From the NCBI GenBank assembly GCA_947626145.1, contig CANQRB010000005.1, forward strand, positions 1 through 64,000: DNA of 64,000 nt. Direction: 5' to 3'. This document shows, piece after piece, positions 1-64,000 of the stretch. How positions within the stretch are numbered: the stretch's first letter is position 1; each line of letters opens with the position of its first letter. The position numbers were made by a program, and so were the translations under genes. The notes below the pieces were generated by a model, which worked only from the letters and a program-made list of their open reading frames with translations, did not search any database and was not told the DNA's origin. This stretch comes from an uncultured Clostridia bacterium. Lineage in GTDB: Bacteria > Bacillota > Clostridia > UMGS1883.

Positions 1-392
1 TATCCAGCAAGTAAACCGGCATCGTCTGTTGTAACAGCTATATTGCCGCTTACTCCCAAGTTTGTTACTGTACCGGTCACTTCACCGAACAAACCGCTAT
101 AGTCATACTCACTGCTTGTTATGGAAAGTCCGCTTATGGTATGGCCCATGCCGTTGAAATAGCCAGTGAAGTCCTGCGAATATCCTATGGGTGTCCATTC
201 ACCGTAAGTTGACAAATCAATGTCATCCATAAGATAATACGTTCCCGCCAAATCATCCCTTACTGCATTTAATTCCATCACGTTGTAAATCAACTTTGGT
301 TTTGGCTCTTCCTCCGCTGCTACCGATAAACTCGGTATAACAGCGAGAATCATGAAAATTGCTAATACTAAACTCGCAAATTTCCTCCTCAT
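1..392 (-). CDS. Secreted GLUG-repeat surface protein (partial, N-terminal part)
   Basis: The frame opens at an ATG at 392 behind a GGAGG site seven bases upstream and runs off the left edge, so only about 130 residues are visible. Residues 1-27 are a typical signal peptide (basic start, hydrophobic core, then AAEEEPKPK). The rest carries alternating motifs such as YYLMDDIDLS, FTGYFNGMGHTISGL and YSGLFGEV, characteristic of GLUG-type repeat proteins of Gram-positive cell surfaces. Such proteins are usually adhesins or wall proteins; the substrate cannot be read from this fragment. It is probably a host gene flanking the mobile element to its right. Confidence 0.75.
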   Translation of the reverse strand, partial: MRRKFASLVLAIFMILAVIPSLSVAAEEEPKPKLIYNVMELNAVRDDLAGTYYLMDDIDLSTYGEWTPIGYSQDFTGYFNGMGHTISGLSITSSEYDYSGLFGEVTGTVTNLGVSGNIAVTTDDAGLLAG

Positions 393-486
393 GCAAATTC
401 CTCCTGTCAAAAATATAAATTTTGCGCAAATAAAAAAGTGCGCAACCGAAGTCACGCACCAAAAAACGCTGCAATGACTTCTTGTT

Positions 487-592
487 GCTACACAGTTATC
501 ATTTAATAGACTCAGAGCCGATAAATGAACGCCAAAGCAGGCGTTTTTTACAAAACGCCATCGGCTCTTTGAGCACTATTAAACTGTGTAGC
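487..592. repeat. 106-base imperfect palindrome
   Basis: The outer arms are GCTACACAGTT at 487 and AACTGTGTAGC at 582-592. Inside them TAATAG..CTCAGAGCCGAT pairs imperfectly with ATCGGCTCTTTGAG, and the centre has AACGCC/GGCGTT arms. It lies between the GLUG gene promoter region and the Mor-like gene. It could be a small MITE-like insertion, a structured leader of the GLUG gene, or an element end. No open frame of its own was seen. Confidence 0.5.
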
Positions 593-644
593 ATAATGAT
601 TGTATCACAAAATATTTTGATTTGCAATACTTTTTCATAAAAAT

Positions 645-941
645 TTATTCTTCATCAACGCTTTCCTTTATCATCCTCCTAATAGTCTTTTCCGAATAGT
701 TATACTTTTTTGCAAGCTGTTTTACGTTCCCGCCATCGTACTCCATAGGCACAATCATCTTGACATAATCAGGATTGTGGAGCTTTTGAGGAAAATTTAT
801 TTGGGTGCCATGGTACATATTATAAATTTTCAAGGCCGCATTAAGGCCGATCTCCTCCGCAATCTCGTTATAGACCTGATTATACATGGCAGGAATGGAT
901 TTTTCGGGCATAGGCAACACCTCGTAAGGTAATTGTACCAT
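645..941 (-). CDS. Mor/C-like transcription regulator
   Basis: A 98-residue protein with GAGGA eight bases before its ATG. The layout EEIGLNAALKIYNMYHGTQINFP followed by a C-terminal helix-turn-helix (VKQLAKKYNYSEKTIRRMIKE) matches the Mor transcription activator family named after phage Mu middle operon regulator. It probably binds DNA as a dimer. It is the last gene of a leftward operon with the DUF1643 protein and the first serine recombinase, so it may control the element. The target promoter is unknown. The family assignment comes from motif layout only. Confidence 0.65.
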   Translation of the reverse strand: MVQLPYEVLPMPEKSIPAMYNQVYNEIAEEIGLNAALKIYNMYHGTQINFPQKLHNPDYVKMIVPMEYDGGNVKQLAKKYNYSEKTIRRMIKESVDEE

Positions 942-963
942 ATTACAAATCCTCGTTCAAATC

Positions 964-1491
964 TCAATGTCCTTGAATTTGTCCGTCCACCTTGTCATGA
1001 ATAAACGACGTGACGTCCATCTCGGCTAATATCCACTCATGGACTTTCGGACACAGCGGGTGATAATACATCTTGCCTTGGCTGTCGGCTATACAGTATA
1101 TCTTCTTTTGGGTGTTTTGAAGCAGCTTTAAAACCTCTATCTTCCTATGTACCGCCTTTTTATTGCCGTCCTTGCCCGTCCCCACGGCGTAGATAATATC
1201 ATCTGCCTTTGAAAGCGATGTCTTTATGGCTTTAAGGTTTTCTTCATCGTCACTTTCCCCGATTTCCCCACTTGAAAATAGATTGACTATATAACAGGAA
1301 CCATATCCCAACCTTACAAGGTTGCTTATACAGAGATTTGTGCTTCTGTCGAAGCTTATTCCGTCTGTATATCCGGCCATCATCATTATCACCATGGCGC
1401 ATGGCAACTCTTTGTTCCACTCTATCCTCAGATAGAAACGCTTGCCTTCCTCACATGATACCTCGGTTTTTAAGGTGTTTTTAACAATCAT
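964..1491 (-). CDS. DUF1643 family protein
   Basis: A 175-residue protein with a strong AGGAGG site before the ATG. Motifs typical of DUF1643 are visible: MMAGYTDGISFDRSTNLCISNL near residue 40, the IVNLFSS block near 70, and a later DIIYAVGTG segment. The family is common on phages, plasmids and integrative elements and has no established biochemical role. The gene starts 12 bases after the recombinase stop and precedes the Mor-like gene, so the three are probably co-transcribed. Function unknown. Confidence 0.75.
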   Translation of the reverse strand: MIVKNTLKTEVSCEEGKRFYLRIEWNKELPCAMVIMMMAGYTDGISFDRSTNLCISNLVRLGYGSCYIVNLFSSGEIGESDDEENLKAIKTSLSKADDIIYAVGTGKDGNKKAVHRKIEVLKLLQNTQKKIYCIADSQGKMYYHPLCPKVHEWILAEMDVTSFIHDKVDGQIQGH

Positions 1492-1503
1492 TTTTCATCC
1501 TCC

Positions 1504-3063
1504 TTAGCTTGATAAAGCATAAATTTCTTTCCTGTCAACGGTCAAAGAGGTGTCAAACTCGTCATTGACTCCCAAGCCCGTTTTAAGGCTTATCTCCACA
1601 TGGTCTCTGAACACAAGAACGCTTTTCAGAATACGGTGCAAAAACAGCCTCCCATCCACAGATGAGGGGCTGTTTATACACATCTTGCATTGAGAGATTA
1701 TTTCGTCAATATCCTTATCGTCATATACATGGCTGATTTTTGCGTTCAGCTTTTCCATCCTGCTAACGACAGCGGATTTCTCGGCCTGTAGCTTGTCCAT
1801 GGTTTCATATATCTCGTCATAGCTCATTCCTCCCGTTATCATGGACATAACATTATCTATCCTTTGATTAAGCTCCACAAGCTCATCGGTGGATGTGGCT
1901 ATCTGAGTGTTAATGTTTTCCATGTTCTTATGGATATAACGGTTTATTCTATCCATCATCTTCTTAACGACAGATTTTTTACCAAAGAAAGATTTAATAA
2001 GACTTAGAACGTATGCCTCTATATAACCCCGATTGATTTCTTTGTTGCTACATCTGTCCTTGTGAGTGGGACAGCGGTATGTGACATAAAGATTTTTGTT
2101 TCTGCCGCTGTATCTGCGGTTGCCGTACATGGCTCTGCCGCAGTAGCCGCAACGGATAAAGCTCCCTAAAAAGTATCTCTCCTTGGGCCTGTTTCGTGCG
2201 GGAGCTTCCCTGTTTTCAGCTATGATATTTGACACTTTGAGGAATGTTTCCTCGCTTACTATCCGTGGACAGCCGTCGGGAATACGGATTATCTCGTCAT
2301 TATCTTTGTATGAGTGAGTGTTTCTTGTCCCCATGGGGCTTTTGCTGGACGACTTATTATACACATATACCCCGTGATATTTTTCGTTGGTGAGAATGGA
2401 GTATAAACTGTTGCGTTGAAAGGGCTGGCCCTGCTTAGTGAGATAGCCCTTTCGGTTAAGCTCTGAAATGATGGTATCGTAGGATATACCCTGTGAATAT
2501 CTGTCGAAAATAAGCCTTACAGCCTCGGCCTCCGCCTCATTGATAACAAGATGTCCGTCCGGCGACACGTCATAACCCAAAGGCGGAATACCGCCCGTAT
2601 GCTTGCATTGCAGAGCGTTTTCTTTCAATCCCTTCATGACCTCACGGGCAAGGTTTTTGCTATAATACTCCGACATACCCTCAAGCAGGGCTTCAAGAAT
2701 TACCGACTCCGGCGAACTGTCGAGATTTTCAAGCACGCTGTAAACCTTAACTCCGTTCTTTTTAAGCTCGTTTTTGTAGATTGCGCTGTCGTAACGGTTG
2801 CGGCTGAACCTGTCCAGCTTATGCACAAGAACGATGTCAAAGATGTGCTTGGAGCTGTCGGCTATCATTTGTAGAAACTCCGGCCTTTTGTCGCTGCTCG
2901 TACCGCTTTTGGCCTCGTCAATGTACTTTTCCACTACTTGGAGCTTATTCTGTTCGCAGTATTTAGTCATTGCCCTGATTTGAGCGTCGATACTTTCCGA
3001 CCGCTGATTGTCGGAAGAATATCTTGCGTACATGGCGACTCGCTGTGGTGGCGATGTTCTCAT
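1504..3063 (-). CDS. Large serine recombinase (element integrase 1)
   Basis: A 519-residue site-specific recombinase. The N-terminal resolvase domain (about 9-150) begins AMYARYSSDNQ, carrying the nucleophilic serine, with VHKLDRFSRNRYD as the conserved arginine block. A recombinase domain follows (GIPPLGYDV, then LYSILTNEKYHGVYVYN), then a zinc-ribbon (RCGYCGRAMYG, later C..C) and a long coiled coil (about 380-450). This is the order expected of large serine integrases. I chose the ATG at 3063 because GGGAGG lies seven bases upstream; an upstream in-frame ATG has no such site. It is related to the second recombinase at 5774-7336 but points the opposite way. Confidence 0.93.
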   Translation of the reverse strand: MRTSPPQRVAMYARYSSDNQRSESIDAQIRAMTKYCEQNKLQVVEKYIDEAKSGTSSDKRPEFLQMIADSSKHIFDIVLVHKLDRFSRNRYDSAIYKNELKKNGVKVYSVLENLDSSPESVILEALLEGMSEYYSKNLAREVMKGLKENALQCKHTGGIPPLGYDVSPDGHLVINEAEAEAVRLIFDRYSQGISYDTIISELNRKGYLTKQGQPFQRNSLYSILTNEKYHGVYVYNKSSSKSPMGTRNTHSYKDNDEIIRIPDGCPRIVSEETFLKVSNIIAENREAPARNRPKERYFLGSFIRCGYCGRAMYGNRRYSGRNKNLYVTYRCPTHKDRCSNKEINRGYIEAYVLSLIKSFFGKKSVVKKMMDRINRYIHKNMENINTQIATSTDELVELNQRIDNVMSMITGGMSYDEIYETMDKLQAEKSAVVSRMEKLNAKISHVYDDKDIDEIISQCKMCINSPSSVDGRLFLHRILKSVLVFRDHVEISLKTGLGVNDEFDTSLTVDRKEIYALSS

Positions 3064-3089
3064 GATTTTTACCTCCCATATATAGATTT

Positions 3090-3119
3090 GGCCCATAGGA
3101 AGATGATTTCCTATGGGCC
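3090..3119. repeat. Perfect 12-base inverted repeat before the recombinase gene
   Basis: GGCCCATAGGAA and TTCCTATGGGCC are separated by six bases. The repeat lies between the hypothetical gene at 3163-3675 and the recombinase start at 3063. It has no T-run on the minus strand, so it is not an ordinary terminator. It could be a regulatory hairpin in the recombinase leader or a recombinase-binding site. Confidence 0.6.
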
Positions 3120-3162
3120 TCACTATTATTATATATGGTTGATTGGGGGATTGAGACGGAGA

Positions 3163-3675
3163 TTATTTTTCAAACATGGAGGATATTTCATCGAATATCT
3201 TAGAAATAATGGTTTTGTCATGACAAATAACACATACACTTTGATAGGCGGGAATGTATGTTATTTTTTTAAAATTATATTCCTTCTTTAACTTTTGGCA
3301 CAGCCGTCTTTCGCAATTATTTACTGTAGGAATGGAAATGATTTGTTTGGTTTGTTGTATGGGTTTACCAGTAATTAGGTTTTGCAATTCATAATCCGAA
3401 GTTTGTTCAATATCATTTTCATCGGAATTGTCTATTTTTTCGACCCATAGTCGCCTAATCCCTGTGTCTCCATACTCGTTAATTACATATTTTTCTGATT
3501 TATTTTCAAGCCCTATCCGTTCAAATAGCTTTGAGATGCTGCAATCTCTCTTATAATTTACAACAAATTTAGAATTTATCATTTCTCTGTACTCAAATAG
3601 TTTTTTATAGGGGTCTTTCAAAACAAGTTGACGTACTTCTTCGTGTGATTCCTCGGGGATATAGCTTTTTGCCAT
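3163..3675 (-). CDS. Hypothetical protein, first gene of the leftward operon
   Basis: A 170-residue soluble, charged protein with GAGGTG six bases before its ATG. I do not recognise a family. The N-terminal third (MAKSYIPEESHEEVRQLV..) looks helical. The C-terminal 45 residues (CERRLCQKLKKEYNFKKITYIPAYQSVCVICHDKTIISKIF) suggest a small alpha/beta fold. It is the promoter-proximal gene before the recombinase and faces the repeat-rich control region at 3722-3872. A role as that region's DNA-binding repressor is possible, but this is inferred from position only. Confidence 0.55.
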   Translation of the reverse strand: MAKSYIPEESHEEVRQLVLKDPYKKLFEYREMINSKFVVNYKRDCSISKLFERIGLENKSEKYVINEYGDTGIRRLWVEKIDNSDENDIEQTSDYELQNLITGKPIQQTKQIISIPTVNNCERRLCQKLKKEYNFKKITYIPAYQSVCVICHDKTIISKIFDEISSMFEK

Positions 3676-3721
3676 AATTTCACCTCATATTGATTTTTTA
3701 TAGCTGAACTCTAACTTTTTT

Positions 3722-3872
3722 GTTTCCAATATAATTCGTTATACCCCGTTCCCTCTTTGAGGTTAAATGAATTATGATGGAAACTTTCTATGAAATCGGT
3801 GATATTTTACAATATTTCCAAGTTATATATGGAAACTTTCCGATTTACAAATTGCATTTCCAAATGTATAAT
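3722..3872. promoter_or_regulatory. Bidirectional control region with five TTTCCA-type repeats and a rightward promoter
   Basis: Five copies of a motif close to RTTTCCAWNWTATAA occur: plus strand at 3722, 3814 and 3856; minus strand at 3771-3784 and 3822-3836. The central pair forms a TTTCCA-N9-TGGAAA palindrome. A rightward promoter TTTACA (3844-3849), 17-base spacer, TATAAT (3867-3872) is overlapped by the last copy. The layout fits a repressor controlling both divergent operons; replication iterons near a primase gene are the alternative. Confidence 0.6.
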
Positions 3873-3915
3873 GGTATCGAAGTACTTCAAAATAAGCAAT
3901 AATGGAGGTAAGAAT

Positions 3916-4206
3916 ATGAACCGTAAAATAGCGCCATATGATAGAGGCCTTTACAAGAGGGCAGGAAAATGGCACATAAATGTGGACAGATTTACTGATT
4001 ATTTAATATCCACGTTACATTTGGTGTATGAGGACGATGCTTTCCGATGTTTTGGTAACAGCACTCGACGCTATAAAGGAAACGTCGAGTGGATAAGAGT
4101 GATTCTGGAAACCAACATTAGGAATTTCCAAGGTCTTTATACCAAAGACCTTGAGAACGAGTGCTTTGATCTTATCACTGAAAAATTGAATCAAGGGAGT
4201 ATATAA
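3916..4206 (+). CDS. Small protein upstream of the primase-helicase
   Basis: 96 residues from the ATG at 3916, chosen because GGAGGT lies seven bases upstream; upstream in-frame ATGs lack a site. The sequence starts MNRKIAPYDRGLYKRAGKW and is mixed charged and aromatic, with no motif I can name. It is the first gene of the rightward operon. Its stop TAA is immediately followed by the GTG of the primase gene, so the two are translationally coupled. It may be a replication accessory protein or a split-off N-terminal part of the primase; this is inference. Confidence 0.65.
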   Translation: MNRKIAPYDRGLYKRAGKWHINVDRFTDYLISTLHLVYEDDAFRCFGNSTRRYKGNVEWIRVILETNIRNFQGLYTKDLENECFDLITEKLNQGSI

Positions 4207-4207
4207 T

Positions 4208-5545
4208 GTGAATTCCACTCCTAACGAAGCTGATGTTGGCATTTATTATAATGACAGGGGCCGCCCGTATTTAGATCCGATGATTTACGCAAAGCATATT
4301 ACGAAAATTTTGAATATCTGTTATTATCAAAAAAATTTTTATGTTTATCGTCATGGCCGGTGGACGCACTGGCCAGACGATAAGATCAAGGCTTTTTTAT
4401 TTAATTATATCAATGATGTTAACGATCAAGTATTTAATCCGAAAGTAGAGAAAGATTATATCTTGTACATAATGAGAAAATGCTATTCCGACAAGGGCTT
4501 TAACACCAATCGGAACTATATCAATTTGAAAAATGGTATTTTAAAAATAGACAACCGGAAGTTATATAAGCATACGCCGAAACTACGAAGCACTATACAG
4601 TTGCCCTTTTCGTATGACCCTGAGGCCAAATGTCCACGATTTAAGAGATTTCTAATAGACCTGTTCCTTGGAGATGATGAAATTATAACGGTGGTGCAAG
4701 AGCTATTCGGCTACTGCTTGTCCGCAGACATGGAGGCTCAAAAGTTTTTCATCCTACATGGCGGCGGGGGAAATGGCAAATCCGTGTTTTGTGACATACT
4801 GCGGTGTTTGGTTGGCGAGGAAAACTGTTCAGCACTTCCCATAAAGGAACTGTCGCAGAAGTTCTCATTGGCCGACATTGACGGTAAGCTACTTAACATT
4901 TCTGGAGAAAACGAAAAAGACAGAGGTAAGGTGTACAACAGCCAACAGATAAAAGCCATAACCGGTGGAGACGTACTTAAGGCCGAGCGCAAACACAAAG
5001 ATGTTTTTTCACTTAAGCCAGTTTGCAAGTTGGTGTTTGCCGCTAATAATTTGCCTTTGTTCAATGATGATTCATATGGATTTTTGCGCAGAATAATGGT
5101 TATTCCGTTTGAAGCGACATTCCGTAAGGAAGATGGAACAGCCGATGTACATCTGCTTGAAAAGTTAAAGAAAGAATTACCTGGAATTTTTAACTTTGCA
5201 CTGGATGGCCTTATGAGACTGCGTAGTAATGATTATAAGTTTTCGCACTCTGAAAAGATTGATAAATGCTCATTTATGTATGGGCGAAATATGAACCCGT
5301 ATGTAGATTTTGTTCAAAATAATATAATGATAACCGGTGACTCAGATGACCTCGTTAGGAAGTCAGACATTTCGGAAGCCTTCATGCAATGGGCGAAAGA
5401 CAATGGAAAATCTGAACTTTATGGCATTAGCCCGCAGAAGCTTTGGCGTGAGATAAATCTTGTGTTTAGCCAAATGAACAAGGAACTATGCACTAAAAAA
5501 AGTTCAGGTGTACGATATGTTGTCGGTGTCAAGATGATCGTATGA
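4208..5545 (+). CDS. Phage/plasmid primase-helicase, P4 (D5) family
   Basis: A 445-residue protein starting at GTG, coupled to the upstream gene. The first half contains the D5-type N-terminal region (FNTNRNYINLKNGILKID.. then PFSYDPEAKCPRFKRFL). It is followed by a superfamily 3 helicase core: Walker A GGGGNGKS near residues 185-192, an acidic LLNISGENEKD Walker B-like stretch, and LVFAANNLP near 285 (sensor block). This is the family of P4 alpha C-terminal helicases and satellite/plasmid replication proteins. It would unwind the element's origin. The catalytic primase domain is not obvious, so primase activity is uncertain. The family usually has a longer N-terminus. Confidence 0.9.
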   Translation: MNSTPNEADVGIYYNDRGRPYLDPMIYAKHITKILNICYYQKNFYVYRHGRWTHWPDDKIKAFLFNYINDVNDQVFNPKVEKDYILYIMRKCYSDKGFNTNRNYINLKNGILKIDNRKLYKHTPKLRSTIQLPFSYDPEAKCPRFKRFLIDLFLGDDEIITVVQELFGYCLSADMEAQKFFILHGGGGNGKSVFCDILRCLVGEENCSALPIKELSQKFSLADIDGKLLNISGENEKDRGKVYNSQQIKAITGGDVLKAERKHKDVFSLKPVCKLVFAANNLPLFNDDSYGFLRRIMVIPFEATFRKEDGTADVHLLEKLKKELPGIFNFALDGLMRLRSNDYKFSHSEKIDKCSFMYGRNMNPYVDFVQNNIMITGDSDDLVRKSDISEAFMQWAKDNGKSELYGISPQKLWREINLVFSQMNKELCTKKSSGVRYVVGVKMIV

Positions 5546-5610
5546 CTCCCGTGGGAGAGGATAAACCTCTCCCACTAACAATATCGAAATGGTTTAGGAG
5601 GCACAGTCAA

Positions 5611-5805
5611 ATGAGCTGTATCATAAAAATAGATACGAGCAGGAAAAAACTCTATAAAAGAGTGTACACGCGGGATAGTGTATCTGTAGAAGAAAGTCCC
5701 GACGTAAGCGCAGCTGAGATGTGTGAATATATATTAGGCCTTATTGAAAAAAATAGAAAGGAATGTGCAAATAATGAGCAGAAGAAAGAATTTAAGTGTA
5801 TTTGA
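5611..5805 (+). CDS. Small hypothetical protein overlapping recombinase 2
   Basis: 64 residues from the ATG at 5611 (AGGAGG nine bases upstream). It begins MSCIIKIDTSRKKLYKRVYT and ends in a lysine-rich tail that overlaps the start of the next gene by 32 bases in another frame. No family recognised. The tight overlap suggests coupled expression with the recombinase, so a recombination directionality factor is possible. That idea rests on size, charge and position only. Confidence 0.6.
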   Translation: MSCIIKIDTSRKKLYKRVYTRDSVSVEESPDVSAAEMCEYILGLIEKNRKECANNEQKKEFKCI

Positions 5806-7336
5806 AGAAAATACTACTAAAGAAGCAGACAAACTGATTTACGCCGTGGGTTATGTGAGATATTCTTCTGATAATCAGAGGCCAGAATCAAATGTAGAGC
5901 AAACAGGCATAATTCTCAAGTTTGCGAAAGAAAAAGGTATAACGGTACTTGAAGTTTTCAGTGATGATGCTGTATCAGGAACGAGTACCAAGGGTAGAAC
6001 AGGCCTTGAAAAAATGATAGACTTTATCAAGAAAAATCCCGGAAAGGTGAGATATGTCATAGGGCATAAGGTAGATAGGATGGCAAGGGATGTTGGTGAC
6101 TACTATGCCATTAAGAAAGAATTGAAACGCTACGGTGTAGATATGATATTTGTAAATGATGGTTTAAGCACAGAAAATCCAGAAAGCATTCTCCATGAGT
6201 CACTCCTAACAGGAGTGGCAGCATACCACTCTATTAATTTAAGTAGAGAAGTTATGAGAGGGCTTGAGTATAACGCTGAAAATTGTATGTCGACAGGCGG
6301 GAAACCACCTCTTGGGTACGAGGTTGACCCTGACACTTTAAAGTATGTTGTAAATGAAGCTGAGGCAGAGATTGTTAAGCTTATATTTAAAAGGTATGGA
6401 ATGGATGGATATTCCTATGCTGAGATAGCAGAAGAACTTAATAACAAAGGTTATACTACGAAACGTGGCAACAAATTTAAAAAGAACTCACTAATAGATC
6501 TTCTTAAAAATGAAAAGTATAGGGGTATATATACATATAATAAGGCCGCATCTAAGGATGTAGACGGCAAGCGTAATGGTCATAAGAGTAAAGCCGATGA
6601 GGACATCATAAGAGTCGAAGGTGGATGTCCGAGAATTATATCCGATGAACTATGGAATTTAGTTCAAGAACGTAAGAAGTGTAATGCAAGCTACAGTACC
6701 AAGCATTTTTATCCTCTTAAGGATAAAATCTATTGTGGAGAATGCGGCTCAAAGATGGGTGGCAATCATAAACCTTCAGGTAGTAACAAAAAGAGATATA
6801 CTACCTATGACTGCATTGGTAGAAAGAACGATTCAGGGTGTACTAATAAGGGCATAAACGCTGAATATATAGAGCAGTTTGTCACTCGACAACTTAAGCA
6901 TATGTTTGTAGGGGATAAAGCTATAAAAGAGCTGACTAATATAATTAATCAGCATATAGCCGAAAATCGTACTTCCGTAAAGAAAGCTATTAATGACGCT
7001 AAACGCCAGCTAAGAATAGTTCAAGATAAAATCAATAATATAGTAAAAAGCGTAGAAAATGGCCGTTCATTAGAGCCTTTTGAAGAACGTCTTAAGGGAC
7101 TTAACGTCCAAAAGACCAATCTTAACGCTCATATATCAAATTTATATCAAGAACTTAACGCAGAACGGCTCTCAGAAAAGGATATTATAGCTATAAGAAA
7201 TAATTTTGTTGACACGTTGCTTACCGATGAACCTTTATCAAGAATAGTTATTCAGAGGTACGTTAATAGAGTGATTGTATATCAAAATCGTGTAGAGGTT
7301 TTCTTTAACTCCTATAGAAACATTAGAAAACAATAA
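5774..7336 (+). CDS. Large serine recombinase (element integrase 2)
   Basis: A 520-residue recombinase. The N-terminal catalytic domain starts YAVGYVRYSSDNQRPESN (active serine in YSS), with VIGHKVDRMARDVGDYY near residue 95. The recombinase domain has GGKPPLGYEV near 180 and LLKNEKYRGIYTYNKA near 245. A zinc ribbon (YCGECGSKMGG..C..C) and coiled coil follow. I start it at the ATG at 5774 (AAAGGAA upstream) rather than an earlier in-frame ATG. It is the last gene of the rightward operon and is followed by a terminator. It shares domain order and several motifs with recombinase 1, but the two are clearly diverged, so they may recognise different sites. Confidence 0.93.
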   Translation: MSRRKNLSVFEENTTKEADKLIYAVGYVRYSSDNQRPESNVEQTGIILKFAKEKGITVLEVFSDDAVSGTSTKGRTGLEKMIDFIKKNPGKVRYVIGHKVDRMARDVGDYYAIKKELKRYGVDMIFVNDGLSTENPESILHESLLTGVAAYHSINLSREVMRGLEYNAENCMSTGGKPPLGYEVDPDTLKYVVNEAEAEIVKLIFKRYGMDGYSYAEIAEELNNKGYTTKRGNKFKKNSLIDLLKNEKYRGIYTYNKAASKDVDGKRNGHKSKADEDIIRVEGGCPRIISDELWNLVQERKKCNASYSTKHFYPLKDKIYCGECGSKMGGNHKPSGSNKKRYTTYDCIGRKNDSGCTNKGINAEYIEQFVTRQLKHMFVGDKAIKELTNIINQHIAENRTSVKKAINDAKRQLRIVQDKINNIVKSVENGRSLEPFEERLKGLNVQKTNLNAHISNLYQELNAERLSEKDIIAIRNNFVDTLLTDEPLSRIVIQRYVNRVIVYQNRVEVFFNSYRNIRKQ

Positions 7337-7346
7337 ATTTATTTCA

Positions 7347-7385
7347 GCACCCATACTATAATTTTAGCATGGGTGCATTTTTTTG
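7347..7385 (+). terminator. Terminator of the rightward operon
   Basis: GCACCCAT pairs with ATGGGTGC and is followed by ATTTTTTTG, eleven bases after the recombinase 2 stop. Confidence 0.85.
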
Positions 7386-7690
7386 TCAATAAAAATATTA
7401 TAAATAATAGTAGTGAGTGTATATATTTACTACAATATACTTATAATTCATTTTTCGTAAGTTTGATACGAATATCGTAACCACTACTACGAAACAAGGT
7501 GTTTGAAGATAAAAAAATATAGATTGTTAGTGAGTTTTTTGATTTCGTAACCAGCGGTGGTTACGCTTATCCGTATAATATGGGTAAAGTGAAGTGAAAT
7601 CTTGAATACAGGCTTCGGCTCCACCAATCCAGAGCCAGACGAACCCGATGGTCTTGTCTGGACTCCTAACCATTTTACAAACCAATTTCA
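7386..7690. other. AT-rich noncoding junction with three TCGTA-type palindromes
   Basis: No credible gene is present. Three inverted repeats built on CGTA/TACG occur: TTCGTA-N7-TACGAA at 7454-7472, CGTA..TACG at 7476-7491, and CGTAACCA-GCGG-TGGTTACG at 7546-7565. Base composition shifts from AT-rich to balanced after about 7550. That fits the right end of the integrative element and a possible attachment site for one of the recombinases. I could not find a matching core at the left end. Confidence 0.4.
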
Positions 7691-7735
7691 TAAAAAGAAA
7701 TCCTCCACACTTGCCGTGTGGGGGATTTCTTTTTA
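7691..7735. terminator. Long hairpin terminator, probably bidirectional
   Basis: AAAAAGAAATCC..CCACAC and GTGTGG..GGATTTCTTTTT pair around TTGCC, giving A-rich and T-rich ends on both strands. It lies just beyond the stop of the leftward membrane-protein gene at 7751. Confidence 0.8.
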
Positions 7736-7750
7736 TGGGTTCGCACACCG

Positions 7751-8371
7751 CTAAGGCCTGAGGCCAATCTTGGACCCTCTCAAGTTTATTACCCATTTCA
7801 CATACAGCTTTCGTGTGCGGAACATAGTCGCAAAGGACATTATAAAATCCGCTGTTATAAGCGCCATAAGCGCTATTCCGACGACCTTCACAACCGTGGC
7901 CGGCATATTGTGTATATAATCCATAAGTGGGGTAAAGCCGTATTTCATAAACAGGGTGAGAAGCGCGCCAAGGCCCAGCGAGGTCGGCACCGAGGTGTAT
8001 TTCGTTATGTGGAGTGGAATCCACGTGTAATTCCAATATTCAAAGCCGAATTTACGCTCGATAAAAGTACCGAGTATCAGCTCGCCAAGGCTAATCAATA
8101 CCACCGACATGAGAAAATACAGCACGCAGCTGCCCTTTTTGCCTAGGGATATATTGAACCGTTTATTGATCCTGAGAGAGTCGGGAGTTCCCACCAGAAT
8201 GTAAGCGCCTATTATCACCAGCCCATATCCCAGAAGGAACGGCAAGTTCATGTTCCTGTTGTCAACATAGCCTTTTGACAAGGCAAGCCAGCAGTTTTCC
8301 AGCACAAAACCGAGAAATGACACCAACACGGCCATAAAATTAAGTTCATAAAAATTATAAGTAGATGTCAT
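7751..8371 (-). CDS. Putative ABC-transporter-like integral membrane protein (CmpB-type)
   Basis: 206 residues from the ATG at 8371 (AGGTGA six bases upstream; a GTG three codons earlier is an alternative). About six hydrophobic segments are visible. The N-terminal pattern FLGFVLENCWLALSKGYVDNRNMNLPFLLGYGLVIIGAYIL resembles the putative ABC-transporter (CmpB) family of Clostridia, where a first helix is followed by a short VNRG-like loop and PxYG. Substrate and ATPase partner are unknown; no ATPase gene is nearby. It lies 28 bases after the stop of the WYL regulator on the same strand, so that regulator may control it. Confidence 0.65.
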   Translation of the reverse strand: MTSTYNFYELNFMAVLVSFLGFVLENCWLALSKGYVDNRNMNLPFLLGYGLVIIGAYILVGTPDSLRINKRFNISLGKKGSCVLYFLMSVVLISLGELILGTFIERKFGFEYWNYTWIPLHITKYTSVPTSLGLGALLTLFMKYGFTPLMDYIHNMPATVVKVVGIALMALITADFIMSFATMFRTRKLYVKWVINLRGSKIGLRP

Positions 8372-8399
8372 GATTATCACCTGTAACAGTTATAAAATC

Positions 8400-9599
8400 T
8401 TATATATTATACATATTATCCTTTATCATTTCAATCACCGCTTCCCTGAGCGGCGGCGGGGTGAGCACCTCGACCCTGTCCAGATAGTGTACCGCCCAAA
8501 GCTTAAGCCCCAGGAACGAGCCGGTGACAGTCATATTAAAGGTTCCGTCCCCATTGTCCACCATGTGCGCGTCATGACCGAAAGTGTCCACCATATAGTC
8601 TATGGCCTCATTTTTACAAAGGAGCTTGGCGGTCACCGTTTCGCCGCCGTACATGAGCACGCCGTAGTTGGCGAAGTCCTCCGGACGGAAATCCTCCGGC
8701 GGATCAACGGCCGTCATGTCGGTCTTGGTCACGTTCCTTATTTTGTCCACACGGTAGGGCGCGACGTTGTTGAAACCAACCGTCACGCACAACAGATAGT
8801 AAAATCCATTGGCGGCATACAGGGCCAGCGGGCTGGCACTGTACCGTTTCTGACGCCTTTCGACCAGTTCGCCGTTCAAATCATAACGGCAATATGTGAA
8901 CTGTACTATTTTCTTTTCCGATATTGCCTCGTCCAAAAGCTCGATATTCAGAAAAAGCTCCCTATTCGGAGACTTGCGCACATGGTCCAGAACACGGAGG
9001 TGCCTGTATCTCCGGCGCTGGTGGACGGGCAGCAGTTCCTGAAGCTCGGATATTAAATTTTCGGTCTGCTTTTTCGGTATCGCGGGATTGGAATAAACCG
9101 AGTCCATAAGCAGCCGAACCTCAGGCAGCTCAAAAAGCCGACTCATCAGGCAATACCCACGGCCATCCTTGTTGTAGCCGGAAATATCCCAGCCCAAGGC
9201 TTCCAGCGTCTGGAGGGAGCCGGTGACCGTCCGCCGATCCACCTCAAGGCCAAATTCCGTCCGCATAAGGCGTTGGATCTCCGGCATGGAAAGAAAGCGC
9301 TCCGGCGAGGAATACTTGTATAACAGACTCAGGATGCACAACGTATTCGCCTTTGATGTAAGCTGAATCCCTTCGTTCCGAGGATTGTAATGGGCGATCC
9401 TGTCTATTTCCACAAATTCCCCGTCCGACGCGGGCAGCCCGGGTTTTTCGGTTCCCTTTTCGGGCAGAGGTATATCGGCCTCGGCGCAGGCGGCGCGGAG
9501 CTTGGAAACGCTCACGTCATACTTTTTCGCCGTCCCTGTGAGGGAGGTTTTCCACAGCTCGTCAAAAAGCTCCTCGCGCTTAACTTTCACTTTTTCCAT
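8400..9599 (-). CDS. WYL-domain transcriptional regulator
   Basis: A 399-residue DNA-binding protein. An N-terminal helix-turn-helix (SLTGTAKKYDVSVSKLRAAC) is followed by a second DeoR/HTH_11-like segment at about 80-150 (IQRLMRTEFGLEVDRRTVTGSLQTLEALGWDI). The WYL domain spans about 225-300 (AISEKKIVQFTYCRYD.., then ASPLALYAANGFYYLLCVTV), and a C-terminal WCX-like domain follows. WYL proteins sense ligands such as nucleotides or nucleic acids and act as repressors or activators. GGAAGTG lies before the ATG, and a TATAAT sits about 15 bases further up. The probable downstream partner is the membrane gene at 7751-8371. Confidence 0.9.
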   Translation of the reverse strand: MEKVKVKREELFDELWKTSLTGTAKKYDVSVSKLRAACAEADIPLPEKGTEKPGLPASDGEFVEIDRIAHYNPRNEGIQLTSKANTLCILSLLYKYSSPERFLSMPEIQRLMRTEFGLEVDRRTVTGSLQTLEALGWDISGYNKDGRGYCLMSRLFELPEVRLLMDSVYSNPAIPKKQTENLISELQELLPVHQRRRYRHLRVLDHVRKSPNRELFLNIELLDEAISEKKIVQFTYCRYDLNGELVERRQKRYSASPLALYAANGFYYLLCVTVGFNNVAPYRVDKIRNVTKTDMTAVDPPEDFRPEDFANYGVLMYGGETVTAKLLCKNEAIDYMVDTFGHDAHMVDNGDGTFNMTVTGSFLGLKLWAVHYLDRVEVLTPPPLREAVIEMIKDNMYNI

Positions 9600-9984
9600 A
9601 TTTCCACTTCCTTTGTATTATATCATAGCACCGTCCGACCTAAAACGCAATATGGCAAAGTGCAATTTTTTGCGCATAAAAATTTGTACAAAATGTCCAA
9701 ATAAATCAGCGGGCCACGAACCGTTGTGGCATCGGATAATACCCCAACAAAAAATCAACTCACGCACCCTTTGAGTAAACGCTGAATAAACAGCACAAAG
9801 TTTACTTTGAGGGTGCGACCACATGGACAACATAATGAAACACAAAAAATTTCAACTCACACACCTTTTATTATACTCAAGCGCAGCAAGGTGGATTCTC
9901 TTTTTATGTTTTAATTATATTGTTAAACACATAAGTTATTATAAACCAATATTCATAAAAAGTCAACACTTTTTTAGCAAAAAA
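9600..9984. other. Gene-free interval between WYL and MATE genes
   Basis: It holds the WYL promoter (a TATAAT-like box near 9620 on the minus strand) and the CRISPR-like relic at 9755-9865. The remainder is AT-rich with no supported gene. Confidence 0.6.
9755..9865 (-). repeat. Degenerate CRISPR-like relic with a small insertion
   Basis: Read on the minus strand, a repeat tail GGTGTGTGAGTTGAAAT (9865-9849) is followed by 29 bases, then GTCGCACCCTCAAAG, a 29-base insert, and CTCAAAGGGTGCGTGAGTTGA. GTCGCACC..GGTGCGTGAGTTGA is the hallmark layout of type I-C-like repeats: a hairpin followed by a conserved 3-prime handle. The insert has TAAAC/GTTTA ends and is flanked by direct CTCAAAG copies, as if it had entered the repeat loop. 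No cas genes are nearby. A plain hairpin attenuator with chance similarity is the alternative. Confidence 0.4.
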
Positions 9985-11397
9985 TTACAACATATTATCG
10001 CCAATGCGCCGCTCCGAAAGCCGGCGGTAGGTGGAAACTATGACCGCCACGGAAATCAAAAAGGTCAGTATATCTGACAGCGGCATGGAGTACAACACCC
10101 CGTCAAGGCCAAACCATCTCGGCAGCAACAGGGCAAAGCCAACTCCGAACACAATTTCTCTCACCATTGACAGCATGGTCGAAGCCGCCGCCCGGCCCAT
10201 CGCCTGAAGGAAGATAAACGCCGCCTTGTTTACACAGGCAAAAATCATCATGCAGAGATATATTCTGAAGGCCTTTACGGCAAAATCAGTGTAATATGCG
10301 CTCTCGTTCGCCGCGCCGAATATGGCTATAAGCTGCCTTGGGAAAAGCTCGACAATCAGCAGCGCCGCGGCCCCCACCGCCGCCTCGCAGACGAGCAGAA
10401 GAGTAAACAGCCTTTTCACCCTGTCCTTCTTCCCCGCTCCAATATTAAAGCCCACGATCGGTATGCAGCCGGCCGCCATGCCAACCACGATGGATATAAC
10501 TATCTGGAAAAATTTCATCACAATACCAACGACCGCCATTGGTATCTGAGCATATTGGGCCTGAGAAAAAATTGCGTGCTCCGCCCCGTAAGTGCGTATC
10601 ATGTTGTTAATTGCCGCCATTGCCGCCACGAGAGAGATCTGGGACAAAAAGCTGCAAATCCCCAGCGGAATCATCTTGCCTATTATCCGGCCGCTGAGGC
10701 TGAAGCCCGATCTTGTCAGCTTTACGGATTTAGTATGGAAAAGATACCAAACCGCCAGAGCCGCGGTTATGATCTGACCGGCCACGGTTGCCACGGCCGC
10801 GCCCATCATTCCCCATTTGAAAGCGAAAATGAAGATAGGATCGAGTATAATATTCGCCGCCGCGCCGGCAAGGGTGGACGCCATGGCAAATTTGGGACTT
10901 CCGTCGGAGCGTATGATAGGATTCATGGCCTGTCCGAACATATAAAACGGTATGCCGAGAGTGATATAAAAGAAGTATTCCTTTGAATAATCGAAGGTTT
11001 CACGGTTGACCGTCCCGCCGAAGGCCCTGACAATGGCATCTTGAAACAGGAGATAAAGGGCGCAGAGCACAATTCCGCTCAGAACGGACAGCACAACGGA
11101 GTTACCCATGCCGGTTTCCGCGTCGCCGCTTTTCTGCCTGCCAAGGCTCAGGCTCACAAAAGCGCAGCAGCCGTCGCCGATCATGACGGCTATTGCCAGG
11201 GCGATCACCGTCAGGGGAAAGACCACCGTGTTTGCGGCGTTGCCGTAGGAACCCAGATAATCCGCGTTGGCAATAAAAATCTGGTCCACAATATTGTAAA
11301 GCGCCGCCACCACCAACGAAATTATGCAAGGCACGGCATATTTTCTCATAAGAGTACCCACTTTTTCCTCCGCGAGATAATTGTTCGACTTTTCCAT
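9985..11397 (-). CDS. MATE family multidrug/toxin exporter
   Basis: About 470 residues with twelve hydrophobic helices and two MATE repeats. The first repeat begins at EKVGTLMRKYAVPCIISLVVAALYNIVDQIFIA. LGSYGNAANTVVFPLTVIALAIAVMIGDGCCAFVSLSLGR is the typical substrate-cavity segment, and the second repeat contains MAAGCIPIVGFNIGAGKKDRVKRL. MATE proteins use sodium or proton gradients to export organic cations and other compounds. I place the start at the ATG at 11397 (GAGGTG six bases upstream); a GTG three codons earlier is possible. A terminator upstream at 11437-11469 suggests it is transcribed separately from the flippase gene. Confidence 0.92.
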   Translation of the reverse strand: MEKSNNYLAEEKVGTLMRKYAVPCIISLVVAALYNIVDQIFIANADYLGSYGNAANTVVFPLTVIALAIAVMIGDGCCAFVSLSLGRQKSGDAETGMGNSVVLSVLSGIVLCALYLLFQDAIVRAFGGTVNRETFDYSKEYFFYITLGIPFYMFGQAMNPIIRSDGSPKFAMASTLAGAAANIILDPIFIFAFKWGMMGAAVATVAGQIITAALAVWYLFHTKSVKLTRSGFSLSGRIIGKMIPLGICSFLSQISLVAAMAAINNMIRTYGAEHAIFSQAQYAQIPMAVVGIVMKFFQIVISIVVGMAAGCIPIVGFNIGAGKKDRVKRLFTLLLVCEAAVGAAALLIVELFPRQLIAIFGAANESAYYTDFAVKAFRIYLCMMIFACVNKAAFIFLQAMGRAAASTMLSMVREIVFGVGFALLLPRWFGLDGVLYSMPLSDILTFLISVAVIVSTYRRLSERRIGDNML

Positions 11398-11436
11398 TTC
11401 TGTCACCTCAATTTAAAATAATCCGCATAAAGAAAA

Positions 11437-11469
11437 CGGCGCGTAAACCCGATCTGGATTTACGCGCCG
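11437..11469 (-). terminator. Terminator after the SpoVB-like gene
   Basis: On the minus strand CGGCGCGTAAA pairs with TTTACGCGCCG and is followed by TTTTCTTT. It separates the flippase gene from the MATE gene. Confidence 0.75.
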
Positions 11470-11574
11470 TCCGCTACACGATGTATATATTATACCACGG
11501 CCCGCACGGTTTTTCAAAGGGCATTTTCAACAATTTTTCAAGTTTTATAATCAGGTCAATACAACACAAATGCC

Positions 11575-13080
11575 CTATTTCCCCCCGGCCGGACGCCTGA
11601 CGACCCCCTTGAACCACTCCACATCACTTTTGCCCGTAACGCGCAGCAAATACAGCATAACGGCATACACGGCCGCGGCGCAGGCCATTCTCGCCGCAAT
11701 TCCCACCGGCAGACACAGAGCAAGCCGGCCCGAAACGGCCGAGGCAAAAACAATGCGCAAAAGATCAAACAGCCCCACGTCCACATCGGCAACCTTCAAA
11801 AGGCGGCCGAAGCTGAGAACGAAATTGAAGCACTCGCACACGTAAATGCTCACGCCGTAGCCCGTTATGGCGTATCTGGGTATGAGTATGTAAAGCAGCA
11901 CCACGTTCAGCGTGGCCTCGGCTATGTTGATTATCATCGCCTTCATGTGCTGGCCCAGCCCTTTAAGACAGCCGTCGGTCACCATGTCGCAGTACATCAC
12001 CGGAATAAGCGGGGCAAAGCAGCGGACATAACGCCCCACCTCGGGGCTTTTGTATACCGCGATCCCCAGCTCATCGCCGAAAAAGTACATCAGACCGGCC
12101 ACGCAGACCGAAAAAGTGAGCCCTATTTTAATCACCCGGGTGGCCATATAGTCAATGCCCCTCTGTCCCCCCTCGCTCTGAGCGGCGGTAAGACGGGGAA
12201 TAACCAGCTCGGCCAGAGCCGTAAGCAGGGCCGAGGGAAAGAGCAGCATGGGAAAGGCCATTCCGTGTATCGAGCCGTAAGCGGCAAAGGACGAGTCAAA
12301 ATCCGCGCCCGAACGCTGGAGCCCCTTTGGTATGAGGATATGTCCCAGCGAATTGAGGCCGGTCCGCATATACGCGCTTACGGCTATCGGCATTGCCGTG
12401 CCGAAAAGCCGCCTCAGATACGGAGCCTTTTGCGGCCTTGACGGGATGCGCCGGATGTCAATAATATAAAGAGCCGTAAGAGCGGCACAGCTGACGGCTT
12501 CGCCGACAGACGCCGCCACCGCCAGCGCGGCGCAGGTGTTCCCTATCCCGCCACCGAAGGCGCCGAGAAGCGCCACCGTGACAAATATGCGGCTCAGCTG
12601 TTCAAGGATATTCACGCTGACGGAGCGCATCACCCGCTCCACGCCGGTGAAGTACCCGCCGAACACCGCCGAAAGGGATATGAAGGGCAGACTGAGGGCC
12701 AATATTTCCATGGCGGCCCGGCAGCTTTCATCGCCTATCCACTGTCCGCTGATAAAACCGGCCCCGAAAAATAAACAGGCTCCGCTGGCCAGTCCAAAGC
12801 ACAGAGAATACAAAAGCGCGGTGCGCACCGTCCGGCGGACGCAGCCCTTTTCGGCCAGGGCGGCCGCCGTAAGGCGTGTCACGGAAAAGCGTATGCCGCC
12901 CGTGGCGAGGGTAACAAACAGGGTATATACCGACATGATGAGAGAGTAAACCCCAAGGGCCGACGCCCCTATCCTCCCCGCCAGATACACCTGAAATATG
13001 AGGCCGACCCCGCGCATTACAAGGGACGCCGCCGTGAGCAGCAATGTGTTTACAAATATTTTGTGGGCATTTTTGTTCAT
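11575..13080 (-). CDS. SpoVB/MurJ-like polysaccharide flippase
   Basis: About 501 residues, hydrophobic throughout (around 14 helices), starting at the ATG at 13080, seven bases after GAGGAG. The N-terminus KIFVNTLLLTAASLVMRGVGLIFQVYLAGRIGASALGVYSLIMSVYTL matches the stage V sporulation protein B / oligosaccharide flippase group of the MOP superfamily. LPFISLSAVFGGYFTGVERV and PMLLFPSALLTALAELVIPRLTAAQ are also typical. It would flip lipid-linked wall or cortex precursors. The gene ends in TAG, showing that amber is a normal stop in this genome. Confidence 0.9.
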   Translation of the reverse strand: MNKNAHKIFVNTLLLTAASLVMRGVGLIFQVYLAGRIGASALGVYSLIMSVYTLFVTLATGGIRFSVTRLTAAALAEKGCVRRTVRTALLYSLCFGLASGACLFFGAGFISGQWIGDESCRAAMEILALSLPFISLSAVFGGYFTGVERVMRSVSVNILEQLSRIFVTVALLGAFGGGIGNTCAALAVAASVGEAVSCAALTALYIIDIRRIPSRPQKAPYLRRLFGTAMPIAVSAYMRTGLNSLGHILIPKGLQRSGADFDSSFAAYGSIHGMAFPMLLFPSALLTALAELVIPRLTAAQSEGGQRGIDYMATRVIKIGLTFSVCVAGLMYFFGDELGIAVYKSPEVGRYVRCFAPLIPVMYCDMVTDGCLKGLGQHMKAMIINIAEATLNVVLLYILIPRYAITGYGVSIYVCECFNFVLSFGRLLKVADVDVGLFDLLRIVFASAVSGRLALCLPVGIAARMACAAAVYAVMLYLLRVTGKSDVEWFKGVVRRPAGGK

Positions 13081-13139
13081 GGAAAGACTCCTCAAAAGGT
13101 ATTTGTACAATATATGCCCAACAAATCTTTATATTAAAA

Positions 13140-13169
13140 TAATCCGGGGCAGAGGTCTGTCCCGGATTA
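13140..13169 (-). terminator. Terminator after the 53-residue peptide gene
   Basis: TAATCCGGG pairs with CCCGGATTA, followed on the minus strand by TTTTAATAT, about 20 bases after the peptide stop. Confidence 0.75.
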
Positions 13170-13190
13170 CTTTCAGAGAAAATTTTTATT

Positions 13191-13352
13191 TTACTTGCCG
13201 GCCCAATACTTCTGCTTGTCGGCGTCGCTGCGGTCTGTGTCCTTAATGGAGTAAACTATTTTAGTGTTGGTCTGCACCAGATTGGAGGACATAACGGCCT
13301 CCACAGCGGCCAACTGAACAGCCTTTACTTCCGGGGCGTTGAACTTTTTCAT
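13191..13352 (-). CDS. Small peptide MKKFNAPEVKAVQL.. downstream of the LamG protein
   Basis: A 53-residue frame with AAAGGAGG about ten bases before its ATG. It begins MKKFNAPEVKAVQLAAVEAV and ends SDADKQKYWAGK. Peptides beginning FNAPEV.. are scattered through Clostridia genomes next to large surface proteins; their role is not established. It follows the 1070-residue surface protein by only 18 bases on the same strand and has its own terminator, so the two genes are one operon. It has no cysteine cluster, leader cleavage motif or membrane segment. It may be a companion or accessory peptide. Confidence 0.7.
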   Translation of the reverse strand: MKKFNAPEVKAVQLAAVEAVMSSNLVQTNTKIVYSIKDTDRSDADKQKYWAGK

Positions 13353-13370
13353 TTTGAACATCCTCCTTTT

Positions 13371-16300
13371 TTACAGCTCGGGAATGAAATCCTGAGCGGC
13401 GTCCGCGTCTTCGGCGGCGGCGTCGGCCATCTCGGTGGATACGAACTCAAGGTTCACTGCCTCCAGGGCCAGCATAACGGCCTCAGCACTGGCGGCGTCT
13501 TTTATCGTGATTGTGGTCGCTGTCACATCAATGGCATCAGCGGGAGTGGTGATATTGCCATCATCGCCCTTAACAGCGTAGGTCATGGCATTCTCATCAA
13601 CGCTGAACTCCAGACCGAGAGCGACAGCTTCAGGCTTAAGGGTAATTGTCTTGTCGGTCTTTGTCATTACTTTTTGAGCCTCGTCGGTGAGGTTGCCATT
13701 TTTGTCAACGAAGATACCGCCGTTGGCGAGAACGGTATTGACAGCGGCAAGCTGGTCGGCGTTTATCTGACCTTCGATGGTCGCGTTGGCAATGGCGTCC
13801 ATAACAAGGCTGTAAATGGCCTCCTTTTCGGTGGGCTCACCCTTGAATACCGCGCCCTCAAATTCGACTGTGGGAGTGGCAACATAAGTGAGATTGGTGT
13901 TGGGAGTGGTAAGTCCGATACCGCCGTCCTCACCGGGCGTAAAGGTTCCGCTGATGGTCTTGCCGTCAGAGGAAACAACAGTCGCACCGTAAACGGCGTT
14001 CTCAACGGCAGTTACGTCACTTGCGGTATAATCGATAGTGAACGCGTCCTCATTCCAACCAAGAGCGGCGGTAAGAGCGGGCACCTGGGGAGGAGTAACT
14101 ATCTTCTCATCAACAATGTATGGCTTGTATGCGCCGTTGGCGTAAGAAGCACCGGCCACAGAAATGTCACGGCTGAAATCCATGGCAAGAACTATTTTCT
14201 CGCCTGTGCATTCATGAAGATCAACAATATAGCTGTTAAAATTCTTCTCAGAGGGATGGCTGTCAGTTACTCCGCCTACCCTTACCGCGCCGAGCTTTTC
14301 CTTCCAATTATCTATGGTGTATTCGTCAGCAACTAATCCATTAGCATCAACCTTTGTGGGGTCAATTCTATATACATTAATATTATATGTTTCATTGCTT
14401 GCCTTATTATTTACATAAGGGAAATACACATTGAGCGCGGCGCTTGCAAGCACCTTGTCGCTCTCAACGGTGGGCGCATCAAATGTTATGAATACAACAT
14501 TTCTACCTCCCCAACTAGTACGTCCACAGCTATAGCCGTCACTGCCCTCGACACCTGGTTCGTTGGACAAGAATGTGTAACCGAATACATCGGCGGTTTT
14601 AACGCTTATATAGCTGAAGGTGACAGTCTTTGCAGCATCGTCCACCACTGGCGCGCCGCTTACCGCATAATTGTTTATCGCGGGGACAGCGGCCTTTTCA
14701 GCGGCAGCTTTGTCAAGGAACTTCTTTGTATAGCTTTCAAATCCCTCGATATCCTTGTCGTCACACTGGGCCTTAATGGTGTACTCGGTATAGCCCTCTG
14801 TCCACGAAATGCGGAAATTAGAGACATCTATGGCATTTTCCGTAGAGCCGTTGTCCAAAACAACAAGCGTGTCAAGCTGATAATCTTCAAGTTGACTTCT
14901 GTAAGTTATTCCTTCTTTATTTTGAAGTACCTTACCTGTCTCGTCCCTTATTTCTACATCATAGGTCTGCGCGGCAGTGTCAGTTGAAATAAGGAAATGA
15001 TAGGTATTGCCTGCGGTTACAGTTTTTTCAATCACAGTTGTTCCATTAGAGCCGTCCCATGTTCGTACATTCAAGCCCTCGCTGTTGACCTGAATCGATA
15101 CCGCGTCGCCTGTGCCGCCAAAAATCGGATAATTATCATTGCCATTTAATGTCTTGCTTCCCTTCTGGGCAATAGTGATAGTGCTGTTGCCAAGAGCATT
15201 GAACCTTGCGTCAAACTCAAATACAACCTTGCCCTTTACGGGATTGAACATTTTAGCAGACGCGCCATTTCCCGCCTGTCCTTCTGTTGCCGTTATAGTT
15301 TCATTCGCCAAGGCATCATCGTCACACTGGAGCTTTGTAACGCTAACTTCCGGTTTTCCTACAGAAGCATATTCGCTGTCAAGTGTGCCGGTAACCTTTA
15401 CAGGTTCACCATATTCGGCATTTTCAAGGGGCGTCTTGTCCCATGTCACATCAACATCAAGAGTAACGTCGGGCTGATCAGTCTCAAGGGTCACCTTTTG
15501 AGGAAGGGGCGCCTCGTTACCTTCGATATATGTTACACCGGCAACAGGCTTTATATCCGTGGCTTTGGCCGCGGTCTTTTCATACTCTACGACAGCGGTA
15601 TCTCCCGTTGCGGTTCTATCAGTCACTCCATCCTTCAGGTTATAGGGAATACCGTTATAATCAACAGTCTCCGGCACGGTGAAGGACGCTTCATCGGAGA
15701 AATACTCAACGACCTGCTTCTGAAGCTCCACCTCACCGGCCATATAGCTTACCGTCATGGTCTTTTTAGTGCTGAGCAGAGCCTTTACCTCTTCGGCGGT
15801 CAAAGCCTTGTTATAAATCCGCACATCGGCCATGCTGCCCTTAAGGTCGGGATTATTAACAGCCTCACCAGCATCAGCCCAAGTATTATGTCCAAGATAA
15901 AGCTGCATGTTCTTCACGCCGTTTGTTTCTTTTGCTCTATCATATATTTTTGAGGGCACCTGATCTGCTCCCCATGTATTATCAGAATGACTAAGCTTAA
16001 TGGCTTCGCCGTTAACATAAGCATTAACAATACCATTCTTAAAATCAAACGTTGCTGTGAGAAGGGCCCAATTTCCCCTCATAGCACTACTGGTACCCCG
16101 TTCAGTTGCACGGTATGACGTCGAATTATTTGTTCCTCTGTTGCATATCATTATATTTCCAGAGCCATAGGTGTTGCTTATTTTCTCACCCTGCTGCCAA
16201 AAAACTCTGTCATAGTTATTATCATTCGAAAAATCCCAAAATACTATGCCATTCTTCTCATCATATCCGGAGGTATTCTGCTTTATCCACATTGACACAG

Positions 16301-16583
16301 TAAAATCTGTCAAATCTTTAAGCAATTCTCCGGGAAGTGAAATAAAAGATGAAGTCGTTCCATAACCGCCGGGATATGTAACAAATCCGTTGGGGTCAAA
16401 TACGAGGTTGTTTCCGTTGACGATTCCGTCAAAATTTCCGGTGGCGTCCTTTGCCCCATCGGCAAAGTTATAGTGAGCGATAAGCCCATCCTCCGCCGCG
16501 GCGGCCGTCAGCCCGAAGGCCGGGATTACTGTCAGAGCCATGGCCAGAACCAGGGCCAGTGACAGCATTTTCTTGATGTTCAT
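13371..16583 (-). CDS. Large secreted LamG-domain surface protein
   Basis: 1070 residues. A signal peptide spans about 1-30 (KKMLSLALVLAMALTVIPAFGLTAAAA). A LamG/concanavalin-like domain covers about 31-270: LIAHYNFADGAKDATGN at its start, FTVSMWIKQ in the middle, GSMADVRIYNKALTAEEVKALL at its end. Several beta-rich Ig-like blocks follow, including VTYIEGNEAPLPQKVTL and a second lectin-like segment at about 440-600. The C-terminus has no LPXTG, SLH or dockerin motif, so it is either secreted or held by unknown means. The family usually binds polysaccharide. A strong promoter lies just upstream and a small peptide gene follows. Confidence 0.85.
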   Translation of the reverse strand: MNIKKMLSLALVLAMALTVIPAFGLTAAAAEDGLIAHYNFADGAKDATGNFDGIVNGNNLVFDPNGFVTYPGGYGTTSSFISLPGELLKDLTDFTVSMWIKQNTSGYDEKNGIVFWDFSNDNNYDRVFWQQGEKISNTYGSGNIMICNRGTNNSTSYRATERGTSSAMRGNWALLTATFDFKNGIVNAYVNGEAIKLSHSDNTWGADQVPSKIYDRAKETNGVKNMQLYLGHNTWADAGEAVNNPDLKGSMADVRIYNKALTAEEVKALLSTKKTMTVSYMAGEVELQKQVVEYFSDEASFTVPETVDYNGIPYNLKDGVTDRTATGDTAVVEYEKTAAKATDIKPVAGVTYIEGNEAPLPQKVTLETDQPDVTLDVDVTWDKTPLENAEYGEPVKVTGTLDSEYASVGKPEVSVTKLQCDDDALANETITATEGQAGNGASAKMFNPVKGKVVFEFDARFNALGNSTITIAQKGSKTLNGNDNYPIFGGTGDAVSIQVNSEGLNVRTWDGSNGTTVIEKTVTAGNTYHFLISTDTAAQTYDVEIRDETGKVLQNKEGITYRSQLEDYQLDTLVVLDNGSTENAIDVSNFRISWTEGYTEYTIKAQCDDKDIEGFESYTKKFLDKAAAEKAAVPAINNYAVSGAPVVDDAAKTVTFSYISVKTADVFGYTFLSNEPGVEGSDGYSCGRTSWGGRNVVFITFDAPTVESDKVLASAALNVYFPYVNNKASNETYNINVYRIDPTKVDANGLVADEYTIDNWKEKLGAVRVGGVTDSHPSEKNFNSYIVDLHECTGEKIVLAMDFSRDISVAGASYANGAYKPYIVDEKIVTPPQVPALTAALGWNEDAFTIDYTASDVTAVENAVYGATVVSSDGKTISGTFTPGEDGGIGLTTPNTNLTYVATPTVEFEGAVFKGEPTEKEAIYSLVMDAIANATIEGQINADQLAAVNTVLANGGIFVDKNGNLTDEAQKVMTKTDKTITLKPEAVALGLEFSVDENAMTYAVKGDDGNITTPADAIDVTATTITIKDAASAEAVMLALEAVNLEFVSTEMADAAAEDADAAQDFIPEL

Positions 16584-16623
16584 GTTTTTTTCCTCCTTTT
16601 AAATTAAACTATGATACGTTACT

Positions 16624-16652
16624 ATTATACAATATTTTTTATGTAATGTCAA
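16624..16652 (-). promoter_or_regulatory. Promoter of the LamG protein gene
   Basis: On the minus strand TTGACA (16652-16647), 17-base spacer and TATAAT (16629-16624) precede the ATG at 16583, which has AGGAGG upstream. Confidence 0.85.
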
Positions 16653-16731
16653 TACAAATTACGGTTTTGGTCAAAATTTTTTCAGGCTGTCCATATAACG
16701 GGAACACCCCGCGAAATCACAAAAACAAAAA

Positions 16732-16759
16732 CGCCGCAGGCGAACTGACGCCTGCGGCA
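16732..16759. terminator. Terminator downstream of tRNA-Gly
   Basis: GCCGCAGGCG and CGCCTGCGGC form a perfect 10-base stem around six bases, followed on the minus strand by GTTTTTGTTTTTG. Confidence 0.85.
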
Positions 16760-16765
16760 AAAATA

Positions 16766-16840
16766 TGGAGCGGAAGACGAGATTCGAACTCGCGACTTTC
16801 ACCTTGGCAAGGTGACACTCTACCACTGAGTCACTCCCGC
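16766..16840 (-). tRNA. tRNA-Gly (GCC)
   Basis: On the minus strand the cloverleaf starts GCGGGAGTGACTCAGTGG, has the anticodon GCC in a CACCTTGCCAAGGTG arm, a GTTCGAATC T-loop, a matching acceptor and an encoded CCA. Length 75 bases. Confidence 0.96.
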
Positions 16841-17114
16841 AACTGTTGCATTTATTTTAGCACAATAATTTTCATTTGTCAAGGCTTTTTTCAAATTTTT
16901 TTCGGGGATTTTTCCGCGATGGCGGCAGACGCCTCAAAAGCCGCCCCCTCCGACCCGCGCGGCGCCCCCGGCGGAGCCGCTCTCCCCTATCCCTTGTTAT
17001 TTTCCGTGCCAAAGATAAAATTTGATTTGTGCCGGAAAAAACTCTTGACTAAACCGTCGGCCTGTGTTATAATAACAAAGGTGTCGGTTGAGGCAGGGAG
17101 AGGAGCGGCGCTGT

Positions 17115-17573
17115 ATGGACGGCGGATTTATGAGGCTTGCGATTGCGGAGGCCGAAAAGGCCCTTGCCATAGGGGAAATACCGGTTGGCGCAGTGGTCGT
17201 TCGCGGCGGCAGGGTGATCGGCTCCGGACACAATCTGCGCGAAAGGGACAAAAATCCTCTGCTCCACGCCGAGCTGATAGCCATTTCCAGGGCGGCTGAG
17301 GCAGTGGGCGACTGGCGGCTCAACGGCTGTGACATTTATGTAACTCTCGAGCCCTGCGTCATGTGCTCCGGCGCGATTTTAAGCGCCAGAATGGACAATG
17401 TGATATTTGGCGCCTATGATCCGGAATACGGAGCCGCCGGCGGAAGGCTGGATTTGTTTGCCCGACGCTGCTACGGGGGCGTCACAAGGGTTGTCGGCGG
17501 AGTCATGGAGAACGAGTGCGCCGAAATATTGAATAGATTTTTCAGTGCTATACGTTCTCCCGACAAAAATTGA
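17115..17573 (+). CDS. tadA: tRNA-specific adenosine deaminase
   Basis: 152 residues from the ATG at 17115 (GAGAGGAG about ten bases upstream). It converts the wobble adenosine of tRNA-Arg(ACG) to inosine. The zinc-deaminase signature is complete: His51 and the catalytic Glu53 in HAELIAI, and Cys81/Cys84 in PCVMC. IPVGAVVV near residue 20 and MDNVIFGAYDPEYGAAGG are also typical of TadA. The length matches the family. It is followed four bases later by tRNA-Ser, a frequent neighbour in Firmicutes. An in-frame ATG nine codons upstream has a poorer site. Confidence 0.95.
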   Translation: MDGGFMRLAIAEAEKALAIGEIPVGAVVVRGGRVIGSGHNLRERDKNPLLHAELIAISRAAEAVGDWRLNGCDIYVTLEPCVMCSGAILSARMDNVIFGAYDPEYGAAGGRLDLFARRCYGGVTRVVGGVMENECAEILNRFFSAIRSPDKN

Positions 17574-17577
17574 ATAC

Positions 17578-17666
17578 GGACAGGTATCGAAGTGGTCATA
17601 ACGGCCCTGACTCGAAATCAGGTAGTCCTCACGGGCTCGTGGGTTCGAATCCCACCCTGTCCGCCA
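17578..17666 (+). tRNA. tRNA-Ser (CGA)
   Basis: The class II cloverleaf starts GGACAGGTATCGAAGTGG, has anticodon CGA in CTGACTCGAAATCAG, a long variable arm (TCCTCACGGG..), GGTTCGAATCC T-loop, acceptor CCTGTCC, G discriminator and CCA. Confidence 0.96.
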
Positions 17667-17670
17667 AATG

Positions 17671-17716
17671 AAAAGCCATGTATTTGCCGTATTTTCGGCA
17701 GGTGCGTGGCTTTTTT
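17671..17716 (+). terminator. Terminator after tRNA-Ser
   Basis: AAAAGCCA pairs with TGGCTTTT and the stem runs into TTTTTTCG, directly after the tRNA. Confidence 0.8.
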
Positions 17717-17757
17717 CGTTGTTGGGAATGTTGTTTGGTTGGGGGGTGGGGTGTCAA

Positions 17758-17847
17758 ATGGGTGTGGCCGAGTATACGCTTAAGTATCTCGACGAGCTGG
17801 TTGCCAAATACGAAAAAGCCGGCGCGGAAGCTGCGATAAAAGATTAA
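17758..17847 (+). CDS. 29-residue frame, possible gene remnant
   Basis: An ATG frame encodes a short peptide starting MGVAEYTLKYLDELVAKYEK and ending AAIKD, with GGGGTGGGG upstream. It looks like a helical C-terminal piece of a larger protein and lies just after a tRNA gene, a usual integration point. It may be the trace of a departed element. It could equally be chance. Confidence 0.3.
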   Translation: MGVAEYTLKYLDELVAKYEKAGAEAAIKD

Positions 17848-17950
17848 TTATACATACTGTATTCGTGTTGCATTTCGTGTTGCTTGGTGGTGTAAAAATG
17901 GCTTTCAAAGTGTGAAATTCTCTTACAAAGTGTAAAAGGATTTTTACACA

Positions 17951-18004
17951 AAAATCCCGTGATTATGGGGAAAACTCGAAGTTTCCCATAACCACGGGAT
18001 TTTA
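17951..18004 (-). terminator. Long hairpin terminator of tRNA-Leu
   Basis: AAAATCCCGTG..TTATGGG and CCCATAA..CACGGGATTTT pair over more than 20 bases. The hairpin lies just after the tRNA-Leu 3-prime end on the minus strand. Confidence 0.8.
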
Positions 18005-18008
18005 CTTT

Positions 18009-18095
18009 TGGTGCGGATAACAGGACTTGAACCTGCATGAAATTGCTCTCATACGGACCTGAACCGTACGCGTCTGCCAATTCCGCCATATCCGC
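18009..18095 (-). tRNA. tRNA-Leu (CAG)
   Basis: On the minus strand: acceptor GCGGATA, D-arm with TTGGCAGACGCG, anticodon CAG in ACGGTTCAGGTCCGT, long variable arm, GGTTCAAGTCC T-loop, TATCCGC acceptor, A discriminator and CCA. 87 bases. Confidence 0.96.
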
Positions 18096-18155
18096 AACTG
18101 CTTTGCTATTATAGCACACTTTTTTCTAAATTGCAAGCCCTTTTTTAAATTTTTC

Positions 18156-18184
18156 TTGATTTTTTTTTGCGGACATGCTATAAT
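18156..18184 (+). promoter_or_regulatory. Promoter of the rhodanese/transglutaminase operon
   Basis: TTGATT (18156-18161), 17-base spacer, TATAAT (18179-18184). The predicted start is only about 10 bases before the first ATG, so the leader is very short. Confidence 0.7.
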
Positions 18185-18200
18185 TACCGTGGTGATGCTG

Positions 18201-18509
18201 ATGTACAGAAAAATCGACCAGAGCGAAGCGAAAAAAATCATGGACACGGAGCCCTGTCTGGTGCTGGACGTAAGAACCGAGGACGAGTTCGTGCTGGGGC
18301 ACATCGAGAATTCGATCTGCATACCGGTGGACGAGCTTGACAAAAGACTGGACGAGCTACCGGACAAAAAGCGGCTCATACTGGTCTGCTGCCGCAGCGG
18401 GAAAAGCAGCGCTCTGGCGGCGGAATATCTGGACAAAATGGGCTACGAAAACGTGCTCGACTTCGGCGGTCTGGTCTATTGGAGGTACGGCTATGTGGAG
18501 TGGGATTAA
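18201..18509 (+). CDS. Rhodanese-like domain protein
   Basis: About 102 residues forming one rhodanese domain. LVLDVRTEDEFVLGHIENSICIP is the conserved N-terminal part, and LVCCRSGKSSALAAEYLDKMGYENV contains the active-site loop CRSGKS. Single-domain rhodaneses transfer sulfane sulfur or bind persulfides. The start is uncertain between the ATGs at 18195 and 18201, because the predicted transcription start is close and no good ribosome site exists. The last 17 bases overlap the next gene, whose ribosome site lies inside this coding region, so the two are coupled. Confidence 0.85.
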   Translation: MYRKIDQSEAKKIMDTEPCLVLDVRTEDEFVLGHIENSICIPVDELDKRLDELPDKKRLILVCCRSGKSSALAAEYLDKMGYENVLDFGGLVYWRYGYVEWD

Positions 18510-19614
18510 AAAGCTGATGATATGCGTAATTTTCGCCGCCGCCCTGACAGCGGCGGCCGCCTGTGTTCCGGCTGAGGCCGAGGTCATAGCTCAGGTGACA
18601 GGCACGGACATCGTGGCCTACATCAACAACTATCCGGTGCCTTCCTATAATATAAACGGCTATACCGCCGTAATCGCCTCCGAGCTGACAAACTACGGTT
18701 TCAATTACAGATATAACGACAGTCTGCGGCGGGTGGATCTGAGCTACACCGGCTCTCCTCCCTCTCCCCTCGCCTTTTGGCGGGACGAAAGCACCTACGG
18801 CGAACCGGTGGCCGACGTGTTGGCCACGGACATTGAGGTTTATCTGGACGGCGTAAGGATCGACGGCTTCAATATCGACGGCCTGACGGCCATATATTTC
18901 GACGCCCTGAGACGTTACGGCCCGGAATACTACGATGATGCCGACAGGATACTTACCCTTACCATTCCGGGTATGTCAATGGGAACTTTTGCCACTGTTC
19001 CGGAACGCTCACAGGCGACGGCGGACATAAGGTGCGACTGGAGCAGCGACGGCCGAAACTGGGAGTGCATACTCCGCATACCCGTGGCCCAATACGACTA
19101 TTACAGCTCCCTGCCAAGAGGCGGCAGCTATGAGGATTACCTCACCTCCGGAAAAAACACCGGCTATATCCGCTCTCTGGCGGAGATGTTTGAGGACATG
19201 GCGCAAAGCTATGGACTGACCGCCAGGGAGAAGCTTGACATGGTAATCGAATTTGTCCGTTCCGTAAGGTATGTGGACGATATGGAGGCCAAGGGTGTGG
19301 CCGACTATGTCAGCTATCCTGTGGAGACCATCTTCGAGCAGCAGGGAGACTGTGAGGACACCGCGATTTTACTGGCGGGGATACTCAGGGAAATGGGCTT
19401 TGACGCCGTTCTGATGATATTTCCCAAGGACGAGGTTGGCCATATGGCGGTGGGCGTCGCCGACGACGGCGCCATGTCCGGCGCGGCCTATGAGCACGAG
19501 GGAAAAACCTATTATTACACCGACACCACCGAGCCCGGCTGGGAGGTTGGCAGACTGCCGGAGGAACTCACCGGCTTGACCCCCATGATCGTGGATTTGA
19601 CAGACAGCAAGTAA
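18493..19614 (+). CDS. Secreted transglutaminase-like cysteine protein
   Basis: 373 residues from the ATG at 18493 (GGAGG seven bases upstream). A signal peptide (IKKLMICVIFAAALTAAAACVPAEA) is followed by a repeated stalk-type segment: VAYINNYPVPSYNINGYTAVIASEL, then VEVYLDG-like IEVYLDGVRIDGFNIDGLTAIY. The C-terminal part is a transglutaminase-like fold with a plausible triad: Cys287 in QGDCEDTAIL, His317 in GHMAVGV and Asp344 in YYTDTTE. Such proteins crosslink or cleave wall-associated peptides outside the cell. A cysteine near the signal peptide end (AAAACVP) could make it a lipoprotein. It is coupled to the rhodanese gene. Confidence 0.8.
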   Translation: MWSGIKKLMICVIFAAALTAAAACVPAEAEVIAQVTGTDIVAYINNYPVPSYNINGYTAVIASELTNYGFNYRYNDSLRRVDLSYTGSPPSPLAFWRDESTYGEPVADVLATDIEVYLDGVRIDGFNIDGLTAIYFDALRRYGPEYYDDADRILTLTIPGMSMGTFATVPERSQATADIRCDWSSDGRNWECILRIPVAQYDYYSSLPRGGSYEDYLTSGKNTGYIRSLAEMFEDMAQSYGLTAREKLDMVIEFVRSVRYVDDMEAKGVADYVSYPVETIFEQQGDCEDTAILLAGILREMGFDAVLMIFPKDEVGHMAVGVADDGAMSGAAYEHEGKTYYYTDTTEPGWEVGRLPEELTGLTPMIVDLTDSK

Positions 19615-19687
19615 ATTTGTGCAAAATGCCGAAGAAATTCCGCCTCTTTTTTGGTGAAATTGCCACATTAATAATTTGAAAACCCTC

Positions 19688-19716
19688 TTGATAAAAGCGC
19701 CAAAAAATGTTAAAAT
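19688..19716 (+). promoter_or_regulatory. Promoter of the NifU-like/GGGtGRT operon
   Basis: TTGATA (19688-19693), 17-base spacer, TAAAAT (19711-19716), with AAAGGAG just before the ATG at 19749. Confidence 0.75.
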
Positions 19717-19748
19717 AAATTATAATAACGCGAAAGGAGATCGTCAAT

Positions 19749-20441
19749 ATGAACTATTCAAAAGAAGTTGAGAATATGTGCTGTGTTGCCAAGGGCGTTG
19801 CCCACGAGCCGGCACCTATCCCTCAAGAAGGCGCCTGGACTTATTCCAAGCAGATCACGGACATCTACGGCCTGACTCACGGTATAGGCTGGTGCGCTCC
19901 TCAGCAGGGCGCCTGCAAGCTGACCCTTAACGTTAAGGGCGGCGTTATCGAAGAGGCTCTGGTCGAGACAATCGGATGCTCCGGCATGACCCACAGCGCC
20001 GCCATGGCCACAGAGGTTCTTCCCGGAAAGACCATTCTCGAGGCTCTTAACACCGACCTCGTATGCGACGCCATCAATACCGCCATGCGCGAGCTCTTCC
20101 TCCAGATAGTATACGGAAGAACTCAGACCGCCTTCAGTGAGGGCGGACTTCCCATCGGAGCCGGCCTTGAGGATCTGGGCAAGGGCCTTCGCTCTCAGGT
20201 GGGCACTCTCTACAGCACCAAGGCCAAGGGCCCCCGTTATCTGGAGCTGGCCGAGGGCTACATCACCAAGATCGGTCTGGACAAGGACGGGCTTATCATA
20301 GGCTATAAGTTCGTTCACCTTGGCAAGATGATGGAATCCATCCGCAAGGGCATGGACGCCAATGAGGCCATGGAGAAGGCCAGCGGTCAGTACGGCAGAT
20401 TTGACGAGGCGGTCAAGGTAATTGACCCCCGTGTAGAATAA
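19749..20441 (+). CDS. NifU/IscU-like iron-sulfur scaffold protein
   Basis: 230 residues. The N-terminal half resembles NifU/IscU scaffolds: CCVAKG near residue 11, WCAPQQGACKLTLNVKGGVIEEA near 50, and the conserved VETIGCSGMTHSAAMATEVLPGKT near 80. The cysteines are suitably placed to hold a cluster. The C-terminal part (GYITKIGLDKDGLIIGYKFVHLGKMMESIRKGMDANEAMEKASG) is specific to this long Clostridia version. Family members are annotated as Fe-S assembly scaffolds, but whether they serve general assembly or a specific partner is not settled. It is the first gene of a two-gene operon, 17 bases before the GGGtGRT gene. Confidence 0.8.
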   Translation: MNYSKEVENMCCVAKGVAHEPAPIPQEGAWTYSKQITDIYGLTHGIGWCAPQQGACKLTLNVKGGVIEEALVETIGCSGMTHSAAMATEVLPGKTILEALNTDLVCDAINTAMRELFLQIVYGRTQTAFSEGGLPIGAGLEDLGKGLRSQVGTLYSTKAKGPRYLELAEGYITKIGLDKDGLIIGYKFVHLGKMMESIRKGMDANEAMEKASGQYGRFDEAVKVIDPRVE

Positions 20442-20458
20442 GAGAGGAGGAAAAGTAA

Positions 20459-21454
20459 ATGGCACTGTTTGAAAGTTATGAAAGAAGAATAAATCAGGTC
20501 AACGCCGCGCTGAACAAGTACGGTATTTCCTCTCTCGAAGAGGCTGAAAAGATCTGCAAGGACAAGGGCATCGACGTTTACAGCATAGTTAAGGGCGTTC
20601 AGCCCATATGCTTTGAAAACGCCTGCTGGGCTTACATCACCGGCGCCGCCATCGCCATCAAGAAGGGCTGCACAAAGGCCGCCGACGCCGCCGAGGCTAT
20701 AGGCGAGGGACTTCAGAGCTTCTGTATTCCCGGTTCCGTCGCCGACGACCGCAAGGTTGGTCTTGGCCACGGCAATCTGGCCGCAATGCTCCTCCGTGAG
20801 GAGACCAAGTGCTTTGCATTCCTGGCCGGCCACGAATCCTTCGCCGCCGCCGAGGGCGCTATCGGTATAGCCAAGAGCGCCAACAAGGTTCGCAAGGAGC
20901 CCCTTCAGGTAATACTGAACGGCCTTGGCAAGGACGCGGCCCAGATAATTTCCCGTATTAACGGCTTCACCTTTGTCGAGACCAAATTTGACTACGCCAC
21001 CGGCAAGCTGAATATTGTCAGCGAGACTCCCTATTCCGACGGCGAAAAATCCAAGGTACGCTGCTACGGCGCCGACGACGTCCGCGAGGGCGTTGCCATT
21101 ATGGAGTATGAGAGTGTGGACGTTTCCATCACAGGCAACTCCACCAACCCCACACGCTTCCAGCATCCCGTGGCCGGCACTTATAAGAAACGGTGCTACG
21201 AGACAGGCAAAAAATACTTCTCCGTTGCCTCCGGCGGCGGCACGGGCCGCACCCTCCATCCCGACAATATGGCCGCCGGTCCCGCTTCCTACGGCATGAC
21301 CGACACCATGGGCAGAATGCACAGCGACGCCCAGTTTGCGGGCAGCAGCTCGGTTCCCGCCCACGTTGAGATGATGGGCCTCATCGGTATGGGCAACAAC
21401 CCCATGGTTGGCGCCACCGTTGCCGTTGCGGTCGCTATTGAAACCGCTAAATAA
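20459..21454 (+). CDS. GGGtGRT family protein
   Basis: 331 residues; the family name comes from the conserved motif seen here as SVASGGGTGRTLHPDN near residue 262. Other conserved stretches are SFCIPGSVADDRKVGLGHGNLAAM near 82 and FLAGHESFAAAEGAIGIAKSANKVRKEP near 122. There is no signal peptide or membrane segment. The biochemical role is not established. The family habitually sits next to a NifU-like scaffold gene, as here, which suggests an iron-sulfur or cofactor-dependent function; this is inference. A strong GAGAGGAGG site precedes the ATG and a terminator follows. Confidence 0.88.
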   Translation: MALFESYERRINQVNAALNKYGISSLEEAEKICKDKGIDVYSIVKGVQPICFENACWAYITGAAIAIKKGCTKAADAAEAIGEGLQSFCIPGSVADDRKVGLGHGNLAAMLLREETKCFAFLAGHESFAAAEGAIGIAKSANKVRKEPLQVILNGLGKDAAQIISRINGFTFVETKFDYATGKLNIVSETPYSDGEKSKVRCYGADDVREGVAIMEYESVDVSITGNSTNPTRFQHPVAGTYKKRCYETGKKYFSVASGGGTGRTLHPDNMAAGPASYGMTDTMGRMHSDAQFAGSSSVPAHVEMMGLIGMGNNPMVGATVAVAVAIETAK

Positions 21455-21474
21455 AATTTGTTTTAAAATCAATA

Positions 21475-21507
21475 AAATCCCCGGTGCGCTGCGCATCGGG
21501 GATTTTC
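21475..21507 (+). terminator. Terminator of the NifU-like/GGGtGRT operon
   Basis: AAATCCCCG and CGGGGATTT pair around a GC-rich loop, followed by TC and TTAAT. Confidence 0.75.
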
Positions 21508-21557
21508 TTAATCAATGCCGTTCTATTATTGTCGGCCTTCGTCCGTTGAGCTTTCGC

Positions 21558-23312
21558 TTACTTAAGTCTGGCCTCAAGGGCGTCAAGCTGCTCCTGAATA
21601 CCGGCGGGGAGCTTGTCGCCGAACTGGGAGAAATATTCCTTGATGCCGGGAAGCTCGGCGTTCCAAACGTCCTTGTCAACGCTGAGAAGCTCGGTAAGGG
21701 TCGCATCGTCAATGTCAAGGCCGGTGAGGTTGAGGTCCTCCTTCTTGGGTACATAGCCGATGGGGGTCTCGGTGGCGTCAACCTTGCCGTCGCAGCGGTC
21801 AAGTATCCAGTTGAGCACCCTCATATTGTCGCCGAAGCCGGGCCACATAAAGTTGCCCTCGTCGTCACGACGGAACCAGTTTACGTGGAAGATCTTGGGA
21901 GGATTGGTGAGCTCGGGCTTGTGACCCATGTCGATCCAGTGCTGGAAGTAGTCGCCCATGTTGTAGCCGCAGAAGGGACGCATGGCCATGGGGTCGCGGC
22001 GGACAACGCCGGTAGCGCCGGTGGCTGCAGCGGTAGTCTCGGAGGCCATTGTTGCGCCAACGAATACGCCGTGGTTCCAGTCAAAGGACTGATATACCAG
22101 CGGAGCGGACTTGGCACGGCGGCCACCGAAGATTATGGCGCTCAGGGGAACACCCTTGGGAGCCTCGAACTCGGGGCTGATGCAGGGGCAGTTCACGGCG
22201 GGAGCGGTGAAGCGGCTGTTGGGATGGGCGGCTTTGGTGCCGCTTTCGGGAGTCCACTCCTTACCCAGCCAGTCGATGCAGTGAGCGGGAGCTTCCTTGG
22301 TGAGACCCTCCCACCAAACGGTGCCGTCGTCGCAGAGGGCCACGTTGGTGAAAATGGTGTTCTTCTTTGTGGCTTCAAGAGCGTTGTAGTTGGTCTTTTC
22401 GCTGGTGCCGGGAGCCACGCCGAAGAAGCCGGCCTCGGGATTGATGGCCCAGAGACGTCCGTCCTCGCCTATGCGTATCCATGCGATGTCGTCGCCCACG
22501 GTCTCGATCTTATAGTCGCCGAGAACCTCGGGAGGAATGAGCATGGCCAGGTTGGTCTTGCCGCAGGCGGAGGGGAAGGCCGCCGCCACATACTTCTTTT
22601 CTCCGGCGGGATTGGTGAGGCCGAGGATGAGCATATGCTCGGCCATCCAGCCCTCTTTATAGCCCATATAGGAGGCTATGCGCAGGGCGAAGCACTTCTT
22701 GCCCAGCAGCACGTTGCCGCCGTAGGCGCTGTTGCAGCTCCAGATGGTGTTGTCCTCGGGGAACTGCACGATATATCTCTTTTCGGGATCGACGTCGCAC
22801 TTGGCGTGGAGGCACTTTACAAAGTCGCCGTTCTCGCCAAGCTCGTCAAGAGCGATCTGACCCATGCGGGTCATGATGTTCATATTGAGTACAACGTAAA
22901 TGCTGTCGGTAAGCTCGATGCCAACCTTGCTGAAGGGAGAACCGGCGGGGCCCATGATGTAGGGAACCACATACATGGTGCGGCCCTTCATGGAGCCGTT
23001 GTATATCTCCTTGAGCATGGCGTACATCTCGGCGGGAGCCATCCAGTTGTTGGTGGGGCCGGCATCCTCGCGCTTGGTAGTGCATATAAATGTACGGTCC
23101 TCCACACGGGCTACGTCGTTTTCCGCTGTGCGGTGCAGGTAGCAGCCGGGGAGCTTTTCCTCGTTGAGCTTGATAAGTTCGCCTGTGGAAACTCCTTCCT
23201 CACGGAGGGCATTGAGCTGAGCCTCACTGCCGTCTATCCAGACCACATTGTCCGGCTGGGTGAGGGCCTTCATTTCCTCAAGCCATGTCAATACTTTCTG
23301 ATTTGTTGTCAT
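21558..23312 (-). CDS. pckG: Phosphoenolpyruvate carboxykinase (GTP)
   Basis: 584 residues from the ATG at 23312 (AAAGGAG seven bases upstream; the frame is open further but without a site). It interconverts oxaloacetate plus GTP with PEP, CO2 and GDP. The P-loop [13 protein letters not shown] (about 270) is the GTP-dependent form with the reactive cysteine. [45 protein letters not shown] and [19 protein letters not shown] are characteristic. The length matches the family. In fermentative anaerobes it links PEP to C4 acids. It has its own promoter at 23361-23389. Confidence 0.96.
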
Positions 23313-23360
23313 GACAAATCTCCTTTCTCGGTGATAATAATCCAATTTCAACCGACTAAC

Positions 23361-23389
23361 ATTATACACCAAAATTTAAAATTTGTCTA
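23361..23389 (-). promoter_or_regulatory. Promoter of pckG
   Basis: On the minus strand TAGACA (23389-23384), 17-base spacer and TATAAT (23366-23361), about 50 bases before the ATG. Confidence 0.75.
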
Positions 23390-23691
23390 TTACTTTTTTT
23401 TCAAATTCACCGTAAGTTTTCAATTTCTACATTTTGTACAAAAAAGCCGCTCGAAAAAGAGAATTCTTCTATACTTAGTGTACAGCAATTTTTATATAAA
23501 AAAGACTCCCAACCGGACGATTCTCAAAAATCGGGAAGGAAGTCTTTAACCATATAAAAAGCCGCTGTGAAAATTTATCAGTTTAACAGACAGGCCGCAA
23601 GTGCGTTTGGTTTGACGGTTTTTTACACCAAACCTTACAGGCTGACGCTTTGTAAACCTTTTATCAAACTTTATATCAATAATATTGAAAT
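23390..23691. other. Gene-free interval with an imperfect hairpin
   Basis: AAAGACTCCC..AGTCTTT at 23501-23547 forms an imperfect stem that may terminate transcripts arriving from the membrane-protein gene on the minus strand. Nothing else in the interval is supported. Confidence 0.45.
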
Positions 23692-24114
23692 TTACATACC
23701 CTCGTCGGCTTCCTCATCCTGAATTATGCCGTAGCGCACATACTTCTTCGGGCCGGGGCCGTCGATCACCCGCTTGACGATAAGGCGTACAATGGCATAC
23801 AGCCAATGCGCCCCGTTGAATATCAGGAAAAACATAAAGCTCGCATTTGCCCCGGCGGTAGCGGTGGGTGAGGACTTCCACACCAGCAGGCGAAAGACAA
23901 GAGCAAACAGGAAATTCGTCATTAAATAGACAGATTCATAACTCAAGATCTGCTTTATGGCAAGCTTTCTGTACGCCATTTCAAACACAACTATCTGTCC
24001 CAGACAAAAAACAACAAAAATGCCTGTCAACAAAGAACGACCGTCCGCCGCACCCGACAGGGCGCAAAGAGACATACCCAAAAAACACATGAGATTTTCT
24101 GTCAATACCGGCAC
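23692..24114 (-). CDS. Small integral membrane protein, unknown
   Basis: 140 residues starting at GTG (AAGGAGGGG six bases upstream). Four hydrophobic stretches are visible: about 8-23, 29-45, 65-80 and 88-110. The C-terminus is charged and cytoplasmic-looking (RVIDGPGPKKYVRYGIIQDEEADEGM). I do not recognise a family. It is a single gene with its own TTGACA/TATAAT promoter, arranged back to back with the aquaporin promoter, so the two may be co-regulated. Confidence 0.7.
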   Translation of the reverse strand: MPVLTENLMCFLGMSLCALSGAADGRSLLTGIFVVFCLGQIVVFEMAYRKLAIKQILSYESVYLMTNFLFALVFRLLVWKSSPTATAGANASFMFFLIFNGAHWLYAIVRLIVKRVIDGPGPKKYVRYGIIQDEEADEGM

Positions 24115-24147
24115 AAAAATCCCCTCCTTACATATTTTTTCAAATTA

Positions 24148-24176
24148 ATTATACTCTCATTTTCGTACTTTGTCAA
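24148..24176 (-). promoter_or_regulatory. Promoter of the membrane-protein gene
   Basis: On the minus strand TTGACA (24176-24171), 17 bases, TATAAT (24153-24148). It lies 19 bases from the divergent aquaporin promoter. Confidence 0.85.
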
Positions 24177-24194
24177 TAAAGTTGAAAAAATTTG

Positions 24195-24223
24195 TTGACA
24201 AAAAAATACGTCAATGTTATAAT
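24195..24223 (+). promoter_or_regulatory. Promoter of the aquaporin gene
   Basis: Consensus TTGACA (24195-24200), 17-base spacer, TATAAT (24218-24223). Confidence 0.9.
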
Positions 24224-24260
24224 CAGTTTAGAATAATAAAAAGGTAAGGAGGTTTATTTC

Positions 24261-24932
24261 ATGAAAGCATCTATCCAAAAGTATCTGGCGGAATTCCTCG
24301 GCACTCTTGTGCTGGTATTCTGCGCCTGCGGTACGGCCGCCGCCGTCAGCTGCAGCGGAGCCTCGGCCAACGCGGCCTATCTTGTGACCGCCCTCAGCTT
24401 CGGTCTGGCGGTTACCGCCATGGCCTATTCCGTAGGCAACATTTCCGGCTGTCACATCAACCCGGCCGTGTCATTGGCCATGCTCATCAACGGCAAAATG
24501 AGCCTTACTGATTTCGCCGGATATGTGGTCGCCCAGTTTTTGGGCGGTATCGCCGGAGGAGCCCTGCTCCTGACTGTCCTTGACGCCAACACCGGCCTGG
24601 GCTCAAACGCATTGTATCATGAAAATGCGGTGATTTCCATTGTTATCGAAGTGATCCTGACCTTTGTATTCGTTTTCACTGTTCTCGGGGCTACCTCAAA
24701 GGCGGAACACAGCTCCGTGGCAGGTCTTGCCATAGGCCTGAGCCTGACCATGGTACATCTCATCGGCATACACTTCACCGGCACCTCCGTCAATCCCGCC
24801 CGCAGCCTCGGCCCCGCCATTTTTGCCGGCGGCCCGGCCCTGTCCTGCGTCTGGGTATTCATAATAGCTCCGTTTATCGGCGGCGCTCTGGCGGCGGTTG
24901 TGTACAGGTTTTTGACATCCAATAATAAATAA
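24261..24932 (+). CDS. Aquaporin (MIP family channel)
   Basis: 223 residues with six membrane helices and the two half-helix NPA boxes: HINPAVS (Asn67-Pro68-Ala69) and SVNPARS (Asn178-Pro179-Ala180). The arginine after the second box is the selectivity-filter residue. The N-terminus YLAEFLGTLVLVFCACGTAA is typical of AqpZ-like channels. The length and lack of a large glycerol-facilitator loop favour a water channel, although glycerol cannot be excluded. AGGAGG precedes the ATG, and it has a consensus promoter and a strong terminator, so it is a single-gene unit. Confidence 0.93.
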   Translation: MKASIQKYLAEFLGTLVLVFCACGTAAAVSCSGASANAAYLVTALSFGLAVTAMAYSVGNISGCHINPAVSLAMLINGKMSLTDFAGYVVAQFLGGIAGGALLLTVLDANTGLGSNALYHENAVISIVIEVILTFVFVFTVLGATSKAEHSSVAGLAIGLSLTMVHLIGIHFTGTSVNPARSLGPAIFAGGPALSCVWVFIIAPFIGGALAAVVYRFLTSNNK

Positions 24933-24945
24933 TACCGCACCACTA

Positions 24946-24976
24946 AAAATGACCGGCCAAAGGGCCGGTCATTTTT
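24946..24976 (+). terminator. Terminator of the aquaporin gene
   Basis: ATGACCGGCC and GGCCGGTCAT form a perfect stem followed by TTTTTG. Confidence 0.9.
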
Positions 24977-25052
24977 GTTGCGGATAATTTCTCACAAGAT
25001 TATGGTCGGAGCATTACGCATGCCCGTCAGACGCTCCTTATACAAATATCCT

Positions 25053-25775
25053 TTAGTTTGCGACAAAAAGTTCCTTATATGGGTTGGCGGTGTCGGGATA
25101 TATAACGTAAAATTTACCGCTTGTCACGGCGTCCCTGTCGACCCCGAATTCCTTGCAGAACTCGTCGATGAGGCCCGATATTTCGGCCATGTCGGAGTCG
25201 CCGGCCTCCTTCGCCAGTACGCTGTTGGGTAGGCCGGTGGGCTCCTCGTCGCTGCGGAGGAAAATTTTTCCGCCGTGCATACCCGTGGCAGGGAAGTTGC
25301 TCACGGGGAGCCTGCCCTCCTGACCTATGCCAAGTACCACTATATAGCCGCCGGCCTGATATTCGCCCAAAAACGACCCTGCCCGCTCGCCTATGACGAG
25401 GGTGGGAATTTTATCCTTATAGGCCTTCATGTGTATTCCCGCACGGTAACCCGCGCTGCCCTGCACGAAGATGCGGCCGCCGCGCATGGCGTATCCCGTG
25501 GCGTCGCCGCTGTTGCCGTGGACATAGATAACGCCCTCGTTCATGGTGTCGCCCATGGCGTCCTGAGCGTTGCCGTTGACCCGTATAACGCCGCCGTTGA
25601 AGTACGCCCCCAGCGCGTTGCCTGGAGTGCCGTTTATGGTGATGGTCCTGCCGCTCATGCCGTCGCCGATGAACCGCTGGCCATAGCACTGGTCGATGAC
25701 GACCTCGCTGTCCCAGCTGTTGCGGATGGCGTTGTTCAGCTCACGGAAGTCCATTGTTCCCGCTGTTATTTTCAT
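25053..25775 (-). CDS. Glutamate synthase GXGXG (domain 3) subunit
   Basis: 240 residues forming a right-handed beta-helix of repeated G-x-x-G-x-x-x-G turns (GDGMSGRTITINGTPGNALGAYF, NGNAQDAMGDTMNEGVIYVHGNSGDATGYAMRGG). This is the C-terminal domain of large glutamate synthase subunits, here a separate polypeptide. In the split archaeal/clostridial-type enzyme this subunit shapes the interface for ammonia and electron transfer. It is the last gene of the five-gene operon, 12 bases after the oxidoreductase. The C-terminal 60 residues are outside the usual core. Confidence 0.9.
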   Translation of the reverse strand: MKITAGTMDFRELNNAIRNSWDSEVVIDQCYGQRFIGDGMSGRTITINGTPGNALGAYFNGGVIRVNGNAQDAMGDTMNEGVIYVHGNSGDATGYAMRGGRIFVQGSAGYRAGIHMKAYKDKIPTLVIGERAGSFLGEYQAGGYIVVLGIGQEGRLPVSNFPATGMHGGKIFLRSDEEPTGLPNSVLAKEAGDSDMAEISGLIDEFCKEFGVDRDAVTSGKFYVIYPDTANPYKELFVAN

Positions 25776-25787
25776 GCCATAACCTCC

Positions 25788-27020
25788 TTACGCCTTAATT
25801 TTGAGCTTGCCGCGTCTCTCCGAGTCCGAGGCAAAGGCCATCAGCTGAGGGCTGCGCTTGATAAGCTCAAAATCTATTGTGTCAAGGGGAGTTTTTTCAC
25901 GTATGAGCGAGGTATATATTCCCGCCCGACGGACGTCGCCCATGATGATAAAGCCCTTGAGCAGGCCGTCCTTTGTGACAAGCTTTTTGTAGCTCTCGCC
26001 GTCAGTTTCCAAATATTCATCGCCGTCATAGGTGCCCGCCGAAACGATGTGGAGGCCGAAAAAGCCGATGGCGTTCATGGGTATACCCTTGTCATAGAGG
26101 GCCTCTCCCCCGGCCATATTTATACCGGCGCACTCGCCCTGCATATAGGCGTTAGGCAGCAGGGCCATTATTTTATTCTCTCCGGTGGTGATGTCGAGAC
26201 TTTCGGTGCAGTCCCCGGCGGCGTAAATTGACGGGTCGGAGGTGGCGCACTTTGTATCGGTGACGATGCCACGGTTCACATTGAGGCCGGCCTCCTTTGC
26301 AAGGGCCGTGGCGGGACGGACGCCCACCGCTATAACAAGTACGTCAAAGTCCACGTTTTTTCCGCTGTTCAGAGTAGCGGCGCCGCCGTCAAATTCCTTT
26401 ACACTGTCAGAGAGGATAAACTTCACACCGTGCTTTTCGATATGTTTCTGCATTATATCGCTTCCGTCCTTGTCCAGAATACTGGGCAGGATACGGTCGG
26501 CCAAATCGACGACGGTTATTTCCTTCACCTTGTCCAATATTCCCTCGGCGCACTTAAGGCCGATGAGTCCCGCGCCCACAATGAGCACCCGACTGTCGGG
26601 CGTCAAAGCGGCGTCCAGCGCCTTGGCGCTGTCAAGGGTCATGAAGGTGAACTTCTTTTCCACGCTGTCAAGGCCAGCCATTGGCGGGATAAAAGGATTT
26701 GAACCCGTGGCGATGAGCAGTTTGTCATAAGATACAGTCTCGCCGCTGTCGGTGGTGACTGTCTTTGCGGCGGGGTCTATTTTTGTCACGGTGACGCCCA
26801 GCCTTGCGTCAACATTATTGTCCTCATAGAAGGAATTGCCGCGGTACTTCATCCGCTCCTCATCGGTAAGGCCGCAAAGGAGGTAGGAGATCAATGGCCG
26901 TGAATAAGTGTGATGGGGCTCGGAAGCGATAAGTGTTATGCTTCCCTCGGGGTCGGTCTTGCGTATACCCTCCACGCAGCCCACCGCTCCGGCGGAATTG
27001 CCGATAATTACGTATTTCAT
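25788..27020 (-). CDS. FAD/NAD(P)-dependent oxidoreductase of the glutamate synthase cluster
   Basis: 410 residues with the two-dinucleotide-binding fold. The FAD-binding N-terminus is MKYVIIGNSAGAVGCVEGIRK, the NAD(P)-binding loop is VLIVGAGLIGLKCAEGIL near residue 145, and the closing FAD motif is IYAAGDCTES near 270. It resembles rubredoxin/nitrite-reductase-type reductases rather than the usual GltD. It probably passes electrons from NAD(P)H through the neighbouring ferredoxin to the FMN subunit. It overlaps no gene and lies 9 bases after the ferredoxin gene. Confidence 0.88.
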   Translation of the reverse strand: MKYVIIGNSAGAVGCVEGIRKTDPEGSITLIASEPHHTYSRPLISYLLCGLTDEERMKYRGNSFYEDNNVDARLGVTVTKIDPAAKTVTTDSGETVSYDKLLIATGSNPFIPPMAGLDSVEKKFTFMTLDSAKALDAALTPDSRVLIVGAGLIGLKCAEGILDKVKEITVVDLADRILPSILDKDGSDIMQKHIEKHGVKFILSDSVKEFDGGAATLNSGKNVDFDVLVIAVGVRPATALAKEAGLNVNRGIVTDTKCATSDPSIYAAGDCTESLDITTGENKIMALLPNAYMQGECAGINMAGGEALYDKGIPMNAIGFFGLHIVSAGTYDGDEYLETDGESYKKLVTKDGLLKGFIIMGDVRRAGIYTSLIREKTPLDTIDFELIKRSPQLMAFASDSERRGKLKIKA

Positions 27021-27029
27021 AAGCGCTGC

Positions 27030-27464
27030 CTACCTTTCCTCATAAACTATGGCGTTGTTGGGGCAGTGAGCCACACAGTTGGGAGTCCCGTTGCCGTTTT
27101 TGGTGCAGAGCTCACACTTCTGTATGGCGTGACCGTCATCGTTTGGCATAATCGCGCCGAAGGGGCAGACCAGAACACAGGTAAAGCAGCCCACGCATTT
27201 GTCGGTGTTTATCTCTATCATGCCCTCGGGATTTTTGCTCAGCGCCCCGGCTATGCAGCTCTTGACGCATATGGGGTCGGGACAGTGCCGGCAGTTTACG
27301 GCGAAGCACACGTCTTTGCCCTCCTCCACCTGTATACGGGGATTTATCTTGACGTCCTTTAGGGCCGAGACCATGTTGCTCTTGCCGCTGTTGGCAAAGG
27401 CGCAGTAATACTCGCAGAGATGACAGCCCAGGCACCATTCTTCATTTACATATATTTTCTTCAA
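27030..27464 (-). CDS. Four-cluster ferredoxin of the glutamate synthase cluster
   Basis: 144 residues with four cysteine clusters: CLGCHLCEYYC, CRHCPDPICVKSC, CVGCFTCVLVCP and CELCTKNGNGTPNCVAHCP. That is enough for four [4Fe-4S] centres in the manner of HycB/DmsB electron-transfer subunits. It lies between the FMN subunit and the oxidoreductase, so it very likely wires the two. The ATG has AAAGGATG upstream. Confidence 0.9.
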   Translation of the reverse strand: MKKIYVNEEWCLGCHLCEYYCAFANSGKSNMVSALKDVKINPRIQVEEGKDVCFAVNCRHCPDPICVKSCIAGALSKNPEGMIEINTDKCVGCFTCVLVCPFGAIMPNDDGHAIQKCELCTKNGNGTPNCVAHCPNNAIVYEER

Positions 27465-27485
27465 AATGAACCATCCTTTCTGTCT

Positions 27486-28991
27486 TTACTCTCCGGCGTG
27501 CTTGATGCCGAGTATTTCCAGTTCCTTTTCGTTCAGTCCCACGCCGCGGAGCATGAGCCTGTTGCCGCGAAGGGCCTCGATGGAGTTGATGCCCATACCG
27601 CCCATCATTTCCTTTATTTCACGCTGCCATGCGGTGACAAGGTTCACCAGACGCTGAGAACCTATATCGGGATTGAGACGCTTTACCAGCTCGGGCCGCT
27701 GGGTGGCTATGCCCCAGTTGCAGTTGCCCGTATTGCAGGTGCGGCAGAGGTGGCAGCCCAGCGCCAGCAGGGCGGAGGTGGCGATGTAGCAGGCGTCTGC
27801 GCCGAGAGCGATTGCCTTGACGACGTCCGCGCTGCTGCGGACGCTGCCGCCAACGATGAGGCTCACGTTTTCGCGGATTCCCTCGTCACGGAGACGGGTG
27901 TCCACGGCCGCGAGGGCCAGCTCTATGGGGATGCCGACGTTGTCTCTTATCCTTGTGGGAGCCGCGCCCGTGCCGCCCCGGAAGCCGTCGATGGCGATTA
28001 TGTCCGCGCCGCTGCGGGCGATGCCGCTGGCTATGGCCGCCACGTTGTGTACCGCGGCAATCTTGACAATAATGGGCTTCTTATATTCGGTGGCCTCCTT
28101 AAGGGAATCGACCAGCTGACGGAGATCCTCGATGGAATAAATGTCGTGATGCGGCGCGGGAGAAATGGCGTCGGTGCCCTCGGGTATCATTCGGGTACGG
28201 CTTATGTCGCCCACGATCTTCGCTCCGGGCAGATGGCCGCCGATGCCGGGCTTGGCGCCCTGTCCCATTTTTATTTCCACAGCCGCGCCGGCCTCAAGGT
28301 AGTCCTTGAACACGCCGAACCGGCCGCTGGCCACCTGAACTATGGTGTTGGGACCGTATTTGTAAAAATCCTTGTGAAGTCCGCCCTCGCCGGTGTTATA
28401 GAGGGTACCCAGCTCCGTGGCCGCCCGGGCCAGACTGGCATGGGCGTTATAGCTGATGGAGCCGTAGCTCATGGCGCTGAACAGGATGGGCACCTCGAGC
28501 TCCAGCTGAGGCTTGAGGTTGTTGACAAGATTTCCGTTTTCATCCCTCTCTATGGGGCCGGACTTGCTGCCCAGGAAAACTCTTGTTTCCATAGGCTCTC
28601 TCAGAGGGTCGATGGAGGGATTTGTCACCTGTGAGGCGTTGATAAGTATCTTGTCCCAGTACACGGGCAAAGGCTTGGGATTACCCATGGCGCTCAGGAG
28701 CACGCCGCCGGTCTCGGCCTGACGGTAGATCTCGTATATGGACTCCTTGCTCCAGTTGGCGTTTTCCTTAAAGGTGTGGTCAGTCTTTACTATTTTAAGC
28801 GCCCTTGTGGGGCAGAGGGTCACGCAGCGGTGGCAGTTGACGCACTTGGAGCTGTCCGCCAGCATCACGTTGCCCTCCTCATCGTAGGTGTGAACCAGAT
28901 TGGCGCACTGACGGGCGCAGACCTTACATTTAATACATTTATTGGTATCGCGGACTACCTCATATTCCGGGTAGAAATAATTTATAGCCAT
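27486..28991 (-). CDS. Glutamate synthase FMN subunit with N-terminal ferredoxin domain
   Basis: 501 residues. Two N-terminal [4Fe-4S] motifs (CIKCKVCARQC, CVNCHRCVTLCP) precede the FMN-binding TIM barrel of glutamate synthase: VPILFSAMSYGSISYNAH, GEGGLHKDFYKYGPN, IKMGQGAKPGIGGHLPG and IDGFRGGTGAAP. Near the C-terminus, CHLCRTCNTGNCNWGIATQRPEL is the [3Fe-4S] motif. It converts 2-oxoglutarate plus ammonia to glutamate. It works with the separate amidotransferase upstream and GXGXG subunit downstream. The length matches archaeal-type GltB cores. Confidence 0.95.
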   Translation of the reverse strand: MAINYFYPEYEVVRDTNKCIKCKVCARQCANLVHTYDEEGNVMLADSSKCVNCHRCVTLCPTRALKIVKTDHTFKENANWSKESIYEIYRQAETGGVLLSAMGNPKPLPVYWDKILINASQVTNPSIDPLREPMETRVFLGSKSGPIERDENGNLVNNLKPQLELEVPILFSAMSYGSISYNAHASLARAATELGTLYNTGEGGLHKDFYKYGPNTIVQVASGRFGVFKDYLEAGAAVEIKMGQGAKPGIGGHLPGAKIVGDISRTRMIPEGTDAISPAPHHDIYSIEDLRQLVDSLKEATEYKKPIIVKIAAVHNVAAIASGIARSGADIIAIDGFRGGTGAAPTRIRDNVGIPIELALAAVDTRLRDEGIRENVSLIVGGSVRSSADVVKAIALGADACYIATSALLALGCHLCRTCNTGNCNWGIATQRPELVKRLNPDIGSQRLVNLVTAWQREIKEMMGGMGINSIEALRGNRLMLRGVGLNEKELEILGIKHAGE

Positions 28992-29003
28992 ATTTTTTCC
29001 TCC

Positions 29004-30101
29004 TTATATTTCCACACCGTCGTTGAGCGTGAAAATCACAGGCTCTCCGCCCTTCGGCGCCCACACCCGGTCAAGGTCGGGCTCGATAAGGCGGATAGCG
29101 CTTTCCTCACTGGCCACGTAGGCCATGTCGTCCTTTTCGCCGATGACCATGCTCCTCAGCTTCAGCCGATCGTTGAGGGCCATCATTCCTCCCTCGAAGC
29201 CCAGCAAAATCGAGAACGGGCCGGTGATGAGGCAGCCGCTGTACTTGTTGCGGAGATATGTCAGGCGGTTCCTCTCCTCCTCGGGGAGCCTGGCGATGGT
29301 GGACCAGAAGGGAGCGGCGATGGTGTTGGCCGCCTCGGTAAGGGTCAGGCCCTGCTTGCGCACCAAATAGTCAAAGATGTAGGTTATAGCCTCGGTATCG
29401 GTTAGGAGAGTGCAGTTGTAGCCGTACATCTCCACTGTTCTGCGGTTGGCGTCATAAGAGGAAATTTCGCCGTTGTGTACTATGGAATAATCCAGCATGG
29501 CGAAGGGGTGCGCCCCGCCCCACCAGCCGGGGGTATTGGTGGGATAACGTCCGTGACAGGTCCAGCAGTAGGCCTGATAGTCCTCGAGGCGGTAGAACTC
29601 GCCGATGTCCTCGGGGAAGCCAACGGCCTTGAACACGCCCATGTTTTTGCCGGAGGAGAACACATAGGCTCCGTCTATATGAGTGTTTATTTTTATCACG
29701 CAGCGGGACACAAATTCCTTCTCGTCCAGCTGACTGGAGGCCAGCTTTGTGGGCCGGGGCGTGACGAAGTACCGCCATATAAGGGGAACATCGGTGATGT
29801 TCTTATGGGGTCTGGTGGGTATCTTGCTCAGATCCACTATGTCAAAGTGCCGGTCAAGGAAGGCCTCGCACTCGGCCTTGGCGGCGTCGGTATCGTAAAA
29901 TACATGAAAAGCGTAATATTCCTTGTACTGGGGATAGATGCCGTACCCGGCGAAGCCGCCGCCCAGGCCGTTGCTCCTGTCGTGCATGATGGAAATGGAC
30001 TTAATAATATTCTCGCCGTTGATCCGTTTGCCGCTTTTGGAAAAAATTCCGGAGATGGCGCAGCCGGCGGGAATCCTTATCTTACCTTCCTTTTCAAGCA
30101 T
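29004..30101 (-). CDS. Class II glutamine amidotransferase subunit of glutamate synthase
   Basis: 365 residues. The Ntn-hydrolase nucleophile is Cys14 in PAGCAISGIF, preceded by a 13-residue stretch that would be removed or bypassed during maturation. Other amidotransferase landmarks are CWTCHGRYPTNTPGWWGGAHPFAMLDYSIVHNGEISSYDANRR and LLTDTEAITYIFDYL. It releases ammonia from glutamine for the FMN subunit. It is the first gene of the operon, behind a TTGACA/TAAAAT promoter and a leader hairpin. Operon order is amidotransferase, FMN subunit, ferredoxin, oxidoreductase, GXGXG. Confidence 0.92.
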   Translation of the reverse strand: MLEKEGKIRIPAGCAISGIFSKSGKRINGENIIKSISIMHDRSNGLGGGFAGYGIYPQYKEYYAFHVFYDTDAAKAECEAFLDRHFDIVDLSKIPTRPHKNITDVPLIWRYFVTPRPTKLASSQLDEKEFVSRCVIKINTHIDGAYVFSSGKNMGVFKAVGFPEDIGEFYRLEDYQAYCWTCHGRYPTNTPGWWGGAHPFAMLDYSIVHNGEISSYDANRRTVEMYGYNCTLLTDTEAITYIFDYLVRKQGLTLTEAANTIAAPFWSTIARLPEEERNRLTYLRNKYSGCLITGPFSILLGFEGGMMALNDRLKLRSMVIGEKDDMAYVASEESAIRLIEPDLDRVWAPKGGEPVIFTLNDGVEI

Positions 30102-30127
30102 TAAAAATCATCCTCTCAAAAATATAT

Positions 30128-30205
30128 GGCGTTTCGGCTGCAACAAAAAAACCGAAACGCCATTGTTTCACCGCATATTTTAACTCAAAAACCGCCGTTT
30201 GTCAA
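30128..30205 (-). promoter_or_regulatory. Promoter and leader hairpin of the glutamate synthase operon
   Basis: On the minus strand TTGACA (30205-30200), 17 bases, TAAAAT (30182-30177). About ten bases into the transcript a perfect hairpin forms, with arms GGCGTTTCGG and CCGAAACGCC and a T-rich loop, then ATATATTTTT and the ribosome site. Attenuation or control of the start codon is possible. Confidence 0.65.
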
Positions 30206-30349
30206 GAGCTTTCGACAACTTAGCAATATTCAATTAAACCCAAAAATCATAATCATGAAAGGCTATTGTAAAATTAGTCAAAATAATTCATGAACAATTT
30301 GTGAATTTCATCACATTTTAACAAAAATGCATTTTCGACAAAAAAGGGG

Positions 30350-30438
30350 TTGACTTTTTGTATATTTTGCGCTATCATAATCACATAGCAAGGGCGCTGT
30401 GGAGTTGATTCAATTTCTGCCGCGCCCTTCGTTTTTTT
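30350..30438 (+). promoter_or_regulatory. Promoter and first attenuator-like hairpin of the ammonium transporter
   Basis: TTGACT (30350-30355), 17 bases, TATCAT (30373-30378). Starting almost at the first transcribed base, AAGGGCGC (30390-30397) pairs with GCGCCCTT (30422-30429), followed by CGTTTTTTT, an intrinsic terminator inside the leader. Full-length expression therefore needs antitermination or readthrough. Confidence 0.65.
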
Positions 30439-30467
30439 AACGAAGGACGCACGGAAAAAGCTCTCAC

Positions 30468-30540
30468 GGCATACCTTACTATAGTACAATGGCGTACGTT
30501 TCAGGCTGAGTTTGTCGGCCTTGCGTATGCCTTTATTTAT
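30468..30540 (+). promoter_or_regulatory. Second hairpin in the ammonium transporter leader
   Basis: GGCATAC near 30468 can pair with GTATGCC near 30525, followed by TTTATTTATTTT, before the AAGGAGG site of the gene. Together with the first hairpin the leader has two tandem terminator-like structures. Confidence 0.45.
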
Positions 30541-30584
30541 TTTATTTTTGTGGATCGGCTTAAATGCCGAAAGGAGGAATTTTT

Positions 30585-32330
30585 ATGGCTGAAGAAATTG
30601 TAAGTCTAGTCACCGGGACTGCGAACTCCACTGTTTACGCGGTGTGGTACCTGATCGGCGCCGCCCTTGTATTCTTTATGCAGTGCGGCTTCGCGATGGT
30701 CGAGGCGGGATTTACCCGCGCAAAGAATGCCGGCAATATCATAATGAAGAATCTTATGGATTTCTGCATCGGTACTGTCGTGTTCATCCTGTTGGGCTTC
30801 GGTCTTATGATGGCTGAGGATTACGTTATGGGCGTCATAGGCGTTCCAAATCTCGGTATTTTCACACATTATGACAATTTTGAATGGTCGTCCTTTGTGT
30901 TCAACCTTGTGTTCTGCGCCACGGCGGCGACGATAGTTTCCGGCGCCATGGCGGAAAGAACGAAGTTCCTGGCCTACTGTATTTACAGCGGCGTCATCAG
31001 CGCCGTCATCTACCCCATCGAAGCCGGCTGGGTATGGAATCCCCAGGGCTGGCTGGCAAAGCTTGGCTTCATTGACTTTGCCGGTTCCGCCGCCATTCAC
31101 ACCGTAGGCGGTACCGCCGCCCTCATCGGCGCGGCTATGCTCGGCCCCCGTATCGGCAAGTATATTAAGGACGCCAAGACCGGTAAAATAACGGCCAAGG
31201 CCATTCCCGGCCACAGCCTGACGCTGGGCGCCCTGGGCTGCTTCATCCTCTGGTTCGGCTGGTACGGCTTCAACGGCGCCGCCGCCACACAGCTTGACGG
31301 CGTGGGCGGTCTGGCCTCCATCTTCGTTACCACAACCATTGCTCCCGCAGTGGCCAGCTGCGTCACCATGGTATTCACATGGATACGCTATGGCAAGCCT
31401 GATGTTTCAATGACGCTGAACGCTTCCCTTGCGGGTCTCGTCGGCATCACCGCCGGCTGCGCCACGCTTGACGCCCTTGGTTCGATTTTTGTCGGCATAG
31501 TTTCGGGCTTCCTGGTAGTCATAGTTGTCGAGGTAATGGACAACGTGCTCCACATCGATGACCCTGTCGGCGCCGTAGCGGTTCACTTTGCCAACGGTAT
31601 CTGGGGTACGATCGCGGTAGGTCTGTTCGCCGTTGACGGCGGCCTGTTCTACGGCGGCGGCTTCCGTCAGCTTGGCGTACAGCTTCTGGGTATATGCTCC
31701 ATCTTGGCATGGACCACCGTTACAATGCTCATCACCTTCACTATTATCAAGAAAACCGTCGGTCTCCGTGTAAGTCCCGAGGAAGAAATAGGCGGTCTTG
31801 ACAGCTACGAGCACGGTCTTGAAAGCGCTTACGCCGACTTCCTTCCCGCCGTTCCCACCGTTATGACCACCACCTACAAGGAAGGCGCCGCCTCCGTCGC
31901 AACGACAAAGGATACCGTGCCCGTCAAGGTTGTGCCCACAAAGGCCAGATCCACCGACGCCGAGGGACGTCCCATCAGCAAGGTCGTTATCGTTATGAAG
32001 CAGTCTAAATTTGAGGAACTCAAGAACGCTATGGCCGAGATCGGCGTTACCGGCATGACGGTTACTCAGGTTCTTGGCTGCGGCATACAGGCCGGCAAGA
32101 CCACCTATTACCGCGGCGTTGCCCGTGAGATCAACCTCCTGCCCAAGATAAAGGTTGAGATAGTTGTCAGCGCCGTGCCTGTTGAGGCTGTCGTTGACGC
32201 CGCCAAGAAGTCCCTTTACACCGGCAACATCGGCGACGGAAAGATATTCGTTTACGATGTTGAAAACGTCATCAAGGTTCGTACCGGCGAGGAAGGCTAT
32301 GACGCTCTTCAGGGCGAGGATCAGTGGTAA
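30585..32330 (+). CDS. Ammonium transporter fused to a PII signalling domain
   Basis: 581 residues from the ATG at 30585 (AAGGAGG upstream). Residues about 15-410 are an Amt channel with eleven helices: FFMQCGFAMVEAGFTRAKNAGNIIMKNLMD, and the conserved histidine in AAIHTVGGTAALIGAAMLGPR. After a linker, residues about 460-575 form a GlnB/PII domain: KVVIVMKQSKFEELKNAMAEIGVTGMTVTQVLGCG, a T-loop around GKTTYYRGVAREINLLPKIKVEIVV, and GDGKIFVYDVENVIKVRTGEEG. The fusion places the PII regulator, normally a separate GlnK, permanently at the channel mouth. It lies divergent from the glutamate synthase operon, so uptake and assimilation are linked. Confidence 0.93.
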   Translation: MAEEIVSLVTGTANSTVYAVWYLIGAALVFFMQCGFAMVEAGFTRAKNAGNIIMKNLMDFCIGTVVFILLGFGLMMAEDYVMGVIGVPNLGIFTHYDNFEWSSFVFNLVFCATAATIVSGAMAERTKFLAYCIYSGVISAVIYPIEAGWVWNPQGWLAKLGFIDFAGSAAIHTVGGTAALIGAAMLGPRIGKYIKDAKTGKITAKAIPGHSLTLGALGCFILWFGWYGFNGAAATQLDGVGGLASIFVTTTIAPAVASCVTMVFTWIRYGKPDVSMTLNASLAGLVGITAGCATLDALGSIFVGIVSGFLVVIVVEVMDNVLHIDDPVGAVAVHFANGIWGTIAVGLFAVDGGLFYGGGFRQLGVQLLGICSILAWTTVTMLITFTIIKKTVGLRVSPEEEIGGLDSYEHGLESAYADFLPAVPTVMTTTYKEGAASVATTKDTVPVKVVPTKARSTDAEGRPISKVVIVMKQSKFEELKNAMAEIGVTGMTVTQVLGCGIQAGKTTYYRGVAREINLLPKIKVEIVVSAVPVEAVVDAAKKSLYTGNIGDGKIFVYDVENVIKVRTGEEGYDALQGEDQW

Positions 32331-32367
32331 TCTGATCAAAATAATTTAAGACATATTCGGAACGAAA

Positions 32368-32413
32368 ATCAGCTTGCCCGGCGGTCAAGGCCCCTTGGGC
32401 AAGCTGATATTTT
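32368..32413 (+). terminator. Terminator of the ammonium transporter gene
   Basis: ATCAGCTTGCCC and GGGCAAGCTGAT form a perfect 12-base stem followed by ATTTTCTT. Confidence 0.85.
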
Positions 32414-32523
32414 CTTCCGTTCCGCGCGATTGTGCAGTACGGTCCTATGCTGATCTTAATTGCCCTCCCCTTTCCGTGAAATGTCCCGCTCAAAAATTTT
32501 TTCACGAAAATTAAAAAAAGGGC

Positions 32524-32552
32524 TTGACAAATCCGGTTTTTTATAGTATACT
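32524..32552 (+). promoter_or_regulatory. Promoter of tRNA-Pro
   Basis: TTGACA (32524-32529), 17-base spacer, TATACT (32547-32552), about 40 bases before the tRNA. Confidence 0.85.
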
Positions 32553-32592
32553 AACAAGGCAGTCGGAAAACGGCGGCAAAAATCGAATAGAT

Positions 32593-32669
32593 CTGGGTGT
32601 AGCGCAGTTTGGTAGCGTGCTTGAATGGGGTTCAAGAGGCCGGGAGTTCAAGTCTCCCCACTCAGACCA
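32593..32669 (+). tRNA. tRNA-Pro (GGG), candidate prophage integration site
   Basis: Acceptor CTGGGTG/CACTCAG, D-arm AGCGCAGTTTGGTAGCG, anticodon GGG in CTTGAATGGGGTTCAAG, GAGTTCAAGTC T-arm, A discriminator and CCA. 77 bases. Prophage genes begin about 90 bases downstream, so its 3-prime end is a plausible attachment site. Confidence 0.95.
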
Positions 32670-32672
32670 TGG

Positions 32673-32709
32673 AAAAAAGGCTTGAAACCGAGGGTTTCAA
32701 GCCTTTTTT
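32673..32709 (+). terminator. Terminator of tRNA-Pro
   Basis: AAAAGGCTTGAAACC and GGTTTCAAGCCTTTT pair around GAG, continuing into a T-run. Confidence 0.9.
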
Positions 32710-32760
32710 GTTTATTATTATGTGCGGCTACTTTGTATTACCTTTGTATTACCGTTTTGT

Positions 32761-33141
32761 TTATTTCGCTTCATCGGTCATGTCTTCTCCCGAGACAATC
32801 TCGCTTATTTTGCGGTTGCTTGCCAGCATGGCTCTCATATCCTCAAGGGCCTCGTCCACAAGGGCCGAAAACGCTTCCACGGTGATAAAATTCTTAAGCA
32901 CCGGAAAGGCTTTGACGAACATGTCATAAACCGTCGCCAGCTTCAGTTTGCCCGTTCCGCCGCCCAGCTCCGCCTCGGCACTTGTGACCGCAAACAACAG
33001 CCATTCCTTTATGCGCTCCTTCTGCTCCGCCGCCGACAGGCGGAAGAATTTAATGCCCGCCGTCAACGCCAGCGCCGCCAGTACAATTACGGCGGTTATC
33101 TCGGCCCAGTGCGAGGCCAGAAAATTAATTATATTATTCAT
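32761..33141 (-). CDS. Phage holin, LL-H type
   Basis: 126 residues. A single N-terminal membrane segment (HWAEITAVIVLAALALTAGIKFF) is followed by a soluble helical part rich in K/E (KERIKEWLLFAVTSAEAELGGGTGKLKLATVYDMF). This is the pattern of the LLH-type phage holin family. Holins permeabilise the membrane for endolysin release. It is the leftmost prophage gene and overlaps the upstream small gene by eight bases. A second, unrelated holin is at 35142-35483, so this copy could be an accessory or antiholin. The ATG has AGGAGG upstream. Confidence 0.75.
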   Translation of the reverse strand: MNNIINFLASHWAEITAVIVLAALALTAGIKFFRLSAAEQKERIKEWLLFAVTSAEAELGGGTGKLKLATVYDMFVKAFPVLKNFITVEAFSALVDEALEDMRAMLASNRKISEIVSGEDMTDEAK

Positions 33142-33349
33142 ACTGTCCTCCTTCGTCCGCGTCCCCCGGCAGGGTAAGGCCGATGGCGTTGGTCTCCCGA
33201 CGCTCCTCCACTTCCCACTTGTGCTCCTGCCGGCACTCCTTGGTGGTCTTTATCCAGCCCATGACCCCGCACTCGCCGCCCAGAGCGGCAAACACGCAGG
33301 TGCACAGGGTGTCCGGTATGGCGCCGGTGGTGCGGTACAGCCATATCAT
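33134..33349 (-). CDS. Small phage membrane protein upstream of the LL-H holin, possibly 5-prime truncated
   Basis: 71 residues from the ATG at 33349, containing TGAIPDTLCTCVFAALGGECGVMGWIKTTKECRQEHKWEVEERR, a hydrophobic core followed by a charged tail. It is a conserved-looking phage hypothetical. The ATG has no ribosome site. The same frame stays open 22 codons further upstream to a TAA at 33414-33416 and encodes a plausible extra membrane segment (IPGLGVFFAAVYPIDKTLAAV) without any ATG, GTG or TTG start. Either a rare ATT start is used or the 5-prime end was lost by rearrangement next to the peptide module. Function unknown. Confidence 0.5.
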   Translation of the reverse strand: MIWLYRTTGAIPDTLCTCVFAALGGECGVMGWIKTTKECRQEHKWEVEERRETNAIGLTLPGDADEGGQYE

Positions 33350-33440
33350 TACGGCGGCGAGGGTTTTGTCAATCGGATATACAGCCGCGAAGAATACGCC
33401 CAGGCCCGGAATGAATTATCCGAGCTGGCCTAACAACAAC

Positions 33441-33484
33441 AGGCCATCACCGGACATCTGTCAACAGTCCGGCGGTGGCCTTTT
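33441..33484 (+). terminator. Hairpin terminator between holin genes and peptide module A
   Basis: GGCCATCACCGGAC and GTCCGGCGGTGGCC pair imperfectly (13 of 14) and are followed by TTTT on the plus strand. It insulates the leftward genes from module A. Confidence 0.7.
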
Positions 33485-33500
33485 AGCCGCTGTTTCTACG

Positions 33501-33561
33501 AAAAAATTTTTAAAAAAATTTTCAAAAAACACTTGACATACTTGTTTAAGTATGTTATAAT
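33501..33561 (+). promoter_or_regulatory. Module A promoter with internal palindrome
   Basis: An A/T-rich upstream stretch ending CAAAAAACAC leads into TTGACA (33533-33538), 17 bases, TATAAT (33556-33561). Within and around the spacer ACATACTT-GTTT-AAGTATGT is a perfect palindrome, the classic place for a repressor. The upstream stretch and the transcript start (ACCATAGA..GGAGG) are nearly the same in module B. Confidence 0.8.
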
Positions 33562-33587
33562 ATAACCATAGAGAGGAGGTGAAGAAA

Positions 33588-33704
33588 TTGAGCCGGCAAA
33601 AGAAAAACGGCAAGAAGCCTGATACCAACAAAATCCTGCTTCTTACCGCAATCTTTCAGCTTGCAGTTGCCCTGATCGAACTGATCAAGGAACTCACAAG
33701 TTGA
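33588..33704 (+). CDS. Module A peptide 1: basic head plus membrane helix
   Basis: 38 residues starting at TTG, with GAGAGGAGGTG seven to ten bases upstream. The N-terminus is strongly basic (SRQKKNGKKPDTNK). The rest is one amphipathic or membrane helix, ILLLTAIFQLAVALIELI, ending KELTS. Its layout matches peptide 1 of module B at 62038-62163. A promoter on the opposite strand at 33740-33768 would make an RNA complementary to its 3-prime part. Size, hydrophobicity and antisense overlap resemble type I toxins such as TxpA or BsrG, but the charge order differs and no function is proven. Confidence 0.65.
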   Translation: MSRQKKNGKKPDTNKILLLTAIFQLAVALIELIKELTS

Positions 33705-33729
33705 GGGCGGGGGCTTCGGCCCCTTGCCC
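33705..33729. other. GC-rich hairpin in the sense/antisense overlap of module A
   Basis: GGGC-G-GGGGC and GCCCC-TT-GCCC pair around TTCG. On the plus strand it follows peptide 1; on the minus strand it is at the very 5-prime end of the predicted antisense RNA. No T-run follows, so it looks like an RNA-pairing or stability element rather than a terminator. Confidence 0.55.
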
Positions 33730-33739
33730 TGCCATCAAT

Positions 33740-33768
33740 ATTGTATCACGTTTAATCGATCTTGTCAA
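33740..33768 (-). promoter_or_regulatory. Convergent antisense promoter of module A
   Basis: On the minus strand TTGACA (33768-33763), 17-base spacer and TACAAT (33745-33740). Transcription would start near 33733 and read leftwards through the hairpin and the peptide 1 frame. The same arrangement is found in module B. Confidence 0.7.
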
Positions 33769-33784
33769 GTAGGAGGTGAAAATA

Positions 33785-33883
33785 ATGTTGTCAGATATTT
33801 TAAACGTCGTTGAAATCATTCTCGACCTCGCTATCGCGGCGCTGCTCTTTGTCCTGTGGCGGGAGATGAAATCGAAAAAATAA
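33785..33883 (+). CDS. Module A peptide 2: short membrane peptide
   Basis: 32 residues from an ATG with AGGAGGTG six bases upstream. A helix LNVVEIILDLAIAALLFVLW is followed by a basic tail REMKSKK, the reverse polarity of peptide 1. The region just before it carries the antisense promoter. It is followed 16 bases later by the ribbon-helix-helix gene. Too short for a family call; its partner in module B has the same size and a similar tail. Confidence 0.6.
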   Translation: MLSDILNVVEIILDLAIAALLFVLWREMKSKK

Positions 33884-33899
33884 TCGTGGAGGGATAGCC

Positions 33900-34100
33900 A
33901 TGGCTGAAAAACGAAAAACCTACACCTCGGCGGCCGTAAAAAATCGCTATGCCGCCAAAAATTACGATCGCATAAACCTGTTCGTGAAAAAAGGGCAGCG
34001 GGACGCCATAAAACAGCGCGCCGAAGCCCTCGGGATGAGCCTGAACGAATATATAACCGGCCTTGTCCGCTCGGACATGGGAATTTCAAACGATAATTAA
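33900..34100 (+). CDS. Ribbon-helix-helix (Arc/CopG-like) DNA-binding protein of module A
   Basis: 66 residues, GGAGGGATAGCC before the ATG. The core YDRINLFVKKGQRDAIKQRAEALGMSLNEYITGLVRSDM matches the ribbon-helix-helix fold: a beta strand IDRINLFV-like, then helix, then GMSLNEYI turn and second helix. The family binds palindromic operators as dimers and often acts as an antitoxin or autorepressor. The palindrome in the module promoter is an obvious candidate target. The gene ends before a bidirectional terminator. Confidence 0.8.
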   Translation: MAEKRKTYTSAAVKNRYAAKNYDRINLFVKKGQRDAIKQRAEALGMSLNEYITGLVRSDMGISNDN

Positions 34101-34110
34101 CCACACACAA

Positions 34111-34137
34111 AAAACAGGCGCCGCAGGGCGCCTGTTT
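34111..34137. terminator. Bidirectional terminator between module A and the amidase gene
   Basis: ACAGGCGCC and GGCGCCTGT form a perfect stem with A-rich and T-rich flanks, between convergent genes. Confidence 0.85.
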
Positions 34138-34146
34138 CGCATATTC

Positions 34147-35145
34147 CTATTTCCGCACGGTATAGGCCAGGTTGATCCAGCCGGCGCCGGATTTCAGTTT
34201 TCCCCAGCCGTCACGCTCGGCGACAACGGTGTAAACCTCGCCGCCGTAAATTTTTGTGCTGATGCCGTACCGGACGCCGGGGCCCTTACGGACATTCAGC
34301 ACCGCCGCCGTGACACGCACCAGATACCAAACGGGGATCTCGGTTTCGGCGGGTGCGGGGGGCTCAGTGGGCGCCGGAACGGGATCGCCCAGCAGTTTGC
34401 CCCAGGTCAGGGGGCCGACGCTGCCGTCCGCATCCAGACCGTTGCTCTGCTGGAACGCCTTCACCGCCGCCAGCGTGGCCGGGCCGAAGCTGCCGTCCAC
34501 GTCCAGCGGCCCGAAGCTCAGGCCGTTCAATATAGTTTGCAGCCGTTTCACCACCTCGCCGACATATCCGTAAACCAGAACGGGAGTCGGGTCTTCCGCC
34601 GCCGGCGCGCCGCCAAGCCTGTCACGGAATTCCGACAGCCACGCGGCGTTTTTGGCCGCCGTCCCGCACCAGTAGTCCGGACAGTGTTTGCCGGTGACGT
34701 CGAAATGACGGATCACCCGTTCGACGGGGACACCGTATTTTTCCATTAGCTGCCGGGTCAATTCAAGGGCGTTTTCTATCGTGGCCGCAGAGGGATAAAT
34801 CGCACCGTCCTTGCGGTCGTCGCACAGTTCAATACTGATACTGTTGGTATTGTTCACAACGCCGTACAAACTACCGCCGCCGGTCTGGGCGCAGTCGCCG
34901 TACTTGCTGCCGCCCACTGACCAGGCGACGCGCCCATCGGGGACGCTGTGGGTCACGCTGTCGCTGTCCACAAAATAATGTGCGGACGCCTTGACAACGT
35001 TGTTGTGAAAATACTTGCCGTTACCCTCGTCGGTGTCGCCGTCGTTGGCCGTGAAGTGAATCACTATGTACTTGATTTTGCTCAGGGCGCGGCTGCCGCC
35101 GTAGTTGCCGCTGTTGGCGGTGTTGGTTTTCATCACAAAACTCAT
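34147..35145 (-). CDS. Phage endolysin: N-acetylmuramoyl-L-alanine amidase
   Basis: 332 residues. An Amidase_2 domain spans about 20-165: KYIVIHFTANDGDTDEGN with the zinc histidine, YFVDSDSVTHSVPDGRVAWSVG, and VIRHFDVTGKHCPDYW with the second histidine. A peptidoglycan-binding domain lies at about 195-255 (VKRLQTILNGLSFGPLDVDGSFGPATLAAVKAFQQSNGLDADGSVGPLTWGKLL), and an SH3-like domain at about 275-330 (VLNVRKGPGVRYG). It cleaves the amide between muramic acid and the stem peptide during lysis. Its ATG overlaps the holin stop (ATGA), showing a lysis cassette. Confidence 0.95.
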   Translation of the reverse strand: MSFVMKTNTANSGNYGGSRALSKIKYIVIHFTANDGDTDEGNGKYFHNNVVKASAHYFVDSDSVTHSVPDGRVAWSVGGSKYGDCAQTGGGSLYGVVNNTNSISIELCDDRKDGAIYPSAATIENALELTRQLMEKYGVPVERVIRHFDVTGKHCPDYWCGTAAKNAAWLSEFRDRLGGAPAAEDPTPVLVYGYVGEVVKRLQTILNGLSFGPLDVDGSFGPATLAAVKAFQQSNGLDADGSVGPLTWGKLLGDPVPAPTEPPAPAETEIPVWYLVRVTAAVLNVRKGPGVRYGISTKIYGGEVYTVVAERDGWGKLKSGAGWINLAYTVRK

Positions 35146-35483
35146 TTCGCGTCACCGCCTTTGCCGCCGTTCGCGGGAGGTCGGGGGAACATATCCCGGT
35201 AGCCGGTCAGCTGTTCGTCGGCGTCTGCCGGCTTGGGGGCGTCGTAGGTCATGGCCAGATCGGAATCGCCCAGCCCTTCGGTGGTGGGGTCGGCCACAAT
35301 TCCGATGATGGCCAGCACCGCAAACACGGCGTTTACCACCGCCAGCAGGTTCTCGCCCAGCGTTCCGAGGTCGATGCTGATGCCGAAAACGTTGGCCACC
35401 GCCTGAATTAAAATCAGGACGGCGGGTATCAGCGCCAGCCAAAACGCCTTGTTCTTCAGTCGCACAATCCAGTTGATTTGCAT
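35142..35483 (-). CDS. Phage holin, phi LC3 type
   Basis: 113 residues. INWIVRLKNKAFWLALIPAVLILIQAVANVFGISID and LLAVVNAVFAVLAIIGIVADPTTEGLGDSDLAMTYDAPKP match the phi LC3 holin family, with two membrane helices and the GIV(A/N)DPTT motif. It forms the membrane lesions that release the amidase encoded immediately downstream with a four-base overlap. Length and position are typical of a siphovirus/myovirus lysis cassette. Confidence 0.92.
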   Translation of the reverse strand: MQINWIVRLKNKAFWLALIPAVLILIQAVANVFGISIDLGTLGENLLAVVNAVFAVLAIIGIVADPTTEGLGDSDLAMTYDAPKPADADEQLTGYRDMFPRPPANGGKGGDAK

Positions 35484-35502
35484 TTTTTATCTTCCTTTCA
35501 TT

Positions 35503-35856
35503 TTAATTTTTTTCGATAAGATACTCTTGCAGCTCCGCCTTGGCCGCTTTCAGGGCGTCGATGTCGTTGCCGTCGATGCCGTGTGACAGCAGCGCCAATA
35601 TGGCCTTCTGCGTGACCTTGCTGCCGGTTTCGATGGATTCCATCCGCTTCTTGTCGTTGTCGAAATATTCCTTGTAGTCCTCGACGGTGTTCTCCAGCGC
35701 TTCCAGCCGCTCGTCAACACGTCTGGCCGGGGCCTTGGCGGACTGAACCCATTTTATCACCAGCCCCACGGCGGCGGCGATGCTGGAGAAGCCCGCGCAG
35801 GCCGCCACGAAGCCGGCGATGAGGGACGCCGGTGTGAATGTTATAATTGTGTCCAT
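35503..35856 (-). CDS. Membrane-anchored coiled-coil protein of the lysis cassette (XhlA/holin-like)
   Basis: 117 residues. A hydrophobic N-terminus (TPASLIAGFVAACAGFSSIAAAVGLVIKWV) is followed by a charged coiled coil (RRVDERLEALENTVEDYKEYFDNDKKRMESIETGSKV) and a soluble tail. It lies just upstream of the phi LC3 holin. Proteins of this architecture accompany holins in many Firmicutes phages and are thought to assist or time lysis; the exact role is unknown. GAGGTGAC precedes the ATG. Confidence 0.7.
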   Translation of the reverse strand: MDTIITFTPASLIAGFVAACAGFSSIAAAVGLVIKWVQSAKAPARRVDERLEALENTVEDYKEYFDNDKKRMESIETGSKVTQKAILALLSHGIDGNDIDALKAAKAELQEYLIEKN

Positions 35857-35889
35857 GATGTCACCTCTTTTGTTTTCGGCGGGGTTGTA

Positions 35890-37356
35890 TTAGTTATAGA
35901 GTACTCCGGGGGCAAGTTGATAGTTAATAGTGTCAGCGCTGCCAACTTCTGCGGTAACATCTGGGTTGGGTTCGGCAAAGCACAGTGCGAACAGGGGTAC
36001 AAGCTTTATTCCTACGGGCCGTGCATAGCTGTAGTGAATAGTGGCACTTAAACCGCTGAGGCGGTCATAATCAGCATAGCACCAGATAAGGTCCGTAAGT
36101 CTTGTCCCTGCGGACATTGAGAACACATAAGCATTACCTTCGACGCTTACATTTAGGCCATCGATTTCGGAAACATTCCGTTGTAGTGCGGCAAGGTTTA
36201 TAGTGGTATTAACGGAAGAGGGGGATGTGCTCACTGCTGTAAATCCCCAGTTCGTCTCAAACGGGATTTCAGCATTTTGTTTTGTTGTTGGCTTCAGTGT
36301 TATCTGGTGCCCCGCAGATTCAAACTTCTCGAATTTGTAGAAGGTGTATGCAAAGTAGTTTAATGCTGTAGTAGGCTTATATTCTTCGGGGGGGTTGGTA
36401 AAGCCTGCAAAATATGTACCGTTAGGGCTCCCGCTAACATTAGATGCAAAGCTGGCAATAAGTATCGTGGTTTCGGAAGATTTATTTGCAAGAGTTTCAG
36501 ACGTAAAATCATAATATAAGTTGGTGTTGGGCGAGGCTGTAACTTTCATCGTTGAGTAGTTAGTTGGGCTTGCGGATATCCCCAATGCGCTGACTAAATT
36601 TTCCCACTGAAAAGTAAGGCCTTTGCTCGGTAAATGAATAACAAGAGCTTTGCTTTGCAAACTATTGCCAGTTCCATAGAATATGTAATCACGAGTACTA
36701 CTGCCATCATATTCCCATCTGCTAAATCCCCATTCAAGAGTAAAGCCGCTGGCGGCACCCTCGTCTCCCATATTCTGAAAACCTTCGCTAAATAGTTTTA
36801 CTGTTATGCGGTTAGATATGGAAGATAAATGCATAACGGGACAATAATAGGCACCGCCATTTTCGCCCGCTTCAAAATTAGTCCCGTCAAAATATATATA
36901 ACGGTCAACTCTTTCACCGGGCGTTTTATTCTTAATTGAAATTTTGTGAGTTCTCTCGTCCCATTCAACTGTAAAAACATCTTCAATTAACGTTTTTAAG
37001 TCATTATAGGATAGGTTTTTTGGGGAAGTATATTTGTCTAAGGGATTATATACATAACAAATACCAGGATTCGCAGGTGAGAATTCATCGGAATATTCCA
37101 ATATACAATTCGACATCGTTTCGTTATATAATTTTTCCAAAAAGTCGCCCGGGACAACCCTACAAGGTGATAAGTCGATGACATCTTCCGTCACCTTCGC
37201 CAGCGCGTCGGCGTTTTCGTGGGTGTGGCTGTTGTTAATGACGTCCTGTGTCAGGTTGTCCAGCGCGGTTTGATTGCTGTGGGTGTGGGCCTTGTCGGCC
37301 ACATCTTTAAATTCCTCCGCCGTTACCGGCGCGGGAACGTTGGTTATTCCTCTCAT
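35890..37356 (-). CDS. Phage tail fibre/receptor-binding protein
   Basis: 488 residues with AAGGAGG before the ATG. The N-terminus has repeated helical stalk units with AHTHSNQTALDNLTQDVINNSHTHENADALAKVTEDVI, typical of fibre shafts (histidine-rich THxH turns). The remainder is a long beta-rich, asparagine/serine-rich region with no family I recognise, probably the receptor-binding part. It is the most distal fibre gene, directly after the 152-residue extension frame. Confidence 0.75.
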   Translation of the reverse strand: MRGITNVPAPVTAEEFKDVADKAHTHSNQTALDNLTQDVINNSHTHENADALAKVTEDVIDLSPCRVVPGDFLEKLYNETMSNCILEYSDEFSPANPGICYVYNPLDKYTSPKNLSYNDLKTLIEDVFTVEWDERTHKISIKNKTPGERVDRYIYFDGTNFEAGENGGAYYCPVMHLSSISNRITVKLFSEGFQNMGDEGAASGFTLEWGFSRWEYDGSSTRDYIFYGTGNSLQSKALVIHLPSKGLTFQWENLVSALGISASPTNYSTMKVTASPNTNLYYDFTSETLANKSSETTILIASFASNVSGSPNGTYFAGFTNPPEEYKPTTALNYFAYTFYKFEKFESAGHQITLKPTTKQNAEIPFETNWGFTAVSTSPSSVNTTINLAALQRNVSEIDGLNVSVEGNAYVFSMSAGTRLTDLIWCYADYDRLSGLSATIHYSYARPVGIKLVPLFALCFAEPNPDVTAEVGSADTINYQLAPGVLYN

Positions 37357-37368
37357 GGCTGCCTCCTT

Positions 37369-37827
37369 TTATTGTGTGTCTATCATCGCTAAAGCGTTGT
37401 TGATGATGGTGATTTTTTCGTATTTGTAGTTGTTTATATTGTTGTATCGCAATTCAAGCATACACAACGGGATTTTGTCCGGTTGGGGTTCGTATTTGCC
37501 TCTTTGGTCGAATATTAAATCGGTTTGACTGCTATCTTGGCGACGCTGCAACGATACTATAACATAAAAATAAAATGGGTGGTCACTGAATTCTGACAGC
37601 ATCGGGCCGTTGATTCGATAATCTCCCGAGTTATACGTAGGCGTAAATTCACTGTCGTAATAGTTTAAAATTATCCTGCTGATATCACCTGTTGCATCGT
37701 CTACAGTAGAAAAAATCATAGCGCCATTGTAGGTTAGATTTTCCACGTTCATATGCCACATGGAGTCGCCGTCACTGGTGAATAATCGTATACGCAATTT
37801 GTTTTCGTTTTCATTACCGCCCGGCAC
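37369..37827 (-). CDS. Out-of-frame C-terminal extension of the upstream tail fibre
   Basis: A 152-codon frame opening at a GTG with no ribosome site. Upstream it continues in the same frame back to the poly-G tract at 37878-37886, where one extra G would fuse it to the 565-residue fibre gene. The encoded part (VENLTYNGAMIFSTVDD.., DHPFYFYVIVSLQRR, ILELRYN-like CMLELRYNNINNYK) is beta-rich, like a receptor-binding tip. Most likely it is expressed only as a fusion after slippage or in cells with a ten-G tract. Otherwise it is a decayed end. Confidence 0.6.
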   Translation of the reverse strand: MPGGNENENKLRIRLFTSDGDSMWHMNVENLTYNGAMIFSTVDDATGDISRIILNYYDSEFTPTYNSGDYRINGPMLSEFSDHPFYFYVIVSLQRRQDSSQTDLIFDQRGKYEPQPDKIPLCMLELRYNNINNYKYEKITIINNALAMIDTQ

Positions 37828-37874
37828 TACAGAAAACGCAAGCTTGGCGGTTGCCCCGAAATAGATGTCATTAA

Positions 37875-39572
37875 TTACCCCCCCCCGAGTTTTTTCACAA
37901 GCTCGTTTATGGCGGCAACTATGCTGGTCTTGTCCGTGGTTTGCAGGTCGGAGAGCTTGCCGATATTTACAAATTCATCAGCAAACAAGTGGGTATCAAA
38001 AGAGTCAATCGCCATGCCCGAGCTTCGTAAGGTCATTATTAAACGTCCGTTTATAGTAGTGCTGCTGGCCTGTACAGAACTGTTTGCATAATATATGTAC
38101 ATAAAGCAGTCTTTTACGGGCTTGACAGTAACCGTTTTCTGCAAATTGTTTGCAGTGACTGTAAAATTGCCGCTAAGTATTGTGCTAAGTCTATCACTGT
38201 CAAGAGTGTACCCTGAGCCGGTAGGATTGTAAATTCGCAATAAGGCAGGATTGCCGCTACTCCAATTATCATCAGTCAAATGGAAAATGAGCACACCATT
38301 TATATCATCAATTTCCACTTTTTTTATCATGTCACTCATAACAACTTTGCAATTTGCCAATTGGGCGCCGTCCCACGAAGTTATCTTTGCCTGTGTGATA
38401 GTGTCCAACGCCGCCTTGTTGTCGTGCGTGTGCGTTTGCACCCCATCCATGACGGTCGTCCAAGCACTCATGCTTCCGCTGGCGGTCAGGCTGCCTGTGC
38501 CGCTGTATCCGGGGTTGCTGCGCGTATACACCGCCCGGTTGTCGGTGCGTATGGCGTATTGTGTCCGTGCGGTGGCGGCGGTGGCGTCCTTGGCCCCGGC
38601 CGTAGTCACCACAATCCACAAATCCGCCGGGTCGCTGTCCGTGGCCGTGGGCGGCAGATTGCCCGCTCCCGAGGCCCAGGATTGAATTTTGTAAATGCCT
38701 ATATCGTTCAGCCAGTTGGGCCACGCGCCGGTCTGGGGGTCAACGCCGAACTGATTTATCTGGTCAGCCCCGACCTCATCCCATTTGTCGGCCCAGGTGT
38801 TGGCGTTCATCCAGCCCCGGCGCATATAGACCTTGGAATTTACCAAATCCCAGGCTATCTGAAGCCGGTGGTTGTGGTTCAGACTGTCGGCGTCGGTGGC
38901 CATGCGGTTCAGTACCAGCACCGCCCATGAGGTGTGGTTGTCCTTGAGCACCGGCGGATGTCCGCCGCAGTCCTTTTTAATGCCGCCCAGATACCAACCG
39001 TCGTCAAACAGCCAGTTGGTCTGCCAGCCTTCGGCGGGCTCCGGCGTGGTGTAAACCGGAAGATAGCCCCTGCCCCAGTGCTGGTCAATTAAATCAGTCA
39101 GATACGCCTTATCCGTCGAGGACATCAAACCGTCAACGCCGCTGTGAGGGCTGTAGCGCCCGTCGCCGTTCTTGACAGTCGAGGACTTCGCCTCGTAGGT
39201 GGACACGTGGACAAGGCCCTCACCCGTCCAGATTACAAAATCACCGAGGGACAGGTAGCCGTTGGCGCCGTTGATGGTGTAGCTTGAGGGGTACTGGGCG
39301 CTGCCCGCCGACGTTGTGGACGTACGGGCGAAGAACCATGTGCCGGTCATATCCGCTGTCATGCAGCTTTTCAGGCTGCCGATGTCCTTGCCGTCTTTGT
39401 CGTAGACCTTGTCCGTGTCCATGTGCCAGGTGTAGGCTCCGACGGTGGAAACTATCTTGTCTGACAGCTCCTTTATCGCCTCGGTTGTCGCCGTGGCCAC
39501 TTCCGCCAGCTCGCCGCTGCCCCGCTTCGCCAGCTCCTCGAGCTGGTCATAGGTCGTTAATTTATCTGCCAT
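37875..39572 (-). CDS. Phage tail fibre protein with a terminal poly-G tract
   Basis: 565 residues, GAGGAGTGAG before the ATG. The N-terminus MADKLTTYDQLEELAKR is shared with the fibre at 39725-40549. The middle contains repeated beta segments and QTHTHDNKAALDTITQAKI stalk motifs, and the end is KLSDLQTTDKTSIVAAINELVKKLGGG. The last three glycines are encoded by nine consecutive G bases directly before TAA. Fibres of this type bind host surface glycans. The G tract makes the C-terminus potentially phase variable (see finding). Confidence 0.82.
   Translation of the reverse strand: MADKLTTYDQLEELAKRGSGELAEVATATTEAIKELSDKIVSTVGAYTWHMDTDKVYDKDGKDIGSLKSCMTADMTGTWFFARTSTTSAGSAQYPSSYTINGANGYLSLGDFVIWTGEGLVHVSTYEAKSSTVKNGDGRYSPHSGVDGLMSSTDKAYLTDLIDQHWGRGYLPVYTTPEPAEGWQTNWLFDDGWYLGGIKKDCGGHPPVLKDNHTSWAVLVLNRMATDADSLNHNHRLQIAWDLVNSKVYMRRGWMNANTWADKWDEVGADQINQFGVDPQTGAWPNWLNDIGIYKIQSWASGAGNLPPTATDSDPADLWIVVTTAGAKDATAATARTQYAIRTDNRAVYTRSNPGYSGTGSLTASGSMSAWTTVMDGVQTHTHDNKAALDTITQAKITSWDGAQLANCKVVMSDMIKKVEIDDINGVLIFHLTDDNWSSGNPALLRIYNPTGSGYTLDSDRLSTILSGNFTVTANNLQKTVTVKPVKDCFMYIYYANSSVQASSTTINGRLIMTLRSSGMAIDSFDTHLFADEFVNIGKLSDLQTTDKTSIVAAINELVKKLGGG
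37878..37886 (-). repeat. Nine-G homopolymer tract at a fibre gene end
   Basis: Nine consecutive C on the plus strand, followed on the minus strand by TAA. Adding one G removes the stop and joins the next open frame (to 37369). Confidence 0.85.
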
Positions 39573-39589
39573 TATTTCTCACTCCTCAT

Positions 39590-39720
39590 TTCTGATTATC
39601 CGGCCCGTCGTTGCGAGTCACTAAAGGTGCGGCGTTGCCGCTAAATCTTATAACCCACTCCGACCCACATTGACGGGCCCGCTTTATTCCTCATTCCTCA
39701 TTCCTAATTCCTAATTTACT
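39590..39720. repeat. Noncoding spacer with REP-like octamer tail
   Basis: Between two fibre genes; contains tandem ATTCCTCA/ATTCCTAA octamers also seen at 46.13 kb and 53.85 kb and a GGCCCGTC..GACGGGCC inverted repeat. Confidence 0.5.
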
Positions 39721-39724
39721 CCAA

Positions 39725-40549
39725 TCACTCAGTCGGATAATACTTGTCCAGCATGGTATCAACTTCAGCGTCGGTCGCGACGGCTATATCCGCCAGTGTG
39801 CGGATGTCCGACTGTGTGGCCTTTACCGCCGCCGAAACATGGCCCAGTGCGTCCACTGTGACCTTGTACAGGTCACTGGCGTGGGCGGTGTGCGACGGGT
39901 GGGTGTATTTGGTATCCGTGAACACCGCGCCCGCCGGCACCGACGTGCCTATGGTGAATCCGCTGTCCTTAATGGTCTTTCCGCCCGCGCCGCTGAATAT
40001 CGCGACATGATTGTCCGTGGACGATGCGGGTCCGGTCACGGCCCCGTCGATGTTGGTCTGGACAACTGTCCAATCGGTGTTGGCCGTGGCCGTCGCATAG
40101 TCCTTTACGGCGATTATCAGGTCGCCTACCTCGCACTTTACACCCGCATAGGTGCCGGCGGTTATGACGCGGTATGTCCAGCCCGCCTGATATCCGGATG
40201 TGGGCAGGGCGGTAACGCTGCCGCCGGTGCCAAGTGTGCCTTTAAAGACCATTGCGTCGTTTGCCGCCAACAGCCCGTCGGTGTATGTTTTTGCGGCAGC
40301 GAGGGCGTCCGCCACAGCCTTGGGCGTGGCAGCCGTGCCTCCGCTTGCGGCCGCAGCCGTGCCGTTTGTGGCGTCGCTCAACTTTACATGTCCGTAATTT
40401 GTACCTGTGCCCTGGCCGTAAGTGGTCGCGGCGACGGCGTGGCTTATCGGGGCCTTTTTGGCTATCGCCGAATCGGTTTCGTCCTGCTTCGCCTTCAGGC
40501 GGCTTGCCAGCTCCTCCAGCGCGTCAAGTTTTGTCAATTTGTCTGCCAT
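39725..40549 (-). CDS. Phage tail fibre protein, short paralogue
   Basis: 274 residues with AGGAGGAA before the ATG. The N-terminus MADKLTKLDALEELASRLK resembles the next fibre, and the last residues ATDAEVDTMLDKYYP repeat the end of the fibre at 40572-41354. The centre has a collar-like NYGHVKLSDATNGTAAAASGGTAATPKAVADAL segment often found in tail fibres, then VFKGTLGTGGSVTALP..YRVITAGTYAGVKCEVGDLIIAV repeats. It looks like a mosaic module within a fibre cassette. Confidence 0.78.
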   Translation of the reverse strand: MADKLTKLDALEELASRLKAKQDETDSAIAKKAPISHAVAATTYGQGTGTNYGHVKLSDATNGTAAAASGGTAATPKAVADALAAAKTYTDGLLAANDAMVFKGTLGTGGSVTALPTSGYQAGWTYRVITAGTYAGVKCEVGDLIIAVKDYATATANTDWTVVQTNIDGAVTGPASSTDNHVAIFSGAGGKTIKDSGFTIGTSVPAGAVFTDTKYTHPSHTAHASDLYKVTVDALGHVSAAVKATQSDIRTLADIAVATDAEVDTMLDKYYPTE

Positions 40550-40571
40550 GATAAATTCCTCCTACAAAAAT

Positions 40572-41354
40572 TTAATTCTCCGGGAAATACTTGTCCAGCA
40601 TGGTGTCCACTTCCTCGTCGGTGGCCACATAGCCTCCCTGTTCCACATCCACGGACGTTGTGCCGTCGGGCGTGATATTCAATCCGCGGCCAGTCTTTAT
40701 GCCGCCCAGCCGTTCCGCTGTGGCAACGGGAAGAACATACTCGCTTCCGCCGCCTCCGCTTTCTCCGCCGCCTCCGGATGCGCTGCCGTCACGCTGGGGG
40801 AACAGCAGGGCCACGGTGGCGTTTATGTCCTTGTCGGGGATCCGTTTCGCCCAGAACCTCACCGACAGATCTGTCGCCTCCGAGGCTGTGGACATTTCCG
40901 CCTTGCGGGCTGCGTCCATGCTGTCGCCCCTGTCAATGGACACTATGGGAAAATGCTGATGTTTGGCCTCGGCGAGATAGACGTCGTTCTGATACCCGCC
41001 GTCATCGGCGTCCAGCCAGCCGGCTTTCGGGATTACTATCTCCTTGATTATGCTGTTGGCGAACTCCTCCAGCGCAATCTCAAAATCCTTTTTCAGCTGC
41101 TCGTCCGCTTCCGTGCGGGTGGTTTCTTCGGTGTCCACTCCCGACCGAAGCTCCTTTATCAGGTCCAGCAGCAGGGCAAACAAATAATTGTGGTGCTCCG
41201 CCAAGGGCTGATCGCCCAGCTTGTAACCGGCCGCCTTCAGCTCGTCCGGCGGCTCTATTCTGAATCGGGCGGCCCGTTCGTTGCCGGCGTTGGCCTCGTC
41301 CGCCGCCCGGTTTTCGTCACTGATCCATTGGAACCATTTTTCTTTCCACGTCAT
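40572..41354 (-). CDS. Phage tail fibre, baseplate-attached N-terminal type
   Basis: 260 residues, GGAGGTCAG before the ATG. The N-terminal half (MTWKEKWFQWISDENRAADEANAGNERAARFRI.., ELKAAGYKLGDQPLAEHHNYLFALLLDLIKEL) is typical of the fibre attached directly to the baseplate. A glycine/serine hinge (SGGGGESGGGGSEY) separates a C-terminal LPVATAERLGGIKTGRGLNI segment. The last 18 residues (VATDEEVDTMLDKYFPEN) recur in the next fibre gene, pointing to duplication or recombination. Confidence 0.8.
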   Translation of the reverse strand: MTWKEKWFQWISDENRAADEANAGNERAARFRIEPPDELKAAGYKLGDQPLAEHHNYLFALLLDLIKELRSGVDTEETTRTEADEQLKKDFEIALEEFANSIIKEIVIPKAGWLDADDGGYQNDVYLAEAKHQHFPIVSIDRGDSMDAARKAEMSTASEATDLSVRFWAKRIPDKDINATVALLFPQRDGSASGGGGESGGGGSEYVLPVATAERLGGIKTGRGLNITPDGTTSVDVEQGGYVATDEEVDTMLDKYFPEN

Positions 41355-41356
41355 TT

Positions 41357-41950
41357 TTACTGACCTCCGTATTTGATATAGCCGCTGTACGCGCCGATAT
41401 TGTAGCCCTTCCGCTCGTCGTTGCCGTAGCCCTTGCCGGTGTAGGTAAATCCGCCGTTAAGCACAACGTCGCGCACGCCGACCCCGCCGGGGAGCAGCTC
41501 GTCCAGCAGCGTCAAAATCTCGTCGTTGCTGAGGCCCGTGCCGAGAAACCCCGCCAGAGGCACCCGCATCTCAAAGACGCCGACGCGGTCCTTTCGGTCG
41601 TGGATAACGATCTCGTCCTCGCCGCAGCCGAGCAGCGCCGACAGGCACCGGCGGATGTCGTCATATTCGCCGGTGCACAGGGATTTCGCGATGGCGGCCT
41701 TGACCAGCATTCGGTAGGCGTTGTCGTCGCGGCCCATGCGCGGAATATCGAATGTCGCGCCTATCTGATCGAGGGAGGCGCCGCCGGCACGGTTTACGTC
41801 GTGGGCGGCTTCCATATCGGCCGTGTCCACACGGTCCCTTTCGGCCTCACCCGCCGCCAGCCGAAGCAGCTTGTAGTTGTTGCTGTCCTTGTCCTGACGG
41901 AAATTGTCGGGCAGGTTTTTCGCCAGATTGTCCCTGTTGAACCTGACCAT
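41357..41950 (-). CDS. Phage tail/baseplate protein, YmfQ (DUF2313)/gpI type
   Basis: 197 residues, GAAGGAGG before the ATG at 41950, four bases after the baseplate J stop. The helical N-terminus (LPDNFRQDKDSNNYKLLRLAAGEAERDRVDTADME) and a KAAIAKSLCTGEYDDIRRCLSALLGC block match the DUF2313/YmfQ group, the functional counterpart of P2 gpI, which links baseplate J to fibres. The order J, this gene, fibre is the usual one. Confidence 0.8.
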   Translation of the reverse strand: MVRFNRDNLAKNLPDNFRQDKDSNNYKLLRLAAGEAERDRVDTADMEAAHDVNRAGGASLDQIGATFDIPRMGRDDNAYRMLVKAAIAKSLCTGEYDDIRRCLSALLGCGEDEIVIHDRKDRVGVFEMRVPLAGFLGTGLSNDEILTLLDELLPGGVGVRDVVLNGGFTYTGKGYGNDERKGYNIGAYSGYIKYGGQ

Positions 41951-41953
41951 TCG

Positions 41954-43174
41954 TCACGCCTCCTTCACCTTGAGGGTGACGCCGCCGAGGATAAGGCTGC
42001 GGTCGTTTTTCGGATCGATGGCGTCAAACTCGTGGGAGGCGTCGTCGATATCGACAAAGCCCTCGGGCTGTCCCTCGGCCTCGGCGATGCTGATTATCCG
42101 CCGCACGCCGTCAACATAGCATTTGCCGTAAAGCTGATTGAACACGAAGGGCTCCTTGTCCAGCCCGGAGATGTAGCCGTTGATGTTGTCCCACATCAGG
42201 CCGCGCACCTCGTCTTTGTCCGCACCGGGCATCAGCTCGACGGTTATCTCAAAATACAGCGCCATCTCGTCGGTGTGGGTGAAGCGGATGATGCTGTTCA
42301 CCTCTCCGCGCTCGTCCTTCAGCTCTACCGTGGTGCTGCCGTAGGTATATATCCCGCCGCCCTTTTTGCTGAATATGGTCTCGGCTATCAGTTGGTTCAT
42401 GGCCGTGCGTTCATCTTCGGGGGTGTGTTCGTTTATGCCGGCATTCACATAACAGGCCACGCTGTGCGGCGGCAGCTCGTTGACATACTCGTCCGTGTCG
42501 TTTTCAATGACCGTGGCGCTCACAACGCCGTCCAGCCGCAGCAGCGCCGCCCTGATACTGGCTATCGTCTTACTGCCGCGGCCCTTGATGATGGACATTA
42601 TCCGGCGGCGAAAGGTGAAGTCGTCCTCCATGGCGCTGCCCTGAGCCAGCAGCTCCGACGCTTCGACCTCCACGCCCAGCAGGGCGGCGTTCTGCTCCGC
42701 CAGGCTGTTTATCAGGTTTTCGGCGACGAGGTTCCCGACCTCGCCGACCTGAGTACACTCCACCACCAAAATCGCGGTGCCGTCCTCGCCGATGGTCTCC
42801 TCGTGGGTGTTGAAGAACAAAACATCCGCCTCGGTGCGGAACTTTGTGCCGTAGGGGATCACCGTCCCCTTTGGGCCCCTGACCGTCAGCCTGTGTCTGG
42901 CCGCGATGCCGCCGTTGCGGACGGCCAGAGCGTAGCCAGCCGCCATGTCAAGGGCGCTGTCGTTGGCCGTGGTAACGAAGCCGCTGTAATACAGCTTTTC
43001 CTTGTCCTCCTCCGACTTGGCGGACCGATAGGCTATTATCCGCAGATATTTTCCCAAAACGGACAAATCCGAAGTGTCTATGTCCTCGCCGAAGAGCTTC
43101 CGGGCGTCGGCCTCAAGCCCGCTCAAAATTTCGTCGTAGGTTCTTCTTTTATATCCGGTGGTCTCTACTGCCAA
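41954..43174 (-). CDS. Baseplate J/gp47 family protein
   Basis: 406 residues starting at TTG and overlapping the preceding wedge gene by ten bases. The N-terminus YKRRTYDEILSGLEADARKLFGEDIDTSDLSVLGKYLRIIA and the GYALAVRNGGIAARHRLTVRGPKGTVIPYGTKFRTE block are characteristic of baseplate J proteins of contractile tails. EDDFTFRRRIMSIIKGRG occurs later. It forms the periphery of the baseplate and triggers sheath contraction with the wedge protein. Confidence 0.93.
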   Translation of the reverse strand: MAVETTGYKRRTYDEILSGLEADARKLFGEDIDTSDLSVLGKYLRIIAYRSAKSEEDKEKLYYSGFVTTANDSALDMAAGYALAVRNGGIAARHRLTVRGPKGTVIPYGTKFRTEADVLFFNTHEETIGEDGTAILVVECTQVGEVGNLVAENLINSLAEQNAALLGVEVEASELLAQGSAMEDDFTFRRRIMSIIKGRGSKTIASIRAALLRLDGVVSATVIENDTDEYVNELPPHSVACYVNAGINEHTPEDERTAMNQLIAETIFSKKGGGIYTYGSTTVELKDERGEVNSIIRFTHTDEMALYFEITVELMPGADKDEVRGLMWDNINGYISGLDKEPFVFNQLYGKCYVDGVRRIISIAEAEGQPEGFVDIDDASHEFDAIDPKNDRSLILGGVTLKVKEA

Positions 43175-43524
43175 GTGACATCAACTCCCTCAATCATTTC
43201 TCCGCTTTCCTTTTTTGCCGTAAAATTCACCTTTGCCCGGCGGTCGCTGACCTCGCAGGCGAAGTCGCCCAGCATCAGCCCGCCGTCCACCTGTGCCAGA
43301 CCGCGGACTATTTCTCCGCGGATGAGATCCTCGCTCTTGCCCTTGCCCAGAATATTGCGGTGGTTGATGCCCTCCTTCAGGTCGAAAAACCACTCCCCGC
43401 GGTTTGTGCTCAGGACCGTTTCGATGGTCTGGCGCTCAAGGTCGGAATCCTGGGTCATTTCAATGTCCCGATAGGCGGAGGAAATCACCACGTCATGATT
43501 TTGATCAAGACGGAAGCCTTTCAT
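43165..43524 (-). CDS. Baseplate wedge protein, gpW/gp25 (DUF2634) type
   Basis: 119 residues. FRLDQNHDVVISSAYRDIEMTQDSDLERQTIETVLSTNRGEWFFDLKEGINH is the conserved gp25-like part: an ETVL..TNRGEWF.D...G motif. It joins the hub to the J protein. It ends with TAG and its ATG overlaps the stop of the spike gene (TAATG), so the baseplate genes are translationally coupled. Confidence 0.88.
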   Translation of the reverse strand: MKGFRLDQNHDVVISSAYRDIEMTQDSDLERQTIETVLSTNRGEWFFDLKEGINHRNILGKGKSEDLIRGEIVRGLAQVDGGLMLGDFACEVSDRRAKVNFTAKKESGEMIEGVDVTWQ

Positions 43525-43910
43525 TATGGCAGCACCCCCACTATAACGGAATAGTTTTTGCTGTGCCGTCCCGCATCAGGCAGCACGTTCGCGCCCCTTA
43601 TGTCCTGCGATATGTCGTGGTCACAGCACACGCATATAACCAGATCGCCGGCGGAAATTTTCTTGTATGTCAGCAGCTCAAGCCCCTCGTGTGTCACGGG
43701 CTCAAGCTTGTATCTCGCCGTCCACGCTATGGGCACGCTCACCGACGCCTGGGCTTTGGCCGCTTCGCCTCGCTGCTGTATCAGTCCCAGGGGCTGAACC
43801 TCCGCCCTGGTCAGTCCGGCGTCCACGCTCAGCACACGGCCCACGAAGGCGACGCTGAGCTCCATGGACAGCCTTTGGCTCATGTCGTCAAAATATTTCT
43901 GCATTCCCAT
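43524..43910 (-). CDS. Baseplate spike protein, Gp138/gpV-like
   Basis: 128 residues. FDDMSQRLSMELSVAFVGRVLSVDAGLTRAEVQPLGL and SAGDLVICVCCDHDISQDI fit the OB-fold N-terminal part of membrane-puncturing spikes of contractile phages (Gp138 family). It lies between hub and wedge genes as expected. It lacks a long beta-helix tip, so the spike would be short. Family call from position and fold-like pattern. Confidence 0.7.
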   Translation of the reverse strand: MGMQKYFDDMSQRLSMELSVAFVGRVLSVDAGLTRAEVQPLGLIQQRGEAAKAQASVSVPIAWTARYKLEPVTHEGLELLTYKKISAGDLVICVCCDHDISQDIRGANVLPDAGRHSKNYSVIVGVLP

Positions 43911-43911
43911 G

Positions 43912-44787
43912 CTACATCACCTTGACCTCCGTGTAAAAATCGTTTTCGCTGACGGTGTGCTTTCCGCTCTTTACCCGAAAGCTTCCGTTGGCGAGCAGAC
44001 TGCTCAGGTTTATTATTGACGCGGCCTGTATCCGGTGCTGGAGCAGCAGCTTAACGTTGTAGCCCTGTACGGTCTCGCTTTCGCCCTCGTCCTGCTCCTG
44101 CTCTTCCTCGAACTCCTCCGGACTGCCGACCATGCCCGTCTCCTCTGAAACGGTAAAGCTTATGTCGTCGCCCTTGCTGAGGGCCCGGGCGTAGAGCTTG
44201 CCCTTAATGATATACACCGATATTCCGCAGACCTTGGCATATTTCTTAATGTTTTCCATCAGGTCGCCGTCCACGATTTCGGCCTCGCCGTAGGTCTTGT
44301 CCCTCACCGGTGTAAAATCCTCAATCGGGGTGCCCGTCTTTTCCAGCAGGGCCCGCAGGATGGTGCTGGCCTTTGTTCCGGCGGGGTATTTTATGCTTTC
44401 GACGGTCTTTGCCTCCACGTCGTCCACGCATTTTATCACCGTGGCACGGTCGGCGCCGTCCCATCGGGTTTTTACCCTGTCTATCACGCCGGAAAAAATC
44501 ACTCCCGTGTCGTCGCCGTAACCTGCCTCAACGGTCAGCGTCTGCCCTTTTTCCAGCCGTGCGACGTGATCCCATGTTATGTTGTACAGGGTGATTTCGG
44601 CCTCGTTGGGCTCCATGTCGTCATCGAAGGGAACCGACACCTCCATGTCAAGCTGCTCGTAGTCAAATGTCATGCCGCCGGTGCGGATCAGGCATTTTCG
44701 GCCAAAGGCCAGCGTGGGAGCCTTGGGGATGTCGTCGGCAGCCCATTCCTCCGCCGCCCGCACCATAGCCTCGGCATATCCGCTCAT
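43912..44787 (-). CDS. Baseplate hub protein, late control D/XkdQ type
   Basis: 291 residues. EVSVPFDDDMEPNEAEITLYNITWDHVARLEKGQTLTVEAGYGDDTGVIFSGVIDRVKT is the standard beginning of gpD/XkdQ hubs. ASTILRALLEKTGTPIEDFTP and MENIKKYAKVCGISVYIIKGKLYARAL follow. An acidic insert EEFEEEQEQDEGESE is unusual. It forms the central hub carrying the spike. Its ATG overlaps the upstream gene by four bases, and it ends with TAG. Confidence 0.88.
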   Translation of the reverse strand: MSGYAEAMVRAAEEWAADDIPKAPTLAFGRKCLIRTGGMTFDYEQLDMEVSVPFDDDMEPNEAEITLYNITWDHVARLEKGQTLTVEAGYGDDTGVIFSGVIDRVKTRWDGADRATVIKCVDDVEAKTVESIKYPAGTKASTILRALLEKTGTPIEDFTPVRDKTYGEAEIVDGDLMENIKKYAKVCGISVYIIKGKLYARALSKGDDISFTVSEETGMVGSPEEFEEEQEQDEGESETVQGYNVKLLLQHRIQAASIINLSSLLANGSFRVKSGKHTVSENDFYTEVKVM

Positions 44788-45134
44788 TCGGCCTCACCCC
44801 AATCCGTGTCGGTCACCGGCTCTTCGCCGTCGTCAACATATAACTGTACTTCGGCGCCGAAATTGTCCCATGTCACCCTGTCGGCAGTCCCCGACGGGCC
44901 CCACGGGATAACCGTCACAGCGGGATAGCCTTCGCCCACCCGAAGCTGCTCGAACAGCGGCCTCCCGTATATCAGCGGCGCCCCGGCGCAGATCACCGTA
45001 CCGCCCTTGCTCAGAGCGGCGGTAAACATATCCGCCGAGGCGTTGTAACCCAGGGCGATGTTGAACATCTCGTCCCCCAGGGAAATGTCAAAATTATAGG
45101 GTATCATCGTTTTTGAAACAGGTATTTTGCTCAT
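44784..45134 (-). CDS. Baseplate plug-like protein
   Basis: 116 residues. IPYNFDISLGDEMFNIALGYNASADMFTAALSKGGTVICAGAPLIYGRPLFEQLRVGEGYPAVTVIPWG..GAEVQLYVDD follows the pattern of the small baseplate plug domain of contractile tails (beta strands ending in GxPLxxGxPLL and VxLYxDD). It sits between the LysM protein and the hub. It probably closes the tube end. Moderate confidence because the match is by pattern only. Confidence 0.65.
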   Translation of the reverse strand: MSKIPVSKTMIPYNFDISLGDEMFNIALGYNASADMFTAALSKGGTVICAGAPLIYGRPLFEQLRVGEGYPAVTVIPWGPSGTADRVTWDNFGAEVQLYVDDGEEPVTDTDWGEAE

Positions 45135-45138
45135 CGTG

Positions 45139-46038
45139 CTATCTCCTTGTACCCATTAACAGCCTCGCTCCGACCGTCAGCGTTCTCGGGTCGCCGGGAG
45201 TTGAAAACGCGCCGGGGTTGTTTTTGATTACCCATTCGGCGGAGGTTTTCAGCGTTTTGTAGTGGTTGTTTACCAAATCCCAAAGGTTGTCCCCGCTCCG
45301 CACCGTGTGATATACCGCGCCATCTCCGTCGGTCAGCCGTTTTACTCCGGCGTCGCTTTCGGCCTTGGTGTCGTTGCTGGGGCAGCCCTCCACCCGGTCG
45401 GCGTCCACCCAGCCGTCGATACCGCTCCCGTCAGTGGATTTCAGACAATAGGGATGATCGGCGGCGTAAGCCCCGCCGGTCATTACGCAGGTTCCGCGGC
45501 TCCGGCTGAAGGCCGGCGTCAGCGAATTGGGCGTCATGTACACGTCCCCGCCCTTGAAGATCACCCGCACCTCCGACTCCGTTCCGGCCGGAAGGGCGGC
45601 TATTGTCGTTACGGCGGCGGCAGGCTCAACGGCGGGCGGCTCCTGCGTCAAAAACGCGCTGGTCGGGGTGTCGGGATCGACATAGCTGTTTTTCGCTATG
45701 CGGGCCTGCCGCAGAGTTATACTGAAATCCGCGCCGTTGGCCACCGTGCTGGAATGTGTCGATGTGAATTTTGCAATCTGCATCTGCCACAGCCGGCACC
45801 GTCCCGAATAGCTCACCAGCGCCCCGGTCTTTTGCCACTGATAAATCCGCTCCACCGCCGAGGCCGCCGTGAGGCTGTCGCTGTCTACTACCGTGCCGCT
45901 GAGGTCAAGCTGTATCGCGTTGGGCCGCACATGGTCCGTCAGGTCGATGCCGGTCTCCGTGGGGTGGGACGGCAGGTCAACGTTCCTGTCCAGATCCTCG
46001 CTCGTGACCGTTATGTATATGTCGTTCAAAAACGCCAT
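45139..46038 (-). CDS. LysM-containing tail/baseplate protein (XkdP-like)
   Basis: About 299 residues from the ATG at 46038 (AAAGGTG upstream; a GTG three codons earlier is possible). The N-terminal 140 residues (AFLNDIYITVTSED.., DHVRPNAIQLDLSGTVVD) form a beta-rich tail-initiator-like domain. An SH3-like middle follows (VRVIFKGGDVYMTPNS..PYCLKSTDGSGIDGWVDADRVEG), then a C-terminal LysM domain (VYHTVRSGDNLWDLVNNHYKT). It binds the baseplate to peptidoglycan and sits where XkdP homologues do, after the tape measure. Confidence 0.82.
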   Translation of the reverse strand: MAFLNDIYITVTSEDLDRNVDLPSHPTETGIDLTDHVRPNAIQLDLSGTVVDSDSLTAASAVERIYQWQKTGALVSYSGRCRLWQMQIAKFTSTHSSTVANGADFSITLRQARIAKNSYVDPDTPTSAFLTQEPPAVEPAAAVTTIAALPAGTESEVRVIFKGGDVYMTPNSLTPAFSRSRGTCVMTGGAYAADHPYCLKSTDGSGIDGWVDADRVEGCPSNDTKAESDAGVKRLTDGDGAVYHTVRSGDNLWDLVNNHYKTLKTSAEWVIKNNPGAFSTPGDPRTLTVGARLLMGTRR

Positions 46039-46067
46039 AGCTTTCACCTTTCTCCTGTTTTTCCGTC

Positions 46068-46165
46068 AAAGCCTTCCCCTTGGGGGGGAGGTGGCACGAA
46101 GTGCCGGATGAGGTGTAGGCCATAGGCCGTTATTCCTCACTCCTAATTCCTCATTCCTCATTATC
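46068..46165. repeat. REP-like palindromic repeat copy 1
   Basis: AGCCTTCCCCTTG..GGGGAGG hairpin, then GGCACGAAGTGCC, GGATGAGGTGTAGG and a tail of ATTCCTCA/CTAATTCC octamers, lying between the LysM and tape-measure genes. A second copy is at 53777-53876. Confidence 0.75.
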
Positions 46166-46169
46166 CCAA

Positions 46170-49100
46170 TCATGCCAGCCTCGGGGCCGGACGCTTCCGG
46201 CTCATGCTGTCAAACTCGTCCACTATCGCCTCTCTCACCCATTCCTTGACCCTGCGGGCCAAGTCACGGTCGCTTGAGCTGCCGCCGTTGATTGTGAGGT
46301 TGAATGTGGGCGAATAGTTGTTTGTCTCGGACGAGCTGCTGTTCACAGTGGAATAGCTGCCGCCGGACTCCGGCGTGTAATTCTGGGAATAAGGGATAGA
46401 CATCTCGCCGGCGGCCTGAGCCGTATCCCGCATTTGCGGCATGGTTTTTTCCATACCGATTATGCCGCCCTCGATGAGGAATTGGCCTTTTTCCTGCCAT
46501 ACCTTTGAGGGCGAGCTGATTTTTTGTACCTTGTTGAACTCCGCATTGACTGCGGTGGCCACGCTGCGGGCCGCTGCCACGGCGGCGGCTTTTCGGGAAT
46601 TTATACCGTTGACGAGGCCGTTTATCATGTTGGCCCCGGCGGAAGAAAGATTTACCGCACTGACGGCGGCTATTATCTGGCTGAGCCCGTTTTGCACCGC
46701 CGACAGGCAGGCCGCCATACCGCTTGTGACGGCCGTGTTTATCTCGGTCAGCTTGGCCGTCACCGTCTGCGAGGCCGTTCCCATGGCCGTATCGAAGGCC
46801 TGCGGAATTTGCCCCACGGCGGTCTGAGTTTCGGCGACAAAGCTGTTCACCGCGCCGCTCGCCGCCGCAAGTCCGCTCTGGTCTACGGTCAGGTTGACGG
46901 CCACATCCGCCTGTCCGGCCGTTTCAACGCCGGAAGCCATATTGCCGGCGGCCGCGACCGCCGCGCCTGCGCTGGCCGTTATGCCCGACGCCAGATCAGC
47001 GGCGGCGTTTTGGCCGTTCATCATCATGGCTCCGGTGTCCAGCTGCATACTGCTTGCGGCCATCGACGCCATATTGCTTGCGGCGAACTGCACGGTGCCG
47101 GTGCCCGCCGTTATACCCATGGCCAAATTGCCCGCCGCAGCCGTGCCGAACTGCGATGTATTGCCTATTGTGGCAAAGCCGGGAACGGCGCTTGCCGCCA
47201 ACGTCGAAGCGGATAACTGCGCCTGCGGCATGCCGGCCTTTATTCCTTTGCTTACGCCATCGGCCACGCCCTTACCGACTTTTTCACCGGCGGCCTCTGC
47301 GGCTCCTCCATCCAGCGAATCCGCAAATCCGCTCAGTCCGTCCGCCGCCTTTTTGAATACGCCGCCTACCTTGTCGCCGATCCAGCCCAGAACGCTTTTT
47401 ATGCCGTCGAGTATTTTTTGCAGCGGCTCACAGTTCTTTACCCAGTCCACTATGCCGCTGATAAATTCCCCTATTTTGCCGACCACCCAGCCGATTATCC
47501 GTCCGAGGGAGTCGATGATTGTGCGGAAGGTCTCGCTTTTGTTGTAAGCGACTATCAGTACGGCGACAAGAGCAAAAATACTGGCCACTATTATAGTTAA
47601 GGGACAGGCAAATAAGCTTGCGTTAAGCACAAATTGTGCCGCGGCAGACAACTTTTGAGCTGTTACGACAGCCATTATCGAGCCCGCCACAATGCCAAGA
47701 ATAGGCAAAATGCTGTTCATGTTTTCGCCGAGGAACGCAAAAACGCCCGAGGCCAGATTTAGCAGACCGCCGATCAGCGGCCCGGCGGCGGATAATATCC
47801 CGCCGATAAAATCTCTGACGCCCGAGGCGAAGCCGACTATACCGTCCAGAACGTTTTTCGCGGCATCTTGAATTGACGAAAACATTCCCTCCGGCATGGG
47901 CTGGCCCACTATCATTTCATACATTCCGCTGACAGCGGCGGATGCAACATCGACAAATGCTTTAACCAACTCATTCGCACTTTGCTTTATTCCTCTGCCT
48001 ATGCCCTTTATCAATTCAATGCCCATGTTAATCAATTCCGGTGCGTAGCTTGCTCCCAGTCCTATCAAATCTCCAAGAGCCTTTCCTGCGGATTTTGCAA
48101 GTCCGGAAAATCCATCTTTTTCAAACGCCTTGTTTAAATCATCCAGCATATCAGTTCCGGTTTTTACGATTTCTCTTAACGGTTTATCCATCGATTCCGA
48201 TACTTCTATGCCAAGTCCTTCCAACGCGCTTTTAAATAAAGTTACATCGCCGGCCAGATTGTCCAAACGTATATCCGCCATTTCCTTTGCCGCGCCGGAA
48301 GAGTTCTTTATCGACTCTGTAAGCTTGCTGAAATCTTCATCACTGGCGTTTGCAATAGCCAGCAGCCCGCTCATCGCCTCTTGTCCGCCAAGCATACTTG
48401 CCACCATTGCTTTGTCGTCTTCAGAAAGTTTGCTCATTCCTTTGCGCATATCCTGCATTATCTGAGCAAAGGATTTCATATTTCCTTTATTGTCTGTAAG
48501 TCTGAGACCAAGTTTTTGCATGGCGGTGGTGACATCTTTTGTGGGGTTTGTCATACGGGACAGCCATGCGCGCATTGCTGTGCCCGCCTGTCCGGACTTA
48601 ATGCCTGCATTTGCCATAAGTCCGATACCAACGGCCACATCCTCACAACTATAATTTAACGCACCCGCCACCGGAGCCACATATTTAAAGGTTTCGCCCA
48701 TCATGGCTACGTTGGTATTGGCATTTGAACTTGCCGCCGCCAGCACGTCGGCAAACCGTCCGCTGTCTGCCGCCGTCATTCCGAACGCGGTCAAAGCGTC
48801 AGTCACAATATCGCTGGTCGTTGCAAGATCTTCGCCGGATGCTGCGGCAAGATTCATTATGCCATCTATGCCGCCTATCATCTGTTCCGATTTCCAGCCC
48901 GCCATAGCCATATAATTCATTGCTTCGGCTGCCTCTGTTGCAGAAAATACAGACGTGCGTCCCATGTCCTTTGCTTTTTCGGTCATTGCGGCAAGTGCTT
49001 CACTATTCGCTCCTGAAATCGCGGCCACCCCGCTCATGGCCTTATCAAAGTCCGCTCCAACCTTCACCGTCCCCGCCAGACCTGCGCCCACTGCGGTTGA

Positions 49101-49637
49101 AGCCGCGCCAATGCCCCGAGCGGCCCATTTCCCTACTGTTTTGCCGAGAGCGCCGGACACCTTTTTTATTCCGGATGTCAGCTTTTCAAATTTTTGACCT
49201 GCCGCCTCCTTTAAAGCGACGGCCCAGTCTTTGGTTTTACTCCAGGCCTCCTTGATAGAGGAACTGACACCCTTAAATTTTTTTCCGCTGTCTTTCACTT
49301 TTTCGGAGGATTGATTTAATTCTCCAAGCCCTTCCTTGGCTTTGTCGGCCGCTTTCGCAATATTCTTAATGCCGTCGGCGGCATTGGATATTTCCTTAAG
49401 CCCGCCGCTTGCCTCGTCAGCCTCCCTTGCGATACTCCCGATGTTTTCTGCTGCCCCTTTTATCCCCTCGACGCCCGCCGCGGCATTCTTCGCCGCGGCT
49501 TTTATTTTGTCAAGGCCGCCTTCGGCTCCGGTGACAGAGGCCTTCAGCTTATCCATTTCAGCCGTGACCTTCGACAGCGGATTGTCGGCTATCTCAAAGC
49601 TGATCCTGACAACGTCTTCGCGCACAACGTTTGCCAT
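46170..49637 (-). CDS. Tail tape measure protein, TP901 type
   Basis: 1155 residues, GAGGAGAGG before the ATG. A helical N-terminus (1-150) rich in A/K precedes the TP901 core at about 205-400: SGVAAISGANSEALAAMTEKAKDMGRTSVFSATEAAEAMNYMAMAGW, then ALTAFGMTAADSGRFADVLAAASSNANTNVAMMGETFKYVAPVAG. Hydrophobic segments follow at about 600-720 and a long small-residue region at about 830-1080. The length sets tail length. The gene is separated from the tail chaperones by two small genes with their own terminators, which is unusual. Confidence 0.95.
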   Translation of the reverse strand: MANVVREDVVRISFEIADNPLSKVTAEMDKLKASVTGAEGGLDKIKAAAKNAAAGVEGIKGAAENIGSIAREADEASGGLKEISNAADGIKNIAKAADKAKEGLGELNQSSEKVKDSGKKFKGVSSSIKEAWSKTKDWAVALKEAAGQKFEKLTSGIKKVSGALGKTVGKWAARGIGAASTAVGAGLAGTVKVGADFDKAMSGVAAISGANSEALAAMTEKAKDMGRTSVFSATEAAEAMNYMAMAGWKSEQMIGGIDGIMNLAAASGEDLATTSDIVTDALTAFGMTAADSGRFADVLAAASSNANTNVAMMGETFKYVAPVAGALNYSCEDVAVGIGLMANAGIKSGQAGTAMRAWLSRMTNPTKDVTTAMQKLGLRLTDNKGNMKSFAQIMQDMRKGMSKLSEDDKAMVASMLGGQEAMSGLLAIANASDEDFSKLTESIKNSSGAAKEMADIRLDNLAGDVTLFKSALEGLGIEVSESMDKPLREIVKTGTDMLDDLNKAFEKDGFSGLAKSAGKALGDLIGLGASYAPELINMGIELIKGIGRGIKQSANELVKAFVDVASAAVSGMYEMIVGQPMPEGMFSSIQDAAKNVLDGIVGFASGVRDFIGGILSAAGPLIGGLLNLASGVFAFLGENMNSILPILGIVAGSIMAVVTAQKLSAAAQFVLNASLFACPLTIIVASIFALVAVLIVAYNKSETFRTIIDSLGRIIGWVVGKIGEFISGIVDWVKNCEPLQKILDGIKSVLGWIGDKVGGVFKKAADGLSGFADSLDGGAAEAAGEKVGKGVADGVSKGIKAGMPQAQLSASTLAASAVPGFATIGNTSQFGTAAAGNLAMGITAGTGTVQFAASNMASMAASSMQLDTGAMMMNGQNAAADLASGITASAGAAVAAAGNMASGVETAGQADVAVNLTVDQSGLAAASGAVNSFVAETQTAVGQIPQAFDTAMGTASQTVTAKLTEINTAVTSGMAACLSAVQNGLSQIIAAVSAVNLSSAGANMINGLVNGINSRKAAAVAAARSVATAVNAEFNKVQKISSPSKVWQEKGQFLIEGGIIGMEKTMPQMRDTAQAAGEMSIPYSQNYTPESGGSYSTVNSSSSETNNYSPTFNLTINGGSSSDRDLARRVKEWVREAIVDEFDSMSRKRPAPRLA

Positions 49638-49667
49638 AGCCTCTCCTCACTCCTTATTTTTCCCACG

Positions 49668-49697
49668 AAAAAAGCACGTCCGTAAACGTGCCTTTTT
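49668..49697 (-). terminator. Terminator of the ribbon-helix-helix gene inside the tail operon
   Basis: GGCACGT pairs with ACGTGC around TTACGG, followed on the minus strand by TTTTTT. A near copy is at 56835-56865. Confidence 0.75.
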
Positions 49698-49738
49698 GTA
49701 AAACTTTTAATATAGATTATCGAATTGCTTTGCCTTTT

Positions 49739-49909
49739 TTACAGACTGTTTTTTAGCAGTCTCAAACCCTCTCTTATGGCGTCGGCCTTGCTCATACCCG
49801 ACCGCCGTGCGCACTCCTCCAAGAGCGCAAGCTCCTCGTCTGTCATTCTCAGGCGATAGCCGTGAACCTTTGGCGCTTCTGTGGGCCGTCCCATTTTTTT
49901 CTTTTCCAT
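49739..49909 (-). CDS. Ribbon-helix-helix protein inserted in the tail operon
   Basis: 56 residues from the ATG at 49909 (GAGGAAA eight bases upstream); an ATG fifteen codons earlier is possible. MGRPTEAPKVHGYRLRMTDEELALLEECARRSGMSKADAIREGLRLLKNSL is a clear CopG/Arc-type ribbon-helix-helix: YRLRM strand, then two helices around GMSKADAI. It is probably a dimeric repressor. It lies between tail chaperone and tape measure genes and is followed by a strong terminator, so it looks like a later insertion (moron). Confidence 0.8.
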   Translation of the reverse strand: MEKKKMGRPTEAPKVHGYRLRMTDEELALLEECARRSGMSKADAIREGLRLLKNSL

Positions 49910-49978
49910 TGCGATTTTCCTCAAAAATTTTTCTTGCCTTTTCATCATATCCATGATATAATGAACTTACCACCTAAA

Positions 49979-50006
49979 TGAGGGCGGCGGCAAGTTTTCC
50001 GCCCTC
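49979..50006. terminator. GC-rich hairpin between the 42-residue and RHH genes
   Basis: GAGGGCGG and CCGCCCTC pair around eleven bases. It lies downstream of the small gene at 50052-50180 and upstream of the ribbon-helix-helix gene. Confidence 0.55.
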
Positions 50007-50051
50007 GGTGGCTCAGGTTGGCTCTGTTCGCTTTGCGAATAGGGCCTTTTT

Positions 50052-50180
50052 TTATTGCTTTTCCTTCAAAAGCTTCTCAATTTCGGCTATTGCCTCATCT
50101 TTATCCTTGCATTTACTGAGAATTGCAAGTACCATCTCAAGCAGCGCCTTAAATTGAAAATCGGTCATAACCTCTCCCAT
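50052..50180 (-). CDS. Small acidic/helical phage protein
   Basis: 42 residues with AAAGGAG before the ATG: begins MGEVMTDFQFKALLEMVLAI and ends EAIAEIEKLLKEKQ. Probably a single helical hairpin. No family recognised. It lies between the second tail-chaperone frame and the ribbon-helix-helix gene and is followed by a GC-rich hairpin. It may belong to the same inserted unit as the ribbon-helix-helix gene. Confidence 0.6.
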   Translation of the reverse strand: MGEVMTDFQFKALLEMVLAILSKCKDKDEAIAEIEKLLKEKQ

Positions 50181-50265
50181 TTTTTCTCCTTTCCGGCACT
50201 TGCCGACCGTACTCATCAGGTCTTCCCTGACTGTGATTATATTATAACATATGGATAGCCAAAAG

Positions 50266-50439
50266 TCAAGAGGTTTTTGAAAATTTTTGAGGTTTTTTTA
50301 CTTTCTTCTTCATCATCTTTGCGGCCATATCCAAGGCGATATTTGCCTCGTCCACCTCCTGCGGCGTCATGTGGTTGAACACATAATCATGTGTGAAATG
50401 GGCGAAATCGCAGAATATCAGCCGCCAGCAGGCCCAATT
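50266..50439 (-). CDS. Second tail assembly chaperone frame (frameshift extension)
   Basis: A frame overlapping the end of the first chaperone in the +1 (equivalently -2) register reads NWACWRLIFCDFAHFTHDYVFNHMTPQEVDEANIALDM and a lysine-rich end. This is the sequence expected of the second tail chaperone product (gpGT-like). It has no start codon with a ribosome site near its beginning, so it is presumably made by programmed frameshifting from the gene at 50438-50743. The coordinates cover the part beyond the first frame stop. Confidence 0.7.
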   Translation of the reverse strand, partial: NWACWRLIFCDFAHFTHDYVFNHMTPQEVDEANIALDMAAKMMKKKVKKPQKFSKTS

Positions 50440-50743
50440 ACTCCTTACTCTTTCCTTCAGCCTTGCCCGCGTCAGCTTTGGTCCGAAAGTTGCCCTGCAT
50501 TACCTCGGAGCCGAAGCGTACAACCTCGTTGAGCTCGTCAATGGAGTCAAAGTCATCGGGGGTGAGGCCGCCGGGCTCCACGATGACGTTTTTCAGCACG
50601 TAGACCGCCGTTTTTTCAGCGCTGGAGGTGTTTGTGCCGGGGATATATGTCTCGTCCACGCATTTCAGCGCGGCGGAAATGCCGTTGAACTGCGCGGTGT
50701 ATTTTTTGCCGTTAATTTCCTTGTCAACAGTGTAAAATTTCAT
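50438..50743 (-). CDS. Phage tail assembly chaperone
   Basis: 101 residues, AAGGAGAT before the ATG. MKFYTVDKEINGKKYTAQFNGISAALKCVDETY.. then LTPDDFDSIDELNEVVRFGSEVMQGN is typical of the small acidic chaperone between tail tube and tape measure genes. It wraps the tape measure during tail assembly. The C-terminal GKAEGKSKE is followed by an overlapping frame in another register (see 50266-50439), as expected for this gene class. Confidence 0.8.
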   Translation of the reverse strand: MKFYTVDKEINGKKYTAQFNGISAALKCVDETYIPGTNTSSAEKTAVYVLKNVIVEPGGLTPDDFDSIDELNEVVRFGSEVMQGNFRTKADAGKAEGKSKE

Positions 50744-50779
50744 AATTACATATCTCCTTTTAATTTTTAAGATAATGGA

Positions 50780-50809
50780 GAGGAGTGAGGCACGGACACC
50801 TCACTCCTC
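50780..50809. terminator. Hairpin between tail tube and chaperone genes
   Basis: GAGGAGTGAGG and CCTCACTCCTC form a perfect 11-base stem. It has no strong T-run, so it may reduce rather than stop transcription, keeping the tube protein in excess. Confidence 0.6.
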
Positions 50810-50816
50810 AACTCGG

Positions 50817-51218
50817 TTATATCGCTTCCGTTACGCCGTCAAATACCATGATGGTGAACTCCAGATCCTCAGCCTCGGCTCCCTGGCTGATCTCGGGGGC
50901 CTCCTGAATGGCGCCCTGTTCGCCGCCGTGTCTCAGGCCCAGCTCTTTGTTTATGCACCAAACGGGGAAGTTGTCCTTCCGTCCCTCAAGGCTGAGGAGA
51001 TACCCCAGCTGGGGGCTTGTGGGCTGGATGGAGAGGGTCAGGGTGTGAATGTTGTTGTTTATCTCGCTCTTGATGATATCGCCCTGAGCGCCCACCACAG
51101 GCTCGAAGAAGGATTCCTCCTTGGCCCAGGTTATCATGTCCTCGCCCACGCCGGTAATGTACACGCCGTTGATCATTATGGTACAGTCTTTGGCGTTATA
51201 TCTTGTAATGCGTTCCAT
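50817..51218 (-). CDS. Tail tube protein
   Basis: 133 residues with GGAGGTG before the ATG. ERITRYNAKDCTIMINGVYITGVGEDMITWAKEESFFEPVVGAQGDIIKSEINNNIHTLTLSIQPTSPQL follows the pattern of contractile-tail tube proteins of the DUF3277 type, with the strand signature ITGxGED and a conserved GxxG.I-S turn. It lies right after the sheath gene. It polymerises into the inner tube. Confidence 0.82.
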   Translation of the reverse strand: MERITRYNAKDCTIMINGVYITGVGEDMITWAKEESFFEPVVGAQGDIIKSEINNNIHTLTLSIQPTSPQLGYLLSLEGRKDNFPVWCINKELGLRHGGEQGAIQEAPEISQGAEAEDLEFTIMVFDGVTEAI

Positions 51219-51236
51219 AATTTTTCACCTCCGAAG

Positions 51237-52304
51237 TTATATAACGGCCTCGCCGATTATGGTTGCCTCGTGAATGGCTCCGGCAAGGTCGAAGCTGAAG
51301 CTGCCGTAGGGATACTTGCGGACCAGCCTGTCGTCGGGCGAGGTCTGCTCCCTGAGCACAAAGCTGGTGCTGTACGCGGGCTTGCCGTCCTCACCGACGG
51401 CGATTATACCGTTGTTCCAGGCGTCCTTGAGGGCGCCCAGAGTGGCGCTTTCCAGCATTGCGATGCCGTTGTTGTCATAGGGCACCTTGGGCGAATTGTT
51501 CAGTACCTTCTGGGAACGGTAGGCTATATTCTGGATGGTGTAGTCCAGACCGTCCACCACGTCGATATACTCGCCGCCCACGGTCTTGCCCTCGGTGGTC
51601 ACAATGTCCCCGGCCTTGGTCACAAGGCTCTGCGCTCCTGCGGCGTGGATCGTCTCGATCTCGGTGTCCGACAAATCCAGCGGGGGAACTCCCTTGATGA
51701 TCATGTTCTTGTAGGTGAAGCCTCCGGCCTTGAGACCGGCGGTAGCGCCCACAACAGCGGCCGCCAGATACACGCTTTCGTCGGGATAGTACCAGATGTT
51801 GGTGTAGTCATAGCCCGTCAGCTTGAGGCCGTCGATGGTTGTTTTAAGGCTCTTTATCTCGCCGGAAATCTGGGCGAACAGCATCCTGTCCTTTACGGTT
51901 TCGTAGTGCTCCGCCACCGCTTTCCAGACCTCGGTCGTTGCTCCGGGCATTACGGTCTGCCGCCAGCCGCCCATCTTTCTCAGGTCGTCGATGCCGTCAG
52001 CGGTCGGGGTCTCCTCGTAGAGACCGACCGCAAATTTCTCGGGAATATCGTCCTGAGTGAGCATTATCTTTGCCGCCTTGTAGACCGCGCTCTCGGTCAC
52101 CGTTCCGCTCTCCCCGTCGCTCTTGACAAAGCCCGCGTCCCGCAGCTCCTCAAGGTTGCGGAACTCGCCGTAGACGAAGTCGCCCAGGGCTTCGGTGTCA
52201 AGTCCCTCATCTCCGGTTTTGTTCCCGTAAATCAGCGGGAACCAGCTCCCCGGCCGGCCCGTGGGCTTCGCCAGGTCGATTTTTACTTTTACGTCCAATG
52301 CCAT
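51237..52304 (-). CDS. Tail sheath protein
   Basis: 355 residues, AAGGAGATG before the ATG. The protein begins LDVKVKIDLAKPTGRPGSWFPLIYGNKTGDE and contains YDYTNIWYYPDESVYLAAAVVGATAGLKAGGFTYKNMIIKGVPPLDLS, a typical sheath core. A Q..QKVLNNSPKVPYDNNGIAMLESATLGALKDAWNNGIIA end segment follows, of DUF3383/gpFI-like type. It identifies the prophage as a contractile-tail (myovirus) type. Confidence 0.85.
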   Translation of the reverse strand: MALDVKVKIDLAKPTGRPGSWFPLIYGNKTGDEGLDTEALGDFVYGEFRNLEELRDAGFVKSDGESGTVTESAVYKAAKIMLTQDDIPEKFAVGLYEETPTADGIDDLRKMGGWRQTVMPGATTEVWKAVAEHYETVKDRMLFAQISGEIKSLKTTIDGLKLTGYDYTNIWYYPDESVYLAAAVVGATAGLKAGGFTYKNMIIKGVPPLDLSDTEIETIHAAGAQSLVTKAGDIVTTEGKTVGGEYIDVVDGLDYTIQNIAYRSQKVLNNSPKVPYDNNGIAMLESATLGALKDAWNNGIIAVGEDGKPAYSTSFVLREQTSPDDRLVRKYPYGSFSFDLAGAIHEATIIGEAVI

Positions 52305-52362
52305 GTAGATTTACATCTCCTTTGATAGATTTTTTTATTTACGCTGCGCTGTTGCAGCACAA

Positions 52363-52887
52363 CTATGTCACCGTGCGGTGATATTCTCTGCCGTTGACGG
52401 TGAGGTGTTCGATAACGCTGTCAAAATCCTCGCTCTCCTGCCCGGGCTCGCCGTATCCCGGCAGCGGCAGCTCGCTCATGAGCCACAGCACCGCGTCAAA
52501 GCCCTGTCGGTATTCGTACTCAAGGGTTATCAGATTGTCCCTGTTGGCAATGCTGCCCACCGACTGGACAATGACGTCATTGTCGTTGAGATACGTCCTG
52601 CCGGCACGGTCAAGCCACTCTCTTGCCTTCACGGCGAGGTTCAGAGACTCGCCGTAATTGTCGGACTGAGCTGTTATGCTCCAGGTCTGGGTGAAGGGCT
52701 TGCGGGCCTTTCCGTCGCCGTATTCGCCCCAGGTGCCGTTGTCGGCGCTCATCGGTGTGGTGATCGTGTAGGACAAATACGGATATTTCGGTATCTCCCC
52801 GGTCTGGTTGCTCCGTATGACCTGCACTTTCAGATAACTTTCCAGCCCTTTTACGACCGTCTCTCTCACCGCGTCAAGGTCTGCCAT
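52363..52887 (-). CDS. Neck/tail terminator protein
   Basis: 174 residues from the ATG at 52887 (GGAGG eight bases upstream, inside the preceding gene). YPYLSYTITTPMSADNGTWGEYGDGKARKPFTQTWSITAQSDNYGESLNLAVKAREWL fits the phage neck terminator family, which caps the tail and joins it to the head. LEYEYRQGFDAVLWLMSEL near the end is also typical. Confidence 0.75.
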   Translation of the reverse strand: MADLDAVRETVVKGLESYLKVQVIRSNQTGEIPKYPYLSYTITTPMSADNGTWGEYGDGKARKPFTQTWSITAQSDNYGESLNLAVKAREWLDRAGRTYLNDNDVIVQSVGSIANRDNLITLEYEYRQGFDAVLWLMSELPLPGYGEPGQESEDFDSVIEHLTVNGREYHRTVT

Positions 52888-53251
52888 CGTCCCCACCTCC
52901 GAACACGCTTATAAACTTCAGCACATAGCAAAATGCGCCGGTAAAGGGGGAATTGCCCACGCTGGGCTCCTCCTCCACGCTGTACAGATCGTCGCCGTAG
53001 ATAACCTTAACTCCCGTTATGTCGCCGAGGCTCGCCTTGGTGTACAAATGCTTGTCCCTTGCCGTCAGCACTCTGTCCGACCGGTAGACCTTGCTTTCGC
53101 TCAGGCCGATAATGGCGCCACGCTTTTTTGCCGGCGGCATCCGCAGCTTTATCAGGTCTCCCTTGCTGTCGTAATACGACCGGACCTCCGTCAGCAGCTC
53201 AAAATCGGAGCTGTACTTGTCTATCAGCCGGTCAAAGTTGTAGTACCGCAT
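52874..53251 (-). CDS. Head closure/head-tail joining protein
   Basis: 125 residues with GAGGTGGAG before the ATG. Contains DKYSSDFELLTEVRSYYDSKGDLIKLRMPPAKKRGAIIGLSESKVYRSDRVLTARDKHLYTK, compatible with head closure proteins that sit between connector and tail terminator. It is in the correct position in the gene order. No diagnostic motif allows a firm family name. Confidence 0.6.
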   Translation of the reverse strand: MRYYNFDRLIDKYSSDFELLTEVRSYYDSKGDLIKLRMPPAKKRGAIIGLSESKVYRSDRVLTARDKHLYTKASLGDITGVKVIYGDDLYSVEEEPSVGNSPFTGAFCYVLKFISVFGGGDDGRP

Positions 53252-53252
53252 A

Positions 53253-53753
53253 TCACTCCACCTCGTAGCCTATACTCTCGATCATGGTGCCGGTGTCCAC
53301 AAGGGGATTGCCGCTGCCCTTGCGGTCCTGGGTGAAGGGATGGTTGGGCGGCGAATCAAGGTCGCGGGCATATTCCTTTATGGCCGTGGACAGCGTAACG
53401 CCCACAGTCTCAAGAAAATCCTCCGGACTCATGCTCCCGTCGATCACCAGCGGCATCAGCCTTTCCGCGGAGGAAAGCACTTCTCCGTTTTTGGCGTCGA
53501 AGCCGCCCCGCAAAAATGACCTTTCCGGGATTGTGATGTACTGGGTAGTCGGCTTCAGGTGCAGTCCGTGAGCGTGGAGCCAGACGCGCATCTTCGGCGT
53601 GACGGGTATCTTGCAGCCGTACTCATGTATCCCGGCCAGCCATGCGTGCTCTCCGCCCATAACTCCCACCTTCACGCTCCGTCCGTCCAGTCCCTTGACC
53701 GCCGCTTCCACGTCGGGAAACCTGTTTTTTACCGTCGTCCATTTAACACCCAC
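53253..53753 (-). CDS. HK97 gp10-like head-tail/neck protein
   Basis: 166 residues starting at GTG with AAGGAGATG upstream. EAAVKGLDGRSVKVGVMGGEHAWLAGIHEYGCKIPVTPKMRVWLHAHGLHLKPTTQYITIPERSFLRGGFDAKN shows the phage virion morphogenesis/gp10-like signature: VGV...LA.IHEYG..I, then IPERSFLR. It lies between connector and closure genes and probably helps join tail to head. Confidence 0.75.
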   Translation of the reverse strand: MGVKWTTVKNRFPDVEAAVKGLDGRSVKVGVMGGEHAWLAGIHEYGCKIPVTPKMRVWLHAHGLHLKPTTQYITIPERSFLRGGFDAKNGEVLSSAERLMPLVIDGSMSPEDFLETVGVTLSTAIKEYARDLDSPPNHPFTQDRKGSGNPLVDTGTMIESIGYEVE

Positions 53754-53776
53754 GAGGATTTCATCTCCTTCCTCTT

Positions 53777-53876
53777 AAGCCTTCCCCTTCGAGGGGAAGG
53801 TGTCGGCGAAGCCGACGGATGAGGTGTAGCCGCCGTAGGCGGCGTTATTCCTAATTCCTCATTCCTAATTTCTCAT
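53777..53876. repeat. REP-like palindromic repeat copy 2
   Basis: AAGCCTTCCCCTTC-GAGGGGAAGG hairpin, GTCGGCGAAGCCGAC hairpin, GGATGAGGTGTAGCC, GCCGCCGTAGGCGGC hairpin, then ATTCCTAATTCCTCATTCC. It lies between the connector and gp10-like genes. The same layout occurs at 46068-46165. Confidence 0.8.
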
Positions 53877-54236
53877 TTTTTTCCATCCGCTTCGGGCCGT
53901 ACGAAACTTCACGTCCGATACGGTGTAGCCGCCCAGCAGGCTTTTTAACAGCTCCCACAGCAGGGCCGTCCTGTCCCTGTCGGAAAACGACTGGGACAGG
54001 TGGCCGCTTATGCTTTCGCTGGTCACGCCCGCCGTCGCGCCCATGATTTCCACGAATTTCACCGCGAACAGCCGGACCCTGGCGGGAAGCTCCGCCAGCT
54101 CCTCGTCGCTGTTCAGGTCGAATTTAAGCCGTGTATTTTCCAGCACGTACTGAAGGGCGGCCTCCACCATGAGCACGGTCTCCGGCGTTATGGGGTCAAG
54201 ACCCAGATTTAAGGCCTTGACCTGCTCCTCGGTCAC
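53865..54236 (-). CDS. Head-tail connector protein, gp6-like
   Basis: 123 residues starting at GTG and overlapping the capsid gene stop. MTEEQVKALNLGLDPITPETVLMVEAALQYVLENTRLKFDLNSDEELAELPARVRLFAVKFVEIM is an all-helical gp6-like connector layout. It follows the major capsid gene as usual. It joins the portal to the neck. Confidence 0.72.
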   Translation of the reverse strand: MTEEQVKALNLGLDPITPETVLMVEAALQYVLENTRLKFDLNSDEELAELPARVRLFAVKFVEIMGATAGVTSESISGHLSQSFSDRDRTALLWELLKSLLGGYTVSDVKFRTARSGWKKMRN

Positions 54237-55294
54237 TCTGCCACCTCAAGGGCGGCGCACTCGTCCACCCGCTCGAAGGAAGGCAGCACGATCTCCGACA
54301 CGGTGGTCTTGGTGTTCACGGGATCCTCGGTCACGGTGACGGCCACGGCGATGCCGGTATTGACAAGCGTAACGTCGGCATTGCCGCTGCCCATGAGGGT
54401 GCGCTCCTCGGGGGTGGTGCCGTACCATGTGCTGCCGAGGCTGCTGTCGGGCAGAAGCATGACGATGTTGTCGGGGTAGAATTTCTTTTCCTTGCCGCTC
54501 TCGTCCTTGTAGGACTTGTTGTATATCACAATCGTGATGTCCAGCGCCTCCTCGATGTAGCTGCGGACGATCTTGGTTGTGTAGTTCAGATTAGCGGTGG
54601 TGTTCTGGGCGAGGACTCCGCTCCGCACCTTGGCGCTGTTCTTGATGAGGTTGAAGGTGGCCTTGCTCATCAGCGCAACCTTGGGCCGGGTGCCGTACTT
54701 GTCCTCCTGCTTATCCATGGCGGCCTCAAGGTCGGCCACGGGGTCACAGTCGGCGGCGCTGCTCCACAGGGTGGCCGTCTTGGTGTAGTGGCCCTTCTTC
54801 CACTCGCCGGTGGGGTCGTAGTTGTAGGTGTAGTTTACGCCGTTGGCCTTGATCTCGATGCCAAGCTTGCCGCCGATGGGAGCCAGCAGCTGCATCCTCA
54901 TGCGCTCGGGCACAACGTCGGCGCCGTCCACGAGGGTGGTCACATCGTCAAAAATGCGGGCAAGCACCTCGTCAGCGTAGGGGTCGTTGCTGTCCTGAAC
55001 GCGCATAATCTCCTGCTCGTCCCTTTCCTTCACCAGCATACTCTCACGGAAAAAGGGCATTTCGGTTTCGGTCTTGCCGATGCCTACCCTGTCGCGCAGG
55101 GTGCTCTTGGCGTCGAAGGTGGAAGGCATCAGGGATACGGGCAGGCCCTTGTGTCCCCTTATCCATTTCAGGTCAAGGCCGTTTTTCTTCTGGGAAGGAA
55201 ACAGCCCCGCTCCGAGATAGGCTTCCCTGTTGCTGGCCTCCTCGGTGTAGTGGGAGGCGATGGCCTCCGAGGTGAAAATGTCTCTCAAATTCAT
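54233..55294 (-). CDS. Major capsid protein, GPE family
   Basis: 353 residues with AAGGAGG before the ATG. MNLRDIFTSEAIASHYTEEASNREAYLGAGLFPSQKKNGLDLKWIRGHKGLPVSLMPSTFDAKSTLRDRVGIGKTETEMPFFRESM is the typical beginning of lambda gpE-type capsid proteins. KYGTRPKVALMSKATFNLIKNSAKVRS and IVIYNKSYKDESGKEKKFYPDNIVMLLPDSSLGSTWYGTTPEE follow. It builds the shell together with the scaffold and decoration genes upstream. Confidence 0.92.
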   Translation of the reverse strand: MNLRDIFTSEAIASHYTEEASNREAYLGAGLFPSQKKNGLDLKWIRGHKGLPVSLMPSTFDAKSTLRDRVGIGKTETEMPFFRESMLVKERDEQEIMRVQDSNDPYADEVLARIFDDVTTLVDGADVVPERMRMQLLAPIGGKLGIEIKANGVNYTYNYDPTGEWKKGHYTKTATLWSSAADCDPVADLEAAMDKQEDKYGTRPKVALMSKATFNLIKNSAKVRSGVLAQNTTANLNYTTKIVRSYIEEALDITIVIYNKSYKDESGKEKKFYPDNIVMLLPDSSLGSTWYGTTPEERTLMGSGNADVTLVNTGIAVAVTVTEDPVNTKTTVSEIVLPSFERVDECAALEVAE

Positions 55295-55306
55295 GGTTTA
55301 ACCTCC

Positions 55307-55621
55307 TTATTCCTCATCGAAGGGCAAAAATGTAATGTCCTTCAGCGCTGTCACGGCCGCCTCAGCGGGAGCGGCGGGCAGCTTGTCCTTGTTGATGCAG
55401 CCCCGGATTACGATTGTGCCGTTGGGATTTTCGTCCAGCACAACGTCGCTGAGCAGCACGCCCAAAGCCTGGGCGTCGTTGGAGGGGATCACCGTCCCCG
55501 CGGGAATGACGCCGCTCTGAGCCAGATTGCTGAGCTCGGTGCAGTCGTAGGGTATAGCGGTGTAATGGCTGTTCGCCAGAATTTCGATGCCTCCGGCTAC
55601 AGCGGTTTCGGTAAATTTCAT
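55307..55621 (-). CDS. Capsid decoration/head fibre-like protein
   Basis: 104 residues, AAGGAGATG before the ATG. SHYTAIPYDCTELSNLAQSGVIPAGTVIPSNDAQALGVLLSDVVLDENPNGTIVIRGCINKDKLP is a beta-rich pattern seen in small capsid decoration proteins encoded just before gpE capsids. It stabilises the shell. The call is by position and pattern. Confidence 0.7.
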   Translation of the reverse strand: MKFTETAVAGGIEILANSHYTAIPYDCTELSNLAQSGVIPAGTVIPSNDAQALGVLLSDVVLDENPNGTIVIRGCINKDKLPAAPAEAAVTALKDITFLPFDEE

Positions 55622-55658
55622 GTGGTTTGCATCTCCTTTAAAAAATTTTTTGACCGGA

Positions 55659-56309
55659 TCAGTTCCTTCTCAGGTAATAATCCAAAATGTTATTGGCCCT
55701 GTCCCGGGCCTCCGCCCGTTTCTTCCCCAGCTGACGGGCCTTTTCCGTGCCGGGGTTCTTGGCGGGCTCCGGCTGCGTTCCGCCGCCGGGTATTCTGCCT
55801 GCGCCCTTGATCGCCGCGTCCACCCTCTGGGCGGCAAGGGCCTCCACCGCCGCTTTCAGTGCGGCCACGTTTGTGTTGATGGTCTGCTCGTCCTCGCCGA
55901 TGACCAGCGGCACCAGCTCAAGGACTTTGTCGTCTCCGCTGTCCAGCTCGGCGGCCTTCAGGGCCTTCAGCGCGGTGAGCTGGTTTTCCCGGTCTCTGAG
56001 GGCCTTTTCCTTGTCGGCCAGCTCCTTCTGCTTTTCCTCCAGCTCCAGGCTTTTCAGCTCTGCGTCGGACAGGCTTGCCTTCCGCAGCTTGTTCAGCTCC
56101 CGCTGAAGATCGGCGTTTTTCTTGCCCAGATTGGCCAGCAGCTTGTCGGCCTTCGACTGGGCCAGCCGCTCGATGCGCTCCTCAATGCTCTCGCCCGAAG
56201 GCTCCGGCGCTGGGGGATTGGGCGCGGGATCCGTCTGCGGCGTGGGAGCCGGCGCGGGCTCCGGTGCGGGTACGGGCTCCGCTGCGGGATTGGGTACAGG
56301 TTCGTTCAT
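55659..56309 (-). CDS. Phage scaffolding protein
   Basis: 216 residues, GGAGGAAT before the ATG. A proline-rich N-terminus (PAAEPVPAPEPAPAPTPQTDPAPNPP) is followed by a long coiled coil (SIEERIERLAQSKADKLLANLGKKNADLQRELNKLRK..ELKSLELEEKQKELADKEKALRDRENQL) and a charged C-terminus. This is the layout of capsid scaffolds (DUF4355-like). It guides shell assembly and is lost from the mature head. Confidence 0.85.
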   Translation of the reverse strand: MNEPVPNPAAEPVPAPEPAPAPTPQTDPAPNPPAPEPSGESIEERIERLAQSKADKLLANLGKKNADLQRELNKLRKASLSDAELKSLELEEKQKELADKEKALRDRENQLTALKALKAAELDSGDDKVLELVPLVIGEDEQTINTNVAALKAAVEALAAQRVDAAIKGAGRIPGGGTQPEPAKNPGTEKARQLGKKRAEARDRANNILDYYLRRN

Positions 56310-56476
56310 GATTCATTCCTCCATGTAGAAAAAATTTTACCCTCCGTATAGAAAGGCATAAAAAAACGCCCACCGTATAGATGAGCGTAATATGTAATTT
56401 TAACGGTCACAGTTTAGCGACCTGTCCGGGTCGGGCTCATAGAACTATTCGATTTTTTCGAGCAGTTCACACCAGT

Positions 56477-56821
56477 TTATAGCGTAATTTCTCCGCTCAT
56501 GAGGTCGGGGATGATCTCTACCACGCCGCGCATGGCGTTGTGGGCCCGTTTCATCAGGGAATTTTCATTGAGGTACTCTATGCCCTTCAGCGTTATTCGG
56601 GGATTGCTGACGGTCAGCACAACGCTTCCGGTCGCTCCGTACTGAAGGCCGATCCCCTGAATAAATTCGTTCCGGCAGAGCATCTCAATTATTCTTGTCC
56701 ATCTGGTCTCACTGATTTTCAGTCTTTCGGCCGAGATTTCCGCTATGTCAAACTCCTCAATGTCCATGGCCTTTTCAAGGGTTTTGAGTATCCTGTATAT
56801 GATTTTTATATTCTCGTCCAT
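56477..56821 (-). CDS. YjcQ-like phage protein
   Basis: 114 residues with GGAGGCAA before the ATG. KIIYRILKTLEKAMDIEEFDIAEISAERLKISETRWTRIIEMLCRNEFIQGI..ITLKGIEYLNENSLM matches the YjcQ family, a winged-helix-like protein of phages and integrative elements. Function unknown. It lies between the zinc-ribbon gene downstream of MuF and the scaffold gene, where it is not part of the usual head module, so it may be a moron or an immunity-type protein. Confidence 0.7.
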   Translation of the reverse strand: MDENIKIIYRILKTLEKAMDIEEFDIAEISAERLKISETRWTRIIEMLCRNEFIQGIGLQYGATGSVVLTVSNPRITLKGIEYLNENSLMKRAHNAMRGVVEIIPDLMSGEITL

Positions 56822-56834
56822 ATTTGCCTCCGTG

Positions 56835-56865
56835 CAAAAAGCACGTCCGAAAACGTGCTTTTTTA
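56835..56865 (-). terminator. Terminator between the zinc-ribbon and YjcQ-like genes
   Basis: GCACGT and ACGTGC pair around CCGAAA with A- and T-runs on both sides. It is nearly the same as the hairpin at 49668-49697. Confidence 0.7.
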
Positions 56866-56884
56866 TTCGATTTTGTGCATAATT

Positions 56885-57058
56885 TTATATTCCTCTGAAG
56901 GTTCCTTTAACATCTTCACATTTTTTGCAATACGCTTTTGAAGAATTGCCAACTCTATAATAATTCAGCGTTTCTCCACAGCGCGGACACTTTACTTCTT
57001 CTTTTGGATGAAGTAATTTTCTGCTAATTGCATCTCGCTCAGTTTCATTCATAGCCAT
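56885..57058 (-). CDS. Small zinc-ribbon protein following MuF
   Basis: 57 residues from the ATG at 57058 (AGGAGG seven bases upstream, overlapping the MuF end). MNETERDAISRKLLHPKEEVKCPRCGETLNYYRVGNSSKAYCKKCEDVKGTFRGI has one CPRC..CKKC zinc ribbon. Function unknown. Its overlap with a MuF gene carrying an extra C-terminal domain makes it a candidate immunity protein; this is inference only. Confidence 0.7.
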   Translation of the reverse strand: MAMNETERDAISRKLLHPKEEVKCPRCGETLNYYRVGNSSKAYCKKCEDVKGTFRGI

Positions 57059-58514
57059 AAATAATCCTCCTTGCTTTCGCATTATGCTTTACAGGTACAC
57101 CGGCTTCCCTTGCTCGGTCAAAGGCATCGACCATTAAGCTCGCTCTCTCCGCATCGGTTAAGTTGGGGGCGTTTAAAGCGGCGTCATAGCTTGCCTTAAA
57201 CTCATCACGCCAGTCGGCCGGCTCAAATTTTGACGGATAATTCAAATAATGTCCATAGTATTCGTGCGCCAAAACAGCTCTTGGGGACATTAAATCCCTG
57301 TTGTAATTAGAACTTGTATCAGGAAATATATCTCCTCTGATGTAAATTAATTTTTTAGAATCTATGAAGCCTGTGCTATCACCTTCATTAAACCGCAAAA
57401 CGCTCTCAGGCACGTTTATTGTCGCCGCATCTTTCCTTATATCCCTTATTTCCTCATCTGTCAATATACGAAACGGGCTTGAGCGCAAGTTATTTGACAT
57501 GCCCCTCACTTGTATTATACCACTTTCCGCCGATTTGTCAATAGCGAAATGCCGACCAGTGGCCTGAAAAAATTCCTCGTCGCTCATGAGCTTGTACTGG
57601 ACGAAGCACCGGCAGTTGATGTCCTGACTTGCCACGCCGCTTTTGCCCGGGCAGTCGGCCATACTGCCGTCGGAGAGAGTAAACTGCTCATCCGCCAGCA
57701 CGGTCACGCCCTCCATCATTTGATGGTCGGCCTTGCCGCCCACATAGGTCTTCCAGCCGTGCTTTGTTTTGACACGGTGATTAGGCCGGACGCGCTCGTC
57801 CTTCATGGTGCGCCATATCTTTACCATCCGCAGCTCCGCGCCGCTCTCCCGCAGCCCCTCGTCCAGACGGGCCGCCGAATCGTACATACCGGCCTCCCGC
57901 ACTCTGTGGGTCTCGGTGCGGGCTATCCGCACGGCCTTCTTGTAATCGCCCTCCACGCGGCCGGCGATCCGCCCCGCCATGGTCTCGATGCGGTCACCGT
58001 TGGTAAGTCCGGTCATGATGTCCCGCTTTATATCGTACACCACCTGACGGCGGTTCCGTTCCAGACGGGCGTTGAGCGTCAGGCCGGCGATGGGATTTTC
58101 CACCGCCTGCTTTATCACCTCCGGCGTCACCATGGACGCGCCCTTCAGCGCCTGCTTCAGCTCCGCCGTATCCGCGGCCCGTTCCACCGCCGCCGCCGTG
58201 TCCCTGTATGCCCGCTCGTAGGTTTCCGCCGCCAGCTCGGCGATGAGCTGCCTCGCCCGTGGGCTTATGCCGTCCAGCCGCCGCTGTATCTCCTCAAGAA
58301 ATCCGGCGTAGCGGTTTTCCCGCATCAGAGCCTCGAAGGTCAGCCGCCCGTCAACGGCCATGTCGGCGTATTCCGTGCCAAGAAACATTTTCAGGTCATT
58401 TATCAGCTCACGGTACAGCCGCCTCAGCTCTTTTTCCGCGCCCTGCTCCCGATGCTCCGCTATGCGCCGGAGCTGCACCAGCGCCTGCTGAAGCTCCTTA
58501 TCGTTAACGGCCAT
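57045..58514 (-). CDS. MuF minor head protein with a C-terminal peptidase-like toxin domain
   Basis: 489 residues. Residues about 1-335 are a MuF head morphogenesis protein: LIAELAAETYERAYRDTAAA, RARTETHRVREAGMYDSAARL, VKIWRTMKDERVRPNHRVKTKHGW, DINCRCFVQY. Residues about 340-489 are an added domain starting SGIIQVRGMSNNLRSSPFRILTDEEIRDIRKDA. It contains LAHEYYGHYLNYPSKFEPADWRDEFKASYDAALNAPNLTDAERASLMVDAFDRAREAGVP, a histidine/glutamate zinc-site-like motif. MuF proteins fused to variable C-terminal effectors are a known class of phage polymorphic toxins. Toxicity here is inferred. Confidence 0.85.
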   Translation of the reverse strand: MAVNDKELQQALVQLRRIAEHREQGAEKELRRLYRELINDLKMFLGTEYADMAVDGRLTFEALMRENRYAGFLEEIQRRLDGISPRARQLIAELAAETYERAYRDTAAAVERAADTAELKQALKGASMVTPEVIKQAVENPIAGLTLNARLERNRRQVVYDIKRDIMTGLTNGDRIETMAGRIAGRVEGDYKKAVRIARTETHRVREAGMYDSAARLDEGLRESGAELRMVKIWRTMKDERVRPNHRVKTKHGWKTYVGGKADHQMMEGVTVLADEQFTLSDGSMADCPGKSGVASQDINCRCFVQYKLMSDEEFFQATGRHFAIDKSAESGIIQVRGMSNNLRSSPFRILTDEEIRDIRKDAATINVPESVLRFNEGDSTGFIDSKKLIYIRGDIFPDTSSNYNRDLMSPRAVLAHEYYGHYLNYPSKFEPADWRDEFKASYDAALNAPNLTDAERASLMVDAFDRAREAGVPVKHNAKARRIIYGYE

Positions 58515-58520
58515 AACCTA

Positions 58521-59972
58521 TCACTCCAGACTGATTTCGCCCTCTTCCTCGCCGGTCTCGCCTGTCAGGGCGGGTATTCCTTCCGTCTCGGCCTCGGCCA
58601 TTTCCAGCGCATAGTCCACGTCGTCTATTTCCGGCACGGCTATGCCCCAGGCCAGAGACTTGGGCAGGCCCGCCGCCATGAGAGCCTGAGCCGCCTGAGC
58701 GTTGCTGAGGGTGTCCATGGGGAAGTTGCGCTTGAAGTCCATTGTTATCTGCAAGGGATCCACCGCGATCTGTTTAAGGGCCCAGAAGCCCGCCAGCAGC
58801 CGCCACATATGGGTCGCCGCGTCCATCATCTTTGCCTGGAACATTCCGCACTTGGTCTCAAGGCCGTGAAGCTTGAACTTTAACGAAACGCCGCTGGCCG
58901 TGCCGAAGGTCTCGTCGCTGAGGTCCGGCGTCTTGCTGAAGCGGTAGATGTTCCCCTCAAGCCGGTCAAGCTGGTGCTCGGCGAAGCTGTCGTTCACTTC
59001 CTTGGTCAGGAAGTAGATCTTCCGCTCCGAGGTGGCTCCCGTGCCGGGAATGGAAAAGGCTCCGCTTCTGCGGGCCTCGTCGAGGGTTTCGTCGTCAGGA
59101 CTCAGCCCTTGAAATACCATATAGGCGTGAGCGAAGCTCTCCACGTCGTTTATGTTGTCGCTGAGCACCTTTTCATAGGCGTCTATCTCGCTGAGGACCT
59201 TTTCCGCGTCCCCGATGCGCTCATTGTTGTTTTCCACCGCCTGAAGGGGACAGCCGCCGAACAGGTGTATCCGGCTTTCAATCAGCTTCAGGTCGCCGAG
59301 CCCGCCCTCGTAGACGTGGTACATCTCGCTGTCGTAAAACTCGGCGTGCCAGGTCTTTGCCCCTCCGGCCAGCTCGGTATAATAATACCTTACGGCATAT
59401 TCCGGCTCGGACAGGCGGGAGCTTGACAGTATCACCGTCTCCCACGCCGGCACCGGCATGACCCTTGCCTCGCCTTCGGGGTCAACATAGAACAGCCGCC
59501 CCGCGTATCCGGCAATGGCGGCCATTTTCGTTATTTCCATGTCCACGCCGAACATGTTGTTCCGCGTGACGAAATCGGTCACGGCCTTTGTGGCCCTGTC
59601 AATCGCTTCCATGCCGCCGGTAACGCTTTTCGCCTCGTCCGTCTTGCTGTAACCGTAGGCGATGGGCTTGCCGGCGAAATATCCCGTCTTGAAATCCACT
59701 ATCTCGCCGACGAAATCGGTCTTGACCTTGTTGTTAATGGGGTCCGTCTCGTGGAACCGGGGCTCCCGCCCGTCGATGGGTGCGCTGCCGTCAAGGCCCA
59801 TGTAACGGTTGTACATCTCGCGGTTGTATTTGGCGTTGAGCTTATGCTTGCGGATGATTTTCCCCAGCAGCGGCGAGGATATAGCCCCCAGGCCAAGCTC
59901 GCCCAGCTCCGCCTTTATCTCGGCCAGCTCCGCCGAATAATCAGGATATATGTTTTTTTCGTTTCTTCCCAT
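58521..59972 (-). CDS. Phage portal protein, SPP1 gp6-like
   Basis: 483 residues, GAGGAGAAGG before the ATG. IIRKHKLNAKYNREMYNRYMGLDGSAPIDGREPRFHETDPINNKVKTDFVGEIVDFKTGYFAGKPIAYGYS is the signature of SPP1 gp6-like portals. LSDETFGTASGVSLKFKLHGLETKCGMFQAKMMDAATHMWRLLAG is the conserved C-terminal part. It forms the dodecameric DNA entry ring. It overlaps the upstream zinc-ribbon gene by 32 bases. Confidence 0.93.
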   Translation of the reverse strand: MGRNEKNIYPDYSAELAEIKAELGELGLGAISSPLLGKIIRKHKLNAKYNREMYNRYMGLDGSAPIDGREPRFHETDPINNKVKTDFVGEIVDFKTGYFAGKPIAYGYSKTDEAKSVTGGMEAIDRATKAVTDFVTRNNMFGVDMEITKMAAIAGYAGRLFYVDPEGEARVMPVPAWETVILSSSRLSEPEYAVRYYYTELAGGAKTWHAEFYDSEMYHVYEGGLGDLKLIESRIHLFGGCPLQAVENNNERIGDAEKVLSEIDAYEKVLSDNINDVESFAHAYMVFQGLSPDDETLDEARRSGAFSIPGTGATSERKIYFLTKEVNDSFAEHQLDRLEGNIYRFSKTPDLSDETFGTASGVSLKFKLHGLETKCGMFQAKMMDAATHMWRLLAGFWALKQIAVDPLQITMDFKRNFPMDTLSNAQAAQALMAAGLPKSLAWGIAVPEIDDVDYALEMAEAETEGIPALTGETGEEEGEISLE

Positions 59973-60099
59973 GGCTTTTCCTTCTCCTCACGGCCGGCAG
60001 CCGCCGGTCGAAGATGATTTTCCCGTCAAAGGTTCGGGTCAGGCCGCACCTGGCGCAGACCGACACGTCGTTTATTTGCATCCAGCTGTGATTACACAT
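59941..60099 (-). CDS. Small zinc-ribbon protein between terminase and portal
   Basis: 52 residues from an ATG that overlaps the terminase stop (TAATG). MCNHSWMQINDVSVCARCGL has a C..H / C-A-R-C-G zinc-finger-like pair, and the C-terminus is very basic (RRLPAVRRRKSHGKKRKKHIS). It probably binds nucleic acid. Small zinc proteins at this place are common in related phages. Its stop lies inside the portal gene. Confidence 0.7.
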   Translation of the reverse strand: MCNHSWMQINDVSVCARCGLTRTFDGKIIFDRRLPAVRRRKSHGKKRKKHIS

Positions 60100-61331
60100 T
60101 ACAGCCTCTTTCCCGCCTGAATACGCGCTTCGAGCATATCGCCCTCCACCGCGTAACGCAGGGCGTCCATCAGATGATTGTCGGCGTCCACCGGCCGGGC
60201 CAGTGTGTTGCCGTATTTATCCTCTTCCCAGCGGTACTGGGAGATTTCTTTCTTGAAATTTTCGCAGCCGCTGTCCACGATGATTTCATAGTCCAGCAGC
60301 CACCGTATGCCACGGTTCACGCTGTCGGGGCCCTTCACCGCCGGAATGGCGTTGACGCCGTTGTCCGCCAGAAAATCAATGGTCTTTGGGTCGGCGCTGT
60401 CGCAGGTTATGTAATTCCGCCCGGCGAACTCGCCGGCCACCCTCAGCAGCTCGGCGTCGGACATTCCCGACCGGTACACCTCGCCGAGGATGTATATCTT
60501 TTTCCGCTTGCGGTCGATGTGCAGCTTGATCAGGGCGTTGGGGTCGGCGGCATAGCCGAAGTCGCAGCCGAACCGGAGCCTGTCGAATTCCGCCTCCCGG
60601 CCGCTCAGATCCTCGACCTTCCAGTTGTCGAAGATGAGGCCCTTCGCCACGCCCCAGTTCCCCAGCCCCGCCACCTCGTAGCGCTTGGGCCGGTTTTTCT
60701 TCATGTCCTCGAACAGCTGGCGGTCCCGGTCGTCCAGCCACTCGTTGCACATATAGTTTGTGGTCAGGGCGAGGATGTCCGGGCTTACCGTGTCGAAAAA
60801 CCGCCGCTTCAGCCAGTGGAGCTCGTTCCACGGGTTGAAGGTTATGGTGATTTGTTTGAACAGTCCCAGCGGCGCCACGCCTCGGATGGATTCGTCAAGG
60901 GTGTTGAAGTCCTCCTCGTCCATTATCTCATAGCCTTCCTCGATCCACATCCAGCACAGGACGCCTACATCGACGGTTATGGACGTGACCTTGAGCGGGT
61001 CGTCAAGGCCCCGAAAATAAATCTTTTGCCCGGTGGGCAGGTAAGTCATTTCCAGCGGGTTAAGCGTCACCCGCCACAGATGCTCGACGCCGAAGCGCCG
61101 GATAGCCCACCGCAGCTCGGTGAAGCAGGAATTTTTCAGCGTGGCCGCCGTCCGGCGCACAACGAGGGTGTTGGACTCGGGGTATTTCATCATGTTGAAA
61201 ATATACTACAGGGCCGCCGTCTTGCTCTTTTTGCTGGCGCGGCTGCCCTTGACCACTCGATAGCGGCCCTTGAAGTCCCAAAAGCGCTTGTAGCCGCCGC
61301 CCACAATCTCGCTTAGCCTGAGCGGGGGCAT
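60099..61331 (-). pseudogene. Terminase large subunit interrupted by an in-frame TAG
   Basis: From the ATG at 61331 (overlapping the small subunit stop) the frame reads MPPLRLSEIVGGGYKRFWDF.. and reaches the Walker A-like ASKKSKT. Then codon 42 is TAG (61208-61206), after which the same frame continues YIFNMMKYPESNTLVVRRTAATLKNSCF for another 368 codons. The rest contains the DVGVLCWMWIEEGYEI acidic motif and the nuclease half (RFGCDFGYAADPNALIKLHIDRKRKKIYILGEVYRSGMSD). Without readthrough, a product restarting at the ATG at 61193 lacks the ATP-binding loop. TAG is an ordinary stop in other genes here. Confidence 0.88.
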
Positions 61332-61801
61332 TATCCGTCCTCCGGCAGGTCTTCCACGATCTGCACCGGCGCGGCCCCGTCGATTTTCGTCCTGTCGGTG
61401 AACATGGCGTAATATTTGCCCAGCAGCTCCGCGGCCTTGTTTACGTCCATCAGCTTTGCCGGAATGCTGACGCTGATCGGCGTTTCCGTGTCAGACGTAA
61501 CTTTTTTGCCGTTATCGTCATAGAACGTCTTATGCGTCTTGCAGGTAACCACTGTTGTCTCCTGCTCTTCCCGCCGCATGATGCGGGTCAGCGTTTTCAA
61601 TACCTCGTCCTGCCTGGCGATAAGGGCCTCTTCCTTTTCCGCCAGCCGTTTTTCTATGTATTCCCGGATTTCAGGTTTCCTCAGGTTTTCGTCGCCTATC
61701 GCATAGGCGGTTCTTTTTGAATACCCCGCTCTGACAGCCGCCTGAGTGGCGTTGAGGTCAGTGAGATACTCGTCGCAAAATCTCTTCTGTTTCGGCGTCA
61801 C
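61331..61801 (-). CDS. Terminase small subunit
   Basis: 156 residues starting at GTG, AAAGGAGG upstream. TPKQKRFCDEYLTDLNATQAAVRAGYSKRTAYAIGDENLRKPEIREYIEKRLAEKEEALIARQDEVLKTLTRIMRREEQ is the Terminase_2 layout: a helix-turn-helix that binds the pac/cos site and a coiled coil. It is the first gene of the late operon, after a leader hairpin and the candidate late promoter at 61880-61935. Confidence 0.93.
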   Translation of the reverse strand: MTPKQKRFCDEYLTDLNATQAAVRAGYSKRTAYAIGDENLRKPEIREYIEKRLAEKEEALIARQDEVLKTLTRIMRREEQETTVVTCKTHKTFYDDNGKKVTSDTETPISVSIPAKLMDVNKAAELLGKYYAMFTDRTKIDGAAPVQIVEDLPEDG

Positions 61802-61836
61802 AGCGGCCGCCTCCTTTCGCTCGGTTTGTAATCAAA

Positions 61837-61865
61837 AAGGCACCGGAGCCGTCCTCCTGTGCCTT
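61837..61865 (-). terminator. Leader hairpin between the late promoter and the terminase genes
   Basis: On the minus strand AAGGCAC pairs with GTGCCTT around fifteen bases and is followed by TTTGATT. It lies in the untranslated leader, so late gene expression may need antitermination. Confidence 0.6.
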
Positions 61866-61879
61866 ATTTTTCAGCTTAC

Positions 61880-61935
61880 AGTATATCACAGGTAGTTATG
61901 GACATTCAAGGACATTTATGGACATTTCAGGACAT
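61880..61935 (-). promoter_or_regulatory. Candidate late promoter with four phased ATGTCC repeats
   Basis: On the minus strand four copies of ATGTCC lie exactly ten bases apart (GGACAT on the plus strand at 61900, 61910, 61920 and 61930). They lead into an extended -10 TGTGATATACT (hexamer 61885-61880) without a good -35. Such helically phased sites in place of a -35 box indicate an activator, as in late-gene regulation by ArpU/RinA-like proteins. Confidence 0.65.
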
Positions 61936-61944
61936 CTTTTATTT

Positions 61945-62012
61945 TTTGGGGAAAAATTTTTTTAAAAAATTTCCAAAAAACACTTGACAAACCACGGGCT
62001 TCGTGGTATAAT
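61945..62012 (+). promoter_or_regulatory. Module B promoter with internal palindrome
   Basis: The A/T-rich stretch (..CCAAAAAACAC), TTGACA (61984-61989), 17-base spacer, TATAAT (62007-62012) and downstream ACCATAGAAAGGAGGT nearly repeat module A. The spacer holds ACCACG-GGCTT-CGTGGT, a palindrome different from that of module A. Confidence 0.8.
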
Positions 62013-62037
62013 AGAACCATAGAAAGGAGGTAAGACA

Positions 62038-62163
62038 GTGGCAAAGAAAAACAAAAAGCCCGCCAAGCGCAAGAACGAAATGCTGACAATCGTCATAAAT
62101 GCGTTAGCGGACTTAATCATCGGAACTCTGCTGATACTCATCCAGAAAATGATTGAGGATTAA
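62038..62163 (+). CDS. Module B peptide 1: basic head plus membrane helix
   Basis: 41 residues from a GTG with AAAGGAGGT upstream. A lysine-rich head (AKKNKKPAKRKN) precedes the helix MLTIVINALADLIIGTLLILI and a QKMIED end. Same design as peptide 1 of module A, which has an almost identical promoter. A convergent promoter at 62210-62238 reads antisense across its 3-prime end. A type I toxin-like or membrane-signalling peptide is plausible; unproven. Confidence 0.65.
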   Translation: MAKKNKKPAKRKNEMLTIVINALADLIIGTLLILIQKMIED

Positions 62164-62169
62164 CAGAGC

Positions 62170-62203
62170 GAGGGGAACGGGGCGGCGAGCCGCCCCACCC
62201 CTC
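62170..62203. other. GC-rich hairpin in the sense/antisense overlap of module B
   Basis: GAGGGG-AAC-GGGGCGG and CCGCCCC-AC-CCCTC pair. It lies right after peptide 1 and begins almost at the predicted antisense start, the same placement as in module A. Confidence 0.55.
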
Positions 62204-62209
62204 AAATCC

Positions 62210-62238
62210 ATGATAACACAATAATCCGCCATTGTCAA
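62210..62238 (-). promoter_or_regulatory. Convergent antisense promoter of module B
   Basis: On the minus strand TTGACA (62238-62233), 17-base spacer and TATCAT (62215-62210). The RNA would start near 62203 with the hairpin and run antisense to peptide 1. Confidence 0.7.
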
Positions 62239-62243
62239 GAGCC

Positions 62244-62339
62244 ATGTCAAAAACTTTATTATTTCTTGGCGTATTTTTCATCGCCATAGGCATCGCAAAG
62301 TTGGTTTACGTGCTTATCCGAAAGCGTAAGGGGGACTGA
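62244..62339 (+). CDS. Module B peptide 2: short membrane peptide
   Basis: 31 residues: a helix TLLFLGVFFIAIGIAKLVYVLI and a basic tail RKRKGD, like peptide 2 of module A in size and polarity. There is no strong ribosome site, because the antisense promoter occupies the region just upstream; translation may be weak or coupled. It ends two bases before the GTG of the helix-turn-helix gene. Confidence 0.5.
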   Translation: MSKTLLFLGVFFIAIGIAKLVYVLIRKRKGD

Positions 62340-62341
62340 CC

Positions 62342-62530
62342 GTGGAGACTGTAAAAGAGCTGCGCAAAGCGGCAAAAATGACCCAGCAGGCTTTTGCCGA
62401 CTATTTCGGTGTGCCGAAGCGCACCGTCGAGGACTGGGAGAGCGAAAAGAGCGCGGTAAAGCCTTATTTGCTGGAGCTCATGGAGTATAAGCTGCGCCAT
62501 GAAAAAATTATCGCCGAGGCGGAGGGGTGA
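62342..62530 (+). CDS. Helix-turn-helix DNA-binding protein of module B
   Basis: 62 residues from GTG, AAGGGGG seven bases upstream. METVKELRKAAKMTQQAFADYFGVPKRTVEDWESEKSAVKPYLLELMEYKL is an XRE-type helix-turn-helix with the recognition helix in PKRTVEDWE. It holds the place that the ribbon-helix-helix gene has in module A, so it probably represses the module promoter through its palindrome. The CRISPR mini-array begins 18 bases after its stop, with room for no leader. Confidence 0.85.
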   Translation: METVKELRKAAKMTQQAFADYFGVPKRTVEDWESEKSAVKPYLLELMEYKLRHEKIIAEAEG

Positions 62531-62548
62531 CCCTCCGCATAACCTTAA

Positions 62549-62649
62549 GTTTGTCCGCCCCGCACGGGGCGTGTGAGTTGAAATGACACCGTTTCCAATT
62601 AATGCTACAATACGTTTGTCCGCCCCGCATAGGGCGTGTGAGTTGAAAT
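62549..62649 (+). CRISPR. Two-repeat CRISPR mini-array in the prophage
   Basis: Two 36-base copies (62549-62584 and 62614-62649) with two differences flank a 29-base spacer. Each contains a CCGCCCCGCACGGGGCG-type hairpin and ends GTGTGAGTTGAAAT, the layout of type I-C-like repeats. If the leading GTTT is not repeat, the unit is 32 plus 33 bases, closer to type I-C. A further TAGTTGAAAT follows at 62658. No cas genes are present. The array is read on the plus strand, probably with the upstream gene. Confidence 0.75.
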
Positions 62650-62687
62650 TGATAAATAGTTGAAATACAAAAAGGAGAGTGATCTTC

Positions 62688-63092
62688 ATGCCGGAGCCAA
62701 CCGCCATTGACTACAAGTTTCTCGGCTTCAACGGTAGTTCCGTATCGGTGAGCCGCGCTCAGATTGACAAAAAGTTTAAAAAATATTCGCCGTCCATAGA
62801 CGCCCGCATAAGCTTTTTGGCTTATGATATGGGCTATATTGCCGAAGATACCACCCAACGGATAAGCGGAGCCGGCGACATAACCGTCACTCATCTCGGC
62901 ATATATCGCATTACCGAGCTTGGCGTCCGTGCCCTTCAGGACTATCGCCGGCAAAAGCGTGAAAACTCCCGCCGTTTTTGGCTACCTATCATCATATCAA
63001 CCGCGATAACCATTCCAGGAGCTTATCGTGAAGAACTGGCTCAATTAGGACGAGCACTGCTGAAATTATTGAAATTACTAACGGCAAATTAG
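62688..63092 (+). CDS. Winged-helix-like protein with C-terminal membrane segment
   Basis: 134 residues from the ATG at 62688 (AAAGGAGAG upstream; an in-frame ATG three codons earlier is worse). YKFLGFNGSSVSVSRAQIDKKFKKYSPSIDARISFLAYDMGYIAEDTTQRISGAGDITVTHLGIYRITELGVRALQDY reads like a winged-helix domain, and RRFWLPIIISTAITIPGAY is one membrane helix near the end. A membrane-tethered regulator is possible. Its last 100 bases overlap, head-on, the small gene at 62992-63135. Confidence 0.65.
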   Translation: MPEPTAIDYKFLGFNGSSVSVSRAQIDKKFKKYSPSIDARISFLAYDMGYIAEDTTQRISGAGDITVTHLGIYRITELGVRALQDYRRQKRENSRRFWLPIIISTAITIPGAYREELAQLGRALLKLLKLLTAN

Positions 63093-63135
63093 GGTGCCGT
63101 TCGTAAATTGGCCTGTAATCCTTTTCTTTTTTCAT
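62992..63135 (-). CDS. 47-residue membrane peptide, convergent with the previous gene
   Basis: GAGGAGAAAG lies six bases before an ATG. The peptide starts MKKEKDYRPIYERHPNLPLV and has a hydrophobic SIISAVLVLIEPVLH core and a WLSRLI end. Its 3-prime two thirds are antisense to the winged-helix gene. It belongs to a leftward run of three tiny membrane-protein genes (63429 to 62992). Function unknown. Confidence 0.55.
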   Translation of the reverse strand: MKKEKDYRPIYERHPNLPLVISIISAVLVLIEPVLHDKLLEWLSRLI

Positions 63136-63145
63136 GTCTTTCTCC

Positions 63146-63244
63146 TCACATACAATTTAATACCGATATTGCAACAGCTGTCAGAAATGCTGTTATCGCT
63201 GATGACAAAATAGTAAGGCCGTATTCTTTGAAAAATTTTCTCAC
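63146..63244 (-). CDS. 32-residue membrane peptide
   Basis: A GTG start with GGAGGTG seven bases upstream. The peptide begins MRKFFKEYGLTILSSAITAF and ends ISVLNCM, a basic head and one helix. Its stop overlaps the region just upstream of the next small gene, so these are co-translated. No family recognised. Confidence 0.55.
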   Translation of the reverse strand: MRKFFKEYGLTILSSAITAFLTAVAISVLNCM

Positions 63245-63249
63245 TTCTT

Positions 63250-63429
63250 TCACCTCCGTCCCACAAACAAATGCTTTACCGCCTCAGTGGTGCACGCCTT
63301 CAGCTCATCGTCTGTCGGCGTGCGCCACTTTGTCTTGCAAAAGTATAACACCGCCAACGTGCTTATGTACCATTTCAGGCTTGTTATTGCCAAAATGGCG
63401 ATAACGATGCCGAGTAAAATATATATCAC
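63250..63429 (-). CDS. Small membrane protein of the prophage right end
   Basis: 59 residues from the GTG at 63429 (GGGAGGTGAGGAG upstream). Begins MIYILLGIVIAILAITSLKW with a membrane helix, then a soluble tail YFCKTKWRTPTDDELKACTTEAVKHLFVGRR. Unknown function; first of three tiny leftward genes downstream of the repressor-type gene at 63510-63719. Confidence 0.6.
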   Translation of the reverse strand: MIYILLGIVIAILAITSLKWYISTLAVLYFCKTKWRTPTDDELKACTTEAVKHLFVGRR

Positions 63430-63503
63430 CTCCTCACCTCCCCTCGGGCGCCGTGTGCGTTTCAACCGCTCGCGGCCCGCGGCCGCCCCTTGCGCCAGCC
63501 TTC

Positions 63504-63836
63504 TTGCGTTTACGCAAGTTTGTCAGCAAAAAAAATTTCCATAGGGTTTTTAATTGCAAGCGCATCTACAATCAATCCTATTTCCAACCTATCAAAGTCT
63601 CCACCACTGTTAATTTTCCGATATAAAGTCGATTCGTTAATTCCCAACTTTTCTGCCAACGACTTTTTTGTTATGCCTGCAATCTTCAAACATTCCTCAA
63701 ATTTTTCTTTGTCAAACAATGTTTATTCACCTCTCTTGCGTTTATGCAAGTTTAGTATAGCACATATTTTTTTGTTTGTCAATGCATTTTTGCAAGTTTT
63801 TTTAAATTTTTTCAAAAAACTCTTGCATTTTTGCAA
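63504..63836. promoter_or_regulatory. Repressor switch region with four TTGCRTTTWTGCAA-type operators
   Basis: Palindromes at 63504-63517, 63736-63749, 63782-63795 and 63823-63836 share the pattern TTGCRTTTWYGCAA. A leftward promoter (TTGACA/TATACT, 17 apart, hexamers 63779-63774 and 63756-63751) and a rightward promoter (TTGCAT at 63823, 17 bases, TATAAT at 63846-63851) lie between the divergent genes and are covered by the operators, as in a CI/Cro switch. Confidence 0.75.
63510..63719 (-). CDS. Cro/CI-like helix-turn-helix regulator
   Basis: 69 residues starting at TTG, AGAGAGGTG upstream. FDKEKFEECLKIAGITKKSLAEKLGINESTLYRKINSGGDFDRLEIGLIVDALAI is a compact XRE-type helix-turn-helix. The size suits a Cro-like regulator or a minimal repressor. 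It faces the next gene across shared operators; one operator overlaps its own stop codon. Confidence 0.85.
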   Translation of the reverse strand: MFDKEKFEECLKIAGITKKSLAEKLGINESTLYRKINSGGDFDRLEIGLIVDALAIKNPMEIFFADKLA

Positions 63837-63875
63837 CATTAGTTGTATAATACGTTTGTAAGGTAGGTGAAAAGG

Positions 63876-64000
63876 GTGAATGACATAAACATTATTATTA
63901 GGAACCGCCGCCTTGAATTGGGGCTTACTATGCTTGATGTGGCAAAAAAAGTTGGAGTTAGCGAAGGTACAGTTTCAAGATGGGAAAGCGGAGATATTGC
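63876..64000 (+). CDS. CI-like phage repressor (partial, runs off the right edge)
   Basis: From a GTG behind AGGTAGGTG the frame reads MNDINIIIRNRRLELGLTML, then DVAKKVGVSEGTVSRWESGDI, the N-terminal helix-turn-helix of an XRE/CI repressor. Only 41 residues are in the window. It is divergent from the small regulator at 63510-63719 and is driven by the promoter at 63823-63851. The integrase and replication genes are presumably beyond the edge. Confidence 0.82.
   Translation, partial: MNDINIIIRNRRLELGLTMLDVAKKVGVSEGTVSRWESGDI

Follow-up and report, generated by a model that had tools for sequence, protein, structure and literature searches.

The window analysed here is a stretch of 64,000 nt on the forward strand of contig CANQRB010000005.1, and coordinates are positions within it unless another contig is named. 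A gut-bacterium prophage of 36.8 kb has its left end in the window and is bounded by a perfect 56-bp repeat in tRNA-Pro (32622-32677 and, on contig C5 of the window's own genome, G000, 69471-69526). The ORF beside the right-hand repeat is presumably integrase-like, judging from its position and our own reading. At the left end of the prophage, facing the endolysin and holin genes, lies a cassette of ~0.6 kb that we call Module A (33500-34137; Table 1). It consists of a promoter of a strength that is rarely matched, two small peptide genes with a convergent promoter between them, and a gene for a ribbon-helix-helix (RHH) regulator, and it ends in a terminator-like hairpin with no antirepressor gene 3' of the unit. 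All of the elements that the initial annotation had placed in this stretch are present where it put them; it did not contain the palindrome in the spacer of the plus-strand promoter, the antisense terminator within the peptide-1 frame or the prophage-end position given by the tRNA-Pro attachment site. What it described as an insulated unit among lysis genes is a cassette at a prophage end, convergent to the lysis genes and not itself a lysis gene.

Table 1. Features of Modules A and B in the window.
Feature	Position	Strand	Description
A/T-tract	33500..33532	+	5' of Module A promoter; start common to window and G007; tract also before Module B
Plus promoter of peptide/repressor operon	33533..33561	+	TTGACA-17-TATAAT, 12/12, extended -10 (TGn)
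Spacer palindrome	33536..33555		ACATACTT-GTTT-AAGTATGT, perfect 8+4+8; predicted RHH operator between -35 and -10
Peptide 1, 38 aa	33588..33704	+	TTG start; basic at the N-terminus, followed by a hydrophobic helix; predicted toxin
Predicted antisense RNA, about 135 nt	33598..33733	-	Three hairpins; z -6.4, -5.4
Predicted antisense intrinsic terminator	33598..33649	-	Hairpin plus UUUUUCUUUU from Lys-rich peptide-1 codons; -21.7 kcal/mol
GC hairpin	33705..33729		Adjoins peptide-1 stop; 5' stem-loop of antisense RNA
Antisense promoter	33740..33768	-	TTGACA-17-TACAAT, TGn, 11/12; -35 at 33768, -10 at 33740
Peptide 2, 32 aa	33785..33883	+	ATG start; helix then basic C-terminus
RHH regulator, 66 aa	33900..34100	+	phrog_13890, match 1.2e-14
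Terminator-like hairpin	34112..34137		Separates cassette from convergent endolysin gene
Module B promoter	61984..62012	+	ACCACG-GGCTT-CGTGGT in spacer (61991-62007); arms kept in G007
Module B peptide 1, 41 aa	62038..62163	+	GTG start; basic then helix
Module B antisense promoter	62210..62238	-	TTGACA-17-TATCAT, TGn
Module B peptide 2, 31 aa	62244..62339	+	Helix then basic
Module B regulator, 62 aa	62342..62530	+	XRE-type HTH_3; Pfam 33.9 bits, cut-off 23

As in type I toxin-antitoxin loci, a short hydrophobic peptide is encoded on the sense RNA, and a putative antisense RNA gene, recognised at the sequence level from its promoter, predicted fold and predicted terminator, overlaps the peptide gene. 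Peptide 1 has no family match in Pfam, NCBIfam or PHROG, a tblastn search with it against phage records returned nothing even at E 10, and profile searches gave convincing matches in G007 and G097 only. An RNA-family scan of the window and related loci identified tRNAs only. The AlphaFold2 model of the RHH regulator (pLDDT 82) matches Arc, AmrZ, TacA and CopG, and nearly all of its top Foldseek matches are RHH proteins, each of these individual matches having a weak E-value; against the NikA-like Pfam family the protein scores 21.8 bits, under the cut-off of 27.

The whole of Module A is also carried by G007, a Clostridia MAG of the same genus (contig CANRJP010000012.1), where homology begins sharply at about 33497 next to an unrelated 5' flank. 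Between the window and G007, synonymous sites diverge by 0.19 for peptide 1 and by 0.23 for the RHH regulator, and the stretch with the hairpin and antisense promoter (33705-33784) differs at 1 position in 80 nt, the antisense promoter itself being identical. Both arms of the spacer palindrome are kept, and its 4-nt core is replaced by its own reverse complement. The initial annotation had proposed a check for lack of conservation of the two peptide frames; both frames are conserved, with a pooled pN/pS of 0.10 that is based on only 8 changes (6 synonymous and 2 non-synonymous), each single peptide comparison resting on few changes.

Module B (61925-62530) repeats the cassette within the same prophage: the A/T-tract, the promoter, the leader ANAACCATAGANAGGAGGT and the GC hairpin recur, and its predicted antisense RNA folds with a z of -6.1. 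It differs from Module A in having an XRE/HTH_3 regulator in place of the RHH protein and CCACG..CGTGG in place of CATACTT..AAGTATG, and it too is conserved in G007. Directly behind it lie two 39-nt repeats (62546-62584 and 62611-62649; 92% alike, spacing 65) that contain a GC palindrome, end in GTGTGAGTTGAAAT and look like a two-repeat remnant of CRISPR type.

More distant copies were recovered in several ways. A search with the RHH regulator found G097, which has the same gene order, about one-third peptide identity and a location at a prophage end, and a search with a 27-nt promoter/leader motif, for which neither the peptides nor the regulator were used, gave further copies in prophages of distant Clostridia, namely G140, G328, G362, G181 (two copies, a and b), G055 and G172, the last cut by a contig end and bearing the CCACG operator of Module B. 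From phrog_2277, which is the third gene in G140, the search extended to Listeria phages and Streptococcus agalactiae prophages with a cassette 5' of the same gene: in 14 Listeria phage records a single place covers at least 80% of the cassette stretch used as query, and the S. agalactiae prophages have promoter/leader matches, one copy of which was read through. In four Listeria phages (L229, L231, L235 and L236) and in S. agalactiae phage Javan17 (L233), the cassette is present with phrog_2277 as its third gene, peptide 1 is unannotated and peptide 2 is at most labelled 'hypothetical'. The Javan17 cassette adjoins paratox. No such cassette lies 5' of the phrog_2277 gene of Streptococcus phage Javan237, and Clostridioides phage CD1801 was rejected as a copy, its match being confined to the promoter.

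Spacing is uniform across the 11 tabulated copies from 9 lineages: the distance from promoter to peptide 1 is 46-74 nt and that from the peptide-1 stop to the peptide-2 start 52-81 nt. The predicted antisense RNAs of Module A, G097, G328, G362, G181 (both) and G055 fold with z-scores of -3.5 to -6.9 relative to dinucleotide shuffles, hairpins followed by a U-run are found within peptide 1 of Module A, G328, G181b and G055, and most copies have a hairpin of the GGGGC..GCCCC type at the antisense 5' end. Good support for the type I-like sense/antisense geometry first seen in Module A comes from its recurrence, from RNA folding and from the terminator of the antisense RNA. Both peptides recur across the copies, and peptide 2 is present in every two-peptide copy that was read through; their opposite polarity, which had been taken as characteristic, is not fixed, since peptide 1 runs basic-then-helix or helix-then-basic depending on the copy and peptide 2 is mostly helix-then-basic. 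Among the Listeria phages, peptide 2 is under purifying selection (5 synonymous changes, 1 non-synonymous), and for peptide 1 purifying selection is not clear, with pN about equal to pS in comparisons with LP-HM. This and several other features of the copies weigh against the toxin-antitoxin reading set out below: by consensus, the antisense promoters are weak in the Listeria and streptococcal copies and in G097, G140 and G181a, the Shine-Dalgarno sequence (SD) of peptide 2 is often poor, G055 has a divergent third gene or none, and that of G181b is a 50-aa ORF of no matching family that precedes an antirepressor-like gene. The neighbours of the cassettes are terminase, lysis or antirepressor-like genes.

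What changes with the third gene is the sequence between the -35 and -10 elements. CATACT..AGTATG occupies the promoter spacer of the RHH copies in five lineages, the CCACG..CGTGG palindrome accompanies the XRE regulator, and TACATGTA or TACTATCGATAGTA accompanies phrog_2277; at the level of sequence, then, operator type tracks the family of the third gene. In shuffle tests the spacer palindrome is strong in G328, G362, G181a, G097 and Module A (P 0.0003 to 0.005; for Module A 0.005-0.015), while Module B and G172 give marginal values and G181b, G055 and the copy from S. agalactiae show no significance. Other consensus promoters make a weak reference set, since RHH-gene promoters account for many of them. 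The operator of Arc lies between the -10 and -35 elements of Pant. The palindrome of Module A, a predicted operator, likewise occupies the spacer of the cassette's own promoter and is paired with an RHH family, and the RHH regulator probably represses the shared promoter.

The closest relative in layout is yonT/SR6/yoyJ of the Bacillus subtilis prophage SPbeta, in which a single polycistron encodes two peptide toxins and an antisense RNA, SR6, lies between the two (PMC5848175). Like Module A, it is a prophage locus with an extended -10 promoter and two small peptides in a polycistron, which for Module A is predicted. SR6 is about 100 nt long and, like the predicted antisense RNA of Module A, starts from a promoter between the peptides and overlaps the 3' end of the first. 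In Module A as well, two peptides share one predicted transcript with an antisense promoter between them. However, SR6 also overlaps the yoyJ ribosome-binding site, whereas the antisense RNA of Module A would start 5' of peptide 2 and point away from it: its predicted start at 33733 leaves the peptide-2 SD (about 33771-33777) uncovered. Compared by description, yonT/SR6/yoyJ also differs in that the available text mentions neither a cassette-encoded DNA-binding gene nor an operator in the promoter spacer (PMC5848175). The initial annotation had known of no system with two peptides and a DNA-binding gene; two peptides have a precedent in yonT/SR6/yoyJ (PMC5848175), and the literature searched gave no case with a DNA-binding gene added.

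Other systems share parts of the arrangement. The par/Fst family of pAD1 resembles Module A in that a toxin mRNA and an antisense RNA converge, the RNAs are structured, the peptide is a membrane peptide and mobile elements carry the locus, but it encodes a single peptide and lacks a regulator gene (PMC7472228), whereas Module A has two peptides and a regulator. Neither the direct repeats DRa/DRb, which par/Fst has at both RNA 5' ends, nor its shared bidirectional terminator was seen in Module A, in which the sole repeat spanning both parts is the SD pair, outside the antisense RNA. Prophage type I loci of Clostridioides difficile such as CD0977.1-RCd11 likewise combine a clostridial prophage setting, a hydrophobic Lys-tailed peptide and a convergent antisense RNA, but with one peptide each and, in the text available, no mention of a repressor gene (PMC7699646, PMC6563280). 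The immunity I region of P22 (arc, mnt, sar, ant) is a phage moron that joins autoregulatory RHH repressors and an antisense RNA in one operon (PMC2629481), a combination that Module A is predicted to share; it controls an antirepressor, whereas Module A would target a membrane peptide and has two peptides and an interchangeable repressor family, and no antirepressor gene under antisense RNA control was found in it. The nearest layout is that of yonT/SR6/yoyJ (PMC5848175) and the nearest control logic that of P22 arc/sar/ant (PMC2629481), and Module A lacks one defining detail of each. In the open-licence literature searched, neither this combination nor any type I locus that carries a repressor of its own was found described, an absence that is weak evidence of novelty because the search covered open-licence papers only.

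Taken together, the layout, its conservation, the RNA folding and the match between operator type and the family of the regulator, which the sequences themselves establish, point to Module A being a prophage type I toxin-antitoxin cassette of yonT/SR6/yoyJ-like layout with a cassette-encoded autorepressor acting by a logic like that of P22 Arc/sar, a reading to which we assign a probability of about 0.64. We infer the transcripts, the toxicity of the peptides, inhibition by the RNA, repressor binding and an addiction or abortive role. One promoter would drive an mRNA for peptide 1, a putative membrane toxin, for peptide 2, a second membrane peptide that is probably a weaker toxin in the manner of YoyJ, and for the regulator, which would bind the spacer palindrome and thereby repress the whole operon. 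The convergent extended -10 promoter just 5' of peptide 2 would constitutively produce the structured antisense RNA, which may pair with the peptide-1 message and block it or mark it for RNase III. Antisense RNA and repressor would both hold the peptides off in the lysogen; were the repressor or fresh antisense RNA lost, through prophage loss, derepression or an incoming phage, the peptides would act on the membrane.

An alternative that retains most of these parts is a moron like P22 immI, in which the peptides would be, instead of toxins, membrane factors for superinfection exclusion or regulatory peptides whose level in the lysogen is set by antisense RNA and repressor. The P22 moron does combine RHH proteins (Arc/Mnt), the sar antisense RNA and ant (PMC2629481), and the G140 and G181b copies adjoin antirepressor-like genes; we nonetheless consider this unlikely, given that no antirepressor lies behind the unit in the window, that the antisense RNA faces the upstream membrane peptide rather than the ribosome-binding site of a downstream gene, and that the size, helix and Lys-rich tail of the peptides are typical of type I toxins. 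Less probable still is that peptide 2 is an immunity peptide neutralising peptide 1 in the membrane, with the antisense RNA as a second safeguard only. Its placement with the repressor and outside the antisense RNA, which could allow it to be made while peptide 1 is silenced, and its presence throughout the two-peptide copies read through would fit such a role, but both peptides come from one promoter, and YoyJ, which takes this position in SPbeta, acted as a second toxin of lower strength (PMC5848175).

The endolysin and holin genes beside Module A and the G097 and G362 copies raise the question of a lysis-timing unit, with pinholin or antiholin peptides under antisense RNA. Module B and the G328 and G181a copies adjoin terminase genes instead, and a normal holin is present, while transcription of the cassette, which includes a repressor, runs opposite to that of the late genes, so we regard this as highly improbable. 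Frames as short as those of the peptides are common, which would suit chance open frames beside promoter look-alikes, an explanation that can practically be dismissed when order, spacing and RNA hairpins are shared by nine diverged lineages found in part with a peptide-free motif.

RHH genes are also associated with other loci that resemble type I systems. In Clostridia, a strong antisense promoter whose -35 element abuts the SD was found at 14 of 52 RHH genes of this class and at 1 of 72 control genes (P 1.7e-5). Membrane peptides of 20-34 aa that end in KK lie 5' of these RHH genes, and the 5' and 3' UTRs of the KK-peptide loci pair with compensatory changes in 10 of 22 predicted pairs. These loci belong to a type I-like family of Clostridia, reached by RHH-anchored searches, that has a single peptide, a GGAGCGGCGGCGGCTGTTCC leader (GCGGCGG), IKNIKK tails and a near-invariant antisense promoter; its members, among them L012, L015, L018, L021, L036, L038, L039 and L057, are unannotated, and it has no Rfam, Pfam or NCBIfam match. 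An RNA model of this family, R1, has matches in 88 of 391 Clostridia genomes, often several per genome. Relatives standing alone without an RHH gene are abundant, and none of 42 further R1 places examined is followed by one, so that RHH coupling concerns a subset of the R1 family. Several stand-alone copies are found in the window's own genome (G000 contigs C13, C15, C17 and C21; L131-L135). Module A is not among the R1 matches listed and was treated as a separate lineage. The excess of strong antisense promoters abutting the SD of RHH genes, behind short peptides with covarying UTRs, offers independent support for the pairing of RHH genes with type I loci.

Viral contigs L175 and L177 carry a par/Fst-like locus with a repeated AAAGCCCC and a 43-aa membrane peptide, about 290 bases 5' of an RHH gene, and with palindromes of the ATATTGCGCAATAT type in the spacer of the toxin promoter. 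L172 and L188 have the same promoter/RHH layout but encode a soluble, charged 46-aa peptide, with an antisense promoter seen in L172. One viral scan used a constructed, consensus-like RHH probe, and the loci that it returned were judged on their own. Judging from the layouts, RHH genes apparently became coupled to type I-like loci on more than one occasion.

Type I systems are seen as RNA-controlled and type II systems as controlled by autorepressing DNA-binding antitoxins. The recurrence of one layout with different repressors in unrelated prophages, in copies whose sequences are hardly recognisable as related, points to a toxin system that is widespread, is controlled by RNA and can exchange its repressors. 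More tentatively, at somewhat worse than even odds, the cassettes may be immunity-coupled type I systems in which repressor and operator (RHH, XRE or phrog_2277) form a swappable specificity module before a fixed peptide-antisense-peptide core; each prophage would then license its own toxins, Modules A and B could coexist without cross-talk, and the role would lie in prophage retention or competition between phages. The cassette puts a name on peptides of Listeria and Streptococcus phages that are unannotated or 'hypothetical', and the model predicts a clear signal in strand-specific RNA-seq. If it is true, an antisense RNA and an autorepressor are joined in one cassette, with repressor and operator swapped as a unit while the core is kept, which would link the control of toxin-antitoxin systems to the specificity of phage immunity.
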